Of a stretch of 64,000 nucleotides of DNA, positions 1-64,000 are shown piece after piece. Position 1 is the first letter of the stretch. Every line of letters begins with the position of its first letter. A program made the translations under genes and the position numbers. The stretch is from Acidobacteriota bacterium (GTDB lineage: Bacteria; Acidobacteriota; Aminicenantia; Aminicenantales; Saccharicenantaceae): NCBI GenBank assembly GCA_039683095.1, contig JBDKSB010000001.1, forward strand, positions 124,001 through 188,000. Reading direction: 5' to 3'. The notes beneath the pieces were generated by a model that ran no database searches, was not told where the DNA came from, and saw only the letters and a program-made list of their open reading frames with translations.

Positions 1-64
1 TTACAGGGCCAAGATGGCCGACAAGGTCGAAGCCGCTTCCCTCCAGCTCAAGGAGAAGCTCTAG
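1..64 (+). CDS. 3' end of an unidentified protein
   Basis: The first bases are the tail of a plus-strand gene in frame 2, ending at the TAG at 62-64. The readable residues are YRAKMADKVEAASLQLKEKL, a lysine- and glutamate-rich helical tail. The stop lies 9 bases before the mtaB start, so the gene is probably in the same transcription unit. Too little remains to name the product. Confidence 0.6.
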   Translation, partial: YRAKMADKVEAASLQLKEKL

Positions 65-73
65 CCGGCGGCG

Positions 74-1336
74 ATGGTCTCGTTTGCGATCCGGAATTTC
101 GGTTGCCGCGCCAACCAGGCCGACGCGTTCGCCTGGGCGGACGCTCTCGGCCGGAGCGGCCTGCGCCTCGAACGGGATTGGGCCCGTGGCGACGTCGTCG
201 TCGTCAATTCCTGCACGCTGACGGCGCGGGCCGACCGGGACGTCAAGAAGTTCATCCGCGCGGTCGCCCGCGAGAATCCGGCGTCCCGGATCGTCGTCGC
301 CGGGTGCTATGCCGAGCGAGCCCCGGCCGATCTGGCCGCGCTGCCGGGGGTGGCCGCCGTATTGCCGCGGCGGGCCGAACCAGATCTGGTCGAAAGGGTC
401 CTGGAGCTCGGGGGGCCGGGGGCGCGGACGGAAGAGCGCGCGCCGGACGACGCCTTCAGGGCCAGGGCCTTTCTGAGGGTCCAAGACGGCTGCGACAACC
501 GCTGCGCCTACTGCATCGTCCCCGGCGTCCGCGGCCCGAGCCGGAGCGTCCCGGGGGACACGGTTGCGGCCTCGGTCGCGGACCTGGCCCGGCGCGGCTT
601 CCGGGAGATCGTCCTGGCCGGCATCCATCTTTCCTCCTACGGCGAGGAGCTCGAGCCGCGAACGTCGCTCGCCGGGCTCCTGGCGGGCCTGCGGGGCCGG
701 ACCGGCCCGGCCCGGCTGCGGCTGACCTCGCTCGATCCGCGGCGGATGGACGACGCCCTGATCGGCTGCATCGTCTCTGACGCCGCGATCTGTCCCCACG
801 TCCATCTGTCCCTCCAGCATGCCTCGGCCGGCACGCTCCGGCTGATGGGCCGGCCCGTCGAGCCCGGACGCGCCGAGGCCATCCTGGAGCGGCTGGGCCG
901 GCTCGCCCCCGACGCGGCGATCGGGGCCGACCTCATGGCCGGCTTTCCCGGGGAGACGGAGTCCGATTTCGAGGCGACGAGGGCGCTCCTCGAGCGCTCG
1001 GCGCTGACCTACGCCCATGTCTTCCCGTACTCGCCCCGGCCGGGGACGCCGGCGGCCGCCCGGCCCCAAGTTCCGGCGGGCCTGGCCGCCGGGCGGGCCA
1101 GGGCCCTGCGGCGGGTCGCGGCCATGAAGGACTATCGCTTCCGGCGGCGCTTCGTCGGCCGGGAGCTCGAGGCCGTGGTCATCGACCGCCCGGCCGGCGG
1201 CGCCGGGGCGGAGGTCCTGACCGGCAACTTCATCAAGGTGTTCGTCCCGGCCTGCGCCGCCCCGCGGCGGGAGCTGGTCCGGGTGGCGGTCCGCCGCGTC
1301 CTGCCGCTCCGGACCGAAGGCGAGGTCGTGGCATGA
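74..1336 (+). CDS. mtaB: tRNA threonylcarbamoyladenosine methylthiotransferase MtaB
   Basis: This is a radical-SAM methylthiotransferase of the MiaB/RimO/MtaB family, which adds a methylthio group to t6A37 of ANN-decoding tRNAs. The N-terminal MTTase domain carries the three cluster-binding cysteines (C11 in NFGCRANQAD, C47 in NSCTL, C78 in GCYAE). The radical SAM motif C-x3-C-x2-C is at C140, C144 and C147. The length (420 residues) and the N-terminal wording FGCRANQAD fit MtaB better than MiaB or RimO; a C-terminal TRAM-like segment follows. The stop overlaps the mutL start (ATGA), so the two genes are translationally coupled. MtaB rather than MiaB is judged from motif wording only. Confidence 0.87.
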   Translation: MVSFAIRNFGCRANQADAFAWADALGRSGLRLERDWARGDVVVVNSCTLTARADRDVKKFIRAVARENPASRIVVAGCYAERAPADLAALPGVAAVLPRRAEPDLVERVLELGGPGARTEERAPDDAFRARAFLRVQDGCDNRCAYCIVPGVRGPSRSVPGDTVAASVADLARRGFREIVLAGIHLSSYGEELEPRTSLAGLLAGLRGRTGPARLRLTSLDPRRMDDALIGCIVSDAAICPHVHLSLQHASAGTLRLMGRPVEPGRAEAILERLGRLAPDAAIGADLMAGFPGETESDFEATRALLERSALTYAHVFPYSPRPGTPAAARPQVPAGLAAGRARALRRVAAMKDYRFRRRFVGRELEAVVIDRPAGGAGAEVLTGNFIKVFVPACAAPRRELVRVAVRRVLPLRTEGEVVA

Positions 1337-3117
1337 AGAAGATCCATCTCCTGCCGGACGACGTGGCCCGGAAGATCGCCGCGGGCGAGGTCATCGAGCG
1401 GCCGGTCTCCGTGGTCAAGGAGCTGGTCGAGAACGCCCTGGACGCCGGCGCGACGGACGTCCGCATCGACCTCGTCGACGGGGGCAAGACCCTGATCAGG
1501 GTCCGGGACGACGGCGCGGGCATGGACCGCGAGGACGCGGCCCTGTGCTTCCGCCGGCACTCGACCAGCAAGATCGCCAGGGAAGAGGACCTCGAGCGGA
1601 TCGCGACGCTCGGCTTCCGGGGCGAGGCCCTGGCCAGCATCGCGGCCGTCTCCCGGCTGACGCTCCGGACCTTCGACGGGACCGGCGACCGGGGCACGAT
1701 GATCGAGCGGGAGGGCGAACGCCTGGTCGCCGTCACGGACATCGCCTTTCCCCGGGGCTCGACGGTCGAGGTCCGCGACCTGTTCTTCAACCTCCCGGCC
1801 CGGCGCAAATTCCTGCGCAGCGGGACGTCCGAGCTCGGCCCCGTGGCTAAATATGTGACCCAGGCCGCGCTGGGCGCGCCGGGGACCCGCTTCACCCTTG
1901 TCCACGGGACGCGGGAGACGATCTCCTGCCCGCCCGTGGCCACGCTCCGGGAGCGGGTCTTCCAGCTTTTCGGCAAGAAGCTGGTCGACGGGCTCATGGA
2001 TGTCGCGGCCGAGGACGGGGAGGCCCGGGTCGATGGCTTGGCTTCGCTGCCCCTGGGCGGCCGCGGCGACAAGTCGGTGCAATACTTTTTCGTCAACGGC
2101 CGGCCGGTCAAGGACCGCATCCTGCTCGCCGCCCTGAGCCAGGCCTACACCGGCATCCTCGAGCGGGGCCGGTCTCCGGAGGCCTTCCTGTTCCTGCGGC
2201 TGCCGTATGCCGATGTGGACGTCAACGTCCATCCGGCCAAGGCCGAGGTCCGGTTCAGGGACACCCAGGTCGTCTTCAGGCTGGTGCTCCGGGCGGTCGG
2301 CGAAGGGGCCGCCCGCGGCCACACGATCAAGGAGGTCGCGCCGGGCCCGGGAAAGACGGCGGCCGGGCCACGGGTAGGAGAGGGCGGCGCGGATTACCAG
2401 GCCCCGGGGCTGGATTTCGGCCCGGGCGGCCCGGACGAGCATGCGGCGGGACCCGCGGCCGCCCGGTCGGACGGCATTGGCGGCGGGACCTGGGACATGT
2501 GCCGGAGGTACGCGCCCCCGCTTTCGGCGTCAGCTGCCCCGACGAGCCGCCCCGCGGTCCTCGGCCAGTTCGCGAACATGTACATCGTCGCGGCGGCGGC
2601 GGACGGTCTCCTCGTCGTCGACCAGCACAACGCCCACGAGCGCGTCCTGTTCGAAAGGTTCAGGGAGATCGACCGGCGCAAGCTCTGGCCCCGCAAGACT
2701 CCCCTCATCCCGGCCCTGATCGAGCTCGCGCCGCCGGCGGCGTCCAGCCTGGAGGAGAACGCGGCGGCGCTCGAGGAACTGGGTTTTCGGGTCGAAGCCA
2801 TGGGCGGCCGCTCCTACGCGCTCAAGGAATATCCCGACGTTTTCAAAGAGGAAGAAGCCCAGGCCGTCTTCCTGAGCCTGCTCGAGGAGGCCGGAGCGAA
2901 GGGGGCGGAGGACCGGCGCGAGCGGATGCTCGCGACCATGGCCTGCAAGTCGGCCGTCAAGGCCGGCGAGCCCCTGAACAGCGAAAAGATGGCCTACCTC
3001 GTCGAGGAGCTTTTCAAGACATCCCAGCCGGCCCTGTGCCCCCACGGCCGCCCGATCGTCGTCCGGGTCGAGAAGTCGGCCATCGACAAGGGGCTCGGAA
3101 GAAAAGGCCAGACGTAG
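1333..3117 (+). CDS. mutL: DNA mismatch repair protein MutL (endonuclease type)
   Basis: MutL couples mismatch recognition by MutS to strand incision and excision. The N-terminal GHKL ATPase is clear: VENALDAGA with the Mg-binding Asn at residue 34, DDGAGM near 60 and GFRGEAL near 98. A linker rich in Gly, Pro and Ala covers roughly residues 330-410. The C-terminal dimerisation domain has DQHNAHERVLFE near residue 430, matching the metal-binding motif DQHA-x2-E-x4-E of incision-competent MutL except for Asn in place of Ala. It also has ACKSAVKAG and CPHGRP. This points to a methyl-independent repair system. The length of 594 residues is normal. The start overlaps the mtaB stop. Confidence 0.95.
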   Translation: MKKIHLLPDDVARKIAAGEVIERPVSVVKELVENALDAGATDVRIDLVDGGKTLIRVRDDGAGMDREDAALCFRRHSTSKIAREEDLERIATLGFRGEALASIAAVSRLTLRTFDGTGDRGTMIEREGERLVAVTDIAFPRGSTVEVRDLFFNLPARRKFLRSGTSELGPVAKYVTQAALGAPGTRFTLVHGTRETISCPPVATLRERVFQLFGKKLVDGLMDVAAEDGEARVDGLASLPLGGRGDKSVQYFFVNGRPVKDRILLAALSQAYTGILERGRSPEAFLFLRLPYADVDVNVHPAKAEVRFRDTQVVFRLVLRAVGEGAARGHTIKEVAPGPGKTAAGPRVGEGGADYQAPGLDFGPGGPDEHAAGPAAARSDGIGGGTWDMCRRYAPPLSASAAPTSRPAVLGQFANMYIVAAAADGLLVVDQHNAHERVLFERFREIDRRKLWPRKTPLIPALIELAPPAASSLEENAAALEELGFRVEAMGGRSYALKEYPDVFKEEEAQAVFLSLLEEAGAKGAEDRRERMLATMACKSAVKAGEPLNSEKMAYLVEELFKTSQPALCPHGRPIVVRVEKSAIDKGLGRKGQT

Positions 3118-3181
3118 GAAAGCCGGGGCCAGGAAAGACGAAACCAGGAAAGAAGGGACCAGGTCTTCGCAGGCGGCCAAA

Positions 3182-3211
3182 TTGACACCCAGTCACCGCG
3201 TCGGTTAAGAT
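3182..3211 (+). promoter_or_regulatory. Sigma-70-type promoter of the tRNA pair
   Basis: TTGACA at 3182-3187 and TAAGAT at 3206-3211 are separated by 18 bp and lie about 20 bp before tRNA-Pro. The same TAAGAT -10 hexamer occurs in the pilB promoter of this window, which supports the call. The tail of the integrated recombinase frame on the other strand ends inside this promoter. Confidence 0.6.
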
Positions 3212-5019
3212 ACATCGACTGAATGGAACGGGGAGTGGCGCAGCCTGGCTAGCGCGCCTGCCTTGGGAGCAGGAGGTCGGCGGTTCAAATCCGCTCTCCC
3301 CGATGTCTTCCTCACGCCGCCTCGACGCGCCTGTAGCTCAGGTGGATAGAGCAGCTGCCTTCTAAGCAGCGGGTCGGGGGTTCGAGTCCCTCCAGGCGCG
3401 CCAACTTTAATTTCAGGCGTTTTTCCGGGTTTTTCCGAGCCGGAATCACCCTCGGGGACCGCCTTCATCGCCTTGATGAACCCTCTCTTGGCTAGGTCCA
3501 GAAAAGGTTGATTCCAATGGAATTGGAACTTGTCGTAGGTCAAGTATTCGTCCGTTTCCGTCAGCGGGAGCAGGGTGGGTTCGCGGTAGACCTCGACGGT
3601 TCTAAACAGGAGGGAATTCAGTTTCTGCCGTTTTTCCGGTGATGCGTGTAAGTATATATTTTTCAACGCCTTAGAAAATTCTAGAATTTCCCTCATGTCC
3701 TGGACGTCCCCGGCGAGATTGCCCGTCTTGACGGACTCCAGATGGCTCTCGATCTCGGAACGCTCGGTAGCGGCCTCCTCCAACTGCCTCATGAAGGATT
3801 CTTGGACGCGCAGGGAGGCCTTCGCCATGTTGTCGGTAAGGAACTTCTCCTTCGCCTTTAGCTCGGTCAACCTTGCGCTCAGGGTCGTGATCTTGTCGCG
3901 GTTCATCTGGGCGAGCAGTTTGATCCCGTCTTCGAGCTGATCTTTAACCTCTAGGTAGACCTTCTCGTCCACGTCCAGGGCCTCGATGGCCGCGCTGAAC
4001 GCTTCGTCGATCTCACGCCCCTTGAGATAGGGCTTTCGATAGTTAGGACAGCCGGGCGTACTACAATGGTAGTAGTGGTGGACCTTTTTATCGCCGGACT
4101 TCAAGTCCTTGATCTGCTCGTCGCCACCGAAGCCGTTCGTGCATAGATGGCAAGTGAGGAGGCCTTTATACCGGAAGTCCTTCCCGCGCTTGATGAGCCG
4201 CTTGCCGCCGAGAATATCCTGGACCTGGTCCCATTGGGCCTTGGAGATGAGGGGTTCGTAGTTCCCTCGGTTGGAGTACTTGACCCCCTTGATGGGAATG
4301 ACCCCGTAGTAGTAGGGATGCCGGAGGTAGTCATTAATTTGGTCGGAGTTGAGCGCCCGACCAGTATCGGACCGGAGCCCCATATCGCGGGCCTTCCGCA
4401 TTAGCTCGGTCTTATTCCTCTCGCCGGTGGCGATGACGTATTCGAACAGCCGCTTGATAATCGGGGCCCGGTCCGGGTCCTGCACGGGGACCTTGACCCA
4501 CTTCCCATCGACTAGCTTCGGCACAGAGAGGTAACCGATCGGCTTCTTGTGTGGGTACCGACCCAGGGCTCCTTGTGTCTGCCAGGCCTCGGTCACTTGG
4601 CTGGAATTATCGTCCGAATCCTCAGTCGCCTTGACTAGCTCTCGTTCGAACGCACGAGTCCTCTTTCGATCCTCAGGTTCTTGGGATAGTGGGCTGAAGG
4701 CCTCCTTGGTTACGGCGTTGTGATGCCGAACCCCGGTGTCGCGCAACGGAAGCCAGTCATCGAGATTACGGGCGATCCGAGAAGGGATAAAGAATATCAG
4801 GTGCTGAATCTTCTCGGCTTTGATCTGCTTGATCATCGCTTTGTACTTCGGTCTCTTGCCCGCTTTCCAAGCAGAATCCGTCTCCTCGACTATCCTATCT
4901 CCGATATCAAGCCCATGTTCGCGGGCGTATTCGAGGCACTTGTTAAGCTGGGTGATAGGGGAGAACGCATCTTGGGCCTTCGTGCTGACCCGGATGTAGC
5001 AGATCGCCTTTTCGCCCAT
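3205..5019 (-). CDS. Large serine recombinase (integrase) read through attL
   Basis: The N-terminal resolvase domain has the nucleophile Ser12 in YIRVSTKAQ. A recombinase domain follows (KKPIGY, then PYYYGVI), then a zinc ribbon (CHLC ... CSTPGC, about residues 310-345) and a long coiled coil rich in Glu, Lys and Leu. This is the architecture of phage and ICE large serine integrases, which cut with 2-bp overhangs. The genuine protein probably ends near PEIKVGAPGGT: beyond the att core the frame runs antisense through tRNA-Arg and tRNA-Pro, giving the familiar pseudo-peptides TRTPDPLLRRQ and ADLNRRPPAPKAG before stopping at 3205. In a circular element the same frame would instead read 18 codons from the right end and stop at 20613. 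The start follows the ATG at 5019. Confidence 0.85.
   Translation of the reverse strand: MGEKAICYIRVSTKAQDAFSPITQLNKCLEYAREHGLDIGDRIVEETDSAWKAGKRPKYKAMIKQIKAEKIQHLIFFIPSRIARNLDDWLPLRDTGVRHHNAVTKEAFSPLSQEPEDRKRTRAFERELVKATEDSDDNSSQVTEAWQTQGALGRYPHKKPIGYLSVPKLVDGKWVKVPVQDPDRAPIIKRLFEYVIATGERNKTELMRKARDMGLRSDTGRALNSDQINDYLRHPYYYGVIPIKGVKYSNRGNYEPLISKAQWDQVQDILGGKRLIKRGKDFRYKGLLTCHLCTNGFGGDEQIKDLKSGDKKVHHYYHCSTPGCPNYRKPYLKGREIDEAFSAAIEALDVDEKVYLEVKDQLEDGIKLLAQMNRDKITTLSARLTELKAKEKFLTDNMAKASLRVQESFMRQLEEAATERSEIESHLESVKTGNLAGDVQDMREILEFSKALKNIYLHASPEKRQKLNSLLFRTVEVYREPTLLPLTETDEYLTYDKFQFHWNQPFLDLAKRGFIKAMKAVPEGDSGSEKPGKTPEIKVGAPGGTRTPDPLLRRQLLYPPELQARRGGVRKTSGRADLNRRPPAPKAGALARLRHSPFHSVDVS
3230..3303 (+). 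tRNA. tRNA-Pro(UGG)
   Basis: A 74-nt cloverleaf with acceptor stem CGGGGAG/CTCCCCG and discriminator A. The anticodon stem CCTGC/GCAGG encloses loop CTTGGGA, giving anticodon TGG (reads CCA proline codons). The T arm is GCGG-TTCAAAT-CCGC. The 3' CCA is not encoded, unlike in the tRNA-Arg 23 bases downstream. Confidence 0.93.
3327..3403 (+). tRNA. tRNA-Arg(UCU), integration target
   Basis: A 77-nt cloverleaf including an encoded CCA. The acceptor stem is GCGCCTG/CAGGCGC with discriminator G. The anticodon stem GCTGC/GCAGC encloses CTTCTAA, giving anticodon TCT (AGA arginine codons). The last 18 bases up to the first C of CCA are repeated at 20669-20686. The chromosomal side of the right junction continues with TTCC, so the uninterrupted gene would not have encoded CCA; the final CA here is supplied by the inserted element. 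Confidence 0.94.
3384..3401 (+). repeat. attL core, copy of the tRNA-Arg 3' end
   Basis: The 18 bases gagtccctccaggcgcgc belong to the T arm and acceptor stem of tRNA-Arg and recur exactly at 20669-20686. The sequences diverge immediately on both sides (c...caac here, a...ttcc at the other end), which defines the core. Confidence 0.85.
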
Positions 5020-5075
5020 ATAGCGGCCTCGGTTCTAAATATAAACCAGCTCACGAATAATGTCAAGAGATTTCC

Positions 5076-5315
5076 TTATGGAGCCCAGACTTCGCAAGGG
5101 AAGACCTTATACAGCCCGTCGAGGAACCTCTGCTTAAAGCCGGGCGCGATCGGGGCCTCATCGTCATAGGCGACGCAACGCCAGAGCACGCCGTCTGGGC
5201 CCTCCACTTCGAAGCACTCTGTATGGACCTCGATCGCCTCGACATACTGCATCACCACCTGGGCCAGCAGGTCATCGAGACTTTCATGATCAGACCATCG
5301 GAACTTTTCCATCAT
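5076..5315 (-). CDS. Small acidic hypothetical protein
   Basis: A 79-residue acidic protein (MMEKFRWSDHESLDDLLAQ...) with several Asp/Glu and aromatic residues and no recognised family. Its ATG overlaps the stop of the upstream RRM gene (ATGA), so the two are translationally coupled and probably share a role. It lies 56 bases before the recombinase start. Confidence 0.6.
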   Translation of the reverse strand: MMEKFRWSDHESLDDLLAQVVMQYVEAIEVHTECFEVEGPDGVLWRCVAYDDEAPIAPGFKQRFLDGLYKVFPCEVWAP

Positions 5316-5605
5316 CTCCCCCAGTGCGGCATCTGCCGCCGTTCGTTATTCGGTCTCTCACGGCGTGGAAGAGCGCGGCTGACGTGGAGGACCCGGTCCA
5401 TGAAGAGTGTAGTATCCAACGACTCGATAGCTTTCATGGCCTCATGATGATCCGGCATCGTTATGAACGAGAAGCCCCGAGACCGCGACCCGATCCCTTC
5501 GGCCCGGACGATCTCGACCTGCTCCACCTTCCCGTATTGTTCAAACAAGGCCCGGACATCGGCCTCTGTTGCGTCGAAATTCAGGCTTCCAACGTAGATT
5601 CGCAT
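5312..5605 (-). CDS. RNA recognition motif (RRM) protein
   Basis: A 97-residue single-domain RNA-binding protein. RNP2 is IYVGSL at residues 3-8 and RNP1 is SRGFSFITM near residue 47, with the aromatic residues that stack on RNA bases. The layout beta-alpha-beta-beta-alpha-beta is complete and is followed by a basic tail (PRRERPNNERRQ). Bacterial proteins of this type bind single-stranded RNA and are often cold-induced, but they are uncommon in phage-like elements. A good ribosome site (AAGGAG, 7 bases before ATG) marks the start, and the stop overlaps the next gene. Its target is unknown. Confidence 0.85.
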   Translation of the reverse strand: MRIYVGSLNFDATEADVRALFEQYGKVEQVEIVRAEGIGSRSRGFSFITMPDHHEAMKAIESLDTTLFMDRVLHVSRALPRRERPNNERRQMPHWGR

Positions 5606-5718
5606 AGATTCACTCCTTTTCTCTGGGAAACGGGCCTGCCCGCGCCTGTATGCGGCGCGATCATCTTCGCGTGAAGGGCTCTGTATAGGCCACTTTGAGA
5701 TCGCGCCGTGCTCATAAG

Positions 5719-7329
5719 TTACCTCCTGATAATCCTGCTTAGACCGCCAGGCCCCGGTGAGAGAAAGTCGTGCATCTCCTTCTCAAGGTCCTCGCGTGCA
5801 TCGAGCGCTCGTCCGAGAGGACTCATATGCTGTTTAGCGGGAAGGTGCGCGTTCATTTCCTTCTCGTCCCAAACGGTCCCTCTCGCCGCAAACACGAGCG
5901 CCCCAACGACGGCGTTGCAGAGGTCGTCGTGCGAATTGTCAGGATGCAGGACTATGTCCTTTCCAGAGCGACCGGTTCTGCGTTCCAAGCTCAACAGCTG
6001 GACGATCAGACGCTCGTCGTTGATAATCTCGCATCGAGCCATCGTAAAGAGAGCCTGACCCTCAAGATACAAGTCCGAAGCAGAGAGGTCCGAGACATCA
6101 ACACGAATTCCTTGTTTTCTGAAGGCCTCGGCAACCCATTCTCCAGCGTATCTATCGCTGGAGACACAATGACACCCATAACTTTTCAGGATACCCGCAA
6201 ACTCCTCGGCGATCTTCGAAGGGTCAAACGGGGGTCTCCGTTCTTCTATCCGGTCGAGTAGGACTTTCTCTCCTTCCCGATGGCAGATCGCCAGGGCGAA
6301 AGAATCATTCCGCCCACCACTGGGGTCTATATGAGCGACATACCTGAGTTTTGGATCGGGTAATGATAAACTTCGCGTTGCGGCCCCACGAACCAGGTCC
6401 TCGTTCAAAAAATCGGATATATCATCTCTGAATTCCGAATAGAACTCAGACCTATATCGCAATGGGTCTCTCAAAATGAGTCGGTCAATCGTGGCCTGAG
6501 AGAAGGTAGGGTTCATTTCTGTGGTGATAGCATGAAACACAAGCTCGTCCGAATCCTTGGCAAAGGCGTTCTTGTACGTTTGATAAAGGTAGCCTGATTT
6601 CTTGTACACGGTGCTGATCGCGATGAGCCGCGCGTTGGGCTTCATCGAGGGCAGAATGGCTGTGATTACCTCTTCAGCAGGATTCGCCGAATTCTCATCC
6701 CGCCAGAACGCGATTTCGTCCGCGACGACTGCGATTGTACTGAAGCCTCGAACGCCCTTGAAAGAACATGTCTTCACCCCTACGGCAGTCCCGTTACAGA
6801 GAAAAATCTCATCCGCCGTCTCGCGCTCAATCATGTCCGGAAAAAGAGAGAGTAAGCTTCGCACATACCCCAGCACAATCTGACTCTGCTGACGGTCATT
6901 CGAGATGCAAAAGGCCCATCCTCGTTCGCCGGGGGCGAGTTCTTTTTCATGGCCGCCCCACAACGCCTCGTAGGCGGTGATGAGACCGGAAATTCTCGAT
7001 TTTCCGCTTCGCCGCCCGGAGACACAGAGGGCAGAATGATACCCCTCGGACCGAGCCGTCTCGCGTCCTGTGAAGTGCTGAAACAAGGACAGCTCGTCCT
7101 CGTCCAGAGGGAGACCGTACAGGCCCTTGAGTAGGATAGTCCAGGCGGCCCAGGTATCGTTAGGCGTGAACGCGGTTCCGAAGAACCTATCGTCCATCAT
7201 GGCCTCGATGATGTCACGGGGCCGCGCGGGGATCTTCCGAGAATGGAAATAACAGAAGTCGGAATCGGCGACGCACCATGACCCGCATTGGCGTCCGTCT
7301 GGATGGATGAACGTGCATTGGGCGGGCAT
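5719..7329 (-). CDS. terL: Terminase large subunit
   Basis: The DNA-packaging motor of tailed phages. The ATPase has a Walker A motif GRRSGKS at residues 105-111, Walker B VVADE near 200, and a coupling motif LIAISTVYKKSG. The C-terminal RNase-H-like nuclease starts with VAHIDPSGGRNDSFALAI, whose Asp is a metal ligand. An N-terminal zinc knuckle (C5, C15, C19, C26, H29) is an addition also seen in some phage and mobile-element proteins. The length of 536 residues is normal. No small terminase subunit is evident next to it. The start lies 2 bases after the upstream stop with no strong ribosome site, so translation is probably coupled. Confidence 0.9.
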   Translation of the reverse strand: MPAQCTFIHPDGRQCGSWCVADSDFCYFHSRKIPARPRDIIEAMMDDRFFGTAFTPNDTWAAWTILLKGLYGLPLDEDELSLFQHFTGRETARSEGYHSALCVSGRRSGKSRISGLITAYEALWGGHEKELAPGERGWAFCISNDRQQSQIVLGYVRSLLSLFPDMIERETADEIFLCNGTAVGVKTCSFKGVRGFSTIAVVADEIAFWRDENSANPAEEVITAILPSMKPNARLIAISTVYKKSGYLYQTYKNAFAKDSDELVFHAITTEMNPTFSQATIDRLILRDPLRYRSEFYSEFRDDISDFLNEDLVRGAATRSLSLPDPKLRYVAHIDPSGGRNDSFALAICHREGEKVLLDRIEERRPPFDPSKIAEEFAGILKSYGCHCVSSDRYAGEWVAEAFRKQGIRVDVSDLSASDLYLEGQALFTMARCEIINDERLIVQLLSLERRTGRSGKDIVLHPDNSHDDLCNAVVGALVFAARGTVWDEKEMNAHLPAKQHMSPLGRALDAREDLEKEMHDFLSPGPGGLSRIIRR

Positions 7330-7331
7330 GG

Positions 7332-7979
7332 CTACATTCGGGCTTGAAGCATACGGAGTCGGCGGATCAGGTCTTCAGGAACAGGACCGTCAAGTGAGGG
7401 GGCAGAACGCAAGGCTTCTTCTCGAAGGTCCTTGAGGGTCTGGAGGAGGACTTCGTTCTTGTCGGCCACGGTCGTAAGCCGATCGTGCTCGGTGTCGAAG
7501 ACTTGATAATCGCCGCGAAATCCCATTTTCCGGAGACTGGCGAGCGCTTTCTGATCGGAGCCGGATGCCTGCTCTTTCCCGGCGTGATTGTGGATGATCG
7601 CTTTGAGGCCGGACAGGTAGAATTTCTTAGCGCGGAGGGTGTCGAACAGTTCTTGTCCTGTGAGCGAAACCTGATTCGCCTCCCCGGAGGAGATGGACAC
7701 GAACGTTCCATCGTCCTTGAGGAAGATCATCGTCTCGCCCTGCTCGGAACCCCAGCCGCGGTACAGGCGGTGGAGTTCGGAGGTTAGGTCATCTGTATTG
7801 ATTGTGCCCGTTTCCACTTTCTTTCCTTTCCCAACTCCACCAGTCCCGGCCTTGCTCCCTCCTTGCTTCCCAGGTCGGCCCTTGTGGCCGAAGTTGCCGG
7901 AGCCCTTGCCGCCCTCTGCCAGAGAGGCCTTGATGAGGCGGACTTTCTCGGTGAGCGTCATTGCTGAAGTATTGAGCAT
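7332..7979 (-). CDS. Head-module protein with a JAB/MPN-like metalloprotease signature
   Basis: The N-terminus carries the linker GGKGSGNFGHKGRPGKQGG, a signature common in phage head-morphogenesis and portal-linked proteins. Residues about 130-145 read IIHNHAGKEQASGSD, close to the JAMM zinc-protease motif H-x-H-x7-S-x2-D but with one residue fewer between the second His and the Ser. The protein may be a virion-associated isopeptidase-like or structural protein. Its start overlaps the 3' end of the cysteine-rich gene by 22 bases, and its stop lies 2 bases before terL. Activity is uncertain because of the spacing change. Confidence 0.65.
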   Translation of the reverse strand: MLNTSAMTLTEKVRLIKASLAEGGKGSGNFGHKGRPGKQGGSKAGTGGVGKGKKVETGTINTDDLTSELHRLYRGWGSEQGETMIFLKDDGTFVSISSGEANQVSLTGQELFDTLRAKKFYLSGLKAIIHNHAGKEQASGSDQKALASLRKMGFRGDYQVFDTEHDRLTTVADKNEVLLQTLKDLREEALRSAPSLDGPVPEDLIRRLRMLQARM

Positions 7980-8419
7980 TCCTCACCTTGGCACGTATCG
8001 CAGGATTCGCAAGAGTAGCAGACCGCGCAAGCCGGGCCTTGACCTGAGCCGCAGTACCCTCCCTCACAGGCATAACAGGACTGACAGGTCTGGCACGACA
8101 GCTGGCACCCCATACAGGTCACGCATGACCCACAATTAGCCTGTTGGCAGATGTCGCAGGTTCCGCAGGCGTAGACGCGATTGCACCCCATCACCGCACC
8201 GCACTGGTTCGTGTTGCAGATCATGCACTGGTTGCAGGCCTCGCACGCCGGACATTGGCCAGTTATACAGCCCTGACAGGTGTTACATAGTTCGCAGACC
8301 GGGCAGAGATTCGGGCCGACTTCGATCTGACAATTAACGCAGATTTGACAATCGGCGCAGTTCAGCGCGTCGCAGTTCTGACAGGAATTGCAACTTTGAC
8401 AGGTGCTACAAGAGGCCAT
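7958..8419 (-). CDS. Extremely cysteine-rich C-x2-C repeat protein
   Basis: I count 39 cysteines in 153 residues, nearly all spaced as C-x2-C or C-x3/4-C (CQSCNSCQNC, CPVCELCNTC, CMICNTNQC, CQTCQSCYAC). Charged and hydrophobic residues are scarce. No signal peptide is present, so the protein stays in the cell or the particle. The spacing would suit multiple zinc, iron-sulfur or other soft-metal sites, or a disulfide-crosslinked scaffold. It starts one base after the upstream cysteine-rich gene (TAA-C-ATG) and sits between a prohead protease and terL, so a role in the particle or its assembly is inferred. I do not recognise a family. Confidence 0.8.
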   Translation of the reverse strand: MASCSTCQSCNSCQNCDALNCADCQICVNCQIEVGPNLCPVCELCNTCQGCITGQCPACEACNQCMICNTNQCGAVMGCNRVYACGTCDICQQANCGSCVTCMGCQLSCQTCQSCYACEGGYCGSGQGPACAVCYSCESCDTCQGEECSILQQ

Positions 8420-8420
8420 G

Positions 8421-8645
8421 TTAGGCCTGTTTCACATTGCACTGTTCACAGCTCACACAGATTCTGCATTCATTCTGCTGAACCGACACGCACTGCTGGC
8501 AAACAAAGCAGGAGGAGCAACGCTCGCGCGTCTCATCGTTGGCCCATTCGGGTTTGATTTTCCCGCCGTTGGCACGGATATCGTCAGCGGTTATGCGCGG
8601 CGATATATCCGCTTGGCACGAGTAGCAGTTCTTGCAGTCGTCCAT
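8421..8645 (-). CDS. Small cysteine-rich companion protein
   Basis: 74 residues with 11 cysteines in two blocks: CKNCYSC at the N-terminus and CSSCFVCQQC...CRICVSCEQC at the C-terminus, separated by a charged stretch (DDIRANGGKIKPEWANDETRE). It resembles a shortened version of the next gene. It starts one base after the preceding stop and ends one base before the next ATG, so the three genes are coupled. Metal binding is inferred from the C-x2-C pairs only. Confidence 0.75.
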   Translation of the reverse strand: MDDCKNCYSCQADISPRITADDIRANGGKIKPEWANDETRERCSSCFVCQQCVSVQQNECRICVSCEQCNVKQA

Positions 8646-8646
8646 G

Positions 8647-9252
8647 TTACCACCTCACAGCCGGGTGACTATGTCGGCGCTCGACCTGCTCCTTGGCGCG
8701 CTTCTTCAACGCGGCCTCGACCTCCTGCATCTCACTCGCGGTGCGTTCAGTGCGGAGGAGCTTGACCTCGGTTTTGGTAACAAGGTAGTCGTGGTCCTCG
8801 GCGGGAGCCTGCTCAGTTACTTCTCGCCACTCGATCCTGCGAAGACGGATGTAGGGGGAATCGAGGAAGAGGGGCACAAGGCGCGGGACGCCTTTATAAA
8901 CGGAGACCGCCTCGCCGTGTGGGCCGTGCGGGTAGAAGACTTGGATGGGCTCGGGCGAGTTGTTAGCGCACTCCAGCAGGAAGAGACCCCGCCAGTGGTC
9001 CGGTGCGCGCCAGGCTTTGTTCCACTCAACTTCTACCCGGTCCTTGGGGAGGAACGTGATTCTTGAAAACGGAGCATAATAGACGCTCCGGTCATACATT
9101 TCGACCAGGAATGTCTGGCCTGGAAGGACTTCAAGGAGGACCCTCCCGCCAAACTCCAGCACCTGGACCGGCTCGGCGCGCTTATTGACAAACTCGCAGG
9201 AGAGGTCCTCGGCGGGACTTACTTCGTTAGGGATTGCTAGTGTCTCGTTCAC
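8647..9252 (-). CDS. Uncharacterised beta-rich element protein, paralogue A
   Basis: 201 residues starting at a GTG that overlaps the protease stop (GTGA). The segment FVNKRAEPVQVLEFGG...VLPGQTF...YYAPFSRITF aligns by eye with the protein at 10383-11009 (FWNKTPVKQSVFDDTG...VAPGDII...LYAPYAEVIF). A second related half follows in both. The pattern of alternating hydrophobics suggests beta-sandwich domains. The C-terminus is a basic/acidic helix (TERTASEMQEVEAALKKRAKEQVERR). Position beside the prohead protease suggests a structural protein. Confidence 0.65.
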   Translation of the reverse strand: MNETLAIPNEVSPAEDLSCEFVNKRAEPVQVLEFGGRVLLEVLPGQTFLVEMYDRSVYYAPFSRITFLPKDRVEVEWNKAWRAPDHWRGLFLLECANNSPEPIQVFYPHGPHGEAVSVYKGVPRLVPLFLDSPYIRLRRIEWREVTEQAPAEDHDYLVTKTEVKLLRTERTASEMQEVEAALKKRAKEQVERRHSHPAVRW

Positions 9253-9467
9253 TTGGCGGCCTCCTTCTCCAGGAAGTCCAAGTACTCCTCAAAAGTCAGC
9301 TTGCACCCCGCCGCGAGTGCCTTGCCATACTCATCGCGGGCCTTCGTCAGCAGTTCCATGCTCTCATGGTCCTCGTTCATCTCTCGGATGTCTTCTCGGG
9401 AGAGTTTTGTGCCCGCGAAAAGCGCCTCCGCGTATTTTCGATCGAGTTCTTCTTCAGTAAGTTTCAT
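9249..9467 (-). CDS. Possible nested scaffold translated from inside the protease gene
   Basis: An in-frame ATG at 9465-9467 is preceded by AAAGGAAAC with about 5 bases spacing. The resulting 72-residue product, MKLTEEELDRKYAEALF..., is acidic and helical, and its first residues resemble the protease N-terminus MKLTEFLDTE. Phages such as lambda make scaffold from an internal start inside the protease gene (C/Nu3); the same arrangement is inferred here. Confidence 0.4.
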   Translation of the reverse strand: MKLTEEELDRKYAEALFAGTKLSREDIREMNEDHESMELLTKARDEYGKALAAGCKLTFEEYLDFLEKEAAK

Positions 9468-9986
9468 CGCAGTTTCCTTTCTGTCTTCTATAGGGGCGGA
9501 CTCGCAGACCATCTCCATTCCCGCATACATGCCCGACGCGGGGGACAGCACGAAGTCCAGGCCCTCCATCGAGTACCCCTGGTTGACAATCTCCTGGCCC
9601 TCGGCAACACGAACCTCGCCGCGGCCACGGGCCGATACCCCGATTCGACCGCCATTCTTGAGGATGACCTGGAGGTCATGGCCCTTCTCGGTCGGGAGGA
9701 TTTTCAAGGTCGCTACGGCGGTCTTGCCCTTCATCTTCACATCCTCGATGATGTGGGAGACATCAGGCACCTCGAGCCGATCCTTGTGTGAGGTGGAACC
9801 GTAGCCGGTCGCTTTCGAGAGACGTTTCTTGAGACCTTCGACCGCCGCTGAGAGGACCGATAGCGGATAGAGCCGATGATTCGCGGTCTGCTTGTCTGCC
9901 TCTAAAAACGGGACCTCCATGCGGAGCGCACCGTCCGAGGACTCATTCAGTTGTGATTCGGTATCAAGAAATTCAGTGAGTTTCAT
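9249..9986 (-). CDS. Prohead core protease, gp21/S80-like
   Basis: This looks like the head maturation protease that cleaves scaffold and capsid proteins. Features are NHRLYP near residue 36, a candidate catalytic His67 in TSHKDRLEVPDVSHII, and a candidate Ser118 in NGGRIGVSARGRG, the same order and wording as T4 gp21-type proteases. After about residue 170 the sequence becomes acidic and helical, like a scaffold. An internal ATG at 9467 has its own ribosome site (see next entry). The stop overlaps the next gene. No major capsid gene, its expected substrate and neighbour, was recognised. Confidence 0.75.
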   Translation of the reverse strand: MKLTEFLDTESQLNESSDGALRMEVPFLEADKQTANHRLYPLSVLSAAVEGLKKRLSKATGYGSTSHKDRLEVPDVSHIIEDVKMKGKTAVATLKILPTEKGHDLQVILKNGGRIGVSARGRGEVRVAEGQEIVNQGYSMEGLDFVLSPASGMYAGMEMVCESAPIEDRKETAMKLTEEELDRKYAEALFAGTKLSREDIREMNEDHESMELLTKARDEYGKALAAGCKLTFEEYLDFLEKEAAK

Positions 9987-10199
9987 GTTAGCCTCTCAAT
10001 TCGCCGGAGCCCGGGGGGAGTCCGGGCGTCACTCCGCTCCCCCCAGGGCGGCAGGACGCGCCGCATGACAACGCGCCCTTTACCAGGAAGGGCAGGGGGC
10101 CCGGAGCAGGAAATGGCAAACCCGTTCCAGGCCCCCCGCGTGAAGGAAATGAAGGAAGGAGCGCCGGGAAGCCCAATACCCAACACCCCTTCATATTCG

Positions 10200-10370
10200 T
10201 TACTCTTCGGTGGTCTCGGTGACGTCGGTGACGCGCAGGTCCGCGCCGCCCTCGATCGCGTTGAACTGGCCCACGACCTTCTCGAACAGGGCCTTGAGAT
10301 TCGCCTTCTCCTGGCTCGTGGGGAGGTTGCCGCCTTCGACGAGCGTGATTTCATAGGTTAAAGTAGCCAT
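10200..10370 (-). CDS. Small conserved-looking acidic protein (56 residues)
   Basis: The reading frame runs from ATG 10368-10370 to TAA 10200-10202: MATLTYEITLVEGGNLPTSQ... ending VTDVTETTEE. GGAG lies 8 bases before the ATG. It sits 12 bases after the preceding gene. A beta strand followed by an amphipathic helix is likely. The 213 bases downstream (9987-10199) contain no convincing gene; a GCCCGG/CCGGGC hairpin near 10010-10035 might attenuate transcription. Confidence 0.6.
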   Translation of the reverse strand: MATLTYEITLVEGGNLPTSQEKANLKALFEKVVGQFNAIEGGADLRVTDVTETTEE

Positions 10371-10382
10371 ATCGTTACTCCG

Positions 10383-11009
10383 TTACTTCCTTACGCCGAG
10401 GCCGAGGTCTCTGACCAGGCTCGGGTCAACAGGCTGGGCCGGACCGATTGCGCCGATCCGCTCAGGCTCCTTCTCGTCCTTCTTAGGCTCTACGGCGGGC
10501 TGTGCCTCCGCCCTCTCTTTTTGTATTCGCTCCAGGTCCTCGGTGGGCCGAGGGGTTTTGGAAATCCCAGGACGGGAAACTCTGGCGTAATAACCGGGAA
10601 TCCTATCAGGCTTGACTCTCTCACTCTCCAGCTTGATCTCGATGCGAGAGAACTCGGCCAACGGGTCCTGACTCGAGAGAAACCTGATGACGGAGATGTT
10701 TCTCGGCAAGCAGATCACCTGACCAGCAACGGGGATGAACTCCTTCTCGCGGCCGTCGAGATTGATAAGCTCAACCCGCCAAGGCTCCTTCGAATACGCC
10801 TCCACCCACCCTGGGCGTTGAGAGAGGTGCACTGAGCCGTCCCGGTTGAAAATCACCTCGGCGTATGGGGCGTAGAGGTTCTTGTCGGACCGCGCAACGA
10901 GGGAGATGATATCGCCCGGTGCGACCACCGCGACGAGCTTTCCCGTATCATCAAACACTGATTGTTTCACAGGTGTCTTGTTCCAGAATTTAGTCTCGAA
11001 TCCTTCCAT
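10383..11009 (-). CDS. Uncharacterised beta-rich element protein, paralogue B
   Basis: 208 residues. The N-terminal half matches the protein at 8647-9252 in order and key residues (NKxPV, a Phe-Asp turn, VxPGD, YAPxxxVxF), so the two arose by duplication. The C-terminal third is proline-, glutamate- and lysine-rich (TPRPTEDLERIQKERAEAQPAVEPKKDEKEPER) and probably disordered. A strong ribosome site (AAGGAG, 7 bases) fixes the start. A structural or assembly role is inferred from the neighbours. Confidence 0.65.
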   Translation of the reverse strand: MEGFETKFWNKTPVKQSVFDDTGKLVAVVAPGDIISLVARSDKNLYAPYAEVIFNRDGSVHLSQRPGWVEAYSKEPWRVELINLDGREKEFIPVAGQVICLPRNISVIRFLSSQDPLAEFSRIEIKLESERVKPDRIPGYYARVSRPGISKTPRPTEDLERIQKERAEAQPAVEPKKDEKEPERIGAIGPAQPVDPSLVRDLGLGVRK

Positions 11010-11047
11010 CTATTTTCTCCTTATGACCCGATATAGTCTCGGACCAC

Positions 11048-12025
11048 CTAAAAGATGTCCTTGTTTTCAGGATCGGCTTTTTTCTCGGCCTCGAGGTCCA
11101 TCACGTCAGTCCGGCGACGGTCGACCTCTTCTGGAGTGAGTTGGGGTTCCCCAGCACGTTTCCTGAGAAGATTCTCGAATCGTTTCTCAAGCGCCTCTCT
11201 CTGGGTGTCGGGATCGACCTGTTCGATCAGACGTCGAATCTCCAGCTCACCCTCGGCGGTCTCTTTCATCCCCGGCCAGGCCTTTTCGAGCTTCGAATGG
11301 TAATCTGTCTGACCCTCAACCCCGACGAGCGCCGCAAGCTCCGCATGACTGAACTCATCGTTCAGCGCCAGGAACGCACGGAAATGCGCCAGTGCAAGAT
11401 CTCGCTCCGTGGGGGCCTTGGGCGGCTGGACGATCGTGAGCACACGGAGCAAGGCCTCAAACACGGCCTCCGGGCTGTAGTTCCCTCTGACCATTGCCTC
11501 GATTGTTCGCCAGATCTTCCACCAACGTCCCGTGTCCTCACGTTTGGCCCACTCCACGGCGGCGGACTCGTGGTCGTGGAGGAACTTCTCGAATCTCTCC
11601 CGCGCCGTGTGGAGACCCGATTGTTTCTCCAGGCAAATCCCTATCTCCAACTTGATGACCTTCGTTCGTGAGACCTTCTCCTCGCCCTCTTCATCCACCC
11701 TCGCGCGTTCCTCTTTGAACTCGTTCATCCAGGGCTCGGCACGGAGTGTCTCGATCCGGCCGTTGAGCCAGAGGTGAAACACAGCAACGACTCTTCCCGC
11801 AAGCTCCTCGTCCGTCGCGGCATCGATGTAGGCCTGGTGACGCGGGCTCCAGGTCTTCTGCAGATAAAACAGGAACCCTTGGACTGCGTCCTCGGCTTCG
11901 GTCATCAGGTCCACGGCAAGTTCTGCCCCCGCGAATCTCTCCTTGGCGATGGTGAAGAGGTAGCGCCAGGTGCGGTCACTCGTGGGTCTGCCCCTTAACA
12001 AGTCCTTCACTTCCTTCGAAAACAT
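11048..12025 (-). CDS. Uncharacterised helical protein with sigma-factor-like segments
   Basis: 325 residues, mostly alpha-helical and charged. Residues near 40-100 (TEAEDAVQGFLFYLQKTW...AGRVVAVFHLWLNGRIETLR) recall sigma-70 region 2, and residues near 215-260 (DEFSHAELAALVGVEGQTDYHSKLEKAW) recall the region 4 helix-turn-helix. This is an eye comparison and weak. If true, the protein could steer transcription of the late operon it heads. GGAGAAGGAA precedes the ATG. A portal or capsid identity was considered and not supported. Confidence 0.55.
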   Translation of the reverse strand: MFSKEVKDLLRGRPTSDRTWRYLFTIAKERFAGAELAVDLMTEAEDAVQGFLFYLQKTWSPRHQAYIDAATDEELAGRVVAVFHLWLNGRIETLRAEPWMNEFKEERARVDEEGEEKVSRTKVIKLEIGICLEKQSGLHTARERFEKFLHDHESAAVEWAKREDTGRWWKIWRTIEAMVRGNYSPEAVFEALLRVLTIVQPPKAPTERDLALAHFRAFLALNDEFSHAELAALVGVEGQTDYHSKLEKAWPGMKETAEGELEIRRLIEQVDPDTQREALEKRFENLLRKRAGEPQLTPEEVDRRRTDVMDLEAEKKADPENKDIF

Positions 12026-12087
12026 TTCCTTCTCCCTCTCTCAAACATGGAGGTAGGCCCAGGCATTCCCTAGGCCTCCTCGAAACG

Positions 12088-12231
12088 TCACTCGGTCTTG
12101 CTCAAGGCCTTCTGAAGCTCGAGCTTCTTCTGCTCGATCTGCTCGTCCAGCTTCTTGGCCTGGGCCTTGAGGGCCTCGTACCGCTTGAGCAGGGCCGTGA
12201 GTTCAGCGAGCACCTTCTGAAGCTTGTCCAT
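12088..12231 (-). CDS. Short coiled-coil protein (47 residues)
   Basis: The frame from ATG 12229-12231 to TGA 12088-12090 gives MDKLQKVLAELTALLKRYEA... ending QKALSKTE. Leu and Ala occur at heptad positions throughout, indicating a single coiled coil. The start overlaps the 3' end of the upstream small gene by 29 bases. It could be a dimerising adaptor or a small terminase/scaffold remnant; nothing shows which. Confidence 0.5.
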   Translation of the reverse strand: MDKLQKVLAELTALLKRYEALKAQAKKLDEQIEQKKLELQKALSKTE

Positions 12232-12412
12232 TTGGGTCTCCTTTCACCGGCGCTGGGGCCGGGGAATCCTTTTCGTAGAAACTGCACTTTTCGAGGCCCA
12301 TGATCCGACTGTGCGGGCACCCGGCTGGGTATCGTTCGCAAACGGGTAGTCCCAGTCGAGACGAAAGGCCCATGTAGTGCCGACACGCGCGTGACGCGCA
12401 TTTGTTGATCAT
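12203..12412 (-). CDS. Small cysteine-containing protein
   Basis: 69 residues beginning MINKCASRACRHYMGL, then PVCERYPAGCPHSRIMGLEKCSFYEKD. The cysteines and histidines could bind one zinc; the PVCERYPAGCP wording resembles small phage proteins with PVCxAFPxGIP. AAGGG lies 8 bases upstream of the ATG at 12410-12412. The gene begins 6 bases after the tyrosine recombinase stop. Confidence 0.55.
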   Translation of the reverse strand: MINKCASRACRHYMGLSSRLGLPVCERYPAGCPHSRIMGLEKCSFYEKDSPAPAPVKGDPNGQASEGAR

Positions 12413-12417
12413 TTTCG

Positions 12418-13038
12418 TTACCCTTTCTTGAACCTCTCCAACGCGCGCTCCGCCTGCCGTTGGTCCAGCTCGAGGTCCACAGCGTGGTCCACGTACCGTT
12501 TGCTGGAGTCGATCTCTCGGTGCCGGAGCCATGACGCCACCTGGGCCAACCCTTCCTTGTTCCGCACGAGTTCCTGCGCCGTCGTGTGGCGGAGATCGTG
12601 GACGCTATGACCTTTCAGCCCGGCCTTCTTGGCGATCGCGTAGAATGCGAACTGAATACCCTCGGGGATCATGTGGCCTGTTTCGTGGAAGTCTCGATGC
12701 GGGAAGAGATAGGGGTTCTTGTCCGCGCCTTGTAGTTTCTTCCTATCGGCAAGCCAGTGTTTCAGCATCTTCTGGTACGGCTCTGGGAATGGGTAGGGCC
12801 GCTTAAGACCGTTCTTGAGGCCTTGGATGGTCACGAAGTTAGGGGGATCGGAGAACGCATCGAGACGGAGCGCGGCACACTCGGCCACCCTCAGGGCCAG
12901 ATAGCTGATCAGGTTGAACATCAACGCGTACTTCCGGCTCTCCGCTTCTGCGGTCTTGAGGAACTTGGCCAGCTCGTCCTGGGTGAGATACCGGGTAGGG
13001 GGAAGGGGAGTTGCTCGCCAATCGCCGGACTTGGGCAT
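12418..13038 (-). CDS. Compact tyrosine recombinase
   Basis: A 206-residue catalytic domain with the full active set: Arg50 (LALRVAE), His147 and Arg150 (HDLRH), His173 (WLRHREI) and nucleophile Tyr182 (KRYVDH). The N-terminal arm-binding and SAM-like core domains of normal integrases are missing. The start is taken at MPKSGDW because AAGGAG lies 8 bases before it; an upstream ATG at 13056 has none. It is the first gene behind the strong minus-strand promoter at 13.1 kb. It may resolve multimers, assist integration at the tRNA, or invert DNA; the presence of a serine recombinase as well makes its role open. Confidence 0.82.
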   Translation of the reverse strand: MPKSGDWRATPLPPTRYLTQDELAKFLKTAEAESRKYALMFNLISYLALRVAECAALRLDAFSDPPNFVTIQGLKNGLKRPYPFPEPYQKMLKHWLADRKKLQGADKNPYLFPHRDFHETGHMIPEGIQFAFYAIAKKAGLKGHSVHDLRHTTAQELVRNKEGLAQVASWLRHREIDSSKRYVDHAVDLELDQRQAERALERFKKG

Positions 13039-13098
13039 CCCGTTTCTCCTTAGCAATCCCGACCTAAGTGTTGTATTATCAGCACCTTGGCACTATGT

Positions 13099-13127
13099 AA
13101 TATAAAAGGGAAAACATAATCTGTCAA
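13099..13127 (-). promoter_or_regulatory. Strong sigma-70-type promoter for the minus-strand operon
   Basis: On the minus strand TTGACA (13127-13122) is followed after 17 bp by TATATT (13104-13099). Transcription would start near 13092, about 55 bases before the tyrosine recombinase ATG. The palindrome at 13145-13166 lies just upstream of the -35 box. Confidence 0.65.
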
Positions 13128-13144
13128 CCCCTGGTGGTGGTTCA

Positions 13145-13166
13145 AACATACTGGAATCAGTATGTT
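13145..13166. promoter_or_regulatory. Operator-like perfect palindrome
   Basis: Arms aacatactg and cagtatgtt are exact inverted repeats around a 4-base spacer (gaat). The site lies between two divergent promoters in an A+T-rich stretch, as expected for a switch regulator. No classical CI-like repressor gene was recognised nearby; the plus-strand gene at 13309 is one candidate regulator. Confidence 0.6.
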
Positions 13167-13260
13167 ACGGCTTTCGTCTTAGCCAGTTACACGATTTTAA
13201 AATAACTCAAAATAATTTCTTGGAGAGGTCGAAAAAGCCGGGATTCTACATAATCGCGCC

Positions 13261-13290
13261 TTGACTCTCGGTTCCCGCTGGACCTATTAT
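13261..13290 (+). promoter_or_regulatory. Divergent plus-strand promoter
   Basis: TTGACT at 13261-13266 and TATTAT at 13285-13290 are 18 bp apart. Transcription would start near 13297, leaving about 12 bases before the ATG at 13309, just enough for the GAGAGGTG ribosome site. Confidence 0.55.
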
Positions 13291-13308
13291 CGGCGGGAGA
13301 GGTGACGG

Positions 13309-13524
13309 ATGTTAGCTACGCCCGAGCAGGCACAATGGTTCGTGGAACTGGATACCTTGCTCAAAGAGATCGCTGGACTGGAGATCACCAAGAACTTGCT
13401 CAAGCATGGGGGAGGCATCTTGATCCACCAGCGGGGTGGTGGGGTGGTCGTTCACTACGACGGCGGCCTCTTCGAGATGTGTCAGCGACGGATCGAGAAG
13501 GACAAAAAGACCAGCGGGAAGTGA
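13309..13524 (+). CDS. Small hypothetical protein, the only rightward gene of the element
   Basis: 71 residues: a helical N-terminal half (PEQAQWFVELDTLLKEIAGLEITKNLLK), a glycine-rich beta part (GGGILIHQRGGGVVVHYDGG) and a basic C-terminal helix. Its own promoter and ribosome site (GAGAGGTG, 4-5 bases) are good. Being divergent from the main operon with an operator between suggests a regulatory role, but no DNA-binding motif is recognised. Confidence 0.6.
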   Translation: MLATPEQAQWFVELDTLLKEIAGLEITKNLLKHGGGILIHQRGGGVVVHYDGGLFEMCQRRIEKDKKTSGK

Positions 13525-14012
13525 GCGCGCGCGTCGAGGCGTCCGGGTCTCCCAGCGTCCTCACGACACACACCAAACCTCCCCAACCCGCTCCAACTTC
13601 TTTCGTCTCCCATGTCTCCCGCCGCCAACTACCCCTACTTTCTCGGCCCCGTGCGGGAACTCCCCCTGTTACCCCCGTCCAAATCCCCACGGACCTGATT
13701 CTTGTGAACTGGTTCCCGAGAACTTCTCGCCGCCCACGCGAACTCTGATCCCATAGGTCATACGGGTACTCGATGGGATATGGGATCACCCTCAACCTCT
13801 ACGGCCTTTTCCCCTTCGGGGAAAAAGGCCGGAGGTGAGGGCGAGAGAACTACCTATAGGTTAACAGGATGACTCGGACTTCGAAGACTCGTCCTTCGTC
13901 CACCCCTTCGGGGGTGTTTGGGTTTATACACTTACGGACACAACGATCGTTCTTTTCTCTTTTCATTTCGACCTCTCTCACTCACCTTGTTGAGAGCAGT
14001 CGCGGGCGAGTG
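13525..14012. other. Non-coding stretch with inverted repeats
   Basis: No convincing gene. The plus strand is C- and T-rich up to about 13720. Arms gatcccata (13747-13755) and tatgggatc (13779-13787) form an exact inverted repeat; a second copy of the right arm (atgggat, 13773-13779) could pair alternatively with the left arm. The UUCG hairpin described separately follows at 13802-13831. Confidence 0.5.
13802..13831. terminator. UUCG-capped hairpin, probable bidirectional terminator
   Basis: cggccttttcccc and ggggaaaaaggccg pair around a TTCG loop with a single bulged A. The A and T runs lie inside the stem, so it could act in both directions between the rightward gene ending at 13524 and the leftward genes beyond 14013. 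Confidence 0.5.
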
Positions 14013-14192
14013 CTACTTCTTGTTCTGTGGATTAGTGTCGACGACCTGTTTCCACTTCTCGCCTTTTTGCGGCGTCGGAGGAGCAGGTTCGTTCCTGACC
14101 AGTGTGGATTTTTGTCCCGACTTCGTTCCCTTATAGATGCCAGAATCCGGGACCTTCTCTCCAGGCTTCACAGAAGGATGATGTTTTCCCAT
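14013..14192 (-). CDS. Small YjzC-like protein (59 residues)
   Basis: The frame from ATG 14190-14192 to TAG 14013-14015 starts MGKHHPSVKPGEKVPDSGIY and ends with WKQVVDTNPQNKK. The order KPG-x-K-x-P-x-SG-x-Y, a short turn, then PP/G/W resembles small YjzC-type proteins of unknown function. GGAG lies 7 bases before the ATG. Such small proteins occur in many genomes and phages; no role is assigned. Confidence 0.6.
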   Translation of the reverse strand: MGKHHPSVKPGEKVPDSGIYKGTKSGQKSTLVRNEPAPPTPQKGEKWKQVVDTNPQNKK

Positions 14193-14240
14193 CGGCTTTC
14201 TCCTTTCACGCTTTCATTAGCATTATAACTCAAAGCAACC

Positions 14241-14630
14241 TTAGGGCACGATTTCCGATTGTTCTTTTATTCGGGTTACTGCCGAGCCGCGTTTCTTGAG
14301 AGTGTAGATCGCGATGCCTAGAAAGGCCAGACCAACAACACCCGTGAAGGGTGATACCGTAAACACTAATTCGCGGGTTGCAGGGTCCTGGGTTGTTCGT
14401 TTGAATAATTCGAGGAGCAAGCTGATGGAGAAGAACAAGGAACCGGAGGCGAGCGAAAAGAAGATCGTGGATAGGGTGTTGAGAAGACTCAGATGATCTA
14501 ATTCTTCTTCGGTGACTCCGAAGCATTTCACAGTGCGCCTTGACTGCCCGACCTTGATAAGCGCCCCACCTTCCGACTCAAACTGGAGCCTAAAGGGAGT
14601 TGCTTCTGCGGTGCCCTTACTTCTTTCCAT
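14241..14630 (-). CDS. Small membrane protein
   Basis: 129 residues with a cytosolic N-terminal part and two membrane helices (about residues 52-75, STIFFSLASGSLFFSISLLLEL, and 90-112, FTVSPFTGVVGLAFLGIAIY), then a basic tail. Its start overlaps the 3' end of the zinc-ribbon gene by 14 bases, so they form a coupled pair. The pair lies among genes typical of accessory defence cargo. Function unknown. Confidence 0.6.
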   Translation of the reverse strand: MERSKGTAEATPFRLQFESEGGALIKVGQSRRTVKCFGVTEEELDHLSLLNTLSTIFFSLASGSLFFSISLLLELFKRTTQDPATRELVFTVSPFTGVVGLAFLGIAIYTLKKRGSAVTRIKEQSEIVP

Positions 14631-14907
14631 TGGCTTCTTCCTTTGGCTTCACAACGCCCATCATCACGGCGTTGAAGTAGAGCGTAAGGCCGCACTTCTT
14701 ACATATCAGCATTACTTGCGGGTAGGTTATGCCCCCCACAAATGCAGTATTTTGCCCAGACCGAAGTGTCGTCACAACATGGTCAGCGATGATCCATGTG
14801 CCTTCTCTGCAAACAGGGCAGATGACAGGCTCCTTCCACTTGTCTTCGAACCACTTCTTTATCGTTCCTTTTTCCTCATCTGTGATCTTTCCTTCTACGT
14901 CTGGCAT
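14617..14907 (-). CDS. Zinc-ribbon protein
   Basis: 96 residues with a four-cysteine ribbon: CPVC near residue 31 and CKKCG near residue 71. A conserved-looking core (GTWIIADHVV, then YPQVMLICKKCGLTLYFNA) lies between. GGAGG is 5 bases before the ATG at 14905-14907; a GTG one codon upstream is less likely. Coupled to the downstream membrane protein gene. DNA, RNA or protein binding are all possible. Confidence 0.6.
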   Translation of the reverse strand: MPDVEGKITDEEKGTIKKWFEDKWKEPVICPVCREGTWIIADHVVTTLRSGQNTAFVGGITYPQVMLICKKCGLTLYFNAVMMGVVKPKEEANGKK

Positions 14908-15055
14908 CACTACCTCCCTCGTGAGAATCTTTCGCGTCTCCCGGCGTCTCTCTCTATGAGGCGCGATCCTTCGCCCTAACCGGCGTCCCTTCGATCATCG
15001 GGGCCATGCCTTCTCGGGCCTCTGGCCCCCCGGCGCCTCAACTTCTTTCGCGGTC

Positions 15056-15859
15056 CTATCGGAATCTTTGGAGATATATTAGCCCGGCTTCTAGAATCTC
15101 AAAGCCGATTTCACCAAATTCTCCTACCTCAACTTCAGCTACTAGATTATTTGTTTTTAGGACATTGATGAGTACTTGAAAGTCAACCCGACTCCTTCTC
15201 GGAAACTGCCTCTGGTACTGGGGCTCGATGAATCTGAATGCCAACGACCTATTGGCTTCACTCGCAACCAGACTTAGAAAAAAAACGATTTCTTCGTGAG
15301 GCTCAAGACGAGACGTTGATGCTCTAGGTACGCTCTGTTGAGATAGCCCAATAAAAATGTCATTACCCTGCTTTTTCACGATAGCACCGAGTCTTTTGAA
15401 TGCTTTGAGCCCCCTTTTTGTCAACTTGAACAATTCGTCCTGAACAGAGTTAGCTCCTCCTGTGAAGATAGAGATCCTTATCAGCTTTTTTCGTTCAAGG
15501 CCCCGAACTCCAGCGACACACTCTGAAATCGTTCTGGATTCGGAAGGGAACGCTTGCTTGTAAGCTCTGATCAGAAGTTTGAGACCTCTCTCCCCTTCAT
15601 CAAGAAAGCTAATAATAAATTCTTCTTCTAAGGATAGCTTCCGACTAACTAGCCTAATCAGGAAGAATACAACTAGGCCAATTGCGATAATGATAACGAT
15701 AGGAACTTTTAGAATCAACAGATTCCAAATGAATCTGAAAGTGGGAACTGCAAAACCGATTATATTTGTTAAAGCATCGAGAAGGATAAAGAGAGAAGAG
15801 AGGATAACTAGAATAGTCTCAGTCCTCTTGATTAGTTTCCACGCATTCTCAGATAGCAT
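15056..15859 (-). CDS. Two-helix membrane protein with a winged-helix-like cytosolic part
   Basis: 267 residues. Two membrane helices lie at about 14-40 and 45-70. The rest is cytosolic, and residues 90-160 (SESRTISECVAGVRGLERKKLIRISIFTG...LTKRGLKAFKRLG) read like a winged-helix DNA-binding fold. The gene is A+T-richer than its neighbours. It starts 6 bases after the methyltransferase stop, so they are one operon, which suggests a defence or sensing role linked to that enzyme. The 148 bases downstream (14908-15055) show no gene. Confidence 0.6.
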   Translation of the reverse strand: MLSENAWKLIKRTETILVILSSLFILLDALTNIIGFAVPTFRFIWNLLILKVPIVIIIAIGLVVFFLIRLVSRKLSLEEEFIISFLDEGERGLKLLIRAYKQAFPSESRTISECVAGVRGLERKKLIRISIFTGGANSVQDELFKLTKRGLKAFKRLGAIVKKQGNDIFIGLSQQSVPRASTSRLEPHEEIVFFLSLVASEANRSLAFRFIEPQYQRQFPRRSRVDFQVLINVLKTNNLVAEVEVGEFGEIGFEILEAGLIYLQRFR

Positions 15860-15865
15860 CAGTTT

Positions 15866-17101
15866 TCACACTTTGAAGTTCCCGTGGAGAAGGTCGTCCA
15901 CCTCAACCAGCTTCACCTCAAGACCCTCGTGCTTAGCTCGGGCCGCTTCCTCGCACGCGCCCTTCCCGAAACTGAACGCTACGATGTACCCTTTCGCGTA
16001 CTTGGCCCGCTTCAATGCGGTCTCGAAGTTGTCCACCACGTTCCGGCCGATATGCTCCGACTGCTTCACTTGGATACCAGCGGGGTCGGTGAAGATCGTT
16101 TTGTCGTAGTACCCATCGAGGCCAAAGTCCGATGTAAGCTTCTTGCTCTGCTTGGCCTTCATCTCGTTGATCACCCAGTTCTGGAATTCGAAGGGTTCAA
16201 GCGCACGTAAAGCGGAGAGCGTGGTCGGCATTCCTACTACCTCGAATTCTCTGTCCTTCTTGGCACCGGAGAATTTCACCAACCGGTTCTCAATTAGCTT
16301 GGTCGCCGTGGGGGAGATGTCGATCCCCACCCACCGACGCCCCAGACGCTGGGCCACGGCCACTGTGGTTCCGCATCCGCAGAACGGGTCGAGCACAATG
16401 TCGCCCTTGTTGGAAGACGCTTTAATAATCTTCTCCAGAAGGGTCTCGGGTTTCTGGGTGGGGTATCCAAGCCGCTCGTTCGCCGAGGGGGCGATCGGTT
16501 GAATCTGCCACCAATCGTCCGGCTGTTTTCCCAGCGGATTCAGCTTCTGGAGTCCAAAGTCCCCCGATTTTCTCACGTTGCCGATGTAGTGCTTGAATCG
16601 CTCCTTCGTGGCTTCGGCGTACTCCTCCCTGACATCATCAAGATTGAAAATATAATCCTCCGTCTTCGAGTAACGATAGATCGTATCGTGTCGCTTGCCG
16701 AAATCCTTCTTCGGGTAACCGGCCCCCCTGTAACACCAGACTATCTCGTTCCTGAAGTTATGGTACCCGAAAACTTCGTCGAGCATCACTTTCAAGTAAT
16801 GACCCGCGTGCCAGTCGCAGTGAAGGTAGAACGTACCGGTGTCCTTCAGAACATCGAGCATCTTGACAACTCGTTCCTTCATCCAGTCAACATAGACGAT
16901 GATCCCCCCGGACCATCGATCCTTGAAGCTGCGGACCTCCGCTTCGTCACCCCAAACAACCTCGTAATGTCGATTGCTGAAGAACGGCGGATCGAGGTAG
17001 ATCAGATCGGCCTTGATCCCCTTCTTCACAAGATCGTCCAGCGCAGAGAGGTTGTCCGCGCAGATGAGAAGGTTCTTATCAAGACCATTCGGCTGGGTCA
17101 T
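15866..17101 (-). CDS. DNA methyltransferase fused to an Mrr-like endonuclease domain
   Basis: Motif IV DPPF is at residues 37-40 and motif I DPFCGCGTT near residue 245, the order of beta-class amino-methyltransferases (N6-adenine or N4-cytosine). The last 110 residues look like a PD-(D/E)xK nuclease of the Mrr type: FEFQNWVI, an Asp in FGLDGY, then IQVKQSEHIGR, whose Q-x-K is the usual variant. The protein could therefore be a one-gene restriction-modification enzyme. A ribosome site GGGGAGG lies 5 bases before the ATG. The specificity cannot be read from sequence. Confidence 0.82.
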   Translation of the reverse strand: MTQPNGLDKNLLICADNLSALDDLVKKGIKADLIYLDPPFFSNRHYEVVWGDEAEVRSFKDRWSGGIIVYVDWMKERVVKMLDVLKDTGTFYLHCDWHAGHYLKVMLDEVFGYHNFRNEIVWCYRGAGYPKKDFGKRHDTIYRYSKTEDYIFNLDDVREEYAEATKERFKHYIGNVRKSGDFGLQKLNPLGKQPDDWWQIQPIAPSANERLGYPTQKPETLLEKIIKASSNKGDIVLDPFCGCGTTVAVAQRLGRRWVGIDISPTATKLIENRLVKFSGAKKDREFEVVGMPTTLSALRALEPFEFQNWVINEMKAKQSKKLTSDFGLDGYYDKTIFTDPAGIQVKQSEHIGRNVVDNFETALKRAKYAKGYIVAFSFGKGACEEAARAKHEGLEVKLVEVDDLLHGNFKV

Positions 17102-17225
17102 GGGGGCCTCCCCGTCGCTATTTACAAGGATTCTACGCCCGACGGGCCCGGATTGACAATAGGGAGGAATCTTGGCCGGGAATCGGCTTCTCTTGCGTTC
17201 TGCGGCGTTTTCTTGAAGGGGTCCC

Positions 17226-17477
17226 TTACTTGGCCTTCTTCTTTCTACGACCGACTCTCACGCTGTAGGGACCTAATTCGGGCCAGACGACCGGCTGTTC
17301 GGTCATCGGGATATCCTTCCAGTGAGGTTCGCCGTGAACGGCGTACTTCTGTTTGAAATCGCTATGGAGACGCTCGACGGCATCAAGCAAGACCGGGTCG
17401 TCCAGGGTCTTGATCCGGTCGTGGATCGCTTGAAGCCGGTCAAGGTTGGCGGTGGAGAAGAACGTTTTCAGGGCCAT
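17226..17477 (-). CDS. Small hypothetical protein, probably leaderless
   Basis: 83 residues from MALKTFFSTANLDRLQ to a basic tail VGRRKKKAK. An upstream ATG at 17513 would add 12 residues but overlaps the promoter. With TTGACA at 17513-17508 and TATGCT at 17489-17484, transcription would begin at or next to the ATG at 17477, and no ribosome site exists. The helical N-terminus and Trp-rich centre (PHWKDIP, PVVWPELG) match no family I know. Confidence 0.55.
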   Translation of the reverse strand: MALKTFFSTANLDRLQAIHDRIKTLDDPVLLDAVERLHSDFKQKYAVHGEPHWKDIPMTEQPVVWPELGPYSVRVGRRKKKAK

Positions 17478-17483
17478 GGGGCC

Positions 17484-17513
17484 AGCATAGGGCCGCATGG
17501 CCGGGGTTGTCAA
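17484..17513 (-). promoter_or_regulatory. Minus-strand promoter giving a leaderless transcript
   Basis: TTGACA (17513-17508), an 18-bp spacer and TATGCT (17489-17484) end six bases before the ATG at 17477. It may also serve the methyltransferase gene downstream. Confidence 0.45.
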
Positions 17514-17613
17514 CGCTGGACGTTCTCCGGGCGGCAGGACCGAGAGAGTGCTGGTCCGTATCCGTCAGTCCAGGTGATATGATCCTGAAAGAAGGCCGAG
17601 TCTTCGAGGCCTT

Positions 17614-17630
17614 AGGCCCGAAGGGCCTTT
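17614..17630 (+). terminator. Short hairpin followed by T residues
   Basis: aggccc-gaa-gggcct is an exact 6-bp stem with a 3-base loop followed by TT. It lies between the iterons and the promoter at 17.5 kb and could stop transcription in either direction. Confidence 0.35.
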
Positions 17631-17695
17631 CGACGCTAACCCCCGCTCGTTCACTTTTTCTTCACTCTTAAGATCAAGATTGTGACGGGGAGAAA

Positions 17696-17761
17696 TCCAT
17701 ATGGATTTCGGTTACTCGCCATACTGTTTCCGATTACCTTCCATATGGATTTCGGTTACTC
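17696..17761. repeat. Three tandem 22-bp iterons, candidate replication origin
   Basis: Units start at 17696, 17718 and 17740 with a period of exactly 22 bp. The outer two are identical and begin tccatatggatttcgg; the middle one matches in about two thirds of positions. The last unit overlaps the stop codon of the replication-initiator-like gene. Twenty-two bp (two helical turns) is the classical iteron length for initiator binding. A T-rich stretch at 17650-17670 on the left could be the melting region. Confidence 0.6.
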
Positions 17762-18796
17762 CGGCTTGGGGAGCCGGTTGAAGTCGGTCTTGGTGAGCTT
17801 GTAGACCTCACCTTGGAGCCGTTGCCATGATCCGATCCAGCCGGACTTCTTCAGTCCATCGAGCAGACCCTCGACCCTTTCGACCTGCCGAGCATGGTTG
17901 TCCGCGTCCCATCGCTCCCAACCAACGATCTTGACAATCTGGTTGAAGGTCAAGATGGCCGGAATGTCCTCCCGCCAGGAGATCGAAAGGAACAGAGTCT
18001 GCTCCGGGCCATTGAGGCCCATGAACCCCCGCCAGTTATTGATGAGGGTGAACCTATGGGTGACGATGTTTTGATAAAAGGCCAGACCAGGCATGGAGTT
18101 GAAGTATATCCGGTACTTCCTGACCATCCGCCCTTTCCACCGGCCCTTCTCTCGTATCCGCATACCCTCGACTTGAGCCCAGGCAATCGCGCCGATGCAC
18201 TGCGAGTAGGATACGCGCTCCTTGTCCTCCCCGACCTTGACCACTTCGAATTTCTTCGGCGTCTTGATAACCAGCTTGGCCAGGTTCGTCACGACGGACT
18301 CGATGTCGTCGGACGTAAGGTCGGGCTTGTTGAGAATCTTCCTGAATTCGATGTCGTCGAATTCGATGGAGGGCAGGACGTAGTCCTTGCCGGGTTGGAA
18401 AAGCATCGGGAAGCGCTTCAGGTCGGACTCGGCCATCTGCACCTCTTCAGGCTTCTCGAAGACCGGCAGACCATCGTTGACAATCTTCTTCGCGGCGACG
18501 AGCAGAATCCACCACACCCGGTGGTCGAACTTCCCGCTGACGACCTCGGCCCCACCTTGGCCGACCTGCCAGAGAAGTTCCTGGGTGGATCGCTCGGCGG
18601 CGTAAGACCCTTTATCGAGGGCATACTTGAGCTTCTCCTCTTTGGTCGGCTTCGGTCGGCCCTTGGGCTTGGGGGGCCTGGACGTGCTGACCTTTTGACC
18701 GCCGAGGGAGGCCGCGAGCTTGCGCTTGTATTCGTCAATATCGGGCCATCTCGGCATCGACGCCGCCGAATGTACTAACCCGGCCTTGTTTTTCAT
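17756..18796 (-). CDS. Replication-initiator-like protein
   Basis: 346 residues. The N-terminus is basic and proline-rich (STSRPPKPKGRPKPTKEEK). The C-terminal half has two possible winged-helix units (YSQCIGAIAWAQVEGMRIREKGRWKG..., and ILTFNQIVKIVGWERWDADNHARQVERVEGLLDGLKKSGWI), the general make-up of plasmid Rep proteins. The iterons at its 3' end support this. Its ATG overlaps the stop of the zinc-finger gene (ATGA). The assignment is mainly contextual; a plain DNA-binding regulator is the alternative. Confidence 0.55.
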   Translation of the reverse strand: MKNKAGLVHSAASMPRWPDIDEYKRKLAASLGGQKVSTSRPPKPKGRPKPTKEEKLKYALDKGSYAAERSTQELLWQVGQGGAEVVSGKFDHRVWWILLVAAKKIVNDGLPVFEKPEEVQMAESDLKRFPMLFQPGKDYVLPSIEFDDIEFRKILNKPDLTSDDIESVVTNLAKLVIKTPKKFEVVKVGEDKERVSYSQCIGAIAWAQVEGMRIREKGRWKGRMVRKYRIYFNSMPGLAFYQNIVTHRFTLINNWRGFMGLNGPEQTLFLSISWREDIPAILTFNQIVKIVGWERWDADNHARQVERVEGLLDGLKKSGWIGSWQRLQGEVYKLTKTDFNRLPKPE

Positions 18797-19119
18797 TCTG
18801 AGGGGTACCCTTCGTCCAAATTCTGTGAATCCGGCGCGGTTTCGGCGGCATCCTCAAGCTGATTGACCATCTTGTCCGGCCCGAAGCGCTCGCCGTCCGC
18901 GAAATTCCGCTTGTCGAGCAGTTCCTGCTCCTTGACCTGCCGGGGCGTACACCCGAAGCGATACGGCCAGAGAGGGCAGTCCAGCGCCGAGCAGTACTTG
19001 GCCTCCACGACGCTCCCCGTGGTGCAGTCGAGGCAGTTCTTCCGGATCGACCTCAGGACCTCGGCCTTGGAGTCCTCGCGGGCCATCTTTGATTCATTGG
19101 AAAAGTTGACTTCGACCAT
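18793..19119 (-). CDS. Phage-type zinc-finger protein
   Basis: 108 residues with the phage-typical signature IRKNCLDCTTGSVVEAKYC followed by CPLWPYRFG: a C-x2-C pair, then two more cysteines, then the LWPYRxG motif. Such proteins occur next to replication genes in many prophages. AGGAG lies 7 bases before the ATG. The acidic C-terminus precedes the overlap with the Rep-like gene, so both are made together. Confidence 0.75.
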   Translation of the reverse strand: MVEVNFSNESKMAREDSKAEVLRSIRKNCLDCTTGSVVEAKYCSALDCPLWPYRFGCTPRQVKEQELLDKRNFADGERFGPDKMVNQLEDAAETAPDSQNLDEGYPSE

Positions 19120-19128
19120 GTGCGTCTC

Positions 19129-19317
19129 CTATGCGGGTACAGAGGCCTCCCTTGAGAGGTCCCTGATGATTGACGCCGCCCGCCGGACGTTCCGGATCGC
19201 CTCGGCGTCAGCTAGGAAGAAAGGTTCTAGGAACTCCGGGCCGGGCGCGCTCTCTGTTTCCTCGAGAAAAATTCCCCCTCGGCACGCTGGTGTACAGGGA
19301 GGTTCGCGATTTGGCAT
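19129..19317 (-). CDS. Possible small protein (62 residues)
   Basis: MPNREPPCTPACRGG, then an acidic stretch and an arginine-rich helix (AIRNVRRAASIIRDLSREA). The stop lies 9 bases before the zinc-finger gene start, which suits an operon. No ribosome site precedes the ATG, and two other frames are open over the same bases, so the call is weak. Confidence 0.35.
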   Translation of the reverse strand: MPNREPPCTPACRGGIFLEETESAPGPEFLEPFFLADAEAIRNVRRAASIIRDLSREASVPA

Positions 19318-19420
19318 AGGAGGTAGGCCATCGTAAACTCTCTTCGACTGCGACTAATCGACTCCGAAGTCCCCAAGCCGTGAGTTCTTTCATCGGGAAT
19401 ACTTTCCATTTTTGGTGCGC

Positions 19421-20617
<1,197 letters not shown>

Positions 20618-20655
20618 TCAACGAGGCCATGTCTATAACGAAGCGAAAATGTGCG

Positions 20656-21666
20656 TCACCTCGTTGCAGAGTCCCTCCAGGCGCGCTTCCGTGTTCTTGG
20701 CCGGCTCTTTTTCGGCGGCTTGTCGCTCCCTGACGGCGTCGATCGGCGCAAGCTGGTGATGTCGCGCAGGGGCGGCGCGCCAAACAGGCGAGCATACTCG
20801 CGGCTGAACTGGGAAGGGCTCTCATAGCCGACCTGGAACGCCGCAGTTGCCGCATCCCGATCCTCGGAGAGCATTAACCGCCGGGCTTCGTTCAAGCGCA
20901 ACCATTTTTGGTATTGCAGGGGGCTCATGGCAGTCACGGCCCGGAAATGATGGTGAAAAGTCGACGCGCTCATGTGGACCCGTCGCGCGAGAGCGTCGAT
21001 GTGTAACGGCTGCGAGAAGTTGTCCTTCAGCCAATTGATGACCCGCGCGATCTGATGGCTTTGACTTCCCGCAGAAGCCATCCGGCGCAGCCGGACCCCC
21101 TGATCGCCGACGAGCAGACGATAGAAGATCTCCCGTTGGATGATCGGCGCAAGGACGGGAATATCCTCAGGCTCGGCAAGCAAGTCGACCAGGCGCTGAA
21201 AGGCGGCGAGCAGGGAAAGTGTGACCTGGCCGGTCGCCATGGCCCGGCTCGAATGCTGGGGCCTCGGGGCGGGCAAATGGCTATCCACCATCAGTTGTGA
21301 GAGCTCGCGCGGGTCGAGCTTCAAGACGAGCCCCAGGTAGGGCTTCTCCCGGCTCGCCATGATGATCCGTACGACTGTGGGCAGGTCCACGGACGCGATC
21401 AGATAGTGCCTGGCGTCATACACATAGGTGTCATCCCCGAGCCACACGCGTTTGGCCCCTTGCGCGATCAAACAGATGCGAGGTTCGTACAGGACCGTGG
21501 TCGGGGGGCTCGGTTCATCACGCCGATGAAGAGACAATCCCGGGATTCCCGCTTCGTGGTAGTCGCCTTTCTCGGTCCATCGGGCAATGCTCTTTCCCAG
21601 CGCCTCGAGCGCAATGTCGATGGCGCCCCCATTCTCGATCATCTGCTTAGAGGGCTGTTTATCCAC
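20656..21666 (-). CDS. AraC-family transcriptional regulator
   Basis: 336 residues from a GTG at 21664-21666, which has AGGAG 6 bases upstream; the frame extends further upstream to 21744 without a ribosome site. An N-terminal cupin-like AraC_N sensing domain (residues about 30-190) is followed by two helix-turn-helices: ALARRVHMSASTFHHHFRAV and TAAFQVGYESPSQFSREYARLFG, the classical signature PLQYQKWLRLNEARRLM between. It probably controls the divergent cupin-to-flavodoxin genes. The final residues are encoded by the att core. Confidence 0.9.
   Translation of the reverse strand: MDKQPSKQMIENGGAIDIALEALGKSIARWTEKGDYHEAGIPGLSLHRRDEPSPPTTVLYEPRICLIAQGAKRVWLGDDTYVYDARHYLIASVDLPTVVRIIMASREKPYLGLVLKLDPRELSQLMVDSHLPAPRPQHSSRAMATGQVTLSLLAAFQRLVDLLAEPEDIPVLAPIIQREIFYRLLVGDQGVRLRRMASAGSQSHQIARVINWLKDNFSQPLHIDALARRVHMSASTFHHHFRAVTAMSPLQYQKWLRLNEARRLMLSEDRDAATAAFQVGYESPSQFSREYARLFGAPPLRDITSLRRSTPSGSDKPPKKSRPRTRKRAWRDSATR
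20669..20686 (+). repeat. attR core
   Basis: Exact second copy of gagtccctccaggcgcgc from the tRNA-Arg 3' end. It lies inside the last codons of the AraC gene on the opposite strand. In the empty chromosome the AraC frame would read into the tRNA and end DSNPRPAA; after integration it ends DSATR. Confidence 0.85.
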
Positions 21667-21969
21667 TGATATCTCCTGATCGACATTATCAGATCCTATT
21701 GCGGAGCACAACTCAATTATCCATATGCGCGGAGAAATAGGCAAGAATAAAGCAGAATTGGACTAGCCAGTGATCCTCTTCAAGGCTATAATCCTTTTGT
21801 CAACAAGATCTGGGAGAACAGTTTCGGGGAACGTCGTGATGATCCTTGCGGGTTTTCGAGGCGCTCGGACCACGTATCGAACGATGCGCCGCCGATGCCA
21901 GGACATCCCTGGAGGATAGGGCATGTCATAGACGGTATCCGGCAGCCTGACAGCGAAGGGGACGAAACG
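21667..21969. promoter_or_regulatory. Divergent control region between araC-type gene and cupin gene
   Basis: This 303-bp stretch separates two outward-reading genes. A consensus TATAAT at 21787-21792 faces the cupin gene, but a well-spaced -35 box is not visible, as expected for a promoter needing an AraC-type activator. No specific operator could be defined. Confidence 0.4.
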
Positions 21970-22365
21970 GTGGAGATCAAGAAATGCGGCTCACAACCAT
22001 CCGGCCGGGGACCGGCGGAATGTTTCTCGGGGACTGTTCGGGTCGATCCGTTGTTCAACGCGCCCGATCCCGCGCGCGTTCTTGGCGCCGCCGTCACATT
22101 TGAGCCTGGCGCCCGCACGGCATGGCACACCCACCCTTTGGGGCAGACCCTGATCGTGACGGCAGGCTGCGGCCTGGTCCAGCGCTGGGGCGGCCCCCCA
22201 GAGGAGATTCGGCCTGGCGATATCGTCTGGATCCCGCCTGGCGAAAAGCATTGGCATGGGGCCACGGCGACCACGGCCATGACCCACATCGCGATTGTGG
22301 AGCGGATTGATGGCAAGACCGCAGACTGGATGGAACAGGTCAGCGACGGGCAATACCTTCGGTGA
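21970..22365 (+). CDS. Cupin-domain protein
   Basis: 131 residues from a GTG at 21970 (AAGGGG 8 bases upstream). This start gives [12 protein letters not shown], the usual N-terminus of this single-cupin family; the upstream ATG at 21895 would add 25 untypical residues. The metal-binding motif [11 protein letters not shown]...G and the second motif [16 protein letters not shown] are intact. Relatives are found beside carboxymuconolactone decarboxylases, aldo/keto reductases and flavodoxins, as here. Substrate unknown; a quercetinase- or hydroxynitrile-lyase-like role is possible. Confidence 0.88.
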
Positions 22366-22410
22366 CCCGGTGGCTTTGAAAAAAGGGATCTTGGATCAAG
22401 GAGAGAGAAC

Positions 22411-23391
22411 ATGAAACAGCAGATCACGCGACGGGAATTCGTTAAGCGCGGCGCTATCACGCTGGGCGCGGTCGCCGCATCCGGCTCCGGAGGCCTAGTC
22501 AACGTCCTTGGCACATCGCGGCGCAAAGCCCGAGTCTTCTTCATGCAGGATATCAGCGCCGACGGATTGCTGAAGGTCTATTCGAAAATCAATAAAAGCG
22601 TCACAGGCAAGGTCGCCATCAAGCTGCACACCGGCGAGCCGCATGGCCCCAATATCCTGCCGAGGGAAATCGTGAAAGCATTGCAGCAGCATATTCCCCA
22701 CAGCAACCTGGTTGAAACCAATACCCTTTATAAGGGCAAGAGATACACGACGGAGGATCATCGGGCAACCATTAAGATCAACGGCTGGGATTTCTGTCCG
22801 GTGGACATCATGGACGAGGACGGGGCGGTGATGATCCCCATCAGGGGAGGAAAGCATTTCAAGGAGATGTCCGTCGGCAAGCACATGTTGAGCTACGACT
22901 CGATGATCGTGCTGACCCATTTCAAAGGGCACGCCATGGGCGGCTACGGCGGTTCGCTGAAGAATATCGCCATCGGCTGTGCGGACGGGGCTATAGGCAA
23001 GAAGATGGTCCATGCCGCTCCTGATAACGAAAATTATGAGAGCTGGCTGAAAGGCGAGCCGTTCATGGAAAACATGGTGGAGTCGGCCAAAGCCACCATC
23101 GATCATTTCGGCAAGAGGATCGTCTACATCAACGTACTGCGCAACATGTCCGTGGACTGCGACTGCGCCGGCGTCGACGCCGCGCCGGTCAAGGCGCGCA
23201 ACTTGGGCATCCTGGCATCCACCGATATCCTGGCCGTCGAACAAGCTTCCATCGACATGGTGTACAAGCTGCCCGAAGCGGAGCTTCACGATCTCAAGGA
23301 ACGCATTGAATCCCGCAAGGCCCTGCGGCAGCTGTCGTACATGAAAGAATTGAAAATGGGCAACGATCAGTACACGTTGATCGCCCTCTGA
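22411..23391 (+). CDS. Tat-exported DUF362 protein
   Basis: 326 residues. The twin-arginine signal TRREFVKRGAITLGAVAAS is followed by a DUF362 domain (VAIKLHTGEPHGPNILP, LTHFKGHAMGGYGGSLKNIAIGCADG). Family members often act with ferredoxin-like redox proteins, but their reaction is unknown. A cysteine cluster CDCAG near residue 248 could bind metal. GGAGAGA lies before the ATG. A second, distant DUF362 gene is at 38525-39544. Confidence 0.85.
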   Translation: MKQQITRREFVKRGAITLGAVAASGSGGLVNVLGTSRRKARVFFMQDISADGLLKVYSKINKSVTGKVAIKLHTGEPHGPNILPREIVKALQQHIPHSNLVETNTLYKGKRYTTEDHRATIKINGWDFCPVDIMDEDGAVMIPIRGGKHFKEMSVGKHMLSYDSMIVLTHFKGHAMGGYGGSLKNIAIGCADGAIGKKMVHAAPDNENYESWLKGEPFMENMVESAKATIDHFGKRIVYINVLRNMSVDCDCAGVDAAPVKARNLGILASTDILAVEQASIDMVYKLPEAELHDLKERIESRKALRQLSYMKELKMGNDQYTLIAL

Positions 23392-23405
23392 AGGAGGGAG
23401 CCCTC

Positions 23406-23759
23406 ATGAAGCAAGAGCGTTCAACAGCCGAGACGATGATCGGAGACTTTGCTCCCAAGCTGGTCGAGCTCACCGACCGCGTGCTCTTTGGCGACGTCTG
23501 GGAACGCGCGGATTTGTCCAAGCGCGATCGAAGTTTGATCACTGTAGCGGCGCTCGTCAGTTTGAACCGGTCTGACCAGTTGCGGTTTCACCTGGATAAG
23601 GCGCTCGACAACGGGCTCGAGATGACGGAGCTAATCGAGGTCATCACCCATTTGGCGTTTTATGCCGGATGGCCCAATGCGATGACGGCTATTATGGTGG
23701 CCAAAGAGCAGTTTTCCAAAAGGGATTCTTCACGTACCCAATCCCAAAAGACGCCGTGA
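23406..23759 (+). CDS. Carboxymuconolactone decarboxylase family protein
   Basis: 117 residues matching the gamma-carboxymuconolactone decarboxylase fold (DLSKRDRSLITVAALVSLNR, then ITHLAFYAGWPNAMTAI). The CxxC pair of AhpD-like peroxidases is absent, so decarboxylase-like or structural function is more likely. The C-terminal RDSSRTQSQKTP is probably disordered. The start follows GGAGG by 7 bases, 14 bases after the DUF362 stop. Confidence 0.87.
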   Translation: MKQERSTAETMIGDFAPKLVELTDRVLFGDVWERADLSKRDRSLITVAALVSLNRSDQLRFHLDKALDNGLEMTELIEVITHLAFYAGWPNAMTAIMVAKEQFSKRDSSRTQSQKTP

Positions 23760-23809
23760 AACGGCGCTCCTGGAGCGCAGGCAATACTCGGGCCTCTAGG
23801 GGAATAAGC

Positions 23810-24637
23810 ATGAGAAACGTGATTGTCGTCGTCGGATCAGGTCAGATTGGCCAAGCAATCGCCCGGCGGGTCGGTGTAGGCAAGCACGTCCTTCTGGCCG
23901 ATATGCGCCCGGACAACGCCAATGCGGCAGCAGAGGTCCTGGAGAACGCCGGATACGAGGTGAGCGTCGCGACCGTCGACGCGTCCTCGCGCGAGGCCGT
24001 ACACGCGCTCGTCGAGACGGCTACAGGTCTCGGTGACATCATCGGACTTATCCATGCTGCCGGTGTCTCCCCGACGCAGGCCTCGCCGGCGACGATCCTC
24101 AAAATCGATCTATATGGCACGGCACTCGTCCTGGAGGAGTTCGGCAACGTCGTCGCCCGTGGTGGCGCTGGGGTCGTCATCGCGTCGCAGTCCGGGCATC
24201 GCCTCCCCCCACTCACCGTCGAACAGAATAAAGCGTTGGCCACAACGCCCGTGGAAGAGTTGCTCGCACTTCCCTTCCTTCAACCCGACCAAGTGACGGA
24301 TTCTCTTCATGCATATCAGATCGCGAAGCGCGGGAACTCGCTGCGCGTCATGGCCGAGGCGATACGCTGGGGCAAGCGTGGTGCCCGGATCAACACGATC
24401 AGCCCGGGCATCATTATCACACCGCTCGCCAAGGACGAATTGGCCGGGCCACGAGGTGAAGGATACCGACGTATGATCGAGGTGTCCGCGGCTGGACGTG
24501 CTGGTACTCCAGACGAGGTGGGCACTGTCGGCGCGCTGCTCATGGGCCCGGACGGTGGGTTCATCACCGGCAGCGACATCCTTATGGATGGTGGAGTGAC
24601 TGCCGCCTATTGGTACGGCGAGCTTGCTCCTCGATGA
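23810..24637 (+). CDS. Short-chain dehydrogenase/reductase
   Basis: 275 residues. The nucleotide-binding turn is GSGQIGQAIA, the active Tyr-Lys pair is in YQIAKRGN, and the C-terminal INTISPGIIITPL and GSDILMDGG are typical of classical SDRs. The start is the ATG at 23810 with AGGGGA upstream; an open frame further upstream overlaps the previous gene and is ignored. It probably oxidises or reduces a small alcohol or ketone within the cluster. Confidence 0.88.
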   Translation: MRNVIVVVGSGQIGQAIARRVGVGKHVLLADMRPDNANAAAEVLENAGYEVSVATVDASSREAVHALVETATGLGDIIGLIHAAGVSPTQASPATILKIDLYGTALVLEEFGNVVARGGAGVVIASQSGHRLPPLTVEQNKALATTPVEELLALPFLQPDQVTDSLHAYQIAKRGNSLRVMAEAIRWGKRGARINTISPGIIITPLAKDELAGPRGEGYRRMIEVSAAGRAGTPDEVGTVGALLMGPDGGFITGSDILMDGGVTAAYWYGELAPR

Positions 24638-24737
24638 GCGTCCAGCGGGTACTTGAGTGTACCCTGACGACGCGGTGTGAACCGATCGCCGGCTTTGAAG
24701 CGCGACGGATGAGACGTGCGGGGGAGGTTGCTCGAAC

Positions 24738-25262
24738 ATGACGGTGATTAAGGGATGGGCAGATTTCTACGTCATCGTCGGCTCGTCAGCCGGGGCCCTG
24801 ATCGGGTTGCAGTTCGTCGTCATTATGCTCATTGCGGCGGGACCGATCGTAAGAGGTGAAGCGCAGGCCGGCCGGGCCTTTGCGACGCCGAGCGTCGTTC
24901 ATTTCGGAGTCGTGCTATTGCTGTCAGCGATTGCCTCTGCGCCCTGGAACGGGATGGCAGCGATCTCGGCACTCTGGGGATTGCTGGGCGTCTTTGGGAT
25001 CGTGTACATCCTCGTGGTGGCCCGGCGCATGCGTCGGCAGACTTTCTACCAGCCCGTGTTCGAGGACTGGTTATTCCATGTCCTGCTGCCGGTTATGGCT
25101 TACACGGTCCTCGCCATATCGGCTTGTGTGGCCTTTTCGCGCGCTCGTATAGCCCTGTTCCTGGTCGGCGGGACCGCCGTGATGCTGCTCTTTGTCGGCA
25201 TTCACAATGCTTGGGACGCCGTTATGTATTATGTCTTTTGCGGATCGGGGTCGAAGGAATAA
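24738..25262 (+). CDS. Four- to five-helix membrane protein
   Basis: 174 residues, almost entirely hydrophobic, with helices around 14-35, 53-70, 75-95, 112-132 and 138-158. It resembles small integral membrane proteins of unknown function that occur beside SDR and flavodoxin genes. No catalytic motif is visible. Confidence 0.75.
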   Translation: MTVIKGWADFYVIVGSSAGALIGLQFVVIMLIAAGPIVRGEAQAGRAFATPSVVHFGVVLLLSAIASAPWNGMAAISALWGLLGVFGIVYILVVARRMRRQTFYQPVFEDWLFHVLLPVMAYTVLAISACVAFSRARIALFLVGGTAVMLLFVGIHNAWDAVMYYVFCGSGSKE

Positions 25263-25379
25263 TACCGGCCCGAAGCGGCGTGGCAAGGGCCGGGTTTCCC
25301 TCAGTCTCTCGCCGTGGGAATGCCGGCTAAAGCGCGAACAATGCCATTATGGAAATAATGATCGGAGGAGGATCTCGTT

Positions 25380-25913
25380 ATGAACGCGACTATAAAAAAG
25401 TGCTTGATCGCCTTTTATTCCCGGAAGGGACAGAACATCGTCGGCGGCAGGATCGCTGACTTAAAGGTCGGAAATACGGAAGTCGTCGCAAACATGATTC
25501 AGACGAAGGCGGGAGGCGACACGTTCCATATCGAATCCGTGACAGGCTATCCCGAAGATTACATGGAGACGACCGAAGTCGCCAGGAAGGAGCTGCATTC
25601 CAAAGCCAGGCCGAAGCTGACGGGACGAATCGAACATATGGAGTCCTACGACGTAATCTTCTTGGGCTTTCCGATTTGGTGGGGAACGATGCCCATGCCG
25701 GTTTACACTTTCCTCGAAAGTTATGATTTTTCCGGAAAGACAATCGTCCCATTTTGTACCCATGAGGGTAGCGGAATGGGCCATAGCGAACGGGACATCA
25801 TCAAAGCATGTCCCAAGGCGACCGTACTGGAGGGGATCGCTATCTACGGAGCCAGCGCAAGCTCCGCGGGCTCAAGGGTGTCGAGTTGGATCCATGAATT
25901 GGGAATATCATGA
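25380..25913 (+). CDS. Flavodoxin-family protein
   Basis: 177 residues. The FMN phosphate loop is at the N-terminus (LIAFYSRKGQNI, with a longer insertion before NTEVVANMI), and the aromatic loop FLGFPIWWGTMPMPVYTFLE is clear. The C-terminal CTHEGSGMGHSERDIIKACP completes a Flavodoxin_4-like domain. It likely carries electrons for the cluster oxidoreductases. AGGAGGA lies 10 bases before the ATG. Confidence 0.9.
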   Translation: MNATIKKCLIAFYSRKGQNIVGGRIADLKVGNTEVVANMIQTKAGGDTFHIESVTGYPEDYMETTEVARKELHSKARPKLTGRIEHMESYDVIFLGFPIWWGTMPMPVYTFLESYDFSGKTIVPFCTHEGSGMGHSERDIIKACPKATVLEGIAIYGASASSAGSRVSSWIHELGIS

Positions 25914-26307
25914 TTCGGATGGACCGTGCTCTCCCGTTTATGGAGGAAATCCTTGTCGGTCATGGCTCTCGGCGCTTCCGTAAAGGAGGGCTGCATGCGA
26001 CGGTCGTTCCGCCGCCGGCGGCTCGCCGGGAGCCTCGTCTTCCTGGCCGCACAGTTTCGAGCATAGGCGACCGCAGTCCTTGTCTCGTCCCGGGGAGGAT
26101 ATGAGCCGGCTGGGAGAACGTTCCTCGTGGTTATGCGGGCGAGGAGCAGCCAACCTGTCCGCCAAGAATCCTCGAGCACTTTGCTGGATCAGCTTTCGGG
26201 ATCCCTGTCATGCGTTTGGCGTGGTTCCCGATCAGTCACAGGGTTCATCCCGGTTTCTTGGGATCAGGAACACAACAAGGGCCCATGAAACACATGGGGC
26301 CGATCCA
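25914..26307. other. Intergenic stretch without a convincing gene
   Basis: Several short frames are open on both strands but none has a ribosome site or a recognisable product. No repeat or strong hairpin was seen. Confidence 0.4.
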
Positions 26308-26568
26308 TTACTTCATGGATTCTTCCTGCACCAATTCGGCGATAAGAGTCTGAGCTTTGGCGATGATACCCACCTTCTGTGACATAACTCGGTATTTCCT
26401 TCCCACCCACCATACGGTCTCCCCCTTGAGCGCTTCCGCGGCTCCAGGCTCTGCCCTTAGTATTGCCCCGTTCCCGAATTTCAGTATCCACCCAGGCTTG
26501 GCTCCAGGCTCTGCCGCATGGCAATCGGCATCGGTCAGGATAGATTCAAAGAGAACCGTGTCTGCCAT
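26308..26568 (-). CDS. Small hypothetical protein
   Basis: 86 residues (MADTVLFESILTDADCHAAEPGAKPGW...). GGAGG lies about 9 bases before the ATG. A 16-bp direct repeat (ggctccaggctctgcc) at 26443 and 26501 encodes the repeated AEPGA peptide, which suggests an internal duplication. It stands alone between the flavodoxin and glycosidase genes; function unknown. Confidence 0.55.
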   Translation of the reverse strand: MADTVLFESILTDADCHAAEPGAKPGWILKFGNGAILRAEPGAAEALKGETVWWVGRKYRVMSQKVGIIAKAQTLIAELVQEESMK

Positions 26569-26669
26569 TTATCACGCCCTCCCTGCCCCTTATGTATTCC
26601 TGCCGGGGCTCTGCGTCAAGGATTTTCGCTCGGGCGCAGCTCGGAGATCATTTCGGAAGAACGGACTGG

Positions 26670-27602
26670 TCATCCCAGCCACTCCAGGAGGGCGTGAATA
26701 CTGCCGGAAGCGAGGGCGATGCTCGAATCCGCCGCTCCATAGTACAGGTTGATCATGTCGTTATCGGGCGCAATGGTGAAGCCTCCGGGGAACACGACGC
26801 TGCCAACGTCCCCGTGCTGCTCGTAGGGCGCCTCCGGGCCAAAGAACCACTCATCGCTGCGCTTGAGGCAACGCTCCGGTGCGTTCAGATCAAAGAGGGC
26901 GAGCCCCAGCCGGTACAGCGAACCAGCCGCAGTCTGCCGCACTCCGTGGTAGATCATCAGCCAACCTTCTGGGGTTTCGATGAGCGGAGGGGAGAGTCCG
27001 ATCTTGTTGGCGTCCCACCACCCGCCGCGCCGGCATTCCAACATCAGCTTGTGGTTGCCCCAATAGCGCAGATCGGGCGAATAGGACATCCAAATATTGG
27101 CCCTGGGAGAGCTGACCGGGCGATGAATCAAGGCCCAATTCCCGCCAATACGATGAGGCAGCAAAGCCGCGTCCTTGTCTTCCGGGGGCATGATCACGCC
27201 GTAGCGCTCGAAACGGCGGAAATCTTCCGTGGTCGCCAGGGCCACGCCAGGCCCCTCGCGTGAGTAGGCGGTATATACGACGGCGTATTTGTCCAATTCG
27301 GGAAGATAGGTGATGCGCGGATCTTCGATTCCCCACATTTCTTCTGGAAAGTGCTTGGGATCAGCCGACAGGGTGGGCTGAGGATCGATCCGCCAATCAT
27401 CCACGCCATTTATGGACCGGGCCGCGCAAAGATGGGACTGCCCGCGGCGATCCTCGACTCGACATAAAAGCAGGGTCGTGCCATCAGGCAGCAATGCGGC
27501 GCCGGGATTAAATACGCTATGGACCGGATAGGTCCAATTGGCGGCGGTCAAGATGGGGTTGTTCTTGTAACGGCGCAAGAGCTCGGGGCGGTGATTGTTC
27601 AT
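26670..27602 (-). CDS. GH130-family glycosidase/phosphorylase
   Basis: 310 residues forming a five-bladed propeller: FNPGAALLPDGTTLLLCRVED, WGIEDPRITYLPELDKYAVVYTA, HRIGGNWALIHRP, SPPLIETPEGWLMIYHG. The GIEDPR motif and its Asp are typical of GH130 enzymes, which split beta-mannosides, often by phosphorolysis. The start overlaps the stop of the glycosyltransferase gene by 4 bases. No signal peptide, so it acts in the cytoplasm, presumably on a product of its partner. Confidence 0.9.
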   Translation of the reverse strand: MNNHRPELLRRYKNNPILTAANWTYPVHSVFNPGAALLPDGTTLLLCRVEDRRGQSHLCAARSINGVDDWRIDPQPTLSADPKHFPEEMWGIEDPRITYLPELDKYAVVYTAYSREGPGVALATTEDFRRFERYGVIMPPEDKDAALLPHRIGGNWALIHRPVSSPRANIWMSYSPDLRYWGNHKLMLECRRGGWWDANKIGLSPPLIETPEGWLMIYHGVRQTAAGSLYRLGLALFDLNAPERCLKRSDEWFFGPEAPYEQHGDVGSVVFPGGFTIAPDNDMINLYYGAADSSIALASGSIHALLEWLG

Positions 27603-29887
27603 TGAGATCGTGACTCCAAAGATAGCAGCGTATTTTCAGCCAAGCGCAATTCCAACAGAGCCTGGAGAAAGGCGAGCGTCGATTCCGCGCCCTGATTCTC
27701 GTTGGGCCGGTCGGGATGCAGGCCGTCCCGGCAACCTCCGGTCGTCGGGTCGTAGACGGGGAGGCTGAGGTCGTTGCGGCCTATGAACCAATCGAAGGCC
27801 CGGCGCGCTTCCTTGTTCCAGCGCTTGTCTCCCGTGACCCGGTAGGCTTCAAGGCAGGCGGATACCATCGCTTGGGCTTCGACCGGCTGTTGATCGAACC
27901 GGGCGCGCTCACCGCCCCGCTGATAGAAGCCGCGGGACCCGATGGGGACAAAATGCCCCCCGCCCGGGTCCGAGCACTGGAGGTTGGTCAACCAGCGGAG
28001 CGACTCCAGTCCGGCCTCGGCCATGGCCGCGTTCGCCATCGATCGGCCGCAGGTCAGCAACGCGTGCGGCAGCGCGGCGTTGCAATAACTCAGCCCATCC
28101 TCAAACCAGAGCCATTCGTCCGAACGATGGCCTTGATAGAGGGTCATGAGCCGCCCGGCCAAGTCCTCCCGGACCTGGCCTGCCCTCCGATCACCGGCAA
28201 ACCGCCGCAGGTACTCATGGATCCCGATGAGCGCGAATGCCCAGGCCCGCGGACTGGTCGTATCACGAATGGCAGGCAAGGCCTGCTCGAACAGCCAGCC
28301 CGCCATATTTTGGACGGCAGGGGTGTTCGCGTTGCCCAACACCATGCCCAGCGCCCATAACGCGCGGCCGTGGCTGTCATCTGAACCGCTATCCTCCTGC
28401 CACTGGCGCTGGTAATCCATGAAGTTGCGAAAACGCCGGGTCTTCGTATTGAAGGCATACCAAAGGAAGGCGAGATAGCGCGACGCCAGCTCGAAGGGCT
28501 CTTTGATGCCCAGCGCCTCGATCAGCGCGCTCACCATCAGCGCTCGAGCATTGTCGTCGGTGCAGTAGCCCTCCCCGTAGTTGGGCACGGTGAAAATGGC
28601 ATGCTGCAACATGCCCGTCTCGTCGGTCATGTGGCGCAAGTGGTCCAGCTTGAGAGGGGGCAGGTCCCCAGCGTGTCTATCCAGGGCTTTGGCCGCGAAG
28701 CCTGCGGGCGCGAAATGCCGGCGTTCGGTGCGGGCGCGTTCAAAACTCTCCATGTAGCGGCGCGCCACCTCCGGCCAGATCATCGCCCGTCCAAACAGGT
28801 AAGCCCGCTTGCGCATGGCGTGGCGCTCGGCCTCGTTTTCCAGCAAGTAGATGACCTGTTCGGCCAAGGCTGCCGGGTCACGGAACGGGACCAGGGAGCC
28901 TCGTCCTGCGGATAGCAGCTCTTCCGCATACCAGTACGGCGTCGAAATCACGGCTTTGCCCGCTCCCACGGTGTAGGCCAGCGTGCCGGAAGTGATCTGC
29001 TGCGCGTTCAGATAGGGAGTGATGTAGATGTCCGCGACGCTGATGAACTCAACGAGCTCCTCCAGGCTGACGAAACGATTGTAGAAGATCACGTGACCTT
29101 CCACGCCCCTCTCCTGAGCCAGCCATTGCAGCGACAGCCGGTAAGTTTCCCCTTCGTGCTTGATCACGTGGGGATGTGTAGCGCCGACAACGATATACAC
29201 GACATCGGGATAGCGGGCCACAATGGCCGGCAAGGCCGAGATGACGGTTTCGATCCCTTTGTTCGCCGACAGCAGGCCAAAGCTGAGCAAAACGGTTTTG
29301 CCCTCGACGCCGAAGAGGTCCTTGTTGAAGCTGGGGTCGACGAAGGGCACGTCGGGGATGCCGTGAGGGATCAGATCGATCTTCTCCGGCGGGACATGAT
29401 AGACCGTCCGCAGGAATTCAGAGCCGCGTTCGCTCATGACGACCAGCCGATCTGACAGGGCCGCGACGCCTTCCAACACCCGGCGCTGGTCAGGGTCGGG
29501 TTCGTTAAGGATGGTATGCAGGGTCGTGACGACGGGCATGCGCAATTCGCGCAAAAGGGTCAGAATGTGGCTGCCCGCTTTTCCGCCGAAAATCCCGTAT
29601 TCGAATTGAAGGCACACGAGATCGACGTTATTGATATTCAGAAAATCGGCGGCGCGCCGGTAAGACTCGATGTCCTTCTCCGTCAGCTCAAACCGGACGC
29701 GAGACGGGTAGTCATAGCCAGCCTCGGTATCGTTGACGGGCAGGGCGATACAGGTCGCGCCAGGATATTCCGAGGCGACGGCCTCACATAGATCGGTGGT
29801 GAACGTGGCGATGCCGCACTGCCGCGGCAGGTAGTTGCCGATGAAAGAGATGCGCTTGATGGGCGAATTGGCTAAGCCGCCTTCCAT
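27599..29887 (-). CDS. GT4 glycosyltransferase with C-terminal alpha-toroid domain
   Basis: 762 residues. The N-terminal half is a GT-B transferase of family 4 (NYLPRQCGIATFTTDL, LIPHGIPDVPF, FGLLSANKGIETVI, ITPYLNAQQITSGTLAYTVGAGKAVIST). The C-terminal 370 residues are helical with repeated aromatic motifs (FRNFMDYQRQW, SHGRALWALG, WLWFEDGLSYCNAALPHAL) like an (alpha/alpha)6 toroid. AAGGAG lies 10 bases before the ATG. The pair with GH130 suggests synthesis and turnover of a mannose-containing glycan or storage sugar. Confidence 0.88.
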   Translation of the reverse strand: MEGGLANSPIKRISFIGNYLPRQCGIATFTTDLCEAVASEYPGATCIALPVNDTEAGYDYPSRVRFELTEKDIESYRRAADFLNINNVDLVCLQFEYGIFGGKAGSHILTLLRELRMPVVTTLHTILNEPDPDQRRVLEGVAALSDRLVVMSERGSEFLRTVYHVPPEKIDLIPHGIPDVPFVDPSFNKDLFGVEGKTVLLSFGLLSANKGIETVISALPAIVARYPDVVYIVVGATHPHVIKHEGETYRLSLQWLAQERGVEGHVIFYNRFVSLEELVEFISVADIYITPYLNAQQITSGTLAYTVGAGKAVISTPYWYAEELLSAGRGSLVPFRDPAALAEQVIYLLENEAERHAMRKRAYLFGRAMIWPEVARRYMESFERARTERRHFAPAGFAAKALDRHAGDLPPLKLDHLRHMTDETGMLQHAIFTVPNYGEGYCTDDNARALMVSALIEALGIKEPFELASRYLAFLWYAFNTKTRRFRNFMDYQRQWQEDSGSDDSHGRALWALGMVLGNANTPAVQNMAGWLFEQALPAIRDTTSPRAWAFALIGIHEYLRRFAGDRRAGQVREDLAGRLMTLYQGHRSDEWLWFEDGLSYCNAALPHALLTCGRSMANAAMAEAGLESLRWLTNLQCSDPGGGHFVPIGSRGFYQRGGERARFDQQPVEAQAMVSACLEAYRVTGDKRWNKEARRAFDWFIGRNDLSLPVYDPTTGGCRDGLHPDRPNENQGAESTLAFLQALLELRLAENTLLSLESRSQ

Positions 29888-30121
29888 GACCGGTATCTCC
29901 TTCCTGCCCCCGTTCCGATCCCGCGGTTAATGAACGCAAAGAGACGGCCACTCGATCGTTATCGCCTTGTCGTGGCCAGAATAGACCGGGACCGAGTGCT
30001 TCTCGTTTGAAGGTCGAGCCATTCGGGATTATGCCGAGGATCAAGTATACCACAATCCGACGGTCAGCATGAAAGGGCCCGCCCGCGCCCCGCCTGGGGA
30101 GCTCCCGTGGATCCTTTTCGT

Positions 30122-30286
30122 TCACCCGCCCTGCTGGGCTTTCCGGATGATCGCGATCGCCGCGGGTGAGTCCGTGGCGAACGGCGAGCCGGCCACGGTT
30201 GACAATGCCCCCGTGGCGGCATTGATGGCAAAGGCGGAAACATGGTCGGAAGCATAATTCGCCGCGTAGGCATAATACTTGTAGAC
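30122..30286 (-). pseudogene. Fragment of a lactonase-type beta-propeller
   Basis: The residues VYKYYAYAANYASDHVSAFA and then ATGALSTVAGSPFATDSPAAIAI match one blade of 6-phosphogluconolactonase-like propeller proteins. Only one or two blades are left, with no start codon or partner blades around, so it is a remnant. It lies near the right edge of the lower-G+C region. The bases 29888-30121 show no gene. Confidence 0.55.
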
Positions 30287-30772
30287 CGTGCTCGGAGGAT
30301 TGTGGTCGCCGGCCCGCTCTCTGCCCCCATTGCCGATCATGCGCCAGTCGATGACATATAGCCGGCCACAACTCCGCCGCAAATCATCAAGCGCCTTATC
30401 CGGAGGGGATTCTCCTTGGGACTCGAAGGGCCGCGACTCCCTGCATCTTGCCCCCCAGGCTAATCATCGGCGGCAGAACAGTCGATGTCAAGGATTATGG
30501 GCTTCATCCCTGAAAGCAGGTCCTTCCTTTAGCGTCGCCCCTCTCCAGAGTGGAGGTGCCACCTCCGGTCCCGCTTCTCACCCCGCGAGATGAGACAATT
30601 TTTGGTAATTTCACCCAGGCAATGCTCATCCCGGGTGATTGACGTAATTTGTCGCTGAGAGAGAATAGGCGCCGTGGGAGCAATGCCTTGAAATTCCTGA
30701 ATCTCTCTCGCATTGGAAAATTTAGCGGGGCCCGATCGTCCTTGATTAATAAGGAGGCCGGAAACGGCGAGA
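30287..30772. other. Intergenic stretch at the island edge
   Basis: No supported gene. A perfect 15-bp palindrome (ggaggtg-c-cacctcc) is at 30552-30566. The composition changes towards the G+C-rich pilus genes from about 30640 onward. Confidence 0.4.
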
Positions 30773-30801
30773 TTGACAGGAATTGTCTAAAAACATAAGA
30801 T
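30773..30801 (+). promoter_or_regulatory. Promoter of the pilBTCSR block
   Basis: TTGACA at 30773-30778 and TAAGAT at 30796-30801 are 17 bp apart, 14 bases before the pilB ATG. The -10 hexamer is the same as in the tRNA promoter at 3206. Confidence 0.55.
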
Positions 30802-30814
30802 GACGGAATAAAAA

Positions 30815-32545
30815 ATGGCATCCAACCTGGGCGAGCTGTTGCTGCGGGAGAAGATCCTCTCGGTTGACCAGCTGAAAACCGCCCTGGAATTCCAGAAAAA
30901 GAACAGTCTCCCGGTCGGGACTTCGCTCGTTCAGCTCGGCTACCTGACCGAGGAGGACATCGCCCAGGCCCTCAGCCGCCAGCTCGGCTATCCCTACATC
31001 GACCTCGACCAGTTCGACGTCTACTCCGAGGTCATCAGCCTCATTCCCGTGGACGTGGCCAAGAAGTACCTGGTCATGCCCATCCACCGCATCCGGAACT
31101 TCCTGACCCTGGCCATGGTCGACCCGACCGACCTCGAGATAATCGAGGACATCCGCTTCCGGACCGGCCTGTCGATCCAGCCGGTCATCGCCTCCGAGAC
31201 GGGGGTCGTCAACGCCATCAACAAGTACTACGGCACGGCCGACGCCATCCGGGTCAAGAAGATCATCGAGGACATCGCCCTGGCCGACGACGGCCGGGTC
31301 AACATCATCGACGAAGACAAGGAAACGGACGTCCTGACCGAGGGCGACGAGACCGAGGCCGAAGAAGCCCCGATCATCAAGCTGGTCAACCAGACCTTCG
31401 TCGACGCCATCAAGCGGGGCGCCAGCGACGTCCACTTCGAGCCCTACGAAACGAGCTTCCGCGTCCGCTACCGCATGGACGGCGACCTCTACGAGATCGT
31501 CAACCTGCCCCTGAAGTACCGCAGCCCGGTCCTGTCCCGCGTCAAGATCCTGGCGAACATGGACATCGCCGAGAAGCGCCTGCCGCAGGACGGCCGGATC
31601 AAGATGCGCCTGCGCCTCGACAACGGCAAGAAGAAAGAGGTCGACATGCGCGTCTCCTCCCTGCCGACCCTGTGGGGGGAGAAGATCGTCGCCCGTATCC
31701 TCGACAAGGAGATGCTCAAGCTCGACCTGACCCAGCTCGGCTTCGAAGAAGAGTCGCTGACCGTCTTCCAGGAAGCCATCGGCCGGCCCTGGGGCATCGT
31801 CCTCGTCACCGGGCCGACCGGCAGCGGCAAGACGAACACGCTCTACTCGGCCATCTCGACCATCAATTCGCCGGACATGAACATCATGACCGCCGAGGAC
31901 CCGGTCGAGTTCAACGTCCCGAACATCAACCAGGTCCAGATCAAGGACGAGATCGGGCTGACCTTCGCCGCCTGCCTGCGCAGCTTCCTGCGGCAGGATC
32001 CTGACGTCATGCTGGTCGGCGAGATGCGCGACCAGGAGACCGTCGATATCGCCATCAAGGCCGCCCTGACAGGCCACCTGGTCTTCTCCACCATCCACAC
32101 CAACGACGCCGCGAGCTCGATCACCCGCATGGAGAACATGAACATCGAGCCCTTCCTGATCGCCGACTCGCTCATCCTGGTCGCCGCCCAGCGGCTGGTC
32201 CGCAAGCTCTGCAAGAAGTGCGCCCAGCCGCACCCGCTGCCCGAGTCGGCCCTGCTCGAGATGGGCTATCACAAGAACGAGGTCAAGGGGCTCCAGGTCA
32301 TGAAGCCCGGCGGCTGCGACGCCTGCAACAAGACCGGGTACAAGGGCCGGACCGCCCTGTTCGAGGTCATGAAGGTGGACGATGACATCCGCACCATGAT
32401 CCTGACCCGGGCCCAGTCCCGGGAGATCAAGAGGAAGGCCATCGAGAAGGGCATGCTGACCCTGCGGCGGAGCGGCCTGGTCAAGATCAAGAACGGCATC
32501 ACCTCGGTCGAGGAAGTCCTGCGCGAGACCGTCCGGGACGAGTGA
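30815..32545 (+). CDS. pilB: Type IV pilus extension ATPase PilB
   Basis: 576 residues. An MshEN-type N-terminal domain (LGELLLREKILSVDQL) is followed by the GspE/PilB motor with Walker A GPTGSGKTNT, the Asp box and Walker B (DVMLVGEMRDQETVDIA), a His box (GHLVFSTIHTNDA) and a zinc-binding tetracysteine (CKKC ... CDAC). It drives pilin assembly. An acidic insertion (DEDKETDVLTEGDETEAEE) precedes the motor. It begins the pilus block, followed after 28 bases by pilT. Confidence 0.95.
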   Translation: MASNLGELLLREKILSVDQLKTALEFQKKNSLPVGTSLVQLGYLTEEDIAQALSRQLGYPYIDLDQFDVYSEVISLIPVDVAKKYLVMPIHRIRNFLTLAMVDPTDLEIIEDIRFRTGLSIQPVIASETGVVNAINKYYGTADAIRVKKIIEDIALADDGRVNIIDEDKETDVLTEGDETEAEEAPIIKLVNQTFVDAIKRGASDVHFEPYETSFRVRYRMDGDLYEIVNLPLKYRSPVLSRVKILANMDIAEKRLPQDGRIKMRLRLDNGKKKEVDMRVSSLPTLWGEKIVARILDKEMLKLDLTQLGFEEESLTVFQEAIGRPWGIVLVTGPTGSGKTNTLYSAISTINSPDMNIMTAEDPVEFNVPNINQVQIKDEIGLTFAACLRSFLRQDPDVMLVGEMRDQETVDIAIKAALTGHLVFSTIHTNDAASSITRMENMNIEPFLIADSLILVAAQRLVRKLCKKCAQPHPLPESALLEMGYHKNEVKGLQVMKPGGCDACNKTGYKGRTALFEVMKVDDDIRTMILTRAQSREIKRKAIEKGMLTLRRSGLVKIKNGITSVEEVLRETVRDE

Positions 32546-32573
32546 CGGGGCGCGGAAAGAGAGGAAGAATCCC

Positions 32574-33689
32574 ATGGCCAAGCCGATCTTCGAGCTTCTG
32601 AAAGCCTGCGTCGAGGCCGACGCCAGCGACCTCCACATCACGACCTACATCCCGCCGCGCATCCGCGTCCACGGCGTCCTCCGGGACCTCGACCACCCGG
32701 CCCTGACCCCGGCCGAGACCAAGGAGATCATCTACAGCATCATGACCGACAAGCAGAAGCGGCTGTTCGAGGAGAAGCTCGAGCTCGACTTCTCCTTCGG
32801 CGTCAAGGAGCTGGGCCGGTTCCGGGCCAACGTCTTCATGCAGAAGGGCGCCGTGGCCGGGGCCTTCCGCCGCTTCCTGCCCTCGATGTGGAGCTTCGCC
32901 CAGCTGGGCATCCCCCAGCGGGTCCAGCAGCTCTGCTACCTGCCGCGGGGCCTGATCATCGTCACCGGGCCGACCGGCTGCGGCAAGTCGACGACCCTGG
33001 CCTGCATGATCGAGCACATCAACGCCGAGCGGCCGGTCCACATCGTCACCATCGAGGACCCCATCGAGTACTACCTGACGCCGCGCAAGGCGATCATCAA
33101 CCAGCGCGAGCTCTACGCCGACACCCAGTCCTACGGCAACGCCCTGCGCTCGGTCCTGCGCGAGGACCCCGACGTCGTCCTGGTCGGCGAGATGCGCGAC
33201 TTCGAGACCGTCGAGGCCTGTATGCGCGTCGCCGAGACGGGCCACCTGACCTTCTCGACGCTGCACACGAACTCGGCCGTCGAGTCGATCAGCCGCATCA
33301 TCGACATCTTCCCCAGCCAGTACCAGGCCCAGGTCCGGATCACGCTGTCGATGTCGCTCGAGGCGGTCATGACCCAGGCCCTCCTGCCGCGCATCGACGG
33401 CAAGGGCCGGGTCCTGGCCATGGAGATCCTCATCCCCAACCCGGCCATCCGCAACCTCATCCGGGAGAACAAGATCCACCAGATCTACTCGGCCATGCAG
33501 ATGGGCCAGGAAAAGTTCGGCATGCAGACCTTCAACCAGTCGCTGGCCAACCTGTACTTCCGCAGGCTGGTCAGCCTGGAAACCGTCATGTCCATGACCT
33601 CCTTCCCCGAGGAGCTGACCGACATCATCCAGCGCCGCGAGGGGATCAAGATCGGATCCGGCGGCGCGGCGGGGCCGGCCCGGCGCTAG
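32574..33689 (+). CDS. pilT: Type IV pilus retraction ATPase PilT
   Basis: 371 residues. Walker A is GPTGCGKSTT, Walker B DVVLVGEMRDFETVEA, and the PilT signature GHLTFSTLHTNSAVESISRIID is present. The C-terminal AIRNLIRENK helix is the retraction-specific element. It lacks the MshEN domain and tetracysteine of PilB, as expected. It depolymerises pili for twitching or DNA uptake. Confidence 0.95.
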   Translation: MAKPIFELLKACVEADASDLHITTYIPPRIRVHGVLRDLDHPALTPAETKEIIYSIMTDKQKRLFEEKLELDFSFGVKELGRFRANVFMQKGAVAGAFRRFLPSMWSFAQLGIPQRVQQLCYLPRGLIIVTGPTGCGKSTTLACMIEHINAERPVHIVTIEDPIEYYLTPRKAIINQRELYADTQSYGNALRSVLREDPDVVLVGEMRDFETVEACMRVAETGHLTFSTLHTNSAVESISRIIDIFPSQYQAQVRITLSMSLEAVMTQALLPRIDGKGRVLAMEILIPNPAIRNLIRENKIHQIYSAMQMGQEKFGMQTFNQSLANLYFRRLVSLETVMSMTSFPEELTDIIQRREGIKIGSGGAAGPARR

Positions 33690-33717
33690 GGGCGGCCCGC
33701 GAAAGGCGAGGTGCACT

Positions 33718-34920
33718 ATGGCGACCTACGTTTGGAAAGGCAAGAACCGCTACGGCGACGCCGTCGGCGGCGAGCGCGTCGCGGCGACCAAGGAAGAGCT
33801 GGTCCGGATGCTGCAGAAGGACCAGATCCAGGTCTTCAGCATCGCTCCGGCCAAGACGGGGTTCAAGATCCCCTTCCTCAAGCGGGAAAAGGTCAAGCTC
33901 AAGGACCTGTCGGTCTACAGCCGACAGCTCTCGGTCCTCATCGACGCCGAGCTGCCCCTGATCCAGAGCCTGGGCATCCTCGAGGACCAGCAGAAGAACG
34001 TTTATTTCAAGAACGTCATCAAGACCGTCAAGGAGGACGTCGAGGCCGGCTCGACCCTCAACCAGGCCAAGCGGAAGCATCCCAAGGTCTTCGACGACCT
34101 CTATTGCAACCTCATCGCCTCGGGCGAGCAGTCGGGCTCCCTGGACATCATGCTCCGCCGCCTGTCGGAGTTCATCGAGAAGAACGTCCGCCTGCGGGCC
34201 AAGGTCAAGCAGGCCATGATCTACCCGGTGGCCATCGTCATCTTCGCCATCACCGTGGCCATCTTCCTCTTGTGGAAGGTCATCCCCATCTTCGCCAACA
34301 TCTTCAATGACCTCGGGGCCGAGCTGCCGGGCCTGACGGCCTTCGTCGTGGCCCTGAGCAACTTCGTCCAGAAGTACATCGTCTTCGTCATCATCGGCAT
34401 CGTCGCCCTGATCTTCCTCTTCCGCTATTACCGCAGCACGACCCCCGGCCGCTGGTCGACCGACCGCCTGGCCCTGAAGCTGCCGCTCTTCGGCAAGCTC
34501 CTTTACAAGGTGGCCATGACCCGGGTGACCCGGACCCTGTCGACCCTGATCTCCGGCGGCGTCCCCATGCTCGAAGCCCTCAAGATCACCTCGACCACGG
34601 CCGGCAACGTCGTCATCGAGAAGGAGATCATCGAGACCCGCAAGCTCGTCTCCGAGGGCAAAACCCTGAGCGAGTCGTTCAAGCAATCCGGCCAATTCCC
34701 GCTGATGATGCTCCAGATGATAAACGTCGGCGAGGCCACCGGCACGCTCGACGAGATGCTGAACAAGCTGTCCTCCTTCTACGACGAGGAGGTCGACAAC
34801 TCGGTGGCGGCCCTCCTTTCGGTCCTTGAGCCCATCCTGCTCATCTTCGTCGGCGGCATGGTCGGCGGGCTGGTCATTTCCATGTACCTGCCCATCTTCG
34901 GCCTGATGAAGGCGTTCTAG
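33718..34920 (+). CDS. pilC: Type IV pilus inner-membrane platform protein PilC
   Basis: 400 residues with two GspF domains. Signature stretches are LSVYSRQLSVLIDAELPLIQ, IASGEQSGSLDIMLRRLS, and in the second repeat MTRVTRTLSTLISGGVPMLEAL and INVGEATGTLDEMLNKLS. Three membrane segments fit the family (about 165-190, 210-235, 370-395). It transmits the PilB/PilT motion to the pilin. Confidence 0.95.
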   Translation: MATYVWKGKNRYGDAVGGERVAATKEELVRMLQKDQIQVFSIAPAKTGFKIPFLKREKVKLKDLSVYSRQLSVLIDAELPLIQSLGILEDQQKNVYFKNVIKTVKEDVEAGSTLNQAKRKHPKVFDDLYCNLIASGEQSGSLDIMLRRLSEFIEKNVRLRAKVKQAMIYPVAIVIFAITVAIFLLWKVIPIFANIFNDLGAELPGLTAFVVALSNFVQKYIVFVIIGIVALIFLFRYYRSTTPGRWSTDRLALKLPLFGKLLYKVAMTRVTRTLSTLISGGVPMLEALKITSTTAGNVVIEKEIIETRKLVSEGKTLSESFKQSGQFPLMMLQMINVGEATGTLDEMLNKLSSFYDEEVDNSVAALLSVLEPILLIFVGGMVGGLVISMYLPIFGLMKAF

Positions 34921-34946
34921 GGGACGGGCGGGGCGGGGAGGAGAGG

Positions 34947-36248
34947 ATGGACGCCGTCAAACCCCGACCGGCAGACCGTTCCGGCCCGGTCGAGCGCCGC
35001 AGCGTCCTCCTCTACAACATCTATCGCCTGGTCGTGCTGACCTCGCTCCTGGTTTCGGCCCTGATCATCCAGTTCTCCTCGCCCGAGGCCGGCCCGAACC
35101 TGCCGTTCTACTATGTTATCCTGGCCGGCTGCGGGTTCGCGGCCGTCTGCTTCGGCCTCTATGCCTGGGGCCGGGCCCTGGCCGTCCAGGCCTATCTCCA
35201 GGTCGTTTTCGATCTGCTCTTCATCACCGCTTTCGTCTACATCTCGGGGGGCATCGGCTCCTCGATGTACTTCCTCTACGTCTTCCCCGTCATCGCCGCC
35301 AGCCTGGTCCTGTCCGGGCGCTCGGGCTTCCTGGCCGCGTCGCTGGCGGCCATCCTCTTCGGCGCCCTGGTCGACGGCGCCTACGCCGGGCTCTTTCCGC
35401 CCTTCCGGCCGGACCAGGCCGTCAGGCCGCCCCTAGGGACGATGCTGGTGACGCTCTTCATCGCCTGGGCCGTCTTCTTCGTCATCGCCGCCCTGATGAG
35501 CAAGCTGACGGTCAGCCTGCGCCGGACCAGGGAGGCCCTGCGGGCCGCCGAGAAGGAGCTCCTCGTCCGGGAGCGCCTGTCCGAGGCCGGCCGCGTCTCG
35601 GCCAGCCTGGCCCACGAGATCCGCAACCCCCTGGCGGCCATCTCCGGCTCGGTCCAGGTGCTCAAGAAGGAACTGGCCTTGAGCGCCGAGCAGAAGGAGC
35701 TCATGGACATCGTCCTCAGGGAATCGGAGCGAGTCTCCCACAGCCTGGAGCAGTTCCTGGATTTTGCCCTGCCGGCCAAGCAGATCTTCGCCCCGATCAA
35801 CCTGCGCGACATCATGGACGAGACGGTCAAGATGCTCCTGGTCGGCGGGGAGATCGACGGCAAGGTCGAGGTGGAAGGCAACTACCGGACGGCCGACGTC
35901 CCCTTTATCGGCAACGCCGGCCAGTTCCGCCAGGTCTTCTGGAACCTGATCAAGAACGCCCTCAAGGCCATGCCCGGCGGCGGCCGGCTTCGGCTCGACT
36001 TCCCGGAGCACGGCCGGAAAGATGTCCGCATCGTCGTCGCCGATACCGGCCGGGGCATGTCCGGAGAGGACCAGGCCCATCTCTTCGAGCCCTTCTATTC
36101 CGGGTTCGAGAACGGGCGCGGCCTGGGCCTGTCGATCGTCCGCAAGATCATCGACGACTACGACGGCCGGATCGACATCCGGTCGGCCCCCGACGAGGGG
36201 ACGGAAGTACAAATCATCCTGCCTCTGCGCAAGGGCGCCGGGGCGTGA
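34947..36248 (+). CDS. pilS: Sensor histidine kinase PilS
   Basis: 433 residues. About six membrane helices fill residues 22-190. The phosphoacceptor motif is HEIRNPLAAISGS, followed by the ATPase boxes NLIKNALKAMPGGG, VADTGRGMSGED and GRGLGLSIVRKIIDD. The arrangement (multi-helix sensor without a large periplasmic domain) and the adjacency to pilR and pilA identify PilS, which senses pilin levels in the membrane. The stop lies 10 bases before the pilR start. Confidence 0.9.
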   Translation: MDAVKPRPADRSGPVERRSVLLYNIYRLVVLTSLLVSALIIQFSSPEAGPNLPFYYVILAGCGFAAVCFGLYAWGRALAVQAYLQVVFDLLFITAFVYISGGIGSSMYFLYVFPVIAASLVLSGRSGFLAASLAAILFGALVDGAYAGLFPPFRPDQAVRPPLGTMLVTLFIAWAVFFVIAALMSKLTVSLRRTREALRAAEKELLVRERLSEAGRVSASLAHEIRNPLAAISGSVQVLKKELALSAEQKELMDIVLRESERVSHSLEQFLDFALPAKQIFAPINLRDIMDETVKMLLVGGEIDGKVEVEGNYRTADVPFIGNAGQFRQVFWNLIKNALKAMPGGGRLRLDFPEHGRKDVRIVVADTGRGMSGEDQAHLFEPFYSGFENGRGLGLSIVRKIIDDYDGRIDIRSAPDEGTEVQIILPLRKGAGA

Positions 36249-36258
36249 GGTCGGCGGC

Positions 36259-37674
36259 ATGGATACGATCCTGATAATTGACGACGAGAAGAGCCTCCTC
36301 GACCTGCTGACGGTCGTCTTCAAGAAAGAAGGCTACGGCGTCAAGACCGCCCCGTCGGCCGCCGGCGGCTTCGAGATCCTGGCCAAGGAGGAGGTCGATC
36401 TCGTCGTCACGGACATCAAAATGCCCGGCGCCGACGGCATGGACATCCTCCGCTATGCCCGCGAGAACCTGCCCGACCTGCCGGTCATCCTCATCACGGC
36501 CTACGGCAGCATCGCCCAGGCCGTCGAGGCCCTGAAGGCCGGGGCCCTGGACTACGTCGTCAAGCCCTTCGACGTCGAGGAGCTGAAGATCATCGTCGCC
36601 CGGGGGCTGGCCGCCCGACGCCTGCGGCAGGAGAACCAGCTGCTCAAGCGGGACTTCAAGGACCGCTACGGCTTCGAGCAGATGATCGGCAAGAGCCGGG
36701 CGATGCAGGAGATCTATATCCTCATCGAGAAGGTCGCTTCGACCGACTCGACCGTCCTGATCACGGGGGAGAGCGGGACAGGCAAGGAGATGGCCGCCCG
36801 GGCCGTCCACCTCCAGGGCGCGCGGCGCGACCATCCCTTCGTCTCCATCAACTGCGCCGCCCTGCCCGAGAACCTGCTCGAGAGCGAGCTCTTCGGACAT
36901 GTCCGCGGCTCGTTCACCGGAGCGGTCTCGGACAAGAAAGGGATGTTCGAGCTGGCCCAACGGGGCACCCTGTTCCTCGACGAGGTCGGCGAGATGTCGC
37001 CCTGGACCCAGGTCAAGTTGCTGCGGGCCCTCCAGGAGCGCAAGGTCCGCCGGGTGGGCGGGGCCGACGAGATCCCGGTCGACGTCCGCATCATCGCGGC
37101 GACCAACCAGGACCTCAAGAAGAGGATCGCCGAAGGCAAGTTCCGCGAGGAGCTGTTCTACCGGCTGAACGTCATCTCCGTCGACATGCCGCCCCTGCGG
37201 AAGAGGACGGAGGACATCCCCCTGCTCATCGGCCATTTCCTCCAGAAGTACTGCGACAAGATGGGCAAGAGGCCCAAGCGGTTCACGCCCGACGTCGTCG
37301 GCCTGCTCGAGGGCTATGCCTGGCCGGGTAATATCCGCGAGCTCGAGAACGTCATCGAGCGCATCGTGGCCATCGAGGACCGCGAGACGGTCACCGCCGC
37401 CTGCCTGCCGCAGGAGATCGTTTCGCCGCAGAAAAAGAAACTCGAGACCCAGGAGCTCTTCGCCCCGGGCTTCAACCTGACCCATCACCTCGACGATCTC
37501 ACCAAGAAGTATATCCAGGAAGCGCTGGCCCTGACCGGCGGCAGCCTGCAGAAGGCGGCGCCGCTCCTGGGGCTGAGCTACCGGACCATCCGCTATCTCA
37601 TCGGCAAATACGACCTCAACCAGGTCCGCAAGGCCGAGAAGCGGAACGGCAACGGGGACCGGAATCCCGTTTGA
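36259..37674 (+). CDS. pilR: Sigma-54-dependent response regulator PilR
   Basis: 471 residues from MDTILIIDDEKS (the longer frame from 36022 lies inside pilS). A receiver domain with phosphoacceptor in VVTDIKMPGADG is followed by the AAA+ activator with Walker A GESGTGKE, the sigma-54 contact loop GSFTGA (common form GAFTGA), and LDEVGEM. A Fis-type helix-turn-helix (GSLQKAAPLLGLSYRTIRYLIGKYDL) ends it. It should activate pilA through the sigma-54 promoter 110 bases downstream. Confidence 0.93.
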   Translation: MDTILIIDDEKSLLDLLTVVFKKEGYGVKTAPSAAGGFEILAKEEVDLVVTDIKMPGADGMDILRYARENLPDLPVILITAYGSIAQAVEALKAGALDYVVKPFDVEELKIIVARGLAARRLRQENQLLKRDFKDRYGFEQMIGKSRAMQEIYILIEKVASTDSTVLITGESGTGKEMAARAVHLQGARRDHPFVSINCAALPENLLESELFGHVRGSFTGAVSDKKGMFELAQRGTLFLDEVGEMSPWTQVKLLRALQERKVRRVGGADEIPVDVRIIAATNQDLKKRIAEGKFREELFYRLNVISVDMPPLRKRTEDIPLLIGHFLQKYCDKMGKRPKRFTPDVVGLLEGYAWPGNIRELENVIERIVAIEDRETVTAACLPQEIVSPQKKKLETQELFAPGFNLTHHLDDLTKKYIQEALALTGGSLQKAAPLLGLSYRTIRYLIGKYDLNQVRKAEKRNGNGDRNPV

Positions 37675-37685
37675 GCGACAAATAA

Positions 37686-37699
37686 TGTCAATACTGACA
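37686..37699. promoter_or_regulatory. Probable PilR binding palindrome
   Basis: TGTCA-atac-TGACA is an exact inverted repeat centred about 90 bp upstream of the sigma-54 promoter. PilR sites in other bacteria contain TGTC half-sites, and enhancer distance is typical for this class of activator. Confidence 0.5.
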
Positions 37700-37782
37700 A
37701 AATACGGCTACTATTTTTCCTCAGGCTCTCTGGCAATTTTTGCATTTTATTTTATATGAGCAACTTACTGATGCTATGAAGT

Positions 37783-37798
37783 TGGCACGCTTATTGCT
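37783..37798 (+). promoter_or_regulatory. Sigma-54 promoter of pilA
   Basis: TGGCAC-N5-TTGCT at 37783-37798 matches the -24/-12 consensus at all key positions (GG and GC ten bases apart). Transcription would start near 37810, leaving a 65-base leader before the pilA ATG. Confidence 0.88.
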
Positions 37799-37876
37799 AT
37801 AATAGGGGTGCCAATTATGAATGGCAAGCAAACCCGGCTGAGGAGATCAGCCAGGGAATCTCAAAGGAGGTTTTCA

Positions 37877-38443
37877 ATGCTTAAAAAGATGAGAGGCTTC
37901 ACCCTCATCGAGCTGCTGATCGTCGTCGCGATCATCGGCATCCTGGCTGCTCTTCTCATCCCGAACGCTCTGGCCGCCATCCAGAAGGCCAAGCAGAAGA
38001 CGGCGATGAAAGAGATCATGACCATGTCCACGGGCGCCATGGACTACATCACCGACCATGGCGACTGGACGAACGTGACCCAGAACGGCGCCATCGCCAA
38101 CGCGACCGGCATCTCGGTCGCCATCGCCCCGTTCTACATCAAGGCCTGCCCGATCAATGATCCGTGGAACACCGCCTATCAGTGCGGCGTCGGCGATGCC
38201 ACGAACATCAACAGCTACCTGACCGGCACCGCGGCCACCGACGTGGGCAACGACGATTTCCTGTTCGCCTCCTACGGCCGGAACGGCGAGGTCGGCGCGC
38301 TGACGTACGACCCGACGAACCCTGAAGGCAGCCGCTACAACGTCAGCGGCATGAGCGATTTCGACAACGACCTCGTGGCTTGGTCCGGCAACTGGGTCAT
38401 CGCCCCCGCGACGGCTCTGGTTCAGAACGCCTCCGGAAGCTGA
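37877..38443 (+). CDS. pilA: Major type IV pilin
   Basis: 188 residues from MLKKMRG-FTLIELLIVVAIIGILAALLIP, a short seven-residue leader cut before Phe with the conserved Glu5 of the mature protein. AAAGGAGG lies exactly 6 bases before the ATG, an optimal site for a highly made protein; an upstream in-frame start at 37808 is ignored. The globular part has two cysteines (ACPIND, YQCGVG). A sigma-54 promoter and a strong terminator frame the gene as a single unit. Confidence 0.93.
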   Translation: MLKKMRGFTLIELLIVVAIIGILAALLIPNALAAIQKAKQKTAMKEIMTMSTGAMDYITDHGDWTNVTQNGAIANATGISVAIAPFYIKACPINDPWNTAYQCGVGDATNINSYLTGTAATDVGNDDFLFASYGRNGEVGALTYDPTNPEGSRYNVSGMSDFDNDLVAWSGNWVIAPATALVQNASGS

Positions 38444-38470
38444 CCTAGATCTTGATCTGACGTCCTTGAA

Positions 38471-38497
38471 GGGGCGGCTTCGGCCGCCCCTTTTTTT
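38471..38497 (+). terminator. Rho-independent terminator of pilA
   Basis: ggggcggc-ttcg-gccgcccc forms a perfect 8-bp stem with a UUCG loop followed by seven T residues. Confidence 0.92.
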
Positions 38498-38524
38498 ATT
38501 GTTTCCCCGCCGCCCGGCGGCGTC

Positions 38525-39544
38525 TCAGGATCTCGCGGCCCGGAGGGCGGCGAACTCGGGGTCAAGGGCGAAATCGGCCCGGACGCTCTCGATCCGGCCG
38601 CCCGAGACGGCGATGTCTTGACGGCGGAGGGAGCCCAGCTTGATCCTGTGAGCCAGGGCCAGGTACTCGACCCGCTCGGGATCGACGCCCATGATCCGGG
38701 CCGCCGTGGCGTCGACCGCCAGGGCGTTGTCGCCCATCACCAGCACGCCGGCCTTCTTGGCGCGGCCCATGACGGGGCCGTGGCCCTCCATGCCGATAAC
38801 GCCGTCGACGACCGTGTAATGGGTCTTGACGGTGCCGTTGATCTCGCAGATGCTGAGCGGGATGCCGTTCCAATGGAGCGTGTTCTTGGGCCAGCCGTAA
38901 ACCATGCCGGGCAGGATACCGAACATGTTCTTCAGGCCGAGCGTGATCCCGGCGAGCTTGTGGGTCTTCATCTTGGGCAGGGAAATGAGGACATCAGCCT
39001 CGCGGATGGTCATCGGCAGGGACATCTTCTTGAGCAGGGTGGCCCGTGGGTTGACGGAAGGGACGGTGACCAGGTCGTCATAATTCAGGTCGACGAGCCG
39101 GATCCCGCGGCGGCGGGCCAGGGCCTCATACCCGGCTCTCCGGAAAAGGTCCTCGGAATCACGGTTGTGGGACGTGCCTTCGGCCAGGACGATCTCCCGC
39201 GCTCCCTGGTCGCCGAGGTGGAGGACGAGCGCCTCGAGGAGGCGCGGGTCGGTGTGGATCGGCCGCTCGGGGGAGACGTCGACCATGTTCGGCTTGAGCA
39301 CGACCCGCTTGCCCCGGACGTCGGGCGGCCGGCTCGATCGCCAGCCTTCCCGGATGGCCGCGGCCAGCGTCCCCGGCTCGTAATCTGGACAGGCGACCAG
39401 GGCGACCTGAAGGAGCGGAACGGATCCCGTCCCGGCGGCCTGCCGGGCCGCGGCCTTCGCCAGCGCGGCCGTGGGCCAGGCGGCCAGGGCCGAGGTCCCG
39501 AGCAGGCGGCCGAATTCCCGTCGCGAACACGGCCTTCCGGTCAT
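38525..39544 (-). CDS. Tat-exported DUF362 protein
   Basis: 339 residues from ATG 39544, with GGGAGG upstream; the longer open frame to 40048 is a shadow. A twin-arginine signal (SRREFGRLLGTSALAAWP) precedes a DUF362 domain (VVLKPNMVDVSPERPIHTDP, LISLPKMKTHKLAGITLGLKNMFGILPG, VVDGVIGMEGHGPVMG). Last gene of a three-gene operon; its start overlaps the upstream stop (ATGA). It has a fuller DUF362 core than the copy at 22411. Confidence 0.88.
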   Translation of the reverse strand: MTGRPCSRREFGRLLGTSALAAWPTAALAKAAARQAAGTGSVPLLQVALVACPDYEPGTLAAAIREGWRSSRPPDVRGKRVVLKPNMVDVSPERPIHTDPRLLEALVLHLGDQGAREIVLAEGTSHNRDSEDLFRRAGYEALARRRGIRLVDLNYDDLVTVPSVNPRATLLKKMSLPMTIREADVLISLPKMKTHKLAGITLGLKNMFGILPGMVYGWPKNTLHWNGIPLSICEINGTVKTHYTVVDGVIGMEGHGPVMGRAKKAGVLVMGDNALAVDATAARIMGVDPERVEYLALAHRIKLGSLRRQDIAVSGGRIESVRADFALDPEFAALRAARS

Positions 39545-40455
39545 CGGTCCCTCCCGGCTGCGGGCGCGAGGATCGGAGCGCCGGCCAGAACAAGATACGA
39601 CAGGGCCGTTTCGAAAAGGTTGGCGCGGAACCCCCCGTCGGCCGCCTGCAGCCGGGCCAGACGGGAGGCCGCGTCCCGGGCCCGTGCGGCCCGGCCCGCA
39701 AAGCACGTCAGGGCCAGCGCCGACCACGCCAGGGTCGCGGTGCTGACGTTCCCGGCCAGGCGATCCTCGAGACAGCGCAGGCCGGCCGCGACGGCGGCGT
39801 GGTCCTCGGGGAGGCCGGCTGCGCCGAGGGCCGCCAGGGCCAGGGCGGTCGACATGGCCGTGGCCTCGAGCTCGAACGACTTGCTGAAGGGATTGCCGAA
39901 GTTCCAGCCCCCGGACGGGACCCTGCGGTCCAGGATGAGGGCGACGCCGGACCGTATCCTTTTCTCCGTCGCGGCCGTGCCCGTGCGGCGGAGGGCCAGG
40001 ACGAAAAGGGCGGTCGGCTCGACCCAGGCCGTTGTCCGCGGCGTCCAACCCCAGCCCGGGATCGAGGCGTCGTAGCGAAAGCGGGCCGCGATCTCCGCGA
40101 GGTCGGTCTTGCTGTAACGTCCCGAGGCGTCCTCGAAAGCCAGGATCCAGGCCCGCAGCCGGCGCTCCTCCTTCGGCGCCCCCAACGCGTGGAAGGCGAG
40201 GAGGGCGGCATAGGCCATCCAGTTCCCGTCCTCGTCCCCGGGGCCAAGGCCGACCGCCCCGCCCGGATTCAGGCAGGACCTGAGGAAGGCCAGGCCGCGG
40301 GCCGCCGCGGCCTCGTCGCCGGCCGCGCCGAGCGCGAGGGCGCAGAGCGCCGCCGGTTCGACCAGGCTCTGCCGGCCGGGCTCGTAGCCCCAGCCGCCGT
40401 CGGGATTCTGGTTCTTCCGGATGAAGCCGGCCGCCCGGGAGAGGTCCGCGGCCAT
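39541..40455 (-). CDS. Prenyltransferase/terpene-cyclase-like repeat protein
   Basis: 304 residues from ATG 40455, overlapping the previous stop as TGATG. Repeats with QW-like motifs (NPDGGWGYEPG, PGWGWTPRT, PSGGWNFGN, ADGGFRANL) mark the alpha/alpha toroid of squalene-hopene cyclases and prenyltransferase beta subunits. The DxDD catalytic motif of cyclases is not seen, so it may be a binding protein or a diverged enzyme. It is embedded between a membrane phosphatase-type enzyme and a DUF362 protein. Confidence 0.78.
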   Translation of the reverse strand: MAADLSRAAGFIRKNQNPDGGWGYEPGRQSLVEPAALCALALGAAGDEAAAARGLAFLRSCLNPGGAVGLGPGDEDGNWMAYAALLAFHALGAPKEERRLRAWILAFEDASGRYSKTDLAEIAARFRYDASIPGWGWTPRTTAWVEPTALFVLALRRTGTAATEKRIRSGVALILDRRVPSGGWNFGNPFSKSFELEATAMSTALALAALGAAGLPEDHAAVAAGLRCLEDRLAGNVSTATLAWSALALTCFAGRAARARDAASRLARLQAADGGFRANLFETALSYLVLAGAPILAPAAGRDR

Positions 40456-42479
40456 CAGCGGCCTCCGTCGGGCTTCGCCGCCGGCGTGGACAGCTCGGCC
40501 CCGTAATACCGGGACAGGCGGTCCCACAGGTCGCGGAAGACCTCCGGCCGCCCGGCCGAGACGTCCTTCTCGCACGCGGGGTCGGCCCGGAGATCGAACA
40601 GGGTCGTCCGGACGCTTTCGTCGGGGCCCCGGACGATGACGTCCCGGACGAGCTTCCAGGCCGGCGTGAGCAGGGCCCGGTTCCGCCGCCGGATCAATAC
40701 GTCGAAGTACTCTTCGCGGACGGTGATCAGGCCGGTCCGGTCGAACTCGTAGAACTTGGCCCCCTGCTCGATCATGGACTGCAGGGCGATGCCCACGCCG
40801 CCCGGCGTGTCCAGGGAGAATTCCGTCTCCATGATGACGGACCTGTCGTCCGGCGGCTCCGGGGCGCCGGGGCCGCGAAGCCAGGGCCCGAGGCTCTGCC
40901 CGTCGAAGGCGCGGCCGGCCGTCCCGAACCCGAGGAGATCCAGGATCGTGGGCGCGATATCGACCGTCCGGACGAGCCGGCCGACATCCCGATGGGCCGT
41001 CCCCCCGGCCGGCTTCCAGGCGAGCAGGGTCCGGTTCTGCTCGGAGTCACGGAGGTCGGAGCCGTGGCCGTCGGCCGACTCCCCGTGGTCTGACAGGACG
41101 ACGACGATCGCGTCGTCGTAGAGGCCGGCGGCCTTGAGGGCGCCGAGGATCCGGCCGAGCTGGGCGTCGGCGATCGAGATGGCCGAATCGTAAAGGGCCA
41201 TGCGCGCGTCGGCGCCGGCCCGGTGCCTGAACTCGCGGGGGGAAGCGTGGTAATAGGGCCAGTGGCCGATGCACAGGTGGGCGGCCAGGAAGAACGGCTT
41301 CCCGGACTTGAGCCGCTCGAGCGCGGCGACGAGGTCGTTGATGAAATACCGGCCGTCGTAGAGATGGAAGACGGCCCGGTTGAACCGCAGGAAGGGGAAG
41401 ATCAGGCTGCCCAGGGGGTTATTGAAAAAAACGTTGGTCAGGCTGAAATCATGGAAGCTGCCGAAGACGAAGTCCTTGACCCCCATCAGCGGATGCCGGA
41501 GGACGTCGAAGCCCTCCGCCGGGGTGATGTTGCTGAACCGGACCTCGTCGGTGTAGTGGACGGTCGTGTAGCCTTGCTCCTTCAGCGCGTGGCCGAGGCA
41601 GAGCGCCGCCGACTTGATGTGCTTCCTGTTCTGAAGATTGAGGCGGACGCCGTTGGTCACCGGGTACTGGCCGGTCAGGATCGAATACCACGAGGGGAAG
41701 GTCCGGGCCAAGGGGGTATAGCAGTTGCTGAAGACGACGTTCTCCCTCAGGAACGCGTCCAGATTGGGGGTCAGGGGCAGGGGGTAGCCGGCGTAGCCGG
41801 TGTGGAGGGGATTGAGCGAGTCGAGCCCGATCACGATCACGTTGGGGGCGGCATGCCGAACCGCCGCCGCCCGCGGCAAGGCCCGGCCCACGAGATAGGC
41901 GGGGTCGAGCGGCGCCGCGAGAAGCGCGCCCCAGAAGACCAGGGAGGCGACGGCGGCCTTCTTCTCGGCGCAGCGAAGGCTCAGGATGACGAAGCCGAGC
42001 AGGTAGACGGCGAGCAGCCCCAGGGACAGGGGCTTCAGGATCCCGGCGCCGCCGACCCATGCCAGGGACTGCCGGACGAAGGCCAGGTTGGAGGCCGGAT
42101 AAAGCGCCGCGTTCAGCCCGTACAGGCCGGCCAGGAAGACCGAGTTGACGGCCAGGAAGGCGACGCCCGGAGCCGAGCGCGAGAAGCGCGGCCAGCGCCG
42201 GGCCATCCGGCTGGCCAGCAGTGACGCGTAGTGCCCGTTCAGGACCCCGAAGAGGACATAGATCGCGAGGAGCGTCAGGATGTAGGCGAGAACGGCCGGC
42301 GCCAGGACCCTCAGGCCTTCGCCGAGGCGCGCCGTGATCGTCGATTTGAGATCGTCGCCGGTGTATTCGTTGAGCACGGCCAGGACCTTGGTGACGGCTT
42401 CGGCCAGCCACAGGGCGAGGAAGAGGAAGATGCCGAGGCGGACGAGGCGGCGGCCCGAGGTCCCTGGTTCGGACTTCAC
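40455..42479 (-). CDS. Membrane-anchored sulfatase/phosphoethanolamine-transferase-like enzyme
   Basis: 674 residues. Five or so membrane helices lie in the first 200 residues, followed by an alkaline-phosphatase-superfamily domain: metal ligands in VIVIGLDSLNPLHTGY and LSDHGES, and the nucleophile region ARTFPSWYSILTGQYP, where Thr stands at the position of the sulfatase Cys. This suits a phosphate-type transfer (as in LtaS or EptA enzymes) rather than formylglycine chemistry. The active domain faces outside. The start lies 8 bases after a minus-strand TATAAT. Confidence 0.82.
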   Translation of the reverse strand: MKSEPGTSGRRLVRLGIFLFLALWLAEAVTKVLAVLNEYTGDDLKSTITARLGEGLRVLAPAVLAYILTLLAIYVLFGVLNGHYASLLASRMARRWPRFSRSAPGVAFLAVNSVFLAGLYGLNAALYPASNLAFVRQSLAWVGGAGILKPLSLGLLAVYLLGFVILSLRCAEKKAAVASLVFWGALLAAPLDPAYLVGRALPRAAAVRHAAPNVIVIGLDSLNPLHTGYAGYPLPLTPNLDAFLRENVVFSNCYTPLARTFPSWYSILTGQYPVTNGVRLNLQNRKHIKSAALCLGHALKEQGYTTVHYTDEVRFSNITPAEGFDVLRHPLMGVKDFVFGSFHDFSLTNVFFNNPLGSLIFPFLRFNRAVFHLYDGRYFINDLVAALERLKSGKPFFLAAHLCIGHWPYYHASPREFRHRAGADARMALYDSAISIADAQLGRILGALKAAGLYDDAIVVVLSDHGESADGHGSDLRDSEQNRTLLAWKPAGGTAHRDVGRLVRTVDIAPTILDLLGFGTAGRAFDGQSLGPWLRGPGAPEPPDDRSVIMETEFSLDTPGGVGIALQSMIEQGAKFYEFDRTGLITVREEYFDVLIRRRNRALLTPAWKLVRDVIVRGPDESVRTTLFDLRADPACEKDVSAGRPEVFRDLWDRLSRYYGAELSTPAAKPDGGR

Positions 42480-42486
42480 GGCCGGT

Positions 42487-42532
42487 ATTATATACCATCC
42501 GTTTCCCCGGGGGAAAAGAGGTGTGCTATAAT
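42487..42532. promoter_or_regulatory. Divergent promoter pair with minimal leaders
   Basis: Minus strand: TATAAT at 42492-42487 ends 8 bases before the ATG at 42479. Plus strand: an extended -10 TGC-TATAAT at 42524-42532 ends 12 bases before the ATG at 42545. Both mRNAs would begin at or very near their start codons. Clear -35 boxes are not visible. Confidence 0.5.
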
Positions 42533-42544
42533 CGGCGGGCTTCG

Positions 42545-43243
42545 ATGAGAACCGCGCTGCTCCTTCTCTTCTACGTCCTCGTGGTCGTCGCCGGGCTGCC
42601 GTTCTTCCTATTTTGCCGGCTGACGGGGCAGCGGGAGCTGCCGCTGGGGTACGGGCTGTGGGCCATGCGGGTCAGCCGGCGCGTCCTGGGGCTCCGGCTG
42701 GACGTGTCCGGCCTCGAAGGGATCGACCCGGGGACGCCCCGGGTCTACATGCCCAACCACGGCAGCTTGATCGACGGGCCCCTGATGCTCATGCTCATCC
42801 CCGGCCGGGCCCGGGTCATCCTCAAGCAGTCCGTCCTGCGCATCCCCGTCGTCGGGCCGGTCATGCGCTTCATCGGCTTCGTTCCCGTGGACCGGAAGGG
42901 CGCCCGGAGCGGCAAGAGAAGCATCGACCGGGCGGCGGTCCTGATGCGGGAGCGGGGCTACTCGTTCCTGATCTTTCCCGAGGGCACGCGGACGCTCGAC
43001 GGCCGGCTCGGGCCGTTCCGCCGGGGCGGCTTCTTCCTGGCCCTCGAGACCGGGGCCCCGATCGTGCCCGTGACCATCGCCGGGAGCCGCGAGCTCATGC
43101 CCAAGGGGCGGCCCTGCGCGCGGCCGGGCCGGATCGAGGTCGTCTTCCATCGGCCCGTTCCCGTCGCGGGCTATACGAAGGAGACGATGGGCCTTCTGAT
43201 GGACGAGGTCAGGAGCGCGATCCTGACCGGCGCCGGGAGGTGA
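42545..43243 (+). CDS. 1-acyl-sn-glycerol-3-phosphate acyltransferase (PlsC-like)
   Basis: 232 residues from ATG 42545 (a GTG at 42521 overlaps the -10 box). A signal-anchor helix is at the N-terminus. Motif I is MPNHGSLIDGP, where the usual NH-x4-D becomes NHGSLID, motif III FPEGTRTLDGRLG, and motif IV VPVTIAGS. It adds the second acyl chain in phospholipid synthesis at the membrane. Followed after 3 bases by the gmhA-like gene. Confidence 0.9.
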   Translation: MRTALLLLFYVLVVVAGLPFFLFCRLTGQRELPLGYGLWAMRVSRRVLGLRLDVSGLEGIDPGTPRVYMPNHGSLIDGPLMLMLIPGRARVILKQSVLRIPVVGPVMRFIGFVPVDRKGARSGKRSIDRAAVLMRERGYSFLIFPEGTRTLDGRLGPFRRGGFFLALETGAPIVPVTIAGSRELMPKGRPCARPGRIEVVFHRPVPVAGYTKETMGLLMDEVRSAILTGAGR

Positions 43244-43246
43244 GGG

Positions 43247-43804
43247 ATGAAGCCGGAGGATCACGTCGCCGAGCTCGACCGGGCCCTGCGGGAGTTCCTT
43301 CGGACCCGCGGTCCCGTCCTGGAAGCCGCGGCCGGGGCCCTCGCCGGCCGGCTCCGGGCCGGGGGCAAGGTCCTCATCTTCGGCAACGGCGGGAGCGCCG
43401 CCGAAGCCCAGCACTTCGCCGCGGAGCTGGTCAACGGGTTCTCGCGGCACGACGGGCCGCCCGGAGCGGCCATCGCCCTGACCGCGGACACGTCCTCGCT
43501 GACGGCCATCGGCAACGACCGGGGTTTCGATCAGGTCTTCAGCCGCCAGATCGAGGCCCTGGGCGGGCCGGGAGACGCGGCCGTCGCCCTGACCGCGAGC
43601 GGGCGCTCTCCCGACGTGGTCCTGGGCCTGAGGGCGGCCCGTTCAAAGGGGCTGCTGACGATCGCCTTCACCGGGCGCGGGGGAGGGGACCTTCCGCCGC
43701 TGGCGGACTATCTTCTGGACATCCCGTCCCGTTCGACCGGCCGGATCCAGGAAGCGCACCTCTTCCTCCTGCACGTCCTTGCGGAAAGGATCGAAGAGGG
43801 TTAG
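43247..43804 (+). CDS. gmhA: Sedoheptulose-7-phosphate isomerase-like SIS protein
   Basis: 185 residues forming one SIS domain. GNGGSAAEAQHFAAELVNGF, ALTADTSSLTAIGND, LTASGRSPDVVLGL and RIQEAHLFLLHVLAERIE match GmhA, the first enzyme of heptose synthesis for lipopolysaccharide. The DnaA-binding protein DiaA is the main alternative but lacks the sugar-site wording. The stop overlaps the converging gene's stop by 3 bases. Confidence 0.82.
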   Translation: MKPEDHVAELDRALREFLRTRGPVLEAAAGALAGRLRAGGKVLIFGNGGSAAEAQHFAAELVNGFSRHDGPPGAAIALTADTSSLTAIGNDRGFDQVFSRQIEALGGPGDAAVALTASGRSPDVVLGLRAARSKGLLTIAFTGRGGGDLPPLADYLLDIPSRSTGRIQEAHLFLLHVLAERIEEG

Positions 43805-44379
43805 TGCTCGATCTCGACCGGGCCCTGGCTCGTCCCGGCCCTCTTCTTGTCCAGCTGTTCCTTGATCCGGGCCAGTTGAGCCTGGGCCCTGACCAGGGTT
43901 TCGTTGGTCTCGGCGATCTGCTGCTGGATCGCGGAGCCCGGCATCATGGCGTTCTGGGCGTCGTATTGCTGGCGCAGGGCCGCCATCTTGGTCGCCAGCA
44001 GGTCGACCCGTTCCTCCGCGGCCCTGAGCTGGGCCTCGAGGACCTTGGCCGACGCATCCGGCCGGCCGATTGCCTGATCGCCAACGAGGGCCGGGCCGTC
44101 GGCTTCGACCTGCGGGACGATCTGGGCGCCCGGGGGGATAGTCCGGCCGCCGGCGGCGGGCGGCGCGGCTTCGCCCGTTTCCTCCCCGGCCGTATCGAGG
44201 ACCTCCACGGCCGGGGTCTTTTTGACGGCCAGGAGGTCCCGGTTGCGGACGAGGACGGCCGGCCGGCCCTTGAGGGCCTCGCGGCGCGCCTTTTCCGACC
44301 TGGCGAGATCGACAAGGCTCTGCGCGCCGAGAGAGGCGCTCAGCCCGAACACGGCGAGGATCACTAGCGCTTTCTTCAT
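43801..44379 (-). CDS. Secreted coiled-coil protein of the QSL-DLA family, copy 1
   Basis: 192 residues from MKKALVILAVFGLSASLGAQS, a signal peptide; a start 12 bases upstream is possible. Mature residues begin QSLVDLARSEKARREALKGRPAVLV...VKKTPAVEV, closely parallel to the protein at 56034-56696. A proline/alanine/glycine linker leads to a coiled coil (ASAKVLEAQLRAAEERVDLLATKMAALRQQYD). It is presumably periplasmic. Function unknown. Confidence 0.75.
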   Translation of the reverse strand: MKKALVILAVFGLSASLGAQSLVDLARSEKARREALKGRPAVLVRNRDLLAVKKTPAVEVLDTAGEETGEAAPPAAGGRTIPPGAQIVPQVEADGPALVGDQAIGRPDASAKVLEAQLRAAEERVDLLATKMAALRQQYDAQNAMMPGSAIQQQIAETNETLVRAQAQLARIKEQLDKKRAGTSQGPVEIEH

Positions 44380-44488
44380 GACATGAACCAAGTCCCATTA
44401 TTGCCTTCGGCACGGCGGCTGTCAAACGCGGCGGACGGGTCCCTCATCCGTCTCCCGCGGACGCGAGGTGACCGCCGGACGGGGGCGG

Positions 44489-47400
44489 TCACCGGATGAC
44501 CTGATAGACCTCGCGCCAGGACTTGACCCGGAGCAGGGTCCCAATGGGCTGGACGAGCTGCTCGATGGTCGAGTTGTATTCCTGGACGTAGACGTCGCGC
44601 TTGTTCATCTTGTTGGCGTTGTCGTAGGCCGCCTCGCCGACGGTCACGGCCTGCCGGGCCTTGCTCTGGAGCTGGAGGTATTCCGGAGGCGCGCCTGACG
44701 TCGCCCGGAAGGCCGTCCCGCCGACCGGGATGGACGAGGCCTGGCGGACGAACCGCCCGTAGAGGTGGCCGGCCGATCCGAGGTTCGTGCAGGGGTTGGC
44801 CGCCTCGATGCTGCCGCTGAGCGTGCTGAAATAGACGATGTTGTCGGCCAGGACCGGGTCGGCCCAGACCTTGTAGCCGAGGTCCAGGTCGCCGGTGTCC
44901 TTGGTCGCGGGAAGCCCGCCCAGCAGGTCCGGGTCGCCGATGTACCATTCCACCCAGTCCTTGGCCGGCGTCTCGGCGGGCCCCTTGTCGACGAGGCCGA
45001 TGAACGAGAACATCCGGCCGGCCAGCTCGTCCGTGCCTGGGTTGTAGACCCCCAGGTTGCGGTCGTGACCGCCCGTCCCGAAATAGATCCGCGGCGACGT
45101 CGGCGTCGATTCCATGGGGTTGAGCCAGACGGCCGGCCTGGTGGAGATCGGGTAGTTCAGGTAATCCTCGTAGATGGCCTGGAGGGCCCAGTTGCCGATG
45201 TTGGTCACGGCCGCGTTCAGGCGGTAGATCCGGCCGTCGAGGTCGGCGATGTAGACGTATTCGACGAAGCCGTCCACGTTGTTGTCGACGGCCGTCGGCC
45301 CGGCGACGATGGCCGGGGCGATATTGGTGTAACGGTACGGCTCCTTGTCCCCGGTGAAGGCGCTGGTGTCGACGTCGGCGTCGACCGCCAGGGCCGAGAT
45401 GATCTCGCCCGTGTCGATGCGGACGGTGTAGAAATAGGTCCCGGCGATGGTCGAGGAAGTGTCGTTGTCGTAGCCGGAGCCCATGAAGGCGACCCAGCGG
45501 GGGGTCCCGCCGTCGTGGATCCTGCCGATGGCCGGGGTCGACCGCGTCTCGCCCATGGTCCGCATGCCCGAGGCTGAGTCCGTGTGGGTGATCTCCCACA
45601 GCGGCTGGGGATCGTGCGGGTCGGTGACGTCGAGGGCCCAGTAGTAGTTGAGCCCGCCGGCCAGGACGCTGCCGCTGCCGGGGCCCTGGCCGCAAACGAG
45701 GACGGTCCGCCAGGCGCCGTTGATCTGGACGTCGGACACGACCGGGGTGGCGTCGACGTAGCCGGTCTGCGAGGGCCTGAAAAAGTGGGTCGAGGGGTCG
45801 GCCGGGTCGAACTGGTACATCTCCTTCAGCTTGGACAGGAGGTTATAGGGGATGAAGGCCCAGATCTCGTCGCCGGTCAGGACGTCGAAGCAATGGAGCA
45901 TGCCGTCGTTGGCCCCGACGTAGACGACCGTGGTCCGGCTGGCGTAGGCTGTCTTGAAATCGGCGTAGCTCGTGTCCGAGGCCGAGTCGCCCATGAGGGC
46001 GGCGTCCCTGTTCGGCGGCCCGACGACGACAGGGGTCGAGCGGTTGATGTCGCCCAGCTTCCAGTCGCGGCCGGAGCCCCGGATGAACTGGATCAGCCCG
46101 GCGTTGTCGTTCTGGACGTCGTCGAGCAGGGGGGCCAGCGTCGCCTCGTTGGCGGTCGTGAACTCGGTCCGGGCCAGGGGATTGGCCAGGTCGGCGTCCT
46201 CCCGGACGGCCGTGTAGATCGCCCGGGAATCGGCGGACCGGCCGGCCAGCAGCTGGCCGGCGTCCCACAGGATCGAGGCGTCCCCGACTTCCACGGACCG
46301 GCCCGACGAGGCGTCCAGGTCCGAGGTGGACAGGGTGTAGAGCTGCGAGGCCGTCCCCGAGGCGATCGAGACGCTGGTGACGTTGTAGGCCCGGAGCTGG
46401 CCCTCGTCGCCGGGGTAGATGAAGGATGCGCCGATGACGAGCTTCGTCGGCGTGCCGTTCCTGGCGACGACGGTCGCGGCGGCCGAGGCCCGCGAGTATT
46501 CGAGACGGTTGATGTAAATGTATTCGATGGCGATCGACGAGACGGCGGGCGACTGGAACGAGGCGCCGTCGTAATCGTCCATTGTGTCCTCGGCCGCGGT
46601 CAGGACGGCCTTCCAACGGAGGTCGGCCCCGAACGACTTGAACTCGTACCAGTCGAGGTTCGAGGCGTTGGCGATCTCGTTCCCCTCGAACTTCTTGTAG
46701 AACTCCCATTGCCGGCCGCCGTTGTTGGAGAAGTACAGCGTGACGGCCAGGCCCGTGGCATCTCCGCCGATGACATGCTGGCGCAGGTCGGTGATCCGGA
46801 CCTCGGTGACGGCGTGGAGCTTCGGATCGAGGATGCCGGCTCCGACGTCGGTGGAGACGCCCTGGCCGTACAGGGCGAAGACGCCGGCCAGCTGGTTCTC
46901 GACGAGATAGTAGTCGCCGGAATGGTTGGCGTCGCAGATGACGACGTCCATGTCCCCGTCGTTGTCGATGTCCAGATAGGCGCCGATATCGATGTCGTAG
47001 GGGCTCGGCGTCGGCGACACGCAGCCGTTGAGGCACTTGAACGTCCAGCCGACATTGTAGTTGACGGTCTCGTTGCGCAGGAACCAGATCCGGCCCTCGG
47101 CGGTCAGCAGCCCGGCGGACCGGCGGTACATGGCGTCCGTGGCCACGAAGACGTCGATGCGGCCGTCGTTGGTGTAGTCGGCGGACAGGATGGCGTCGAC
47201 GCCGTAGCAGTTGGCATTGGGGATGGCGATCGTGCTCCTGGTGAAGGCGCCCTTCCCGTCGTTCTGGTAGAAGACAAGATAGTTGGCTGTGCCGACCGAG
47301 CCGCAGATGACGTCGATGTCGCCGTCGCCGTCGTAATCGGCCGCGGCGATGGCCGAGCCGCCGGGATAGCCCGCGTAGCCCGTCCGTCCGGCCGAGCCGC

Positions 47401-48274
47401 CGTAGTTCAGCTCGCCGAGGGAGAATTTGGCGGCCCGCCATGTCCCGCTGCCCTGCCGGAGCAGGAAGACCTTGTCCTCGCTGATCATGAGGATGTCCAG
47501 GTCGCCGTCCTTGTCGATGTCGACCGAGGCGAGATGGTTGGTCAGCCAGTAGTTGTAGACGTAATAGGTCCTGGCGTTCCTGCCCGAGCCGACCGTGCAG
47601 GACAGCAGGGAGCTGAAGTTGAGGTTGTACGAGCTCGACGCGGAAAAGACCGGGTCGGTCTTCGTGCCGATGTTGATGTACATCTTGGCCAGGAAATTGG
47701 TATAGCCGAACTCGTCGGTCGAGTTGCGCATGAAGAAGAAATCGAGCAGGCCGTCGCCGTTATAGTCCCCGGCCGTGATGCAGCACGGACCGGTGTAGAT
47801 CGTGCCGAAGGAATCGTAGACTTTGGACCAATCGATCGCCAGCGGCTGGTCGGGGTTCGTGGCGTACTGGTTGCGGACCAGGACGAGCTGGGAATACGGC
47901 GAGACGCGCGGGCTGGCCACCTGCCCGCTGATCTCGAGGCCGATCAGGTCCGGGTAGCCGTCCCCGGTGAAATCGCCGGACGCGGCCGCGTAGATGTGGC
48001 CGCCCATGCTGGCGGCCGAACCCACGGCGAAGTTCGAGCCCAGGACCGGCAGGGTGATCGGCCCCCGGGCCGCCGCCGTCCAGCCGTCGACGGACGAGTT
48101 CGCCGCGTCCTTGTAATCGCGGGTATTGAAGTTCTCCGAGAAGGAGTTCGTGGTCTGGGTGCAGTTCTGGACCTGCGGCCAGAGCCGCGGCAGGAGGACC
48201 GCCCCCGCCGCGATCAGGCCGGCCGCGGCCAGGATGATCAGGCTCCCTGGGCGCTTCATGCCTTTGCTCGTCAT
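44489..48274 (-). CDS. PilY1-like pilus tip protein with VCBS/FG-GAP repeats
   Basis: 1261 residues from MTSKGMKRPGSLII (AGGGGA upstream), beginning with a signal anchor. Residues about 100-450 contain at least six D-x-[DN]-x-DG calcium-type loops in FG-GAP/VCBS units (DFTGDGYPDL, DYNGDGLLDF, DIDKDGDLDI, DYDGDGDIDV, DYTNDGRIDV, DIDNDGDMDV). The C-terminal 550 residues are the PilY1 beta-propeller (VVYVGANDGMLHCFDVLTGDEIWAFIP, GSGYDND, VYIADLDGRIYRLN). PilY1 caps pili and acts in adhesion. Final gene of the minor-pilin operon. Confidence 0.88.
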   Translation of the reverse strand: MTSKGMKRPGSLIILAAAGLIAAGAVLLPRLWPQVQNCTQTTNSFSENFNTRDYKDAANSSVDGWTAAARGPITLPVLGSNFAVGSAASMGGHIYAAASGDFTGDGYPDLIGLEISGQVASPRVSPYSQLVLVRNQYATNPDQPLAIDWSKVYDSFGTIYTGPCCITAGDYNGDGLLDFFFMRNSTDEFGYTNFLAKMYINIGTKTDPVFSASSSYNLNFSSLLSCTVGSGRNARTYYVYNYWLTNHLASVDIDKDGDLDILMISEDKVFLLRQGSGTWRAAKFSLGELNYGGSAGRTGYAGYPGGSAIAAADYDGDGDIDVICGSVGTANYLVFYQNDGKGAFTRSTIAIPNANCYGVDAILSADYTNDGRIDVFVATDAMYRRSAGLLTAEGRIWFLRNETVNYNVGWTFKCLNGCVSPTPSPYDIDIGAYLDIDNDGDMDVVICDANHSGDYYLVENQLAGVFALYGQGVSTDVGAGILDPKLHAVTEVRITDLRQHVIGGDATGLAVTLYFSNNGGRQWEFYKKFEGNEIANASNLDWYEFKSFGADLRWKAVLTAAEDTMDDYDGASFQSPAVSSIAIEYIYINRLEYSRASAAATVVARNGTPTKLVIGASFIYPGDEGQLRAYNVTSVSIASGTASQLYTLSTSDLDASSGRSVEVGDASILWDAGQLLAGRSADSRAIYTAVREDADLANPLARTEFTTANEATLAPLLDDVQNDNAGLIQFIRGSGRDWKLGDINRSTPVVVGPPNRDAALMGDSASDTSYADFKTAYASRTTVVYVGANDGMLHCFDVLTGDEIWAFIPYNLLSKLKEMYQFDPADPSTHFFRPSQTGYVDATPVVSDVQINGAWRTVLVCGQGPGSGSVLAGGLNYYWALDVTDPHDPQPLWEITHTDSASGMRTMGETRSTPAIGRIHDGGTPRWVAFMGSGYDNDTSSTIAGTYFYTVRIDTGEIISALAVDADVDTSAFTGDKEPYRYTNIAPAIVAGPTAVDNNVDGFVEYVYIADLDGRIYRLNAAVTNIGNWALQAIYEDYLNYPISTRPAVWLNPMESTPTSPRIYFGTGGHDRNLGVYNPGTDELAGRMFSFIGLVDKGPAETPAKDWVEWYIGDPDLLGGLPATKDTGDLDLGYKVWADPVLADNIVYFSTLSGSIEAANPCTNLGSAGHLYGRFVRQASSIPVGGTAFRATSGAPPEYLQLQSKARQAVTVGEAAYDNANKMNKRDVYVQEYNSTIEQLVQPIGTLLRVKSWREVYQVIR

Positions 48275-48297
48275 GTCCGTTCCCCTTTCGCGGATCG

Positions 48298-48864
48298 TCA
48301 GGATCCTACCTCGATGACGATTTCGAGCCGCTTGTAGGTGTTCCGCGGCCCTCGCCCGATGCACAGCAGGATGCAGTCGTGGTCGTCCGCCGTGACCGTC
48401 CCCGGCGCCTCGTCGTTGATGAGGAACACGGTGTAGGAGCAGCGCGGATCGCCGGCCAGCGCCTCGGCGTTGAAGATCACCGTGCCGGCGTAGTCCGACG
48501 CGTGGGCCTGGCAGTCGGCGTAGATCTGGGCGTCGGTCAGCTTGCGGAAATACAACTGGTTCGCCAGGGTCGGATCGTCCAGGACGTTGGGATGGCCGTC
48601 GTAATCGTTGTGGTAATGGCCGCTGAACGACGTGTAGGTCGTGCTGACGAAGGCGTCGTTGAGCACGACCCAGGCCGCGTTGAAGCCGGCCTCGGCCGCG
48701 TTGAAGGCCATGTCCTGGAGGCGCAGGCTGTCGGAGACCTTGGGGCTCGTGCCCGTGACCGTGATCAGGAGCATGCCCACGGCCAGCATGAAGGCCACGA
48801 TCATGATGACGACGATGAGGCCGGAGCCCCGCTCCCGGGACGTGCGCTGCCGAAGCGTGTTCAT
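48298..48864 (-). CDS. PilX-like minor pilin
   Basis: 188 residues. The N-terminus RGSGLIVVIMIVAFMLAVGMLLIT is a pilin-type helix without the usual GFTLIE, typical of PilX/GspK proteins. AFNAAEAGFNAAW follows, a PilX-family hallmark (NxAEAG). Three cysteine pairs lie in the globular part. It precedes the PilY1-like gene by 23 bases. Confidence 0.78.
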   Translation of the reverse strand: MNTLRQRTSRERGSGLIVVIMIVAFMLAVGMLLITVTGTSPKVSDSLRLQDMAFNAAEAGFNAAWVVLNDAFVSTTYTSFSGHYHNDYDGHPNVLDDPTLANQLYFRKLTDAQIYADCQAHASDYAGTVIFNAEALAGDPRCSYTVFLINDEAPGTVTADDHDCILLCIGRGPRNTYKRLEIVIEVGS

Positions 48865-48874
48865 GGGGCGCTCC

Positions 48875-49981
48875 TCATCTCTCGCCGATGTTGTAGAGGT
48901 TGAGGCTCATGTTCCGGACGTTGGACGTCGAGTCCATGAGGAACCGCCGGCGGCGGTCGTCGGCGCCCGCGGCCGGGCTGTTGGAGATGAGCGGCCGGCG
49001 ATAGATCTGGACGCCGCCCGGCGGGGTCTTCCCGACCGAGGCGAAGGCCTGGGGGGTCCGGCCGAGGACCCAGACCCGGATCTGCTGGATGCGGGCGATC
49101 TGGTCGAGGCTCCAGCCGTCGTCCCAGGGCGACCAGCCGTCGAGGTCGTTGTCCATGTTCATGTCGCCGTCGTACTCGACCTGGAAGTTCTCGATGTTCC
49201 GGGCGATGGCGAAGTGGATGCCGTTGTGGGTGCAGTAGAGGACGCCCGGCTCGCCGACATAGCCGTTGGCCGCTGTCATGGCGGTTCCGCCGGCCGTGCC
49301 GGTCGTGTCCAGCCAGTATTCCTTGACGTTGATGAAGCTGATCATGCCGCCGTTGTAGTTGCTGGAGTCCGAGCAGGTCCCGGACAGGCCGCCCGGCGGG
49401 TCGACCCCCGGGGCCAGGCCGGGCGAGAAGTTGAGCTTCTCGTTGCTGCCGCCGGCGTTATGGGTGACGTGGGTGACGACCCGGACCTCGGCCGCCCGGC
49501 AGCCCGAATCCGGGTTCGGCAGGATGATGACGAACCTGTTGGCATAGAAGTCGTCGGGGTAGGCATATTGCTCGAAGCTGTAATCCTCGAGGCCGACGTT
49601 GGCCGACGAGCCGTGGTAGCTTTGGATGGGCAGGTTGAGCGGGTCGTCGATGTTGCCCATGAGGCGGATGCGGTCGGGCTGAACGTCGCCGCCGCCCGAC
49701 TGGGCTTCGTTGTCCCAGCCCTGGACGAAGTAGGACGAGAACTGCTCGGGCAGGCCGGCCCCGGCCATGCGCAGGTCTCGGGTCAGGAAGAACATCCCGG
49801 AGCGCACGTCGTTCTGTATCTCGGTGACCATCTGCTGCTCGACCGAGACCTTGTTGCTCCTGGCGTAGATGAACAGGGCCCCGAGGACGGCCACCAGCAT
49901 GACGCTGGCGCCGACCAGGAGCTCGATCATGGTGAAGCCGCCGGAGCGCCGGAGGGCAAGCGCGCGCAGACGTTGTTTCAC
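48875..49981 (-). CDS. PilW-like minor pilin
   Basis: 368 residues. The prepilin motif RSGGFTMIELLVGASVMLVAVLG shows the peptidase cleavage site (G|FTMIE). The phrase DVRSGMFFLTRDLRMAGAG is typical of PilW. It sits between PilV-like and PilX-like genes as in other type IV pilus operons. Confidence 0.8.
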   Translation of the reverse strand: MKQRLRALALRRSGGFTMIELLVGASVMLVAVLGALFIYARSNKVSVEQQMVTEIQNDVRSGMFFLTRDLRMAGAGLPEQFSSYFVQGWDNEAQSGGGDVQPDRIRLMGNIDDPLNLPIQSYHGSSANVGLEDYSFEQYAYPDDFYANRFVIILPNPDSGCRAAEVRVVTHVTHNAGGSNEKLNFSPGLAPGVDPPGGLSGTCSDSSNYNGGMISFINVKEYWLDTTGTAGGTAMTAANGYVGEPGVLYCTHNGIHFAIARNIENFQVEYDGDMNMDNDLDGWSPWDDGWSLDQIARIQQIRVWVLGRTPQAFASVGKTPPGGVQIYRRPLISNSPAAGADDRRRRFLMDSTSNVRNMSLNLYNIGER

Positions 49982-49994
49982 GGTCTTGGCTCCC

Positions 49995-50423
49995 TTACCT
50001 GGTGATGATCGTCGAGATGAGCGCCCGGGCCCGGTGCAGCTCGGGCTGGTCGATCAGGTCCTGGGGGTCGGCCACGCCGACGTTCTCGGCGGAATAGACG
50101 CGGACCTGGATGTCGTAGGAAACGGCCGAGGCCGCCGAGATCGAGGTCACGCGCCGGTAGTCGTTCGTCCCATCCGAGTTCATGTCGATGACCTCGTCGG
50201 TGAGGCTGCCGCAGGCGCTGATCTCGGCCGCCGTCAGGCCCCGGAGCCAGTCGATCTCCTGCTGGGCCAGGAAGGTCGCATTGGCGACCCGGTCGGCCTT
50301 GAGGTTGTTGGCCACGGCGACCAGGAACAGCTCGGCCAGGCCGAGGACGGCCACGGCGACGAGGAACAGGCCGACCAGGACCTCGATCAGGCTGAAACCG
50401 CGGGCAGGCTTCGGGGTTTTCAT
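49995..50423 (-). CDS. PilV-like minor pilin
   Basis: 142 residues. MKTPKPARG-FSLIEVLVGLFLVAVAVLGLAELFL is a canonical prepilin start; the ATG at 50423 lies one base after the previous stop, while an upstream ATG at 50447 lies inside that gene. The central AQQEIDWLRGL is PilV-like. Confidence 0.8.
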   Translation of the reverse strand: MKTPKPARGFSLIEVLVGLFLVAVAVLGLAELFLVAVANNLKADRVANATFLAQQEIDWLRGLTAAEISACGSLTDEVIDMNSDGTNDYRRVTSISAASAVSYDIQVRVYSAENVGVADPQDLIDQPELHRARALISTIITR

Positions 50424-50424
50424 C

Positions 50425-50970
50425 TCAGGCGCTCTTTCTCTTGGCATATTCGATCGATCCGCCCATGAACAGGCTCAGGACCCGCTGGTCGTCCTGGCCC
50501 TGGTTCAGGAGCTTCGGACTCTGCAGGGCGATCGAGCTCTGGCCGACGGCGTACTGGGGGAACATGCCGAGGGGGGAGAAGACGGCCACGGGGTCCCCCG
50601 TCGTCGTGTCGACCGGCAGGCTGATGATGACGTTGAACCTCGTGGAGATGGTCTTGATCGGTCCCCGCTGGTCCAGGGACCAGGCCGCGCCGTCCTCCTG
50701 GAGGCCCTCCATCTGGTAGGCCCAGGCGGTCCCCCCGTCCGGATGGTAGAAGCGGACGCGATGGGCGACCCGGGTGCTTACGGCCTGGAGCTTCGTCTGC
50801 TGCAGGAACGTCTGGATCTCCCGGGTGGCGTTCTCGAGGTTGCGCACGGCCATCGTGTTCATGATGCTGGGGTAGGAGACGACCAGGAAGATGCCCATGA
50901 TGCCGAGGACGACCAGGACCTCGATCATGGTGAAGCCCCGGCGGGCAGGGCGGCGCACGCGCTTGTTCAT
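50425..50970 (-). CDS. FimT/GspH-like minor pilin
   Basis: 181 residues from MNKRVRRPARRG-FTMIEVLVVLGIMGIFLVVSYP, with AGAGGGA upstream; an ATG 18 bases earlier is less likely. NLENATREIQTFLQQTKLQAVSTRVAHRVRF matches the GspH/FimT domain. FimT proteins can bind DNA during uptake. First gene of the operon ending with the PilY1-like gene. Confidence 0.8.
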   Translation of the reverse strand: MNKRVRRPARRGFTMIEVLVVLGIMGIFLVVSYPSIMNTMAVRNLENATREIQTFLQQTKLQAVSTRVAHRVRFYHPDGGTAWAYQMEGLQEDGAAWSLDQRGPIKTISTRFNVIISLPVDTTTGDPVAVFSPLGMFPQYAVGQSSIALQSPKLLNQGQDDQRVLSLFMGGSIEYAKRKSA

Positions 50971-51005
50971 GAGATATCCCTCTGTCACGGCCTTACCGAC
51001 CTCAT

Positions 51006-51034
51006 TTTATATAGCAAATGCGTCACCCGTTCAA
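51006..51034 (-). promoter_or_regulatory. Promoter of the minor-pilin operon
   Basis: On the minus strand TTGAAC (51034-51029) and TATAAA (51011-51006) are separated by 17 bp, about 30 bases before the FimT-like start. The other 150 bases up to 51183 hold no gene. Confidence 0.5.
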
Positions 51035-51183
51035 GGCGGCCCCGGGGGACTTTACCCCGTTATGCAGTATGGAGAGGCCGGCCTCCGCGGACAATCATCG
51101 CCCCGGATGAACGCCCGGGTGATATTTCGGGGAGGGGCCTCACCCCGGACGATTAGCCGCGCGGGCGTCCCCCGGGACGCGGG

Positions 51184-53532
51184 TCAGAGCCCGGACAGGG
51201 CGATGTCCTTGAGCTTGTCCGCCCCGGCCGCGCCGCTGTTGAAGAGGATGCACCTCACCGACTCGAGCAGCCGGCCGAAAAAGGCCTTCTGGGCCTCGAG
51301 CTTCTCGGGCGACGCACCCAGGAGATGGGGATTGTAAAAGGGCTGGGCCTTGCCCCCGGCGAGCGATTTCCTGGCTCCGGCCGCTTCGCCGGCTTCGAGG
51401 GCCCGCAGGGCCTCGTCCTTGGCCAGCTCGACCACGGCCGGGGAGGTCGCGTCGTTCCGGAGCAGCACGAGCCAGCGCAGGTCCGTCCTCCGGACGGCCG
51501 CGGCCGGCCCGAGCCAGGCCGGATCGAGCAGGGCCTGGGCTTCCTTGGCGGCCTTGTAGCAGTACGGCGAGCCCCGGTCCAGCCGGCAGTCGTCGGCCCG
51601 CTGGCAATCGAGGTCCTGGCAGTCCTCCCGGCGGACGACGATGTTCTCGCACTTGCTCCGGTCGAAGAGGCCGGCCAGCCGGCCGTCGAGCTCGACCGCC
51701 GTCGTGGGCACGGCCAGCTTGCGTTCGACGCAGTCGGCCCGGGCCCGGCCGGCCGCGATCTCGACGAAGACGAGGTCGTTGGCCTGGAGCTTGAAGCGGC
51801 GGTCGGCCAGGAGCTCGAAGAACAGCTCCGTCTTCTTCGTGCCCGGGGGGCCGACGAGGACGAGGCCCCGGCCGTCCAGGTCGACCGACATGCCCCGCAC
51901 CGCGCCGGCGGCGCCGCCGCCCGAACGCATCGAGATGTCCGTGGCCAGGCCGAGGGCCAGGCTGCGGAGGGAGCCGTAGAGATCGGTGTTGACCAGGACG
52001 CCGGTCTGCGTCGCCTCGTGATAGAAGCCGCGCGGCTCGCGGCCCGCGATCCCGTCGACGGCATAGACGACGCCGTGCGGCCGGACGTCGGCCTCGCCGG
52101 GAGCCGGCGGGAAGCCCTCGACCCAGAAGTCGTTGAGATGGGGGACGTTGGTCCGCAGCTGGATGACCGCCCCGCCGATGCGGGCGTTCCACTCGTAGCG
52201 GCCCTCGTAGCCGAGGTGGGTCTCCATCTCGGCCACCAGGGCGTCGCGCATCCTGGCGTCCGCGACGGTCTCGACCGGCACGGCCTTCTTGACCCGGGTG
52301 ACCGTGTTGCTCAGGGCGACGCGCTTGACCTTCCTGGCCGTCTTGAGCTTGGCCAGGGCCTCGACCATCCGGTCCATGCTCTTCTCGAGGTTGGCCATCG
52401 AGGTGGAGTAGGACAGCCGGATGTGGTCATCGGCCCCGAAGGCGTCGCCGGGGACGATGGCCACGCGGGCCTCCTTGAGGAGGTAGTAGGCCAGTCCGTA
52501 GGAATTGCGGATCTTGGCCCCGTTGGCGGTTTCCTTGTCGTAGAACGACTTGACGTTGGGGAAGAGGTAGAAGGCGCCCTGGGGCTTGAAGCAGGACAGG
52601 CCGGGGACCGCGGCCAGCCGCATCAGGCAGTAATTGCGGCGCCTCTGGAACTCGGCGACCATCTTGGCGACCTCGTACTGGGGGCCTTCGTAGGCCTCGA
52701 GGGCGGCCTTCTGGGCGATGGAGCAGGCGTTTGAGGTCGTGTGGCTCTGGATCTTGGACATGCCGTCGATGACCTCGGCCGGCCCGGCGGCGAAGCCGAT
52801 GCGCCAGCCGGTCATCGAGTACGACTTCGAGACGCCGTTGATCAGGACGGTCTTCTTCCTGATGTCCTCGCCGAGCGCGGCGAAGCTGGTGAACTTGAAG
52901 TTGTCGTAGATGAGGCTGGCATAGATCTCGTCGGCGATGACGTAGAGGTCCTCGCCCTTGATCGCCTCGGCCAGGGCCAGGAGCTGGTCCCTGGTGTAGG
53001 CCCCGCCGGTCGGGTTCGACGGGTTGTTGAGGATGACGGCCTTGGTGGCCGGCGAGATCGAGGCCTTGAGCGCCTCGGGCGTCAGCCGGAAGCCGTCCTC
53101 CTCGCGCGTCGGGACGATCACCGGCTTGCCCTTGGCCAGGGCGATGCACTCGGGGTAGGTGACCCAGTAGGGGGCCGGGACGATGACCTCCTCGCCCTCG
53201 TCGACCAGGGCCTGGACGAGGTGGAAGAGGGAGGCCTTGGCCCCGGCCGAGACGATGATCTGCTTCGGCCCGTACTCGACGCCGTAATCTTCCTTGAGCC
53301 GCTTGGCGATCGCGCTGCGCAGGGGCAGGATGCCGTCGCTCACGGTGTACTTCGTGAAGTTGTCGCGGATGGCCTTGATCCCCGCCTCCTTGATGTTCTC
53401 GGGGGTCGGGAAATCCGGCTCGCCGACGCTGAGGTCGACGACGTCGATGCCCTCGGCCTTCATGGCCTTGGCCTTGGCCGAGATCTTCAGGGTGGGGGAG
53501 GCGCCGATGCGCTGGACTTTTTCAGAGATCAT
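51184..53532 (-). CDS. Aspartate-type aminotransferase fused to a HPr-kinase/PEPCK-like domain
   Basis: 782 residues. The first 395 form a complete class I aminotransferase: NNPSNPTGGAY, IADEIYASL, and the PLP lysine in NGVSKSYSMTGWRIGFAAGP. The remaining 390 residues are another domain: a beta-rich start (RIGGAVIQLRTNVPHLNDFWVEGF), then the nucleotide loop GLVLVGPPGTKKTELFFELL near residue 580 and a later cysteine group (CQDLDCQRADDCRLDRGSPYC). The loop recalls the kinase-type P-loop of HPr kinase and PEP carboxykinase. The fusion is continuous with no frameshift. The kinase assignment is by eye. Confidence 0.82.
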   Translation of the reverse strand: MISEKVQRIGASPTLKISAKAKAMKAEGIDVVDLSVGEPDFPTPENIKEAGIKAIRDNFTKYTVSDGILPLRSAIAKRLKEDYGVEYGPKQIIVSAGAKASLFHLVQALVDEGEEVIVPAPYWVTYPECIALAKGKPVIVPTREEDGFRLTPEALKASISPATKAVILNNPSNPTGGAYTRDQLLALAEAIKGEDLYVIADEIYASLIYDNFKFTSFAALGEDIRKKTVLINGVSKSYSMTGWRIGFAAGPAEVIDGMSKIQSHTTSNACSIAQKAALEAYEGPQYEVAKMVAEFQRRRNYCLMRLAAVPGLSCFKPQGAFYLFPNVKSFYDKETANGAKIRNSYGLAYYLLKEARVAIVPGDAFGADDHIRLSYSTSMANLEKSMDRMVEALAKLKTARKVKRVALSNTVTRVKKAVPVETVADARMRDALVAEMETHLGYEGRYEWNARIGGAVIQLRTNVPHLNDFWVEGFPPAPGEADVRPHGVVYAVDGIAGREPRGFYHEATQTGVLVNTDLYGSLRSLALGLATDISMRSGGGAAGAVRGMSVDLDGRGLVLVGPPGTKKTELFFELLADRRFKLQANDLVFVEIAAGRARADCVERKLAVPTTAVELDGRLAGLFDRSKCENIVVRREDCQDLDCQRADDCRLDRGSPYCYKAAKEAQALLDPAWLGPAAAVRRTDLRWLVLLRNDATSPAVVELAKDEALRALEAGEAAGARKSLAGGKAQPFYNPHLLGASPEKLEAQKAFFGRLLESVRCILFNSGAAGADKLKDIALSGL

Positions 53533-53563
53533 GGTTCACCTGCCTCGACGCCCGGCCGGGCGC

Positions 53564-54973
53564 TCATTTCTTCGCGTCTTTGGCCTCGGGTGAGAGCTTG
53601 GCCTTGAGGAACTCCCGGATGTCGGCGCCCGTCAGCGACTTGACCACCTCGGGCATCTGGGCCAGGATCTGGGCCACCTGGCCCGTGATCTTGGTCGTGC
53701 CGAGCTCCTTGTCGCCGCCGACGATGACGATCTTGTCGACCTTCGACAGCGGCTCGGAGACGGCCCTGGCCAGTTCGGGCAGGGCCTTGATATAGGTGTC
53801 CATGACCGCGGCCTGGGTGTACTTCTCCCAGGCCTGGGCCTTCTTCATCATGGCCTCGGCCTCGGCCGCGCCCTTGGCCCGGATCTCGTCAGCCTGGGCC
53901 AGGCCCTCGAGCTTGACGGCCTCGGACTTGCCCTTGGCCTCGGCGGCGATGCGGAACTCCTCGGCCTCGGCCTCGGCCTTGATCTGGTACTTGCGGGCGT
54001 CGGCCGGCTTGATGACCGTGGCCTCGAGCTCCTTCTCCTTGCGGGCGATCTCGAGCTCCTCGATCTTGATGGCCTCTTCCTTCTCGACCTGCTTGACCCG
54101 GGCCTCTTCCTTCTTCAGCTCCTGCCCGATGCGGTTGCGCTCGAGCTCGTAGGAGAAGTCGGCCTGGGCCTTCTTGGCGTTGACGAGGACCTGCGACTCG
54201 GCCTTCTTGGCCTCGTTCTCCCACTGGGCCTTGGCGATCAGCGCTTCCGACTGGAGGCGGGCGACCTCGGCTTCCTTGCGGGCCTGGGACGACTTGATGA
54301 TCGATTCTTTCTCGGTCTCGGCCTGGGCTATGACCGCGTCGCGCTTGGCGGCCGCGATCTGGGGCTTGCTCAGGGCGTCGAGGTAGCCCTGCGTGTCGCT
54401 GATGTCCTTGAGGGCGAAGGAGAGCATGATCAGTCCCATGGCCCGGAAGTCATCCCTGGCGGCCGCGGTGACGCGCTTCGAGAATTCCTGCCGGCCGCGA
54501 TAGATCTCCTCGACGGACATGCCGCCGATGACCTCGCGGATCTTGCCTTCGAGGACGTTGACGGCCACGTCCCGGATGCCGTCGCGGCCGATGCCGAGGA
54601 ACTGCTCGGCGGCCCGGTGGATGGCCTCGTCGGAGGAGTCGATCTTGATCTGGGCCGCGGCCTCGGCCATGATCGGCACGCCGCCGCTGGTCAGGACCTC
54701 CGGGGTCCGGATGCTCACGGGGATGATGTCCATGGGGAGGACGTAGACCTTTTCCATCCCGGGCCAGACGAAAACGCCGCCGCCGAGGCGGTAGCGGTAG
54801 CCGACCTTCTGCTTCGTCCCGTCGGCCAGGGCGATCGAACGCTTGCGCCCTCCGGCGATGATGAGGGCCTCGTTGGGGCCGACCTTCCGGTAGCGCAGGG
54901 CCAGGACGAGGATGATCAGGGCGACGAAGGCGACGACGGCGCCGATGAGGATGAGCCAGGATGTCAGGTTCAT
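53564..54973 (-). CDS. Flotillin-like membrane scaffold protein
   Basis: 469 residues from [20 protein letters not shown] (AAGGAGG, 5 bases); the open frame upstream to 55156 is spurious. A membrane anchor is followed by a PHB/SPFH domain ([11 protein letters not shown]...[26 protein letters not shown]) and a long Ala/Glu/Lys coiled coil with EA repeats. It organises membrane microdomains. Followed after 31 bases by the aminotransferase fusion. Confidence 0.9.
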
Positions 54974-55179
54974 GACGACCTCCTTGAGACGCCTCGCCCG
55001 GCCTGGGGGCGGGTTTCGAAAAAAAGACCTGTCCGGCCGGTTTCCGGGCCTCTCGTTATTTGGGTTGCAGAGGACTGATTCTATTGATTCAGAGGGAAGG
55101 TTGTCAAGCCGTCCGATCTGAGGCGGGCAAGCCTGCTTTTTGCTCATTTTGCGCAAAAGGCAGGTTTGACCCTTTCTTG

Positions 55180-55980
55180 CTACTTGCTGTCCTTATAGCC
55201 GTAGGCCATGAAGAGGAAGCTCTTCTCCTTGAGGGCCCGCTTCTGGGCCTGGATGATCCGGCCGATCCCCTTGTCGGCCATCTTCAGCAGCCCCGTCAGG
55301 TCCTGCCGGGAAAAGGGGCCCTTCTCGGCCCCGGCCTGGACCTCGACGAGCTCGCCGCGGTCGGTCTCTATGACGTTCATGTCCAGGTCGGCCTGGCAGT
55401 CCTCCGAATAGTCCAGATCGAGGAGGGGACGGCCGCGGACGATGCCCACGCTGACGCCGGCCACCAGGTGGCGCAGGGGCATCTGGCCGAGCAGGCCCTG
55501 GTCCATCATCTTCTTGAGAGCCAGGCCCAGGGCGACGCAGCCGGCCGTCACCGAGGCCGAGCGCGTCCCGCCGTCGGCCTGGATGACGTCGCAGTCGACG
55601 ATGATCTGCCGTTCGCCCAGGGCGTTGAGGTCGGTCACGGCCCGGAGGGCCCGGCCGACCAGCCGCTGGATCTCCTGGGTCCGGCCCGAGATCCGGCCGG
55701 CGACTCGCTCGCGCGGCGTCCGCTCCGTCGTCGCCCGGGGGAGCATGGCGTACTCGGCGGTCACCCAGCCGCGGCCGGTGCCCCGCAGGAACGGCGGCAC
55801 GCGATCCTCGATCGTGGCCGCGGCCAGGACCCGGGTCCGGCCGCACTCGACCAGGGCGGACCCGTCGGCGAAGTCGATGTAGTCCAGGCTGATGCGGAGC
55901 GGGCGGAGCTCGGTCGGGCGGCGCCTGTCGGCCCGGGGCGCGTCGGCCCCGGCCGGAGCCGGCTTGGGTTTGGCGGTCAT
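55180..55980 (-). CDS. rph: Ribonuclease PH
   Basis: 266 residues from ATG 55980. Conserved stretches are [85 protein letters not shown] and [17 protein letters not shown]. It trims tRNA 3' ends by phosphorolysis. The N-terminal extension of about 20 residues is proline-rich and may not be needed. Confidence 0.93.
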
Positions 55981-56033
55981 GATCGTCCTCGGCGTGTGGT
56001 GTTCGTGCTGGAGCGGCGCTCGCGCCGCCGGGA

Positions 56034-56696
56034 TCAGCGGAACCAGATCGACGGCGTGCTTTCTTTCTTCGTCTGGGCGACGAAATCCTGGAAGTCCTTG
56101 GCCGCCTTCTGGGCGTCCACCTGGGCCTTGAGCAGCTTGTCGTAGGTGTCGCTGATCTGGGCTTGCAGGAGCTCGCGCGACTTGAGATTGTCGAGCGAGT
56201 AGAACTCCTGGTAGAGCGCGTTCATCTTGAGCGTCAGGAGCTCGACCAGTTGCTGTGCGTCCTCGGCCGCCTTCTGCAGCTCGGCCGTCCGGGCCTGGGC
56301 GCTCTTGACGGCCTCGTCCCGGGCCTGGTCCGGCGTCGTTTCGGCCGGCTTCCCGGCCGCGGGGTTGGCTTCCGCGGGCTTGGCCTCGCCGGTGCCGGCC
56401 GCCGCGGCCTCCGCGCCCTGGACGGCGGCGGGCGCGGCCGCGCCTTCGGGGGCCTTGGCCTCGCCACTCTCGGCGGCGATCTCCTCGCCGGTCAGCTTCG
56501 GTGTCGTCGATTCGACAGCCGGCCGCTTCTTGACCTTGGCCACGTCGGCCGTCGTGATCACCGCGGCCGGCTTGCCCTTGATGGCCGCCCGGCGCTCTTT
56601 TTCCTTTTTGGCCAGGTCGGTCAGGCTCTGGGCCTGGAGGAACGACGCCAAAAGGAGGGGCAGGAAAAGCGCCGCCAGCCAACTTGTCTTGCGCAT
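56034..56696 (-). CDS. Secreted coiled-coil protein of the QSL-DLA family, copy 2
   Basis: 220 residues. Signal peptide MRKTSWLAALFLPLLLASFLQA, then QSLTDLAKKEKERRAAIKGK...VAKVKKRPAVES, parallel to the protein at 43801-44379. A long Ala/Glu/Pro linker precedes a helical part (ELQKAAEDAQQLVELLTLKMNALYQEFYSLDN). GGAGGGAGG lies before the ATG. Probably a periplasmic structural protein; not recognised as a known family. Confidence 0.78.
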   Translation of the reverse strand: MRKTSWLAALFLPLLLASFLQAQSLTDLAKKEKERRAAIKGKPAAVITTADVAKVKKRPAVESTTPKLTGEEIAAESGEAKAPEGAAAPAAVQGAEAAAAGTGEAKPAEANPAAGKPAETTPDQARDEAVKSAQARTAELQKAAEDAQQLVELLTLKMNALYQEFYSLDNLKSRELLQAQISDTYDKLLKAQVDAQKAAKDFQDFVAQTKKESTPSIWFR

Positions 56697-56710
56697 GGGA
56701 CCTCCCTCCT

Positions 56711-59170
56711 TCAGTCCACGCCGATTATCATGGATTTAGTCGTACGTGTCAAACGATGGGGCGGGCCGGCCCCGGCCCGCCGGGCCGCGGCGGTCCGGAC
56801 GACCAGGCGGCGGCCGTCGGCCAGGACTTCGACCGCCCCGTCGAGATCGGTCCGAAGGACGACGGCCCCGGCCCGGTCGCAGCGGGCCAGGAAGGCCGGG
56901 CTGGGGAACCCGTAGGCGTTGCCCTCGCCGGCGGAGACGAGCACCAGGCGCGGCCCGACGGCTGCCAGAAGCTCGGCCGAGGTCGAAGCCGCGCTGCCGT
57001 GGTGGCCGGCCTTGAGCACGTCGCTCCGGAGGTCGATCCCTGATCCGAGCAGGGCTCGCTCGGTTTCAGGGCCGGCGTCCCCCATGAGCAGGAAGGAGGT
57101 CCCGGCGGCCGTCAGCCGGATCACCAGCGAGTCCTCGTTGGCCGGCTGGCCGGGCGCGGCGCCGTCGCCGGGAAGCGGGGGATTCAGGACCTCGATCGCG
57201 ACGGGGCCGATGTCGAAGCGCGAGCCGCGGCCGCAGCGGCGCCGGACGGCCCCTGCCGGCAGGGCCCGGAGGAGCTCCGCGTAGGCCCCCTCGGGCGGCG
57301 CGGGCCGCCCCTCCCAGAACTCGCCGACGCGGAAGTCCCGGGCCAGGGCCGGAAGCCCGCCGAGGTGGTCGGGATGGGGGTGGGTCAGGACCAGGCGGTC
57401 GATCCGGGTGATGCCCTTGCGCCACAGGACGGGCGCGACGACCCTCTCACCGACGTCGAACGGCGTCGCCGGGAGGCCGCCGCCGTCGATGAGCATGGCT
57501 TGCCGCCCGGGGAACTCGACCAAAATGGACTCGCCCTGGCCGACGTCGATCAGGGTCAGGCGCAGGCCGGGCGGGGCGGCCCGGAGCGGGGGAAAGGCCA
57601 CAAGCCCGGCGAAGGCGAGGACGGCGGCGAGCGCGGCCGGCCTCTGGAACCGGAAGCGGGGCGGGAGCAGGGCCAGGCCGAGGGCCAGGTAATAGCCGCA
57701 GAGGACGCCGGCCTTGGGCGTCGGCACGCGGACGGACAGGAACGGGAAGGCGTCGAGCGAATGGGAGATCAGGGCGAAGAGGGCGACGAGAAGCCGCAGG
57801 ACCGCGGCGGGAAGCGACGCGGCGGCCGGCCAAACCGCGGCGAGCGGCAGGAAGGCGTAGCCGACGCCCATGATCACCCCGACCAGGGGGATGGCCGGGA
57901 AGTTCAGCAGGAGCGAGGATAGCGAGACCCGGTTGAAGCTGCGGGCGATGAGCGGCGCGGCGCCCAGGGAGGCGGCGAACGACATCGCGGCCAGCTCGGA
58001 GATCTTGAAGGGCAGGCGCGGCAGGCGGCGGAGGAGGGGCGGCATGAACAGGATGATCGTCAGGGTGGCGGCGTAGGTCAGCTGGAAGCCGATGTCGAAG
58101 AGGCTGGACGGGTTGGCGAGAAGCAGGACGAAGGCGCTGGCCGCGATCGTGTTGAGGACGTGGACGTCCTTCCACAGGAGCCGCCCGGCCAGGACGGCCA
58201 GGGTCATGAGCACGGCCCGAAGCACCGACGGGCTGCCCTCGACCAGGGCGGTATAGAAGACGAGGAAGACGGCCAGGGCCAGGCTCGAGGCCCGCCGGGA
58301 CATGCGGACGAGACGGAAGAGCGAGAACAGGAGCAGGTTGATGATGGCGATGTGGCCGCCGGAGATGGCGAAGAGGTGGTACAGCCCGGTCGTCTGCAGG
58401 TTCTCGACGGTCGCCTCGTCCAGGCGGCCGTCCTCGCCCAGGAGCAGGGCCTCGAGCACGGCCCCCTGGGGCGAGATGTCCAGCCCGTCGGGAGCGGGGA
58501 AGCGGCGCTCGAGCTCCGACTGGATGCTCCGGCGGACGCGGGATATGGCGGCCCGGACCGAGCCGGCCGGGGCGGGCGCGGCCCGGACGACGAGAAGGGC
58601 GGACTTGGTCGAGCCGCGGCGGTGGACGCCCAGGGTCTGGAGGTAGCGCTCATAGGAGAAGGCGCCGAAATTGCGGAACGAGCCGCCGGAGCCGAGCCGG
58701 ACCGAGGCCCGGACGAAGTCCCCGGCGAGATAGTCGAGGCGGCGGCGCTCGCCCCGGCGGAAGGGCACGCTCAGGCGGAGACGGCCCCGGACCGGACTCC
58801 CGGCGCCGTCCGGGGACACGGCGGCGACGTCTATGAAGAGGACGTCGCGGTCGGGCTCGCGGCCGGGAGAACGGCAGAGCCGCCCGGCCACGTCAACGTA
58901 GCCGTCTGCGGCGAGCGCGTGGAGGGGATTGGCCTGGTACCGGCGGTCGCGGACGGCGAAGAGCGCGGCCCCCAGGCCGGCCACGGCGGCCAGGATCAGG
59001 ACGGCGGCGGCGCGATCGCGGCGGCGGGCGAAGAGGGTCCAGGCGGCGGCCAGGGCGGCCACGGCCGCGGCCAAGGCCGGCGGCGCGGCTAGGGCGGCCG
59101 CTTCGGCGGAGACGATGCCCAGGCAGAGCCCGGCCGCCAGGAAGACGAACGGATAGGGGCTGGTCCTCAG
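56711..59170 (-). CDS. comEC: DNA uptake channel ComEC
   Basis: About 819 residues. An N-terminal membrane part and OB-like domain are followed by the Competence domain (GLYHLFAISGGHIAIINLLLF) and a C-terminal metallo-beta-lactamase domain (LIDVGQGESILVEFPG, LVLTHPHPDHLGGLPAL, LKAGHHGSAASTS). ComEC carries single-stranded DNA across the inner membrane. No ATG, GTG or TTG lies near the expected N-terminus; the likely start is the CTG at 59170, which overlaps the stop of the upstream gene (CTGA). The frame is open further upstream to 59398. Confidence 0.88.
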   Translation of the reverse strand: MRTSPYPFVFLAAGLCLGIVSAEAAALAAPPALAAAVAALAAAWTLFARRRDRAAAVLILAAVAGLGAALFAVRDRRYQANPLHALAADGYVDVAGRLCRSPGREPDRDVLFIDVAAVSPDGAGSPVRGRLRLSVPFRRGERRRLDYLAGDFVRASVRLGSGGSFRNFGAFSYERYLQTLGVHRRGSTKSALLVVRAAPAPAGSVRAAISRVRRSIQSELERRFPAPDGLDISPQGAVLEALLLGEDGRLDEATVENLQTTGLYHLFAISGGHIAIINLLLFSLFRLVRMSRRASSLALAVFLVFYTALVEGSPSVLRAVLMTLAVLAGRLLWKDVHVLNTIAASAFVLLLANPSSLFDIGFQLTYAATLTIILFMPPLLRRLPRLPFKISELAAMSFAASLGAAPLIARSFNRVSLSSLLLNFPAIPLVGVIMGVGYAFLPLAAVWPAAASLPAAVLRLLVALFALISHSLDAFPFLSVRVPTPKAGVLCGYYLALGLALLPPRFRFQRPAALAAVLAFAGLVAFPPLRAAPPGLRLTLIDVGQGESILVEFPGRQAMLIDGGGLPATPFDVGERVVAPVLWRKGITRIDRLVLTHPHPDHLGGLPALARDFRVGEFWEGRPAPPEGAYAELLRALPAGAVRRRCGRGSRFDIGPVAIEVLNPPLPGDGAAPGQPANEDSLVIRLTAAGTSFLLMGDAGPETERALLGSGIDLRSDVLKAGHHGSAASTSAELLAAVGPRLVLVSAGEGNAYGFPSPAFLARCDRAGAVVLRTDLDGAVEVLADGRRLVVRTAAARRAGAGPPHRLTRTTKSMIIGVD

Positions 59171-60504
59171 AAGGCGGGACGGGCCGCCGCCAGGGCGCTC
59201 TGAGCTTCCAGGGCGTCGAGGACCAGGTTGCTCATGATCCGGACGCCCAGCGGGATGGCGTTCTCGTCCGGGCTGAAGGCCGGGCTGTGAAGGGGCGTCG
59301 CCGGCTGGCCCGGGCCCCGGACCCCCAGGAAGAAGTAGAAGCCGGGGGCCTTCCGGGCCAGGAAGGCAAAGTCCTCGGCGATCATCTGCGGCTTCCACTC
59401 GACGACCCGATCCTTACCCAGGAGCCGGACCAGCGTCGGCGTCATGGACGCGGCCAGCTCAGGATTATTAAAGACGGACGGGTTGCCGGGTTTGTACTCA
59501 TACTGGTAGCCGGCGCCGTAGATCTCCGTGATGTTCCTGACGATGTTCTCCAGGAGCGCCGGCAGCTTCTTCCGGTTCGCTTCGCTCATGGTCCGGATCG
59601 TGCCCTCGAGAACAACCCGGTCGGCGATGATGTTGCGGCGGCTGCCGCCGTTGATCGTGCCGACGGTCAGCACGGCGGGATCGGTCGGGTCTGAGGCCCG
59701 GCTGACGATCGTCTGGAGGGCGCCGACGATCTCGGCGGCGATGACGATGGCGTCCACGCCCTCGTGCGGCCGGGCGCCGTGGGCGCTCCGGCCCTTGACG
59801 GTTATGGAGAAGCTGTCGGCCGCGGCGGTCACGTTGCCCGGGGCGAAGAGGACGCGCCCGGTCGGCTCGGGCCAGACGTGGAATCCGAAAACGGCTGAAA
59901 CCGGCGGGTTGTCGAGGGCCCCCTCCCGGATCATGAGCTCGGCGCCGCCATCCTCTCCCTCGGGAGCGCCCTCCTCGGCCGGCTGGAAGAGGAAGGTGAC
60001 CGTGCCCTTGAGGTCGTCTTTGAGGGCCTTGAGCACCAGGGCCGTGCCGAGGACGACCGCGCTGTGGACGTCGTGGCCGCAGGCGTGCATGACGCCGGGG
60101 TTCAGGGACTTGTAGGGCAGGCCGGTCGCTTCCTGGACCGGCAGGGCGTCCATGTCGGCCCGGACGGCCACGGACGGCCCGGCCTGGCCCCCGCGGAGAA
60201 CGGCCACGACCCCGTTCCTGGCCACGCCGGTGCGGACCTCGAAGCCAAGGGGCTGGAGCGTCGAGGCGATGAGCTTGGCCGTTTCGACCTCGCGGTTGCT
60301 CAGCTCGGGGTTCATATGGATGAAGCGCCGGATCTTGACGATCTCGGCTTTGTTCTTATCGATCTCCTGGTCGATGCGCCGGGCGGTCTTGGGGTCGACG
60401 GCCCGGGCGGCGGGCGGGACGGCGGCCAGGACGGACAGGACGGCCAGGACGGCGAAGGCGGCCAGCGGGGCGGGGGCGGCGGGGCGGCGGGTGTTTCGGA
60501 TCAT
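59167..60504 (-). CDS. Secreted M20-family amidohydrolase
   Basis: 445 residues with a signal peptide (PLAAFAVLAVLSVLAAVPPAARA). Metal and catalytic motifs are VRADMDALPVQEATG, HACGHDVHSAVVLG and FLFQPAEEGAPEGEDGGAELM. The dimerisation lid (GRSAHGARPHEGVDAIV) is intact. It resembles IAA-amino acid/N-acyl-amino acid hydrolases and probably acts on peptides or acylated amino acids outside the cytoplasm. Confidence 0.9.
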   Translation of the reverse strand: MIRNTRRPAAPAPLAAFAVLAVLSVLAAVPPAARAVDPKTARRIDQEIDKNKAEIVKIRRFIHMNPELSNREVETAKLIASTLQPLGFEVRTGVARNGVVAVLRGGQAGPSVAVRADMDALPVQEATGLPYKSLNPGVMHACGHDVHSAVVLGTALVLKALKDDLKGTVTFLFQPAEEGAPEGEDGGAELMIREGALDNPPVSAVFGFHVWPEPTGRVLFAPGNVTAAADSFSITVKGRSAHGARPHEGVDAIVIAAEIVGALQTIVSRASDPTDPAVLTVGTINGGSRRNIIADRVVLEGTIRTMSEANRKKLPALLENIVRNITEIYGAGYQYEYKPGNPSVFNNPELAASMTPTLVRLLGKDRVVEWKPQMIAEDFAFLARKAPGFYFFLGVRGPGQPATPLHSPAFSPDENAIPLGVRIMSNLVLDALEAQSALAAARPAF

Positions 60505-60591
60505 GGTCTTCGGTTCCTCATATAAATAACCCCGGCTCGAGGATCGGCCGGGGACCGGAAGTCGGACGGGCGGAAAGCGTCGCGGACGCGG

Positions 60592-60894
60592 TTACTTTTC
60601 TTCGGCTTTCTGCTGCATCTCGCCTTTTTTCTTTTCGATGAAATCGCGGATGGCGTCGACGCTTTCGCCGGTCTTCTCCTTGACCAGGCGGATGCTCTTC
60701 TCGGCCTCCTTGGCGATCTTCTCATAGCCTTCCATGGCCGCTTCGCCGGTCTTGGCGGCCTTGTCCTTGATCTTCTTGCGGGTTTCCTTGCCGCTCGCGG
60801 GGGCGACCAGGATGCCCAGGATGAATCCGGCCGTGGCGCCGACGGCGAACGTCAGGAGCGAATCCCAGAAATGGCTGTCTTTCGTCTCACCCAT
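60592..60894 (-). CDS. YtxH-domain protein
   Basis: 100 residues. One membrane segment with glycines (LLTFAVGATAGFILGILVAPASGKETRKKIKD) is the YtxH signature, followed by a lysine/glutamate-rich helix. Overlaps the end of the upstream gene by 8 bases; the pair is a common small envelope operon. Confidence 0.82.
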   Translation of the reverse strand: MGETKDSHFWDSLLTFAVGATAGFILGILVAPASGKETRKKIKDKAAKTGEAAMEGYEKIAKEAEKSIRLVKEKTGESVDAIRDFIEKKKGEMQQKAEEK

Positions 60895-61255
60895 CCTTCT
60901 TCTCCTTTCTTTTCTTCAACTGCCGCAGGCCGAAGCTGACGAGCGGGAACAGGATCGGCCAGAACTTCGCCGACGGCCGGATGACCTTGGAGGTCAGGAA
61001 CAGGGAGATCTCCGAAAGGCCGGAGATGGCTCTCTTCGATACGGCCAGGACCTCGCCGACATTGTCCAGGCTGGCGTTGATCTTGGCCTCGATCACCTTC
61101 ATCTCGTCCATCGCCTCCTGGGCCTTGATCAGGGCCTTTTCGCCCTCCCGGGCGGTCCGGCGGAGCTGGCTCAGGAAAAGGACCAGGTAGGTCACGGCGA
61201 CGACGGCCGCGACGGTCAGGATGATCCCCAGGACCTGGTTCAGGGTCAGAGTCAT
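60887..61255 (-). CDS. DUF948-type membrane protein
   Basis: 122 residues with one N-terminal membrane helix (VLGIILTVAAVVAVTYLVLFLSQL) and a long helical part, ending with a basic tail (LKKRKEKKDG). DUF948/YtxG proteins commonly precede YtxH genes, as here. Possibly a general-stress envelope pair. Confidence 0.78.
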   Translation of the reverse strand: MTLTLNQVLGIILTVAAVVAVTYLVLFLSQLRRTAREGEKALIKAQEAMDEMKVIEAKINASLDNVGEVLAVSKRAISGLSEISLFLTSKVIRPSAKFWPILFPLVSFGLRQLKKRKEKKDG

Positions 61256-61299
61256 GGCATCTATACCCTAAGCCAATCGTCCCGGAATGTCAATTTCCC

Positions 61300-61878
61300 C
61301 TATTTCCAGAGCAGTTTACGCGGGGAGGGGAGTTCGTGGACCTGTTCCAGGCGGTCGAGGAGCTCGGGGAAGCGCGCCTCGTCGCGGGCCTCGACCGCCG
61401 CTTCCCATTCGGCCAGCAGGGGATCGGCGACGAACTCGTGCTCCCGATGGAGGATGCGGTCGATGCCCCGGAGGGCCTGCCACTGGATGATCATGACGAT
61501 GGCCAGGGCGTAGAAGAAGATGTTCGGGCCTGGCAGGAGGGCGAGCAGCCCGGAGAACGGGACGAGGATGGCCTCGGCGATCAGGGCCGCGACATGACGG
61601 GTCCGCTGGCGCTGGAGGAAGAAGAACAGGCGCGTCCTGACGTGGCGGCCCTCCCCGTTCCCGGCGTGCAGGATCCGGAGCGGCCCTTCCGCCGGCCTGC
61701 CCGCGTGCTCAAAGGCCTGTTCCTGGAGCAGGGCCCGCGGGTTGAGCCCGACGACCTTCGTCTTGGCCTTCTCCCAGATCTCGCGGGCTCTGGAAAAGTT
61801 GGCGGGCACGGGGCCGAGCGGCCCGGCGGAGAAGAAGCGGCTGCGGCGCCGGTAGTCGCGGATGAAAAAATAATCCAT
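61300..61878 (-). CDS. Membrane-associated hypothetical protein
   Basis: 192 residues. A basic N-terminal half (MDYFFIRDYRRRSRFF) leads to one or two hydrophobic helices around 105-135 (LIAEAILVPFSGLLALLPGPNIFFYALAIVMIIQW) and an acidic C-terminus. The LLPGPNIFFY segment recalls a K+/H+-exchange-related family of mitochondria and bacteria, but this is only a resemblance. Confidence 0.62.
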   Translation of the reverse strand: MDYFFIRDYRRRSRFFSAGPLGPVPANFSRAREIWEKAKTKVVGLNPRALLQEQAFEHAGRPAEGPLRILHAGNGEGRHVRTRLFFFLQRQRTRHVAALIAEAILVPFSGLLALLPGPNIFFYALAIVMIIQWQALRGIDRILHREHEFVADPLLAEWEAAVEARDEARFPELLDRLEQVHELPSPRKLLWK

Positions 61879-61974
61879 GGGACCTCATTTTACCATACGG
61901 CCCTGCCGCCTCCCCTGTTCCGCCGGGACGGGGTCAAAGCCAAGAGGGGGTCATTCAGAGGGTCTGCCCCCCTC

Positions 61975-62964
61975 TTAGCGCTTCTTGTGGAGCAGGTAGA
62001 GGAAGAACGGGGCGCCGACGGCGGCGGTGATGACGCCGATGGGCAGCTCGGCGGCGAGAAGGTTGCGGGCCAGGAGGTCGCAGTAGAGGAGGAAGGTGCC
62101 GCCGGCCAGCGCCGACGCGGCGAAAAGGGGGCGGTGGCGCGGGCCGATGAGGATGCGGACCCAATGCGGGACGACCAGGCCGACGAAGCCGATGATGCCG
62201 CTCACGGACACCGCCAGGGAGGCCAGCAGGGCCGACATGGCCAGGAAAGCCTTGCGGATCCGCCGGACCGGGCTGCCGAGGGCCTGGGCCGTTTCGTCGC
62301 CCAGGGCCAGGAGGTCCATGTCCCGGGCCAGCCAGATCGCGGCGAATAAGCACAGGACGATCCAGGGCGCGATGGTCGCCGCCTGTCCCCACTCGGCCAG
62401 CTGGAAGCTGCCGAGAAGCCAGAAGACCGCCTGGTCGTAGGAGTCCGAGCGCATGAAGAGGAGGAACGAGGTCAGGGCCGAGGCCAGCGCGCCCGCGGCG
62501 ATGCCGGTCAGGAGGAGGGTCTCGACCTTGAAGCCGCCCCGGCGCAGCGACAAGGCGTAGACGAGCGAGACGATGCCCAGCCCCGACAGGAAGGCCATCA
62601 GCCCGGGACCGCTGAAGCCGAAGATCGCCGTCTCGAAGCCGAGGAGCGTGGCCAGGACGGCCCCAAGCGACGCGCCGGACGAAACGCCGACTATGAACGG
62701 GTCGGCCATGGGATTGCGGAAATAGCCCTGGAGGATGGCCCCCGACAGGGCGAGGGCGGCCCCGACCAGGAAAGCCAGGACGGCCCGGGCCAGGCGCAGG
62801 TCGATGAAGATGGCGGTATGCGCGGGATCCGGCGCCCGGAGGAAACGTGCCAGGTCGGCGGGCGTCGTCCTGACCGGGCCGATCAGGAGCGACACGAGGA
62901 ATCCGGCCAGGCACAAAAACAGGGACACCGCCCAGAAGAGCTTCCTTCTGGCCGCTGCGCTCAC
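61975..62964 (-). CDS. FecCD/BtuC-type ABC transporter permease
   Basis: 329 residues from a GTG at 62962-62964 that overlaps the stop of the binding-protein gene (GTGA). About ten membrane helices and the family phrases LRLARAVLAFLVGAALALSGAILQGYFRNPMADPFIVGVSSGASLGAV, then GIIGFVGLVVPHWVRILIGPRHRPLF, are clear. It imports cobalamin, a siderophore or heme with its binding protein and ATPase upstream. Confidence 0.92.
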   Translation of the reverse strand: MSAAARRKLFWAVSLFLCLAGFLVSLLIGPVRTTPADLARFLRAPDPAHTAIFIDLRLARAVLAFLVGAALALSGAILQGYFRNPMADPFIVGVSSGASLGAVLATLLGFETAIFGFSGPGLMAFLSGLGIVSLVYALSLRRGGFKVETLLLTGIAAGALASALTSFLLFMRSDSYDQAVFWLLGSFQLAEWGQAATIAPWIVLCLFAAIWLARDMDLLALGDETAQALGSPVRRIRKAFLAMSALLASLAVSVSGIIGFVGLVVPHWVRILIGPRHRPLFAASALAGGTFLLYCDLLARNLLAAELPIGVITAAVGAPFFLYLLHKKR

Positions 62965-63887
62965 GGCCGCCCCCCGAAGCGGTCGGGGTGGAAGAGGGAG
63001 GCCATGCGGACGAGGACGTCGACGAGCCGGGGAGCGAAGCGGCTGGCCGCGTTCTCGTCGAGCTCGTAGATCCGCCCGGCCTTGACCGCCTTCACGCCGT
63101 CGAGCCCCGGCATGCGGGCCAGCCGCTCGCGGCCGGCCCGGAAGTCGGCCGCGGTCCGGGCCAGGATGAAGATGACGTCGGGATCGTCCCGGATGATCCG
63201 CTCGCGCTTGTAGAGGACCCATTTTTTCGGCAGGGACGAGGCGACGTTCGTTCCGCCGGCCCGGGCGATGAGGTCGTTGACATAGCTCTGGCCGCCGCAC
63301 GTCCACAGTCCCTGGCCGTAGAGCAGGACAAAGGCCTTGGGGCGGGCCGCGATGCCGCGCAGGGCCGTGTCCACCTCGGCCAGGCGGAGGCTGAGGCCGG
63401 CGGCGATCGCGGCCGCCCGGTCCTCGGTCCGCGTCACCCGGCCGATCCGCTCGACCAGGGGCACGAGGCCGTCCAGGCCCTGGCCGATGTCGAGGACGAA
63501 CACGGGCAGGCCGAGCTTGCGGACCCGGTCGACGAGCCGCAGCGGGTTGCCGCGAAAGGCCACGACCAGGTCGGGGTCGAGCGAACGGATGATCTCCACG
63601 TTCGGGTCGACCAGGCCGCCGATCTTGCGGACGGAAGCGGTCTCCGGCGGGTAATCGCAGAACCTGGTCACGCCCACGACCCTGGGGCCGAGGCCGAGGG
63701 CGAAGAGGATCTCGGTGATGTTCGGGGCCATGGACACGATCCGCCTCGGCGTCGCGGCGGGCAGGGGGAACGGCCGGCCGAGATCGTCCCTGATGTCCTG
63801 AGAAGCGAGGGCCGGCCCGGCGGACAGCAGGAGAAGCAGGGAGGCCAGCACCAAGGCGGGCGCGGTCCGGGCCGCCGGCCCGCTCAT
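62961..63887 (-). CDS. BtuF/FepB-type substrate-binding protein
   Basis: 308 residues with a signal peptide (ALVLASLLLLLSAGPALA). RRIVSMAPNITEILFALGLGPRVVGVTRFCDYPPE, then NVEIIRSLDPDLVVAFRGNP, match class III periplasmic binding proteins for vitamin B12 or iron chelates. The absence of a Cys lipobox suggests it is soluble. Its ATG overlaps the stop of the preceding gene. Confidence 0.9.
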   Translation of the reverse strand: MSGPAARTAPALVLASLLLLLSAGPALASQDIRDDLGRPFPLPAATPRRIVSMAPNITEILFALGLGPRVVGVTRFCDYPPETASVRKIGGLVDPNVEIIRSLDPDLVVAFRGNPLRLVDRVRKLGLPVFVLDIGQGLDGLVPLVERIGRVTRTEDRAAAIAAGLSLRLAEVDTALRGIAARPKAFVLLYGQGLWTCGGQSYVNDLIARAGGTNVASSLPKKWVLYKRERIIRDDPDVIFILARTAADFRAGRERLARMPGLDGVKAVKAGRIYELDENAASRFAPRLVDVLVRMASLFHPDRFGGRP

Positions 63888-64000
63888 GGCCTTTCCCCGG
63901 CCCCGGCGAGCGAGATCTCCGGACGGCCGCTGCGGGCGTTCGCGCGGATATCGACGTCCGCGCCGAAGATCCAGCGGATGTTCCCGGCCGTCACGGTCTC
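63884..64000 (-). CDS. C-terminal end of the transporter ATPase
   Basis: The 38 readable residues (ETVTAGNIRWIFGADVDIRA, then a GRPEISL motif) match the end of FecE/BtuD-type ATPases (TxxNIRxxFGVxVxVxxxxxTGRP). TGA overlaps the binding-protein ATG. The gene begins beyond the window, so the operon order is ATPase, binding protein, permease. Confidence 0.65.
   Translation of the reverse strand, partial: ETVTAGNIRWIFGADVDIRANARSGRPEISLAGAGERP

What the first reader, a model, noticed from the sequence alone, without database searches (positions are those of the whole stretch)
7958..8645. Two extremely cysteine-rich proteins inside a head-assembly operon
39 cysteines in 153 residues and 11 in 74, mostly as C-x2-C, in genes coupled by single-base spacing between a prohead protease and a terminase. 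I know no phage structural protein of this composition. A metal-loaded or disulfide-crosslinked particle component, or a metal sponge for infection of a helper, are possible. The reduced cytoplasm argues for metal sites rather than disulfides before release.
Basis: partly seen in the sequence, partly recalled or inferred. Interest (0 to 1): 0.8.

Follow-up and report, generated by a model that had tools for sequence, protein, structure and literature searches.

The report
Cysteine-array proteins tied to virus tail-modifying enzyme
Two extremely cysteine-rich proteins in a small virus-like element of an Aminicenantes bacterium belong to a family that, in viruses of bacteria and archaea, sits on the tail tip next to a radical enzyme predicted to stitch the cysteines into cross-links; this element carries the cross-linkable protein and the enzyme's front domain but not the enzyme.

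Summary
In detail: window 7958-8419(-) has 39 Cys in 153 aa and 8421-8645(-) has 11 in 74 aa, in a tightly coupled head/packaging operon. They are not an isolated oddity. Scans of viral and genome collections found relatives of the larger protein (Cys1) in tailed viruses of bacteria and archaea, where CxxC arrays occur as free proteins and as the C-terminus of a T5 pb3/lambda J-like tail-tip protein. In 14 distinct loci found through the array alone, a radical SAM/SPASM enzyme lies beside it; its best NCBIfam match is the thioether-forming ranthipeptide maturase PapB. The smaller protein (Cys2) is the stand-alone N-terminal domain of that enzyme (43.8 bits; best of 2000 Cys-preserving shuffles 22.9). 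Residue i+4 from each Cys is D/E/N/Q in 81% and never S/T, close to PapB's CX3D/E motif. The window element lacks the catalytic half, as do two other terminase-linked elements and the host genome. Best reading: orphan substrate plus recognition domain in a satellite-like element, possibly dependent on another virus's maturase. The link to the rSAM system is well supported; the chemistry and the trans dependence are inferred. I found no published description.

The parts
7958..8419 (-). Cys1: CxxC-array protein, 153 aa, 39 Cys
   Evidence: family alignment A1; N-terminal HMM score 114.9 against a shuffle maximum of 87.9
8421..8645 (-). Cys2: 74 aa, 11 Cys; stand-alone homologue of the N-terminal domain of viral rSAM/SPASM maturases
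   Evidence: 43.8 bits; best Cys-preserving shuffle 22.9
7332..7961 (-). gene overlapping the Cys1 stop; GKGSGNFGHKGRPGKQGGS motif near the N-terminus and an HNH..SGSD stretch resembling a JAMM site (by eye)
   Evidence: sequence; no significant Pfam/PHROG hit
8647..9252 (-). gene immediately upstream of Cys2; homologues in sister elements L028 and L024
9249..9986 (-). prohead protease (Peptidase_S77 / T4 gp21 type)
   Evidence: Pfam 1.8e-9, phrog_207 1.7e-29
5719..7329 (-). terminase large subunit, with N-terminal Cys/His motif
   Evidence: phrog_2 5e-24; homologues in the class
5312..5605 (-). RRM RNA-binding protein, conserved in sister elements
   Evidence: Pfam RRM_1 2.7e-17; L028, L024, L034 by inspection
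3205..5019 (-). large serine recombinase at the left end; its C-terminus reads across tRNA-Pro/tRNA-Arg
12418..13056 (-). tyrosine integrase of the element core
   Evidence: Pfam 4e-22; shared with L028, L024, L034
3384..3401 (.). putative attL: 18-bp repeat at the 3' end of tRNA-Arg(TCT)
20669..20686 (.). putative attR: second copy of the 18-bp repeat

Best explanation
Cys1 is a free CxxC-array protein of a virus-borne radical-SAM modification system and Cys2 is the detached N-terminal domain of its maturase. In complete systems (shown by gene order) arrays form the C-terminus of the tail-tip protein and also a free companion protein, and a PapB-like rSAM/SPASM enzyme is encoded beside them. 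That enzyme is inferred to form thioether cross-links from Cys to the Asp/Glu/Asn/Gln four residues on (CX3[DENQ]), turning a flexible array into a rigid, oxygen- and protease-resistant appendage at the receptor-contacting end of the tail. The window element is satellite-like (TerL, prohead protease, RRM and two recombinases; no recognisable portal, tail gene or maturase). Inferred: its array is modified and used only with a maturase supplied in trans, presumably by a helper virus, with Cys2 acting as the recognition or adaptor part.
For: Array-first DNA-pattern scans followed by rSAM HMM search: 14 distinct array loci with an rSAM ORF close by, in viral contigs and in bacterial and archaeal MAGs. 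rSAM-first search gave L171/L172, L290 and L283, all with Cys-rich neighbours. Maturases match NF047865 PapB best, 1e-54 to 1e-83, then the SCIFF, QHNDH and nif11-like maturases. Cys2 is homologous to the maturase N-terminus, and Cys1 to the free arrays beyond Cys spacing. Position i+4 is D/E/N/Q in 529/657, z=28.7, and S/T in 0/657; PapB uses CX3D/E (PMC9413430). The tail protein bearing an array is T5 pb3-like (2.7e-18) and lambda J-like, with the array at its C-terminus. Three terminase-linked pairs lack a maturase: window, G009/L034, L245.
Against: No maturase of this type in the 95%-complete host genome: the best rSAM there has no Cys N-domain and close orthologues in two other genomes of the genus, so modification in this host is unproven. 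Half of the i+4 residues are Gln/Asn, which the PapB paper does not report as acceptors. All maturases score below the PapB family cut-off. No structure: AlphaFold of Cys1 gave pLDDT 48. Bulk Cys-HMM scores are Cys-driven: an unrelated-looking Campylobacter array outscores Cys1 over full length.
Confidence: 0.5

Rival explanations
1. Metal-binding array: Cys1 and Cys2 fold around Zn2+ or Fe-S clusters through their CxxC pairs and act as a metal-stabilised particle component or metal store, without enzymatic modification.
For: CxxC spacing is typical of Zn/Fe-S ligation (general knowledge); the element and host lack the maturase; the host group is anaerobic (general knowledge).
Against: In most array loci an rSAM/SPASM maturase is adjacent, which metal binding does not explain. 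The i+4 D/E/N/Q rule is not needed for metal binding. Cys2 is a maturase domain.
Confidence: 0.25
2. Decoy/interference: in the satellite-like element the pair competes with a helper virus's tail array and maturase, spoiling or diverting helper tail maturation.
For: Cys2 is the maturase N-domain without catalysis and Cys1 mimics the natural substrate; the element carries packaging genes but no tail genes.
Against: No helper virus is known; two sister elements lack the pair; no direct test.
Confidence: 0.12
3. Decayed remnant: the element once had the full array/maturase cassette and lost the catalytic half.
For: Cys2 ends where the catalytic domain would begin (alignment A3).
Against: Three terminase-linked elements (window, L034, L245) keep intact Cys1 and Cys2 ORFs in coupled operons while all lack the maturase, and the gene orders differ (Cys2 before Cys1 in the window and L245, after it in L034); decay would not preserve the pair.
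Confidence: 0.08
4. Disulfide-cross-linked head protein, oxidised after release.
For: High Cys content in a packaging operon.
Against: Relatives are tail-tip linked and maturase linked; reducing cytoplasm.
Confidence: 0.05

Closest known systems
PapA/PapB ranthipeptide system (NCBIfam NF047865)
   Same: Best-matching characterised maturase family; Cys-rich substrate beside the gene; PapB links Cys to Asp/Glu in CX3D/E motifs (PMC9413430), as the arrays' CX3[DENQ] would allow
   Different: Substrates here are long virion-type proteins and a tail-tip C-terminus, not small peptides; half the i+4 residues are Gln/Asn; maturases score below the family cut-off and carry a Cys-rich N-domain; the window has no maturase
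CXXX-repeat peptide / TIGR04115 and SCIFF / TIGR03974 rSAM systems
   Same: rSAM/SPASM enzymes associated with repetitive Cys-rich targets
   Different: Lower scores than PapB; those are cellular peptide systems (general knowledge), these are virus-borne
Campylobacter Firehammervirus Cys arrays (phrog_15341) and their many radical SAM genes (CP220, PMC2853527)
   Same: Period-3 Cys array just downstream of the portal gene in a virulent phage with 11-12 radical SAM proteins
   Different: Residues between the Cys differ (K/D/E/N-rich); the array is not next to a maturase; link not proven
Cys-rich tail spikes of methanogen/methanotroph viruses (PMC9723712)
   Same: The authors noted tail spikes among the most Cys-rich proteins and a virus with 15 radical SAM enzymes
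   Different: In the passages read, the two were not linked and no array/maturase cassette was described
Capsid-forming phage satellites (cf-PICI type)
   Same: Small integrative element with packaging and head-maturation genes but no tail (general knowledge of the type)
   Different: The window element also lacks recognisable capsid and portal genes; no experimental satellite evidence

Membership tests
Virus-borne CxxC-array + rSAM/SPASM maturase family (described here) | array protein with homology beyond Cys spacing | tested here: met
   N-terminal 74 aa: 114.9 bits, 0 of 3000 Cys-preserving shuffles reach it
Virus-borne CxxC-array + rSAM/SPASM maturase family (described here) | maturase N-terminal domain present | tested here: met
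   Cys2, 43.8 bits against a shuffle maximum of 22.9
Virus-borne CxxC-array + rSAM/SPASM maturase family (described here) | catalytic rSAM/SPASM maturase encoded nearby or in the genome | tested here: not met
   none in the element; only rSAMs without the Cys N-domain in the host
PapB-type ranthipeptide precursor | CX3D/E cross-link motifs | tested here: inconclusive
   i+4 is D/E in 8/38 and D/E/N/Q in 27/38 positions in window Cys1; family 214/657 and 529/657
PapB-type ranthipeptide precursor | thioether bonds | not testable with these tools
   needs mass spectrometry
Metallothionein / zinc-ribbon protein | match to a known metal-binding family | tested here: not met
   no Pfam or NCBIfam hit for either protein; weak PDB hits to CXXC fingers only (E 0.015)
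Phage satellite | integrates, carries packaging genes, lacks tail genes | tested here: met
   recombinases, 18-bp repeats, TerL, protease; no portal or tail hit among the element ORFs scanned
Phage satellite | mobilised by a helper virus | not testable with these tools
   no helper identified

The most novel reading that the evidence does not exclude
A satellite element carries only the substrate and the recognition domain of a viral tail-maturation system and exploits, or sabotages, the radical SAM enzyme of a helper virus, so that maturation of virion proteins by radical cross-linking becomes a battleground between virus and satellite.
Probability: 0.25. Interest if true: 0.88.

Novelty: new variant of a known kind. 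Interest (0 to 1): 0.76.

Why it matters
Radical SAM/SPASM maturases are known for small peptides and a few enzymes. Here they pair with long Cys arrays at the receptor-contacting end of virus tails, across viruses of bacteria and archaea. If true, virions can be built with radical-forged cross-links, which would suggest why viruses such as Campylobacter CP220 carry a dozen unexplained radical SAM genes, and it gives a testable new chemistry for tail fibres. The window adds a twist: an element that keeps the substrate and the recognition domain but not the enzyme.

Tried and rejected
Single-sequence searches with Cys1 in viral contigs found nothing and only a weak Campylobacter hit in phages. 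A 9-Cys spacing pattern returned mostly nucleotide-repeat artefacts, not Cys proteins; only L048 and L099 were clear relatives, so a tighter pattern with Q/E and N/D codons was used. AlphaFold of Cys1: no confident fold. Terminase-first search in viral contigs: no relatives. Human-gut phage rSAM hits checked (L261-L264): no Cys arrays in the held DNA, so not counted. Full-length Cys1 HMM scores were rejected as a homology test because Cys density alone gives high scores; the N-terminal test with Cys-preserving shuffles replaced it. The 14/14 array-maturase count is not independent, because the profile was seeded from array loci; the array-first count is the one used.

Full report
WHAT IS THERE. 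The window is a 64-kb piece of a 3.29-Mb assembly, 95% complete. A same-genus genome that carries the sister pair is titled Candidatus Aminicenantes, so the host is in that group. The two ORFs are exactly as described: Cys2 (8421-8645, minus, 74 aa, 11 Cys), one base, then Cys1 (7958-8419, minus, 153 aa, 39 Cys), whose stop overlaps an ATG of the next gene. Cys2 has a good ribosome-binding sequence. Upstream are an unknown gene (8647-9252) and a T4 gp21-type prohead protease (9249-9986); downstream are a GSGNFGH-motif protein (7332-7961), TerL (5719-7329), an RRM protein (5312-5605) and a large serine recombinase (3205-5019).

THE ELEMENT. An 18-bp repeat at the 3' end of tRNA-Arg (3384-3401) recurs at 20669, suggesting a roughly 17-kb integrated element. 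Sister elements without the Cys pair (L028 in another family of the order; L024 in the same genome) share the core order: tyrosine integrase, 10383-like gene, S77 protease, TerL, serine recombinase, with an RRM gene. No portal or tail family was found among the element ORFs scanned. L034 in the same genus has, in addition, a gp23-type major capsid protein (6.9e-31). The element therefore looks satellite-like, but this is inference from gene content.

RELATIVES. Pattern scans with a Cys/Gln-Glu/Asn-Asp codon pattern returned 27 stretches in viral contigs and 55 in genome contigs. After removing nucleotide-repeat artefacts, true CxxC-array proteins remain in viral contigs and in MAGs assigned to Bathyarchaeota, Thermoprotei/Methanodesulfokora, Brockarchaeota, Woesearchaeota, Clostridiales and others. 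Within a class-wide search of 142 genomes only the window genome and G009 carry the pattern.

THE MATURASE. Viral contig L048 first showed the arrangement: tail-tip protein with a C-terminal CxxC array, then a free array protein, then a radical SAM/SPASM protein. Searching for that enzyme found further loci with the same order. Counting array-first, 14 distinct array loci have an rSAM ORF in the held DNA (L048, L176, L179, L183, L184/L253, L185, L187, L188, L197, L199, L201/L218, L209, L211, L222). The enzymes match NCBIfam NF047865 (PapB ranthipeptide maturase) best, E 1e-54 to 1e-83, below its curated cut-off, followed by QHNDH, SCIFF and nif11-like maturases. More distant phage rSAM loci also have Cys-rich neighbours of other designs (L281, L283, L290, L315). 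In the archaeal loci a small Cys2-like protein is a separate gene between the arrays and the enzyme; elsewhere it is the enzyme's N-terminus.

CYS2 IS THE ENZYME'S N-DOMAIN. A profile of three viral maturase N-termini gives window Cys2 43.8 bits; of 2000 shuffles that keep every Cys in place the best is 22.9. The whole-genome search with the L048 enzyme independently picked out the window's Cys2 (42% over about 50 aa).

CYS1 IS A FREE ARRAY. The first 74 residues score 114.9 bits against a profile of six relatives that excludes the window and G009; no Cys-preserving shuffle of 3000 exceeds 87.9. Full-length scores are dominated by Cys and are not used. Family-wide, the residue four after each Cys is D/E/N/Q in 529 of 657 cases against 239 expected, and S/T in none against 165 expected. 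PapB joins Cys to Asp or Glu in CX3D/E (PMC9413430).

WHERE THE ARRAYS SIT. The array-bearing tail protein modelled with moderate confidence outside its array, and its best structural matches are the T5 tail-tip protein (2.7e-18) and lambda tail-tip proteins. The array replaces or extends the C-terminus, the part that in lambda J contacts the receptor (general knowledge). Arrays themselves are not modelled with confidence.

THE WINDOW IS DIFFERENT. Three terminase-linked loci (window; L034; L245, a Woesearchaeota MAG contig with protease and a TerL 33% identical to the window's) carry the Cys1/Cys2 pair with no maturase nearby. No maturase with a Cys N-domain was found in the host genome or in G009. 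The strongest host hit (G000:C12, 188 bits) has no Cys N-domain and close orthologues in two other genomes of the genus, so it looks chromosomal.

INTERPRETATION. Shown: homology of Cys1 and Cys2 to parts of a virus-borne array/maturase cassette; adjacency of arrays and PapB-like enzymes; position of arrays on tail-tip proteins; absence of the enzyme here. Inferred: thioether cross-linking, a tail-tip or surface role, and in this element dependence on, or interference with, another virus's maturase. Metal binding remains the main rival.

LITERATURE. Searches of the held library found no description of this pairing. CP220-type phages were reported to have 11-12 unexplained radical SAM proteins (PMC2853527), and methanogen/methanotroph viruses to have Cys-rich tail spikes and, in one, 15 radical SAM enzymes (PMC9723712); in the passages read the two were not connected. 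Subscription papers were not searchable, so prior description cannot be excluded.

Noticed in passing
window 7332-7961: Protein with the GKGSGNFGHKGRPGKQGGS motif and an HNHAGKEQASGSD stretch resembling, but one residue short of, a JAMM metalloprotease site.
   Followed up: partly
window 5312-5605; L028 6648-6914; L034 11033-11280; L024 8248-8520: RRM RNA-binding proteins recur in these small TerL/prohead-protease elements, which is unusual for phage-related elements.
   Followed up: partly
L028 691-8820 (G041:C277) and L024 (G000:C12): Compact integrative elements with tyrosine integrase, gp21-type protease, TerL, RRM and serine recombinase but no recognisable capsid, portal or tail: a possible undescribed satellite family in Aminicenantes.
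   Followed up: partly
L179 7273-9597, L211 1-1694, L287 5512-7167: Intein-like insertions right at the radical SAM Cys motif (CNLRC/HVAGTRVLMSD..., CRYCLRKGTRILMAD..., CKYCAPAGTKILMAD...).
   Followed up: no
L281 7166-8689, L283 3284-4393: Phage proteins with long CQxxC/CQxxxC arrays directly downstream of a radical SAM gene; a differently spaced version of the same pairing.
   Followed up: partly
L315 7914-8789: CNCNYCT repeat protein overlapping the end of a radical SAM gene in a viral contig with at least four radical SAM genes.
   Followed up: no
L225 4829-5368 (Helicobacter sp. MIT 05-5294): Campylobacter-phage-type Cys array in a Helicobacter genome, probably in a prophage.
   Followed up: no
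G009:C7:101522-102091 (L257): Radical SAM/SPASM gene downstream of a twin-arginine-like Cys-containing precursor gene; looks like an ordinary cellular peptide-modification locus.
   Followed up: no
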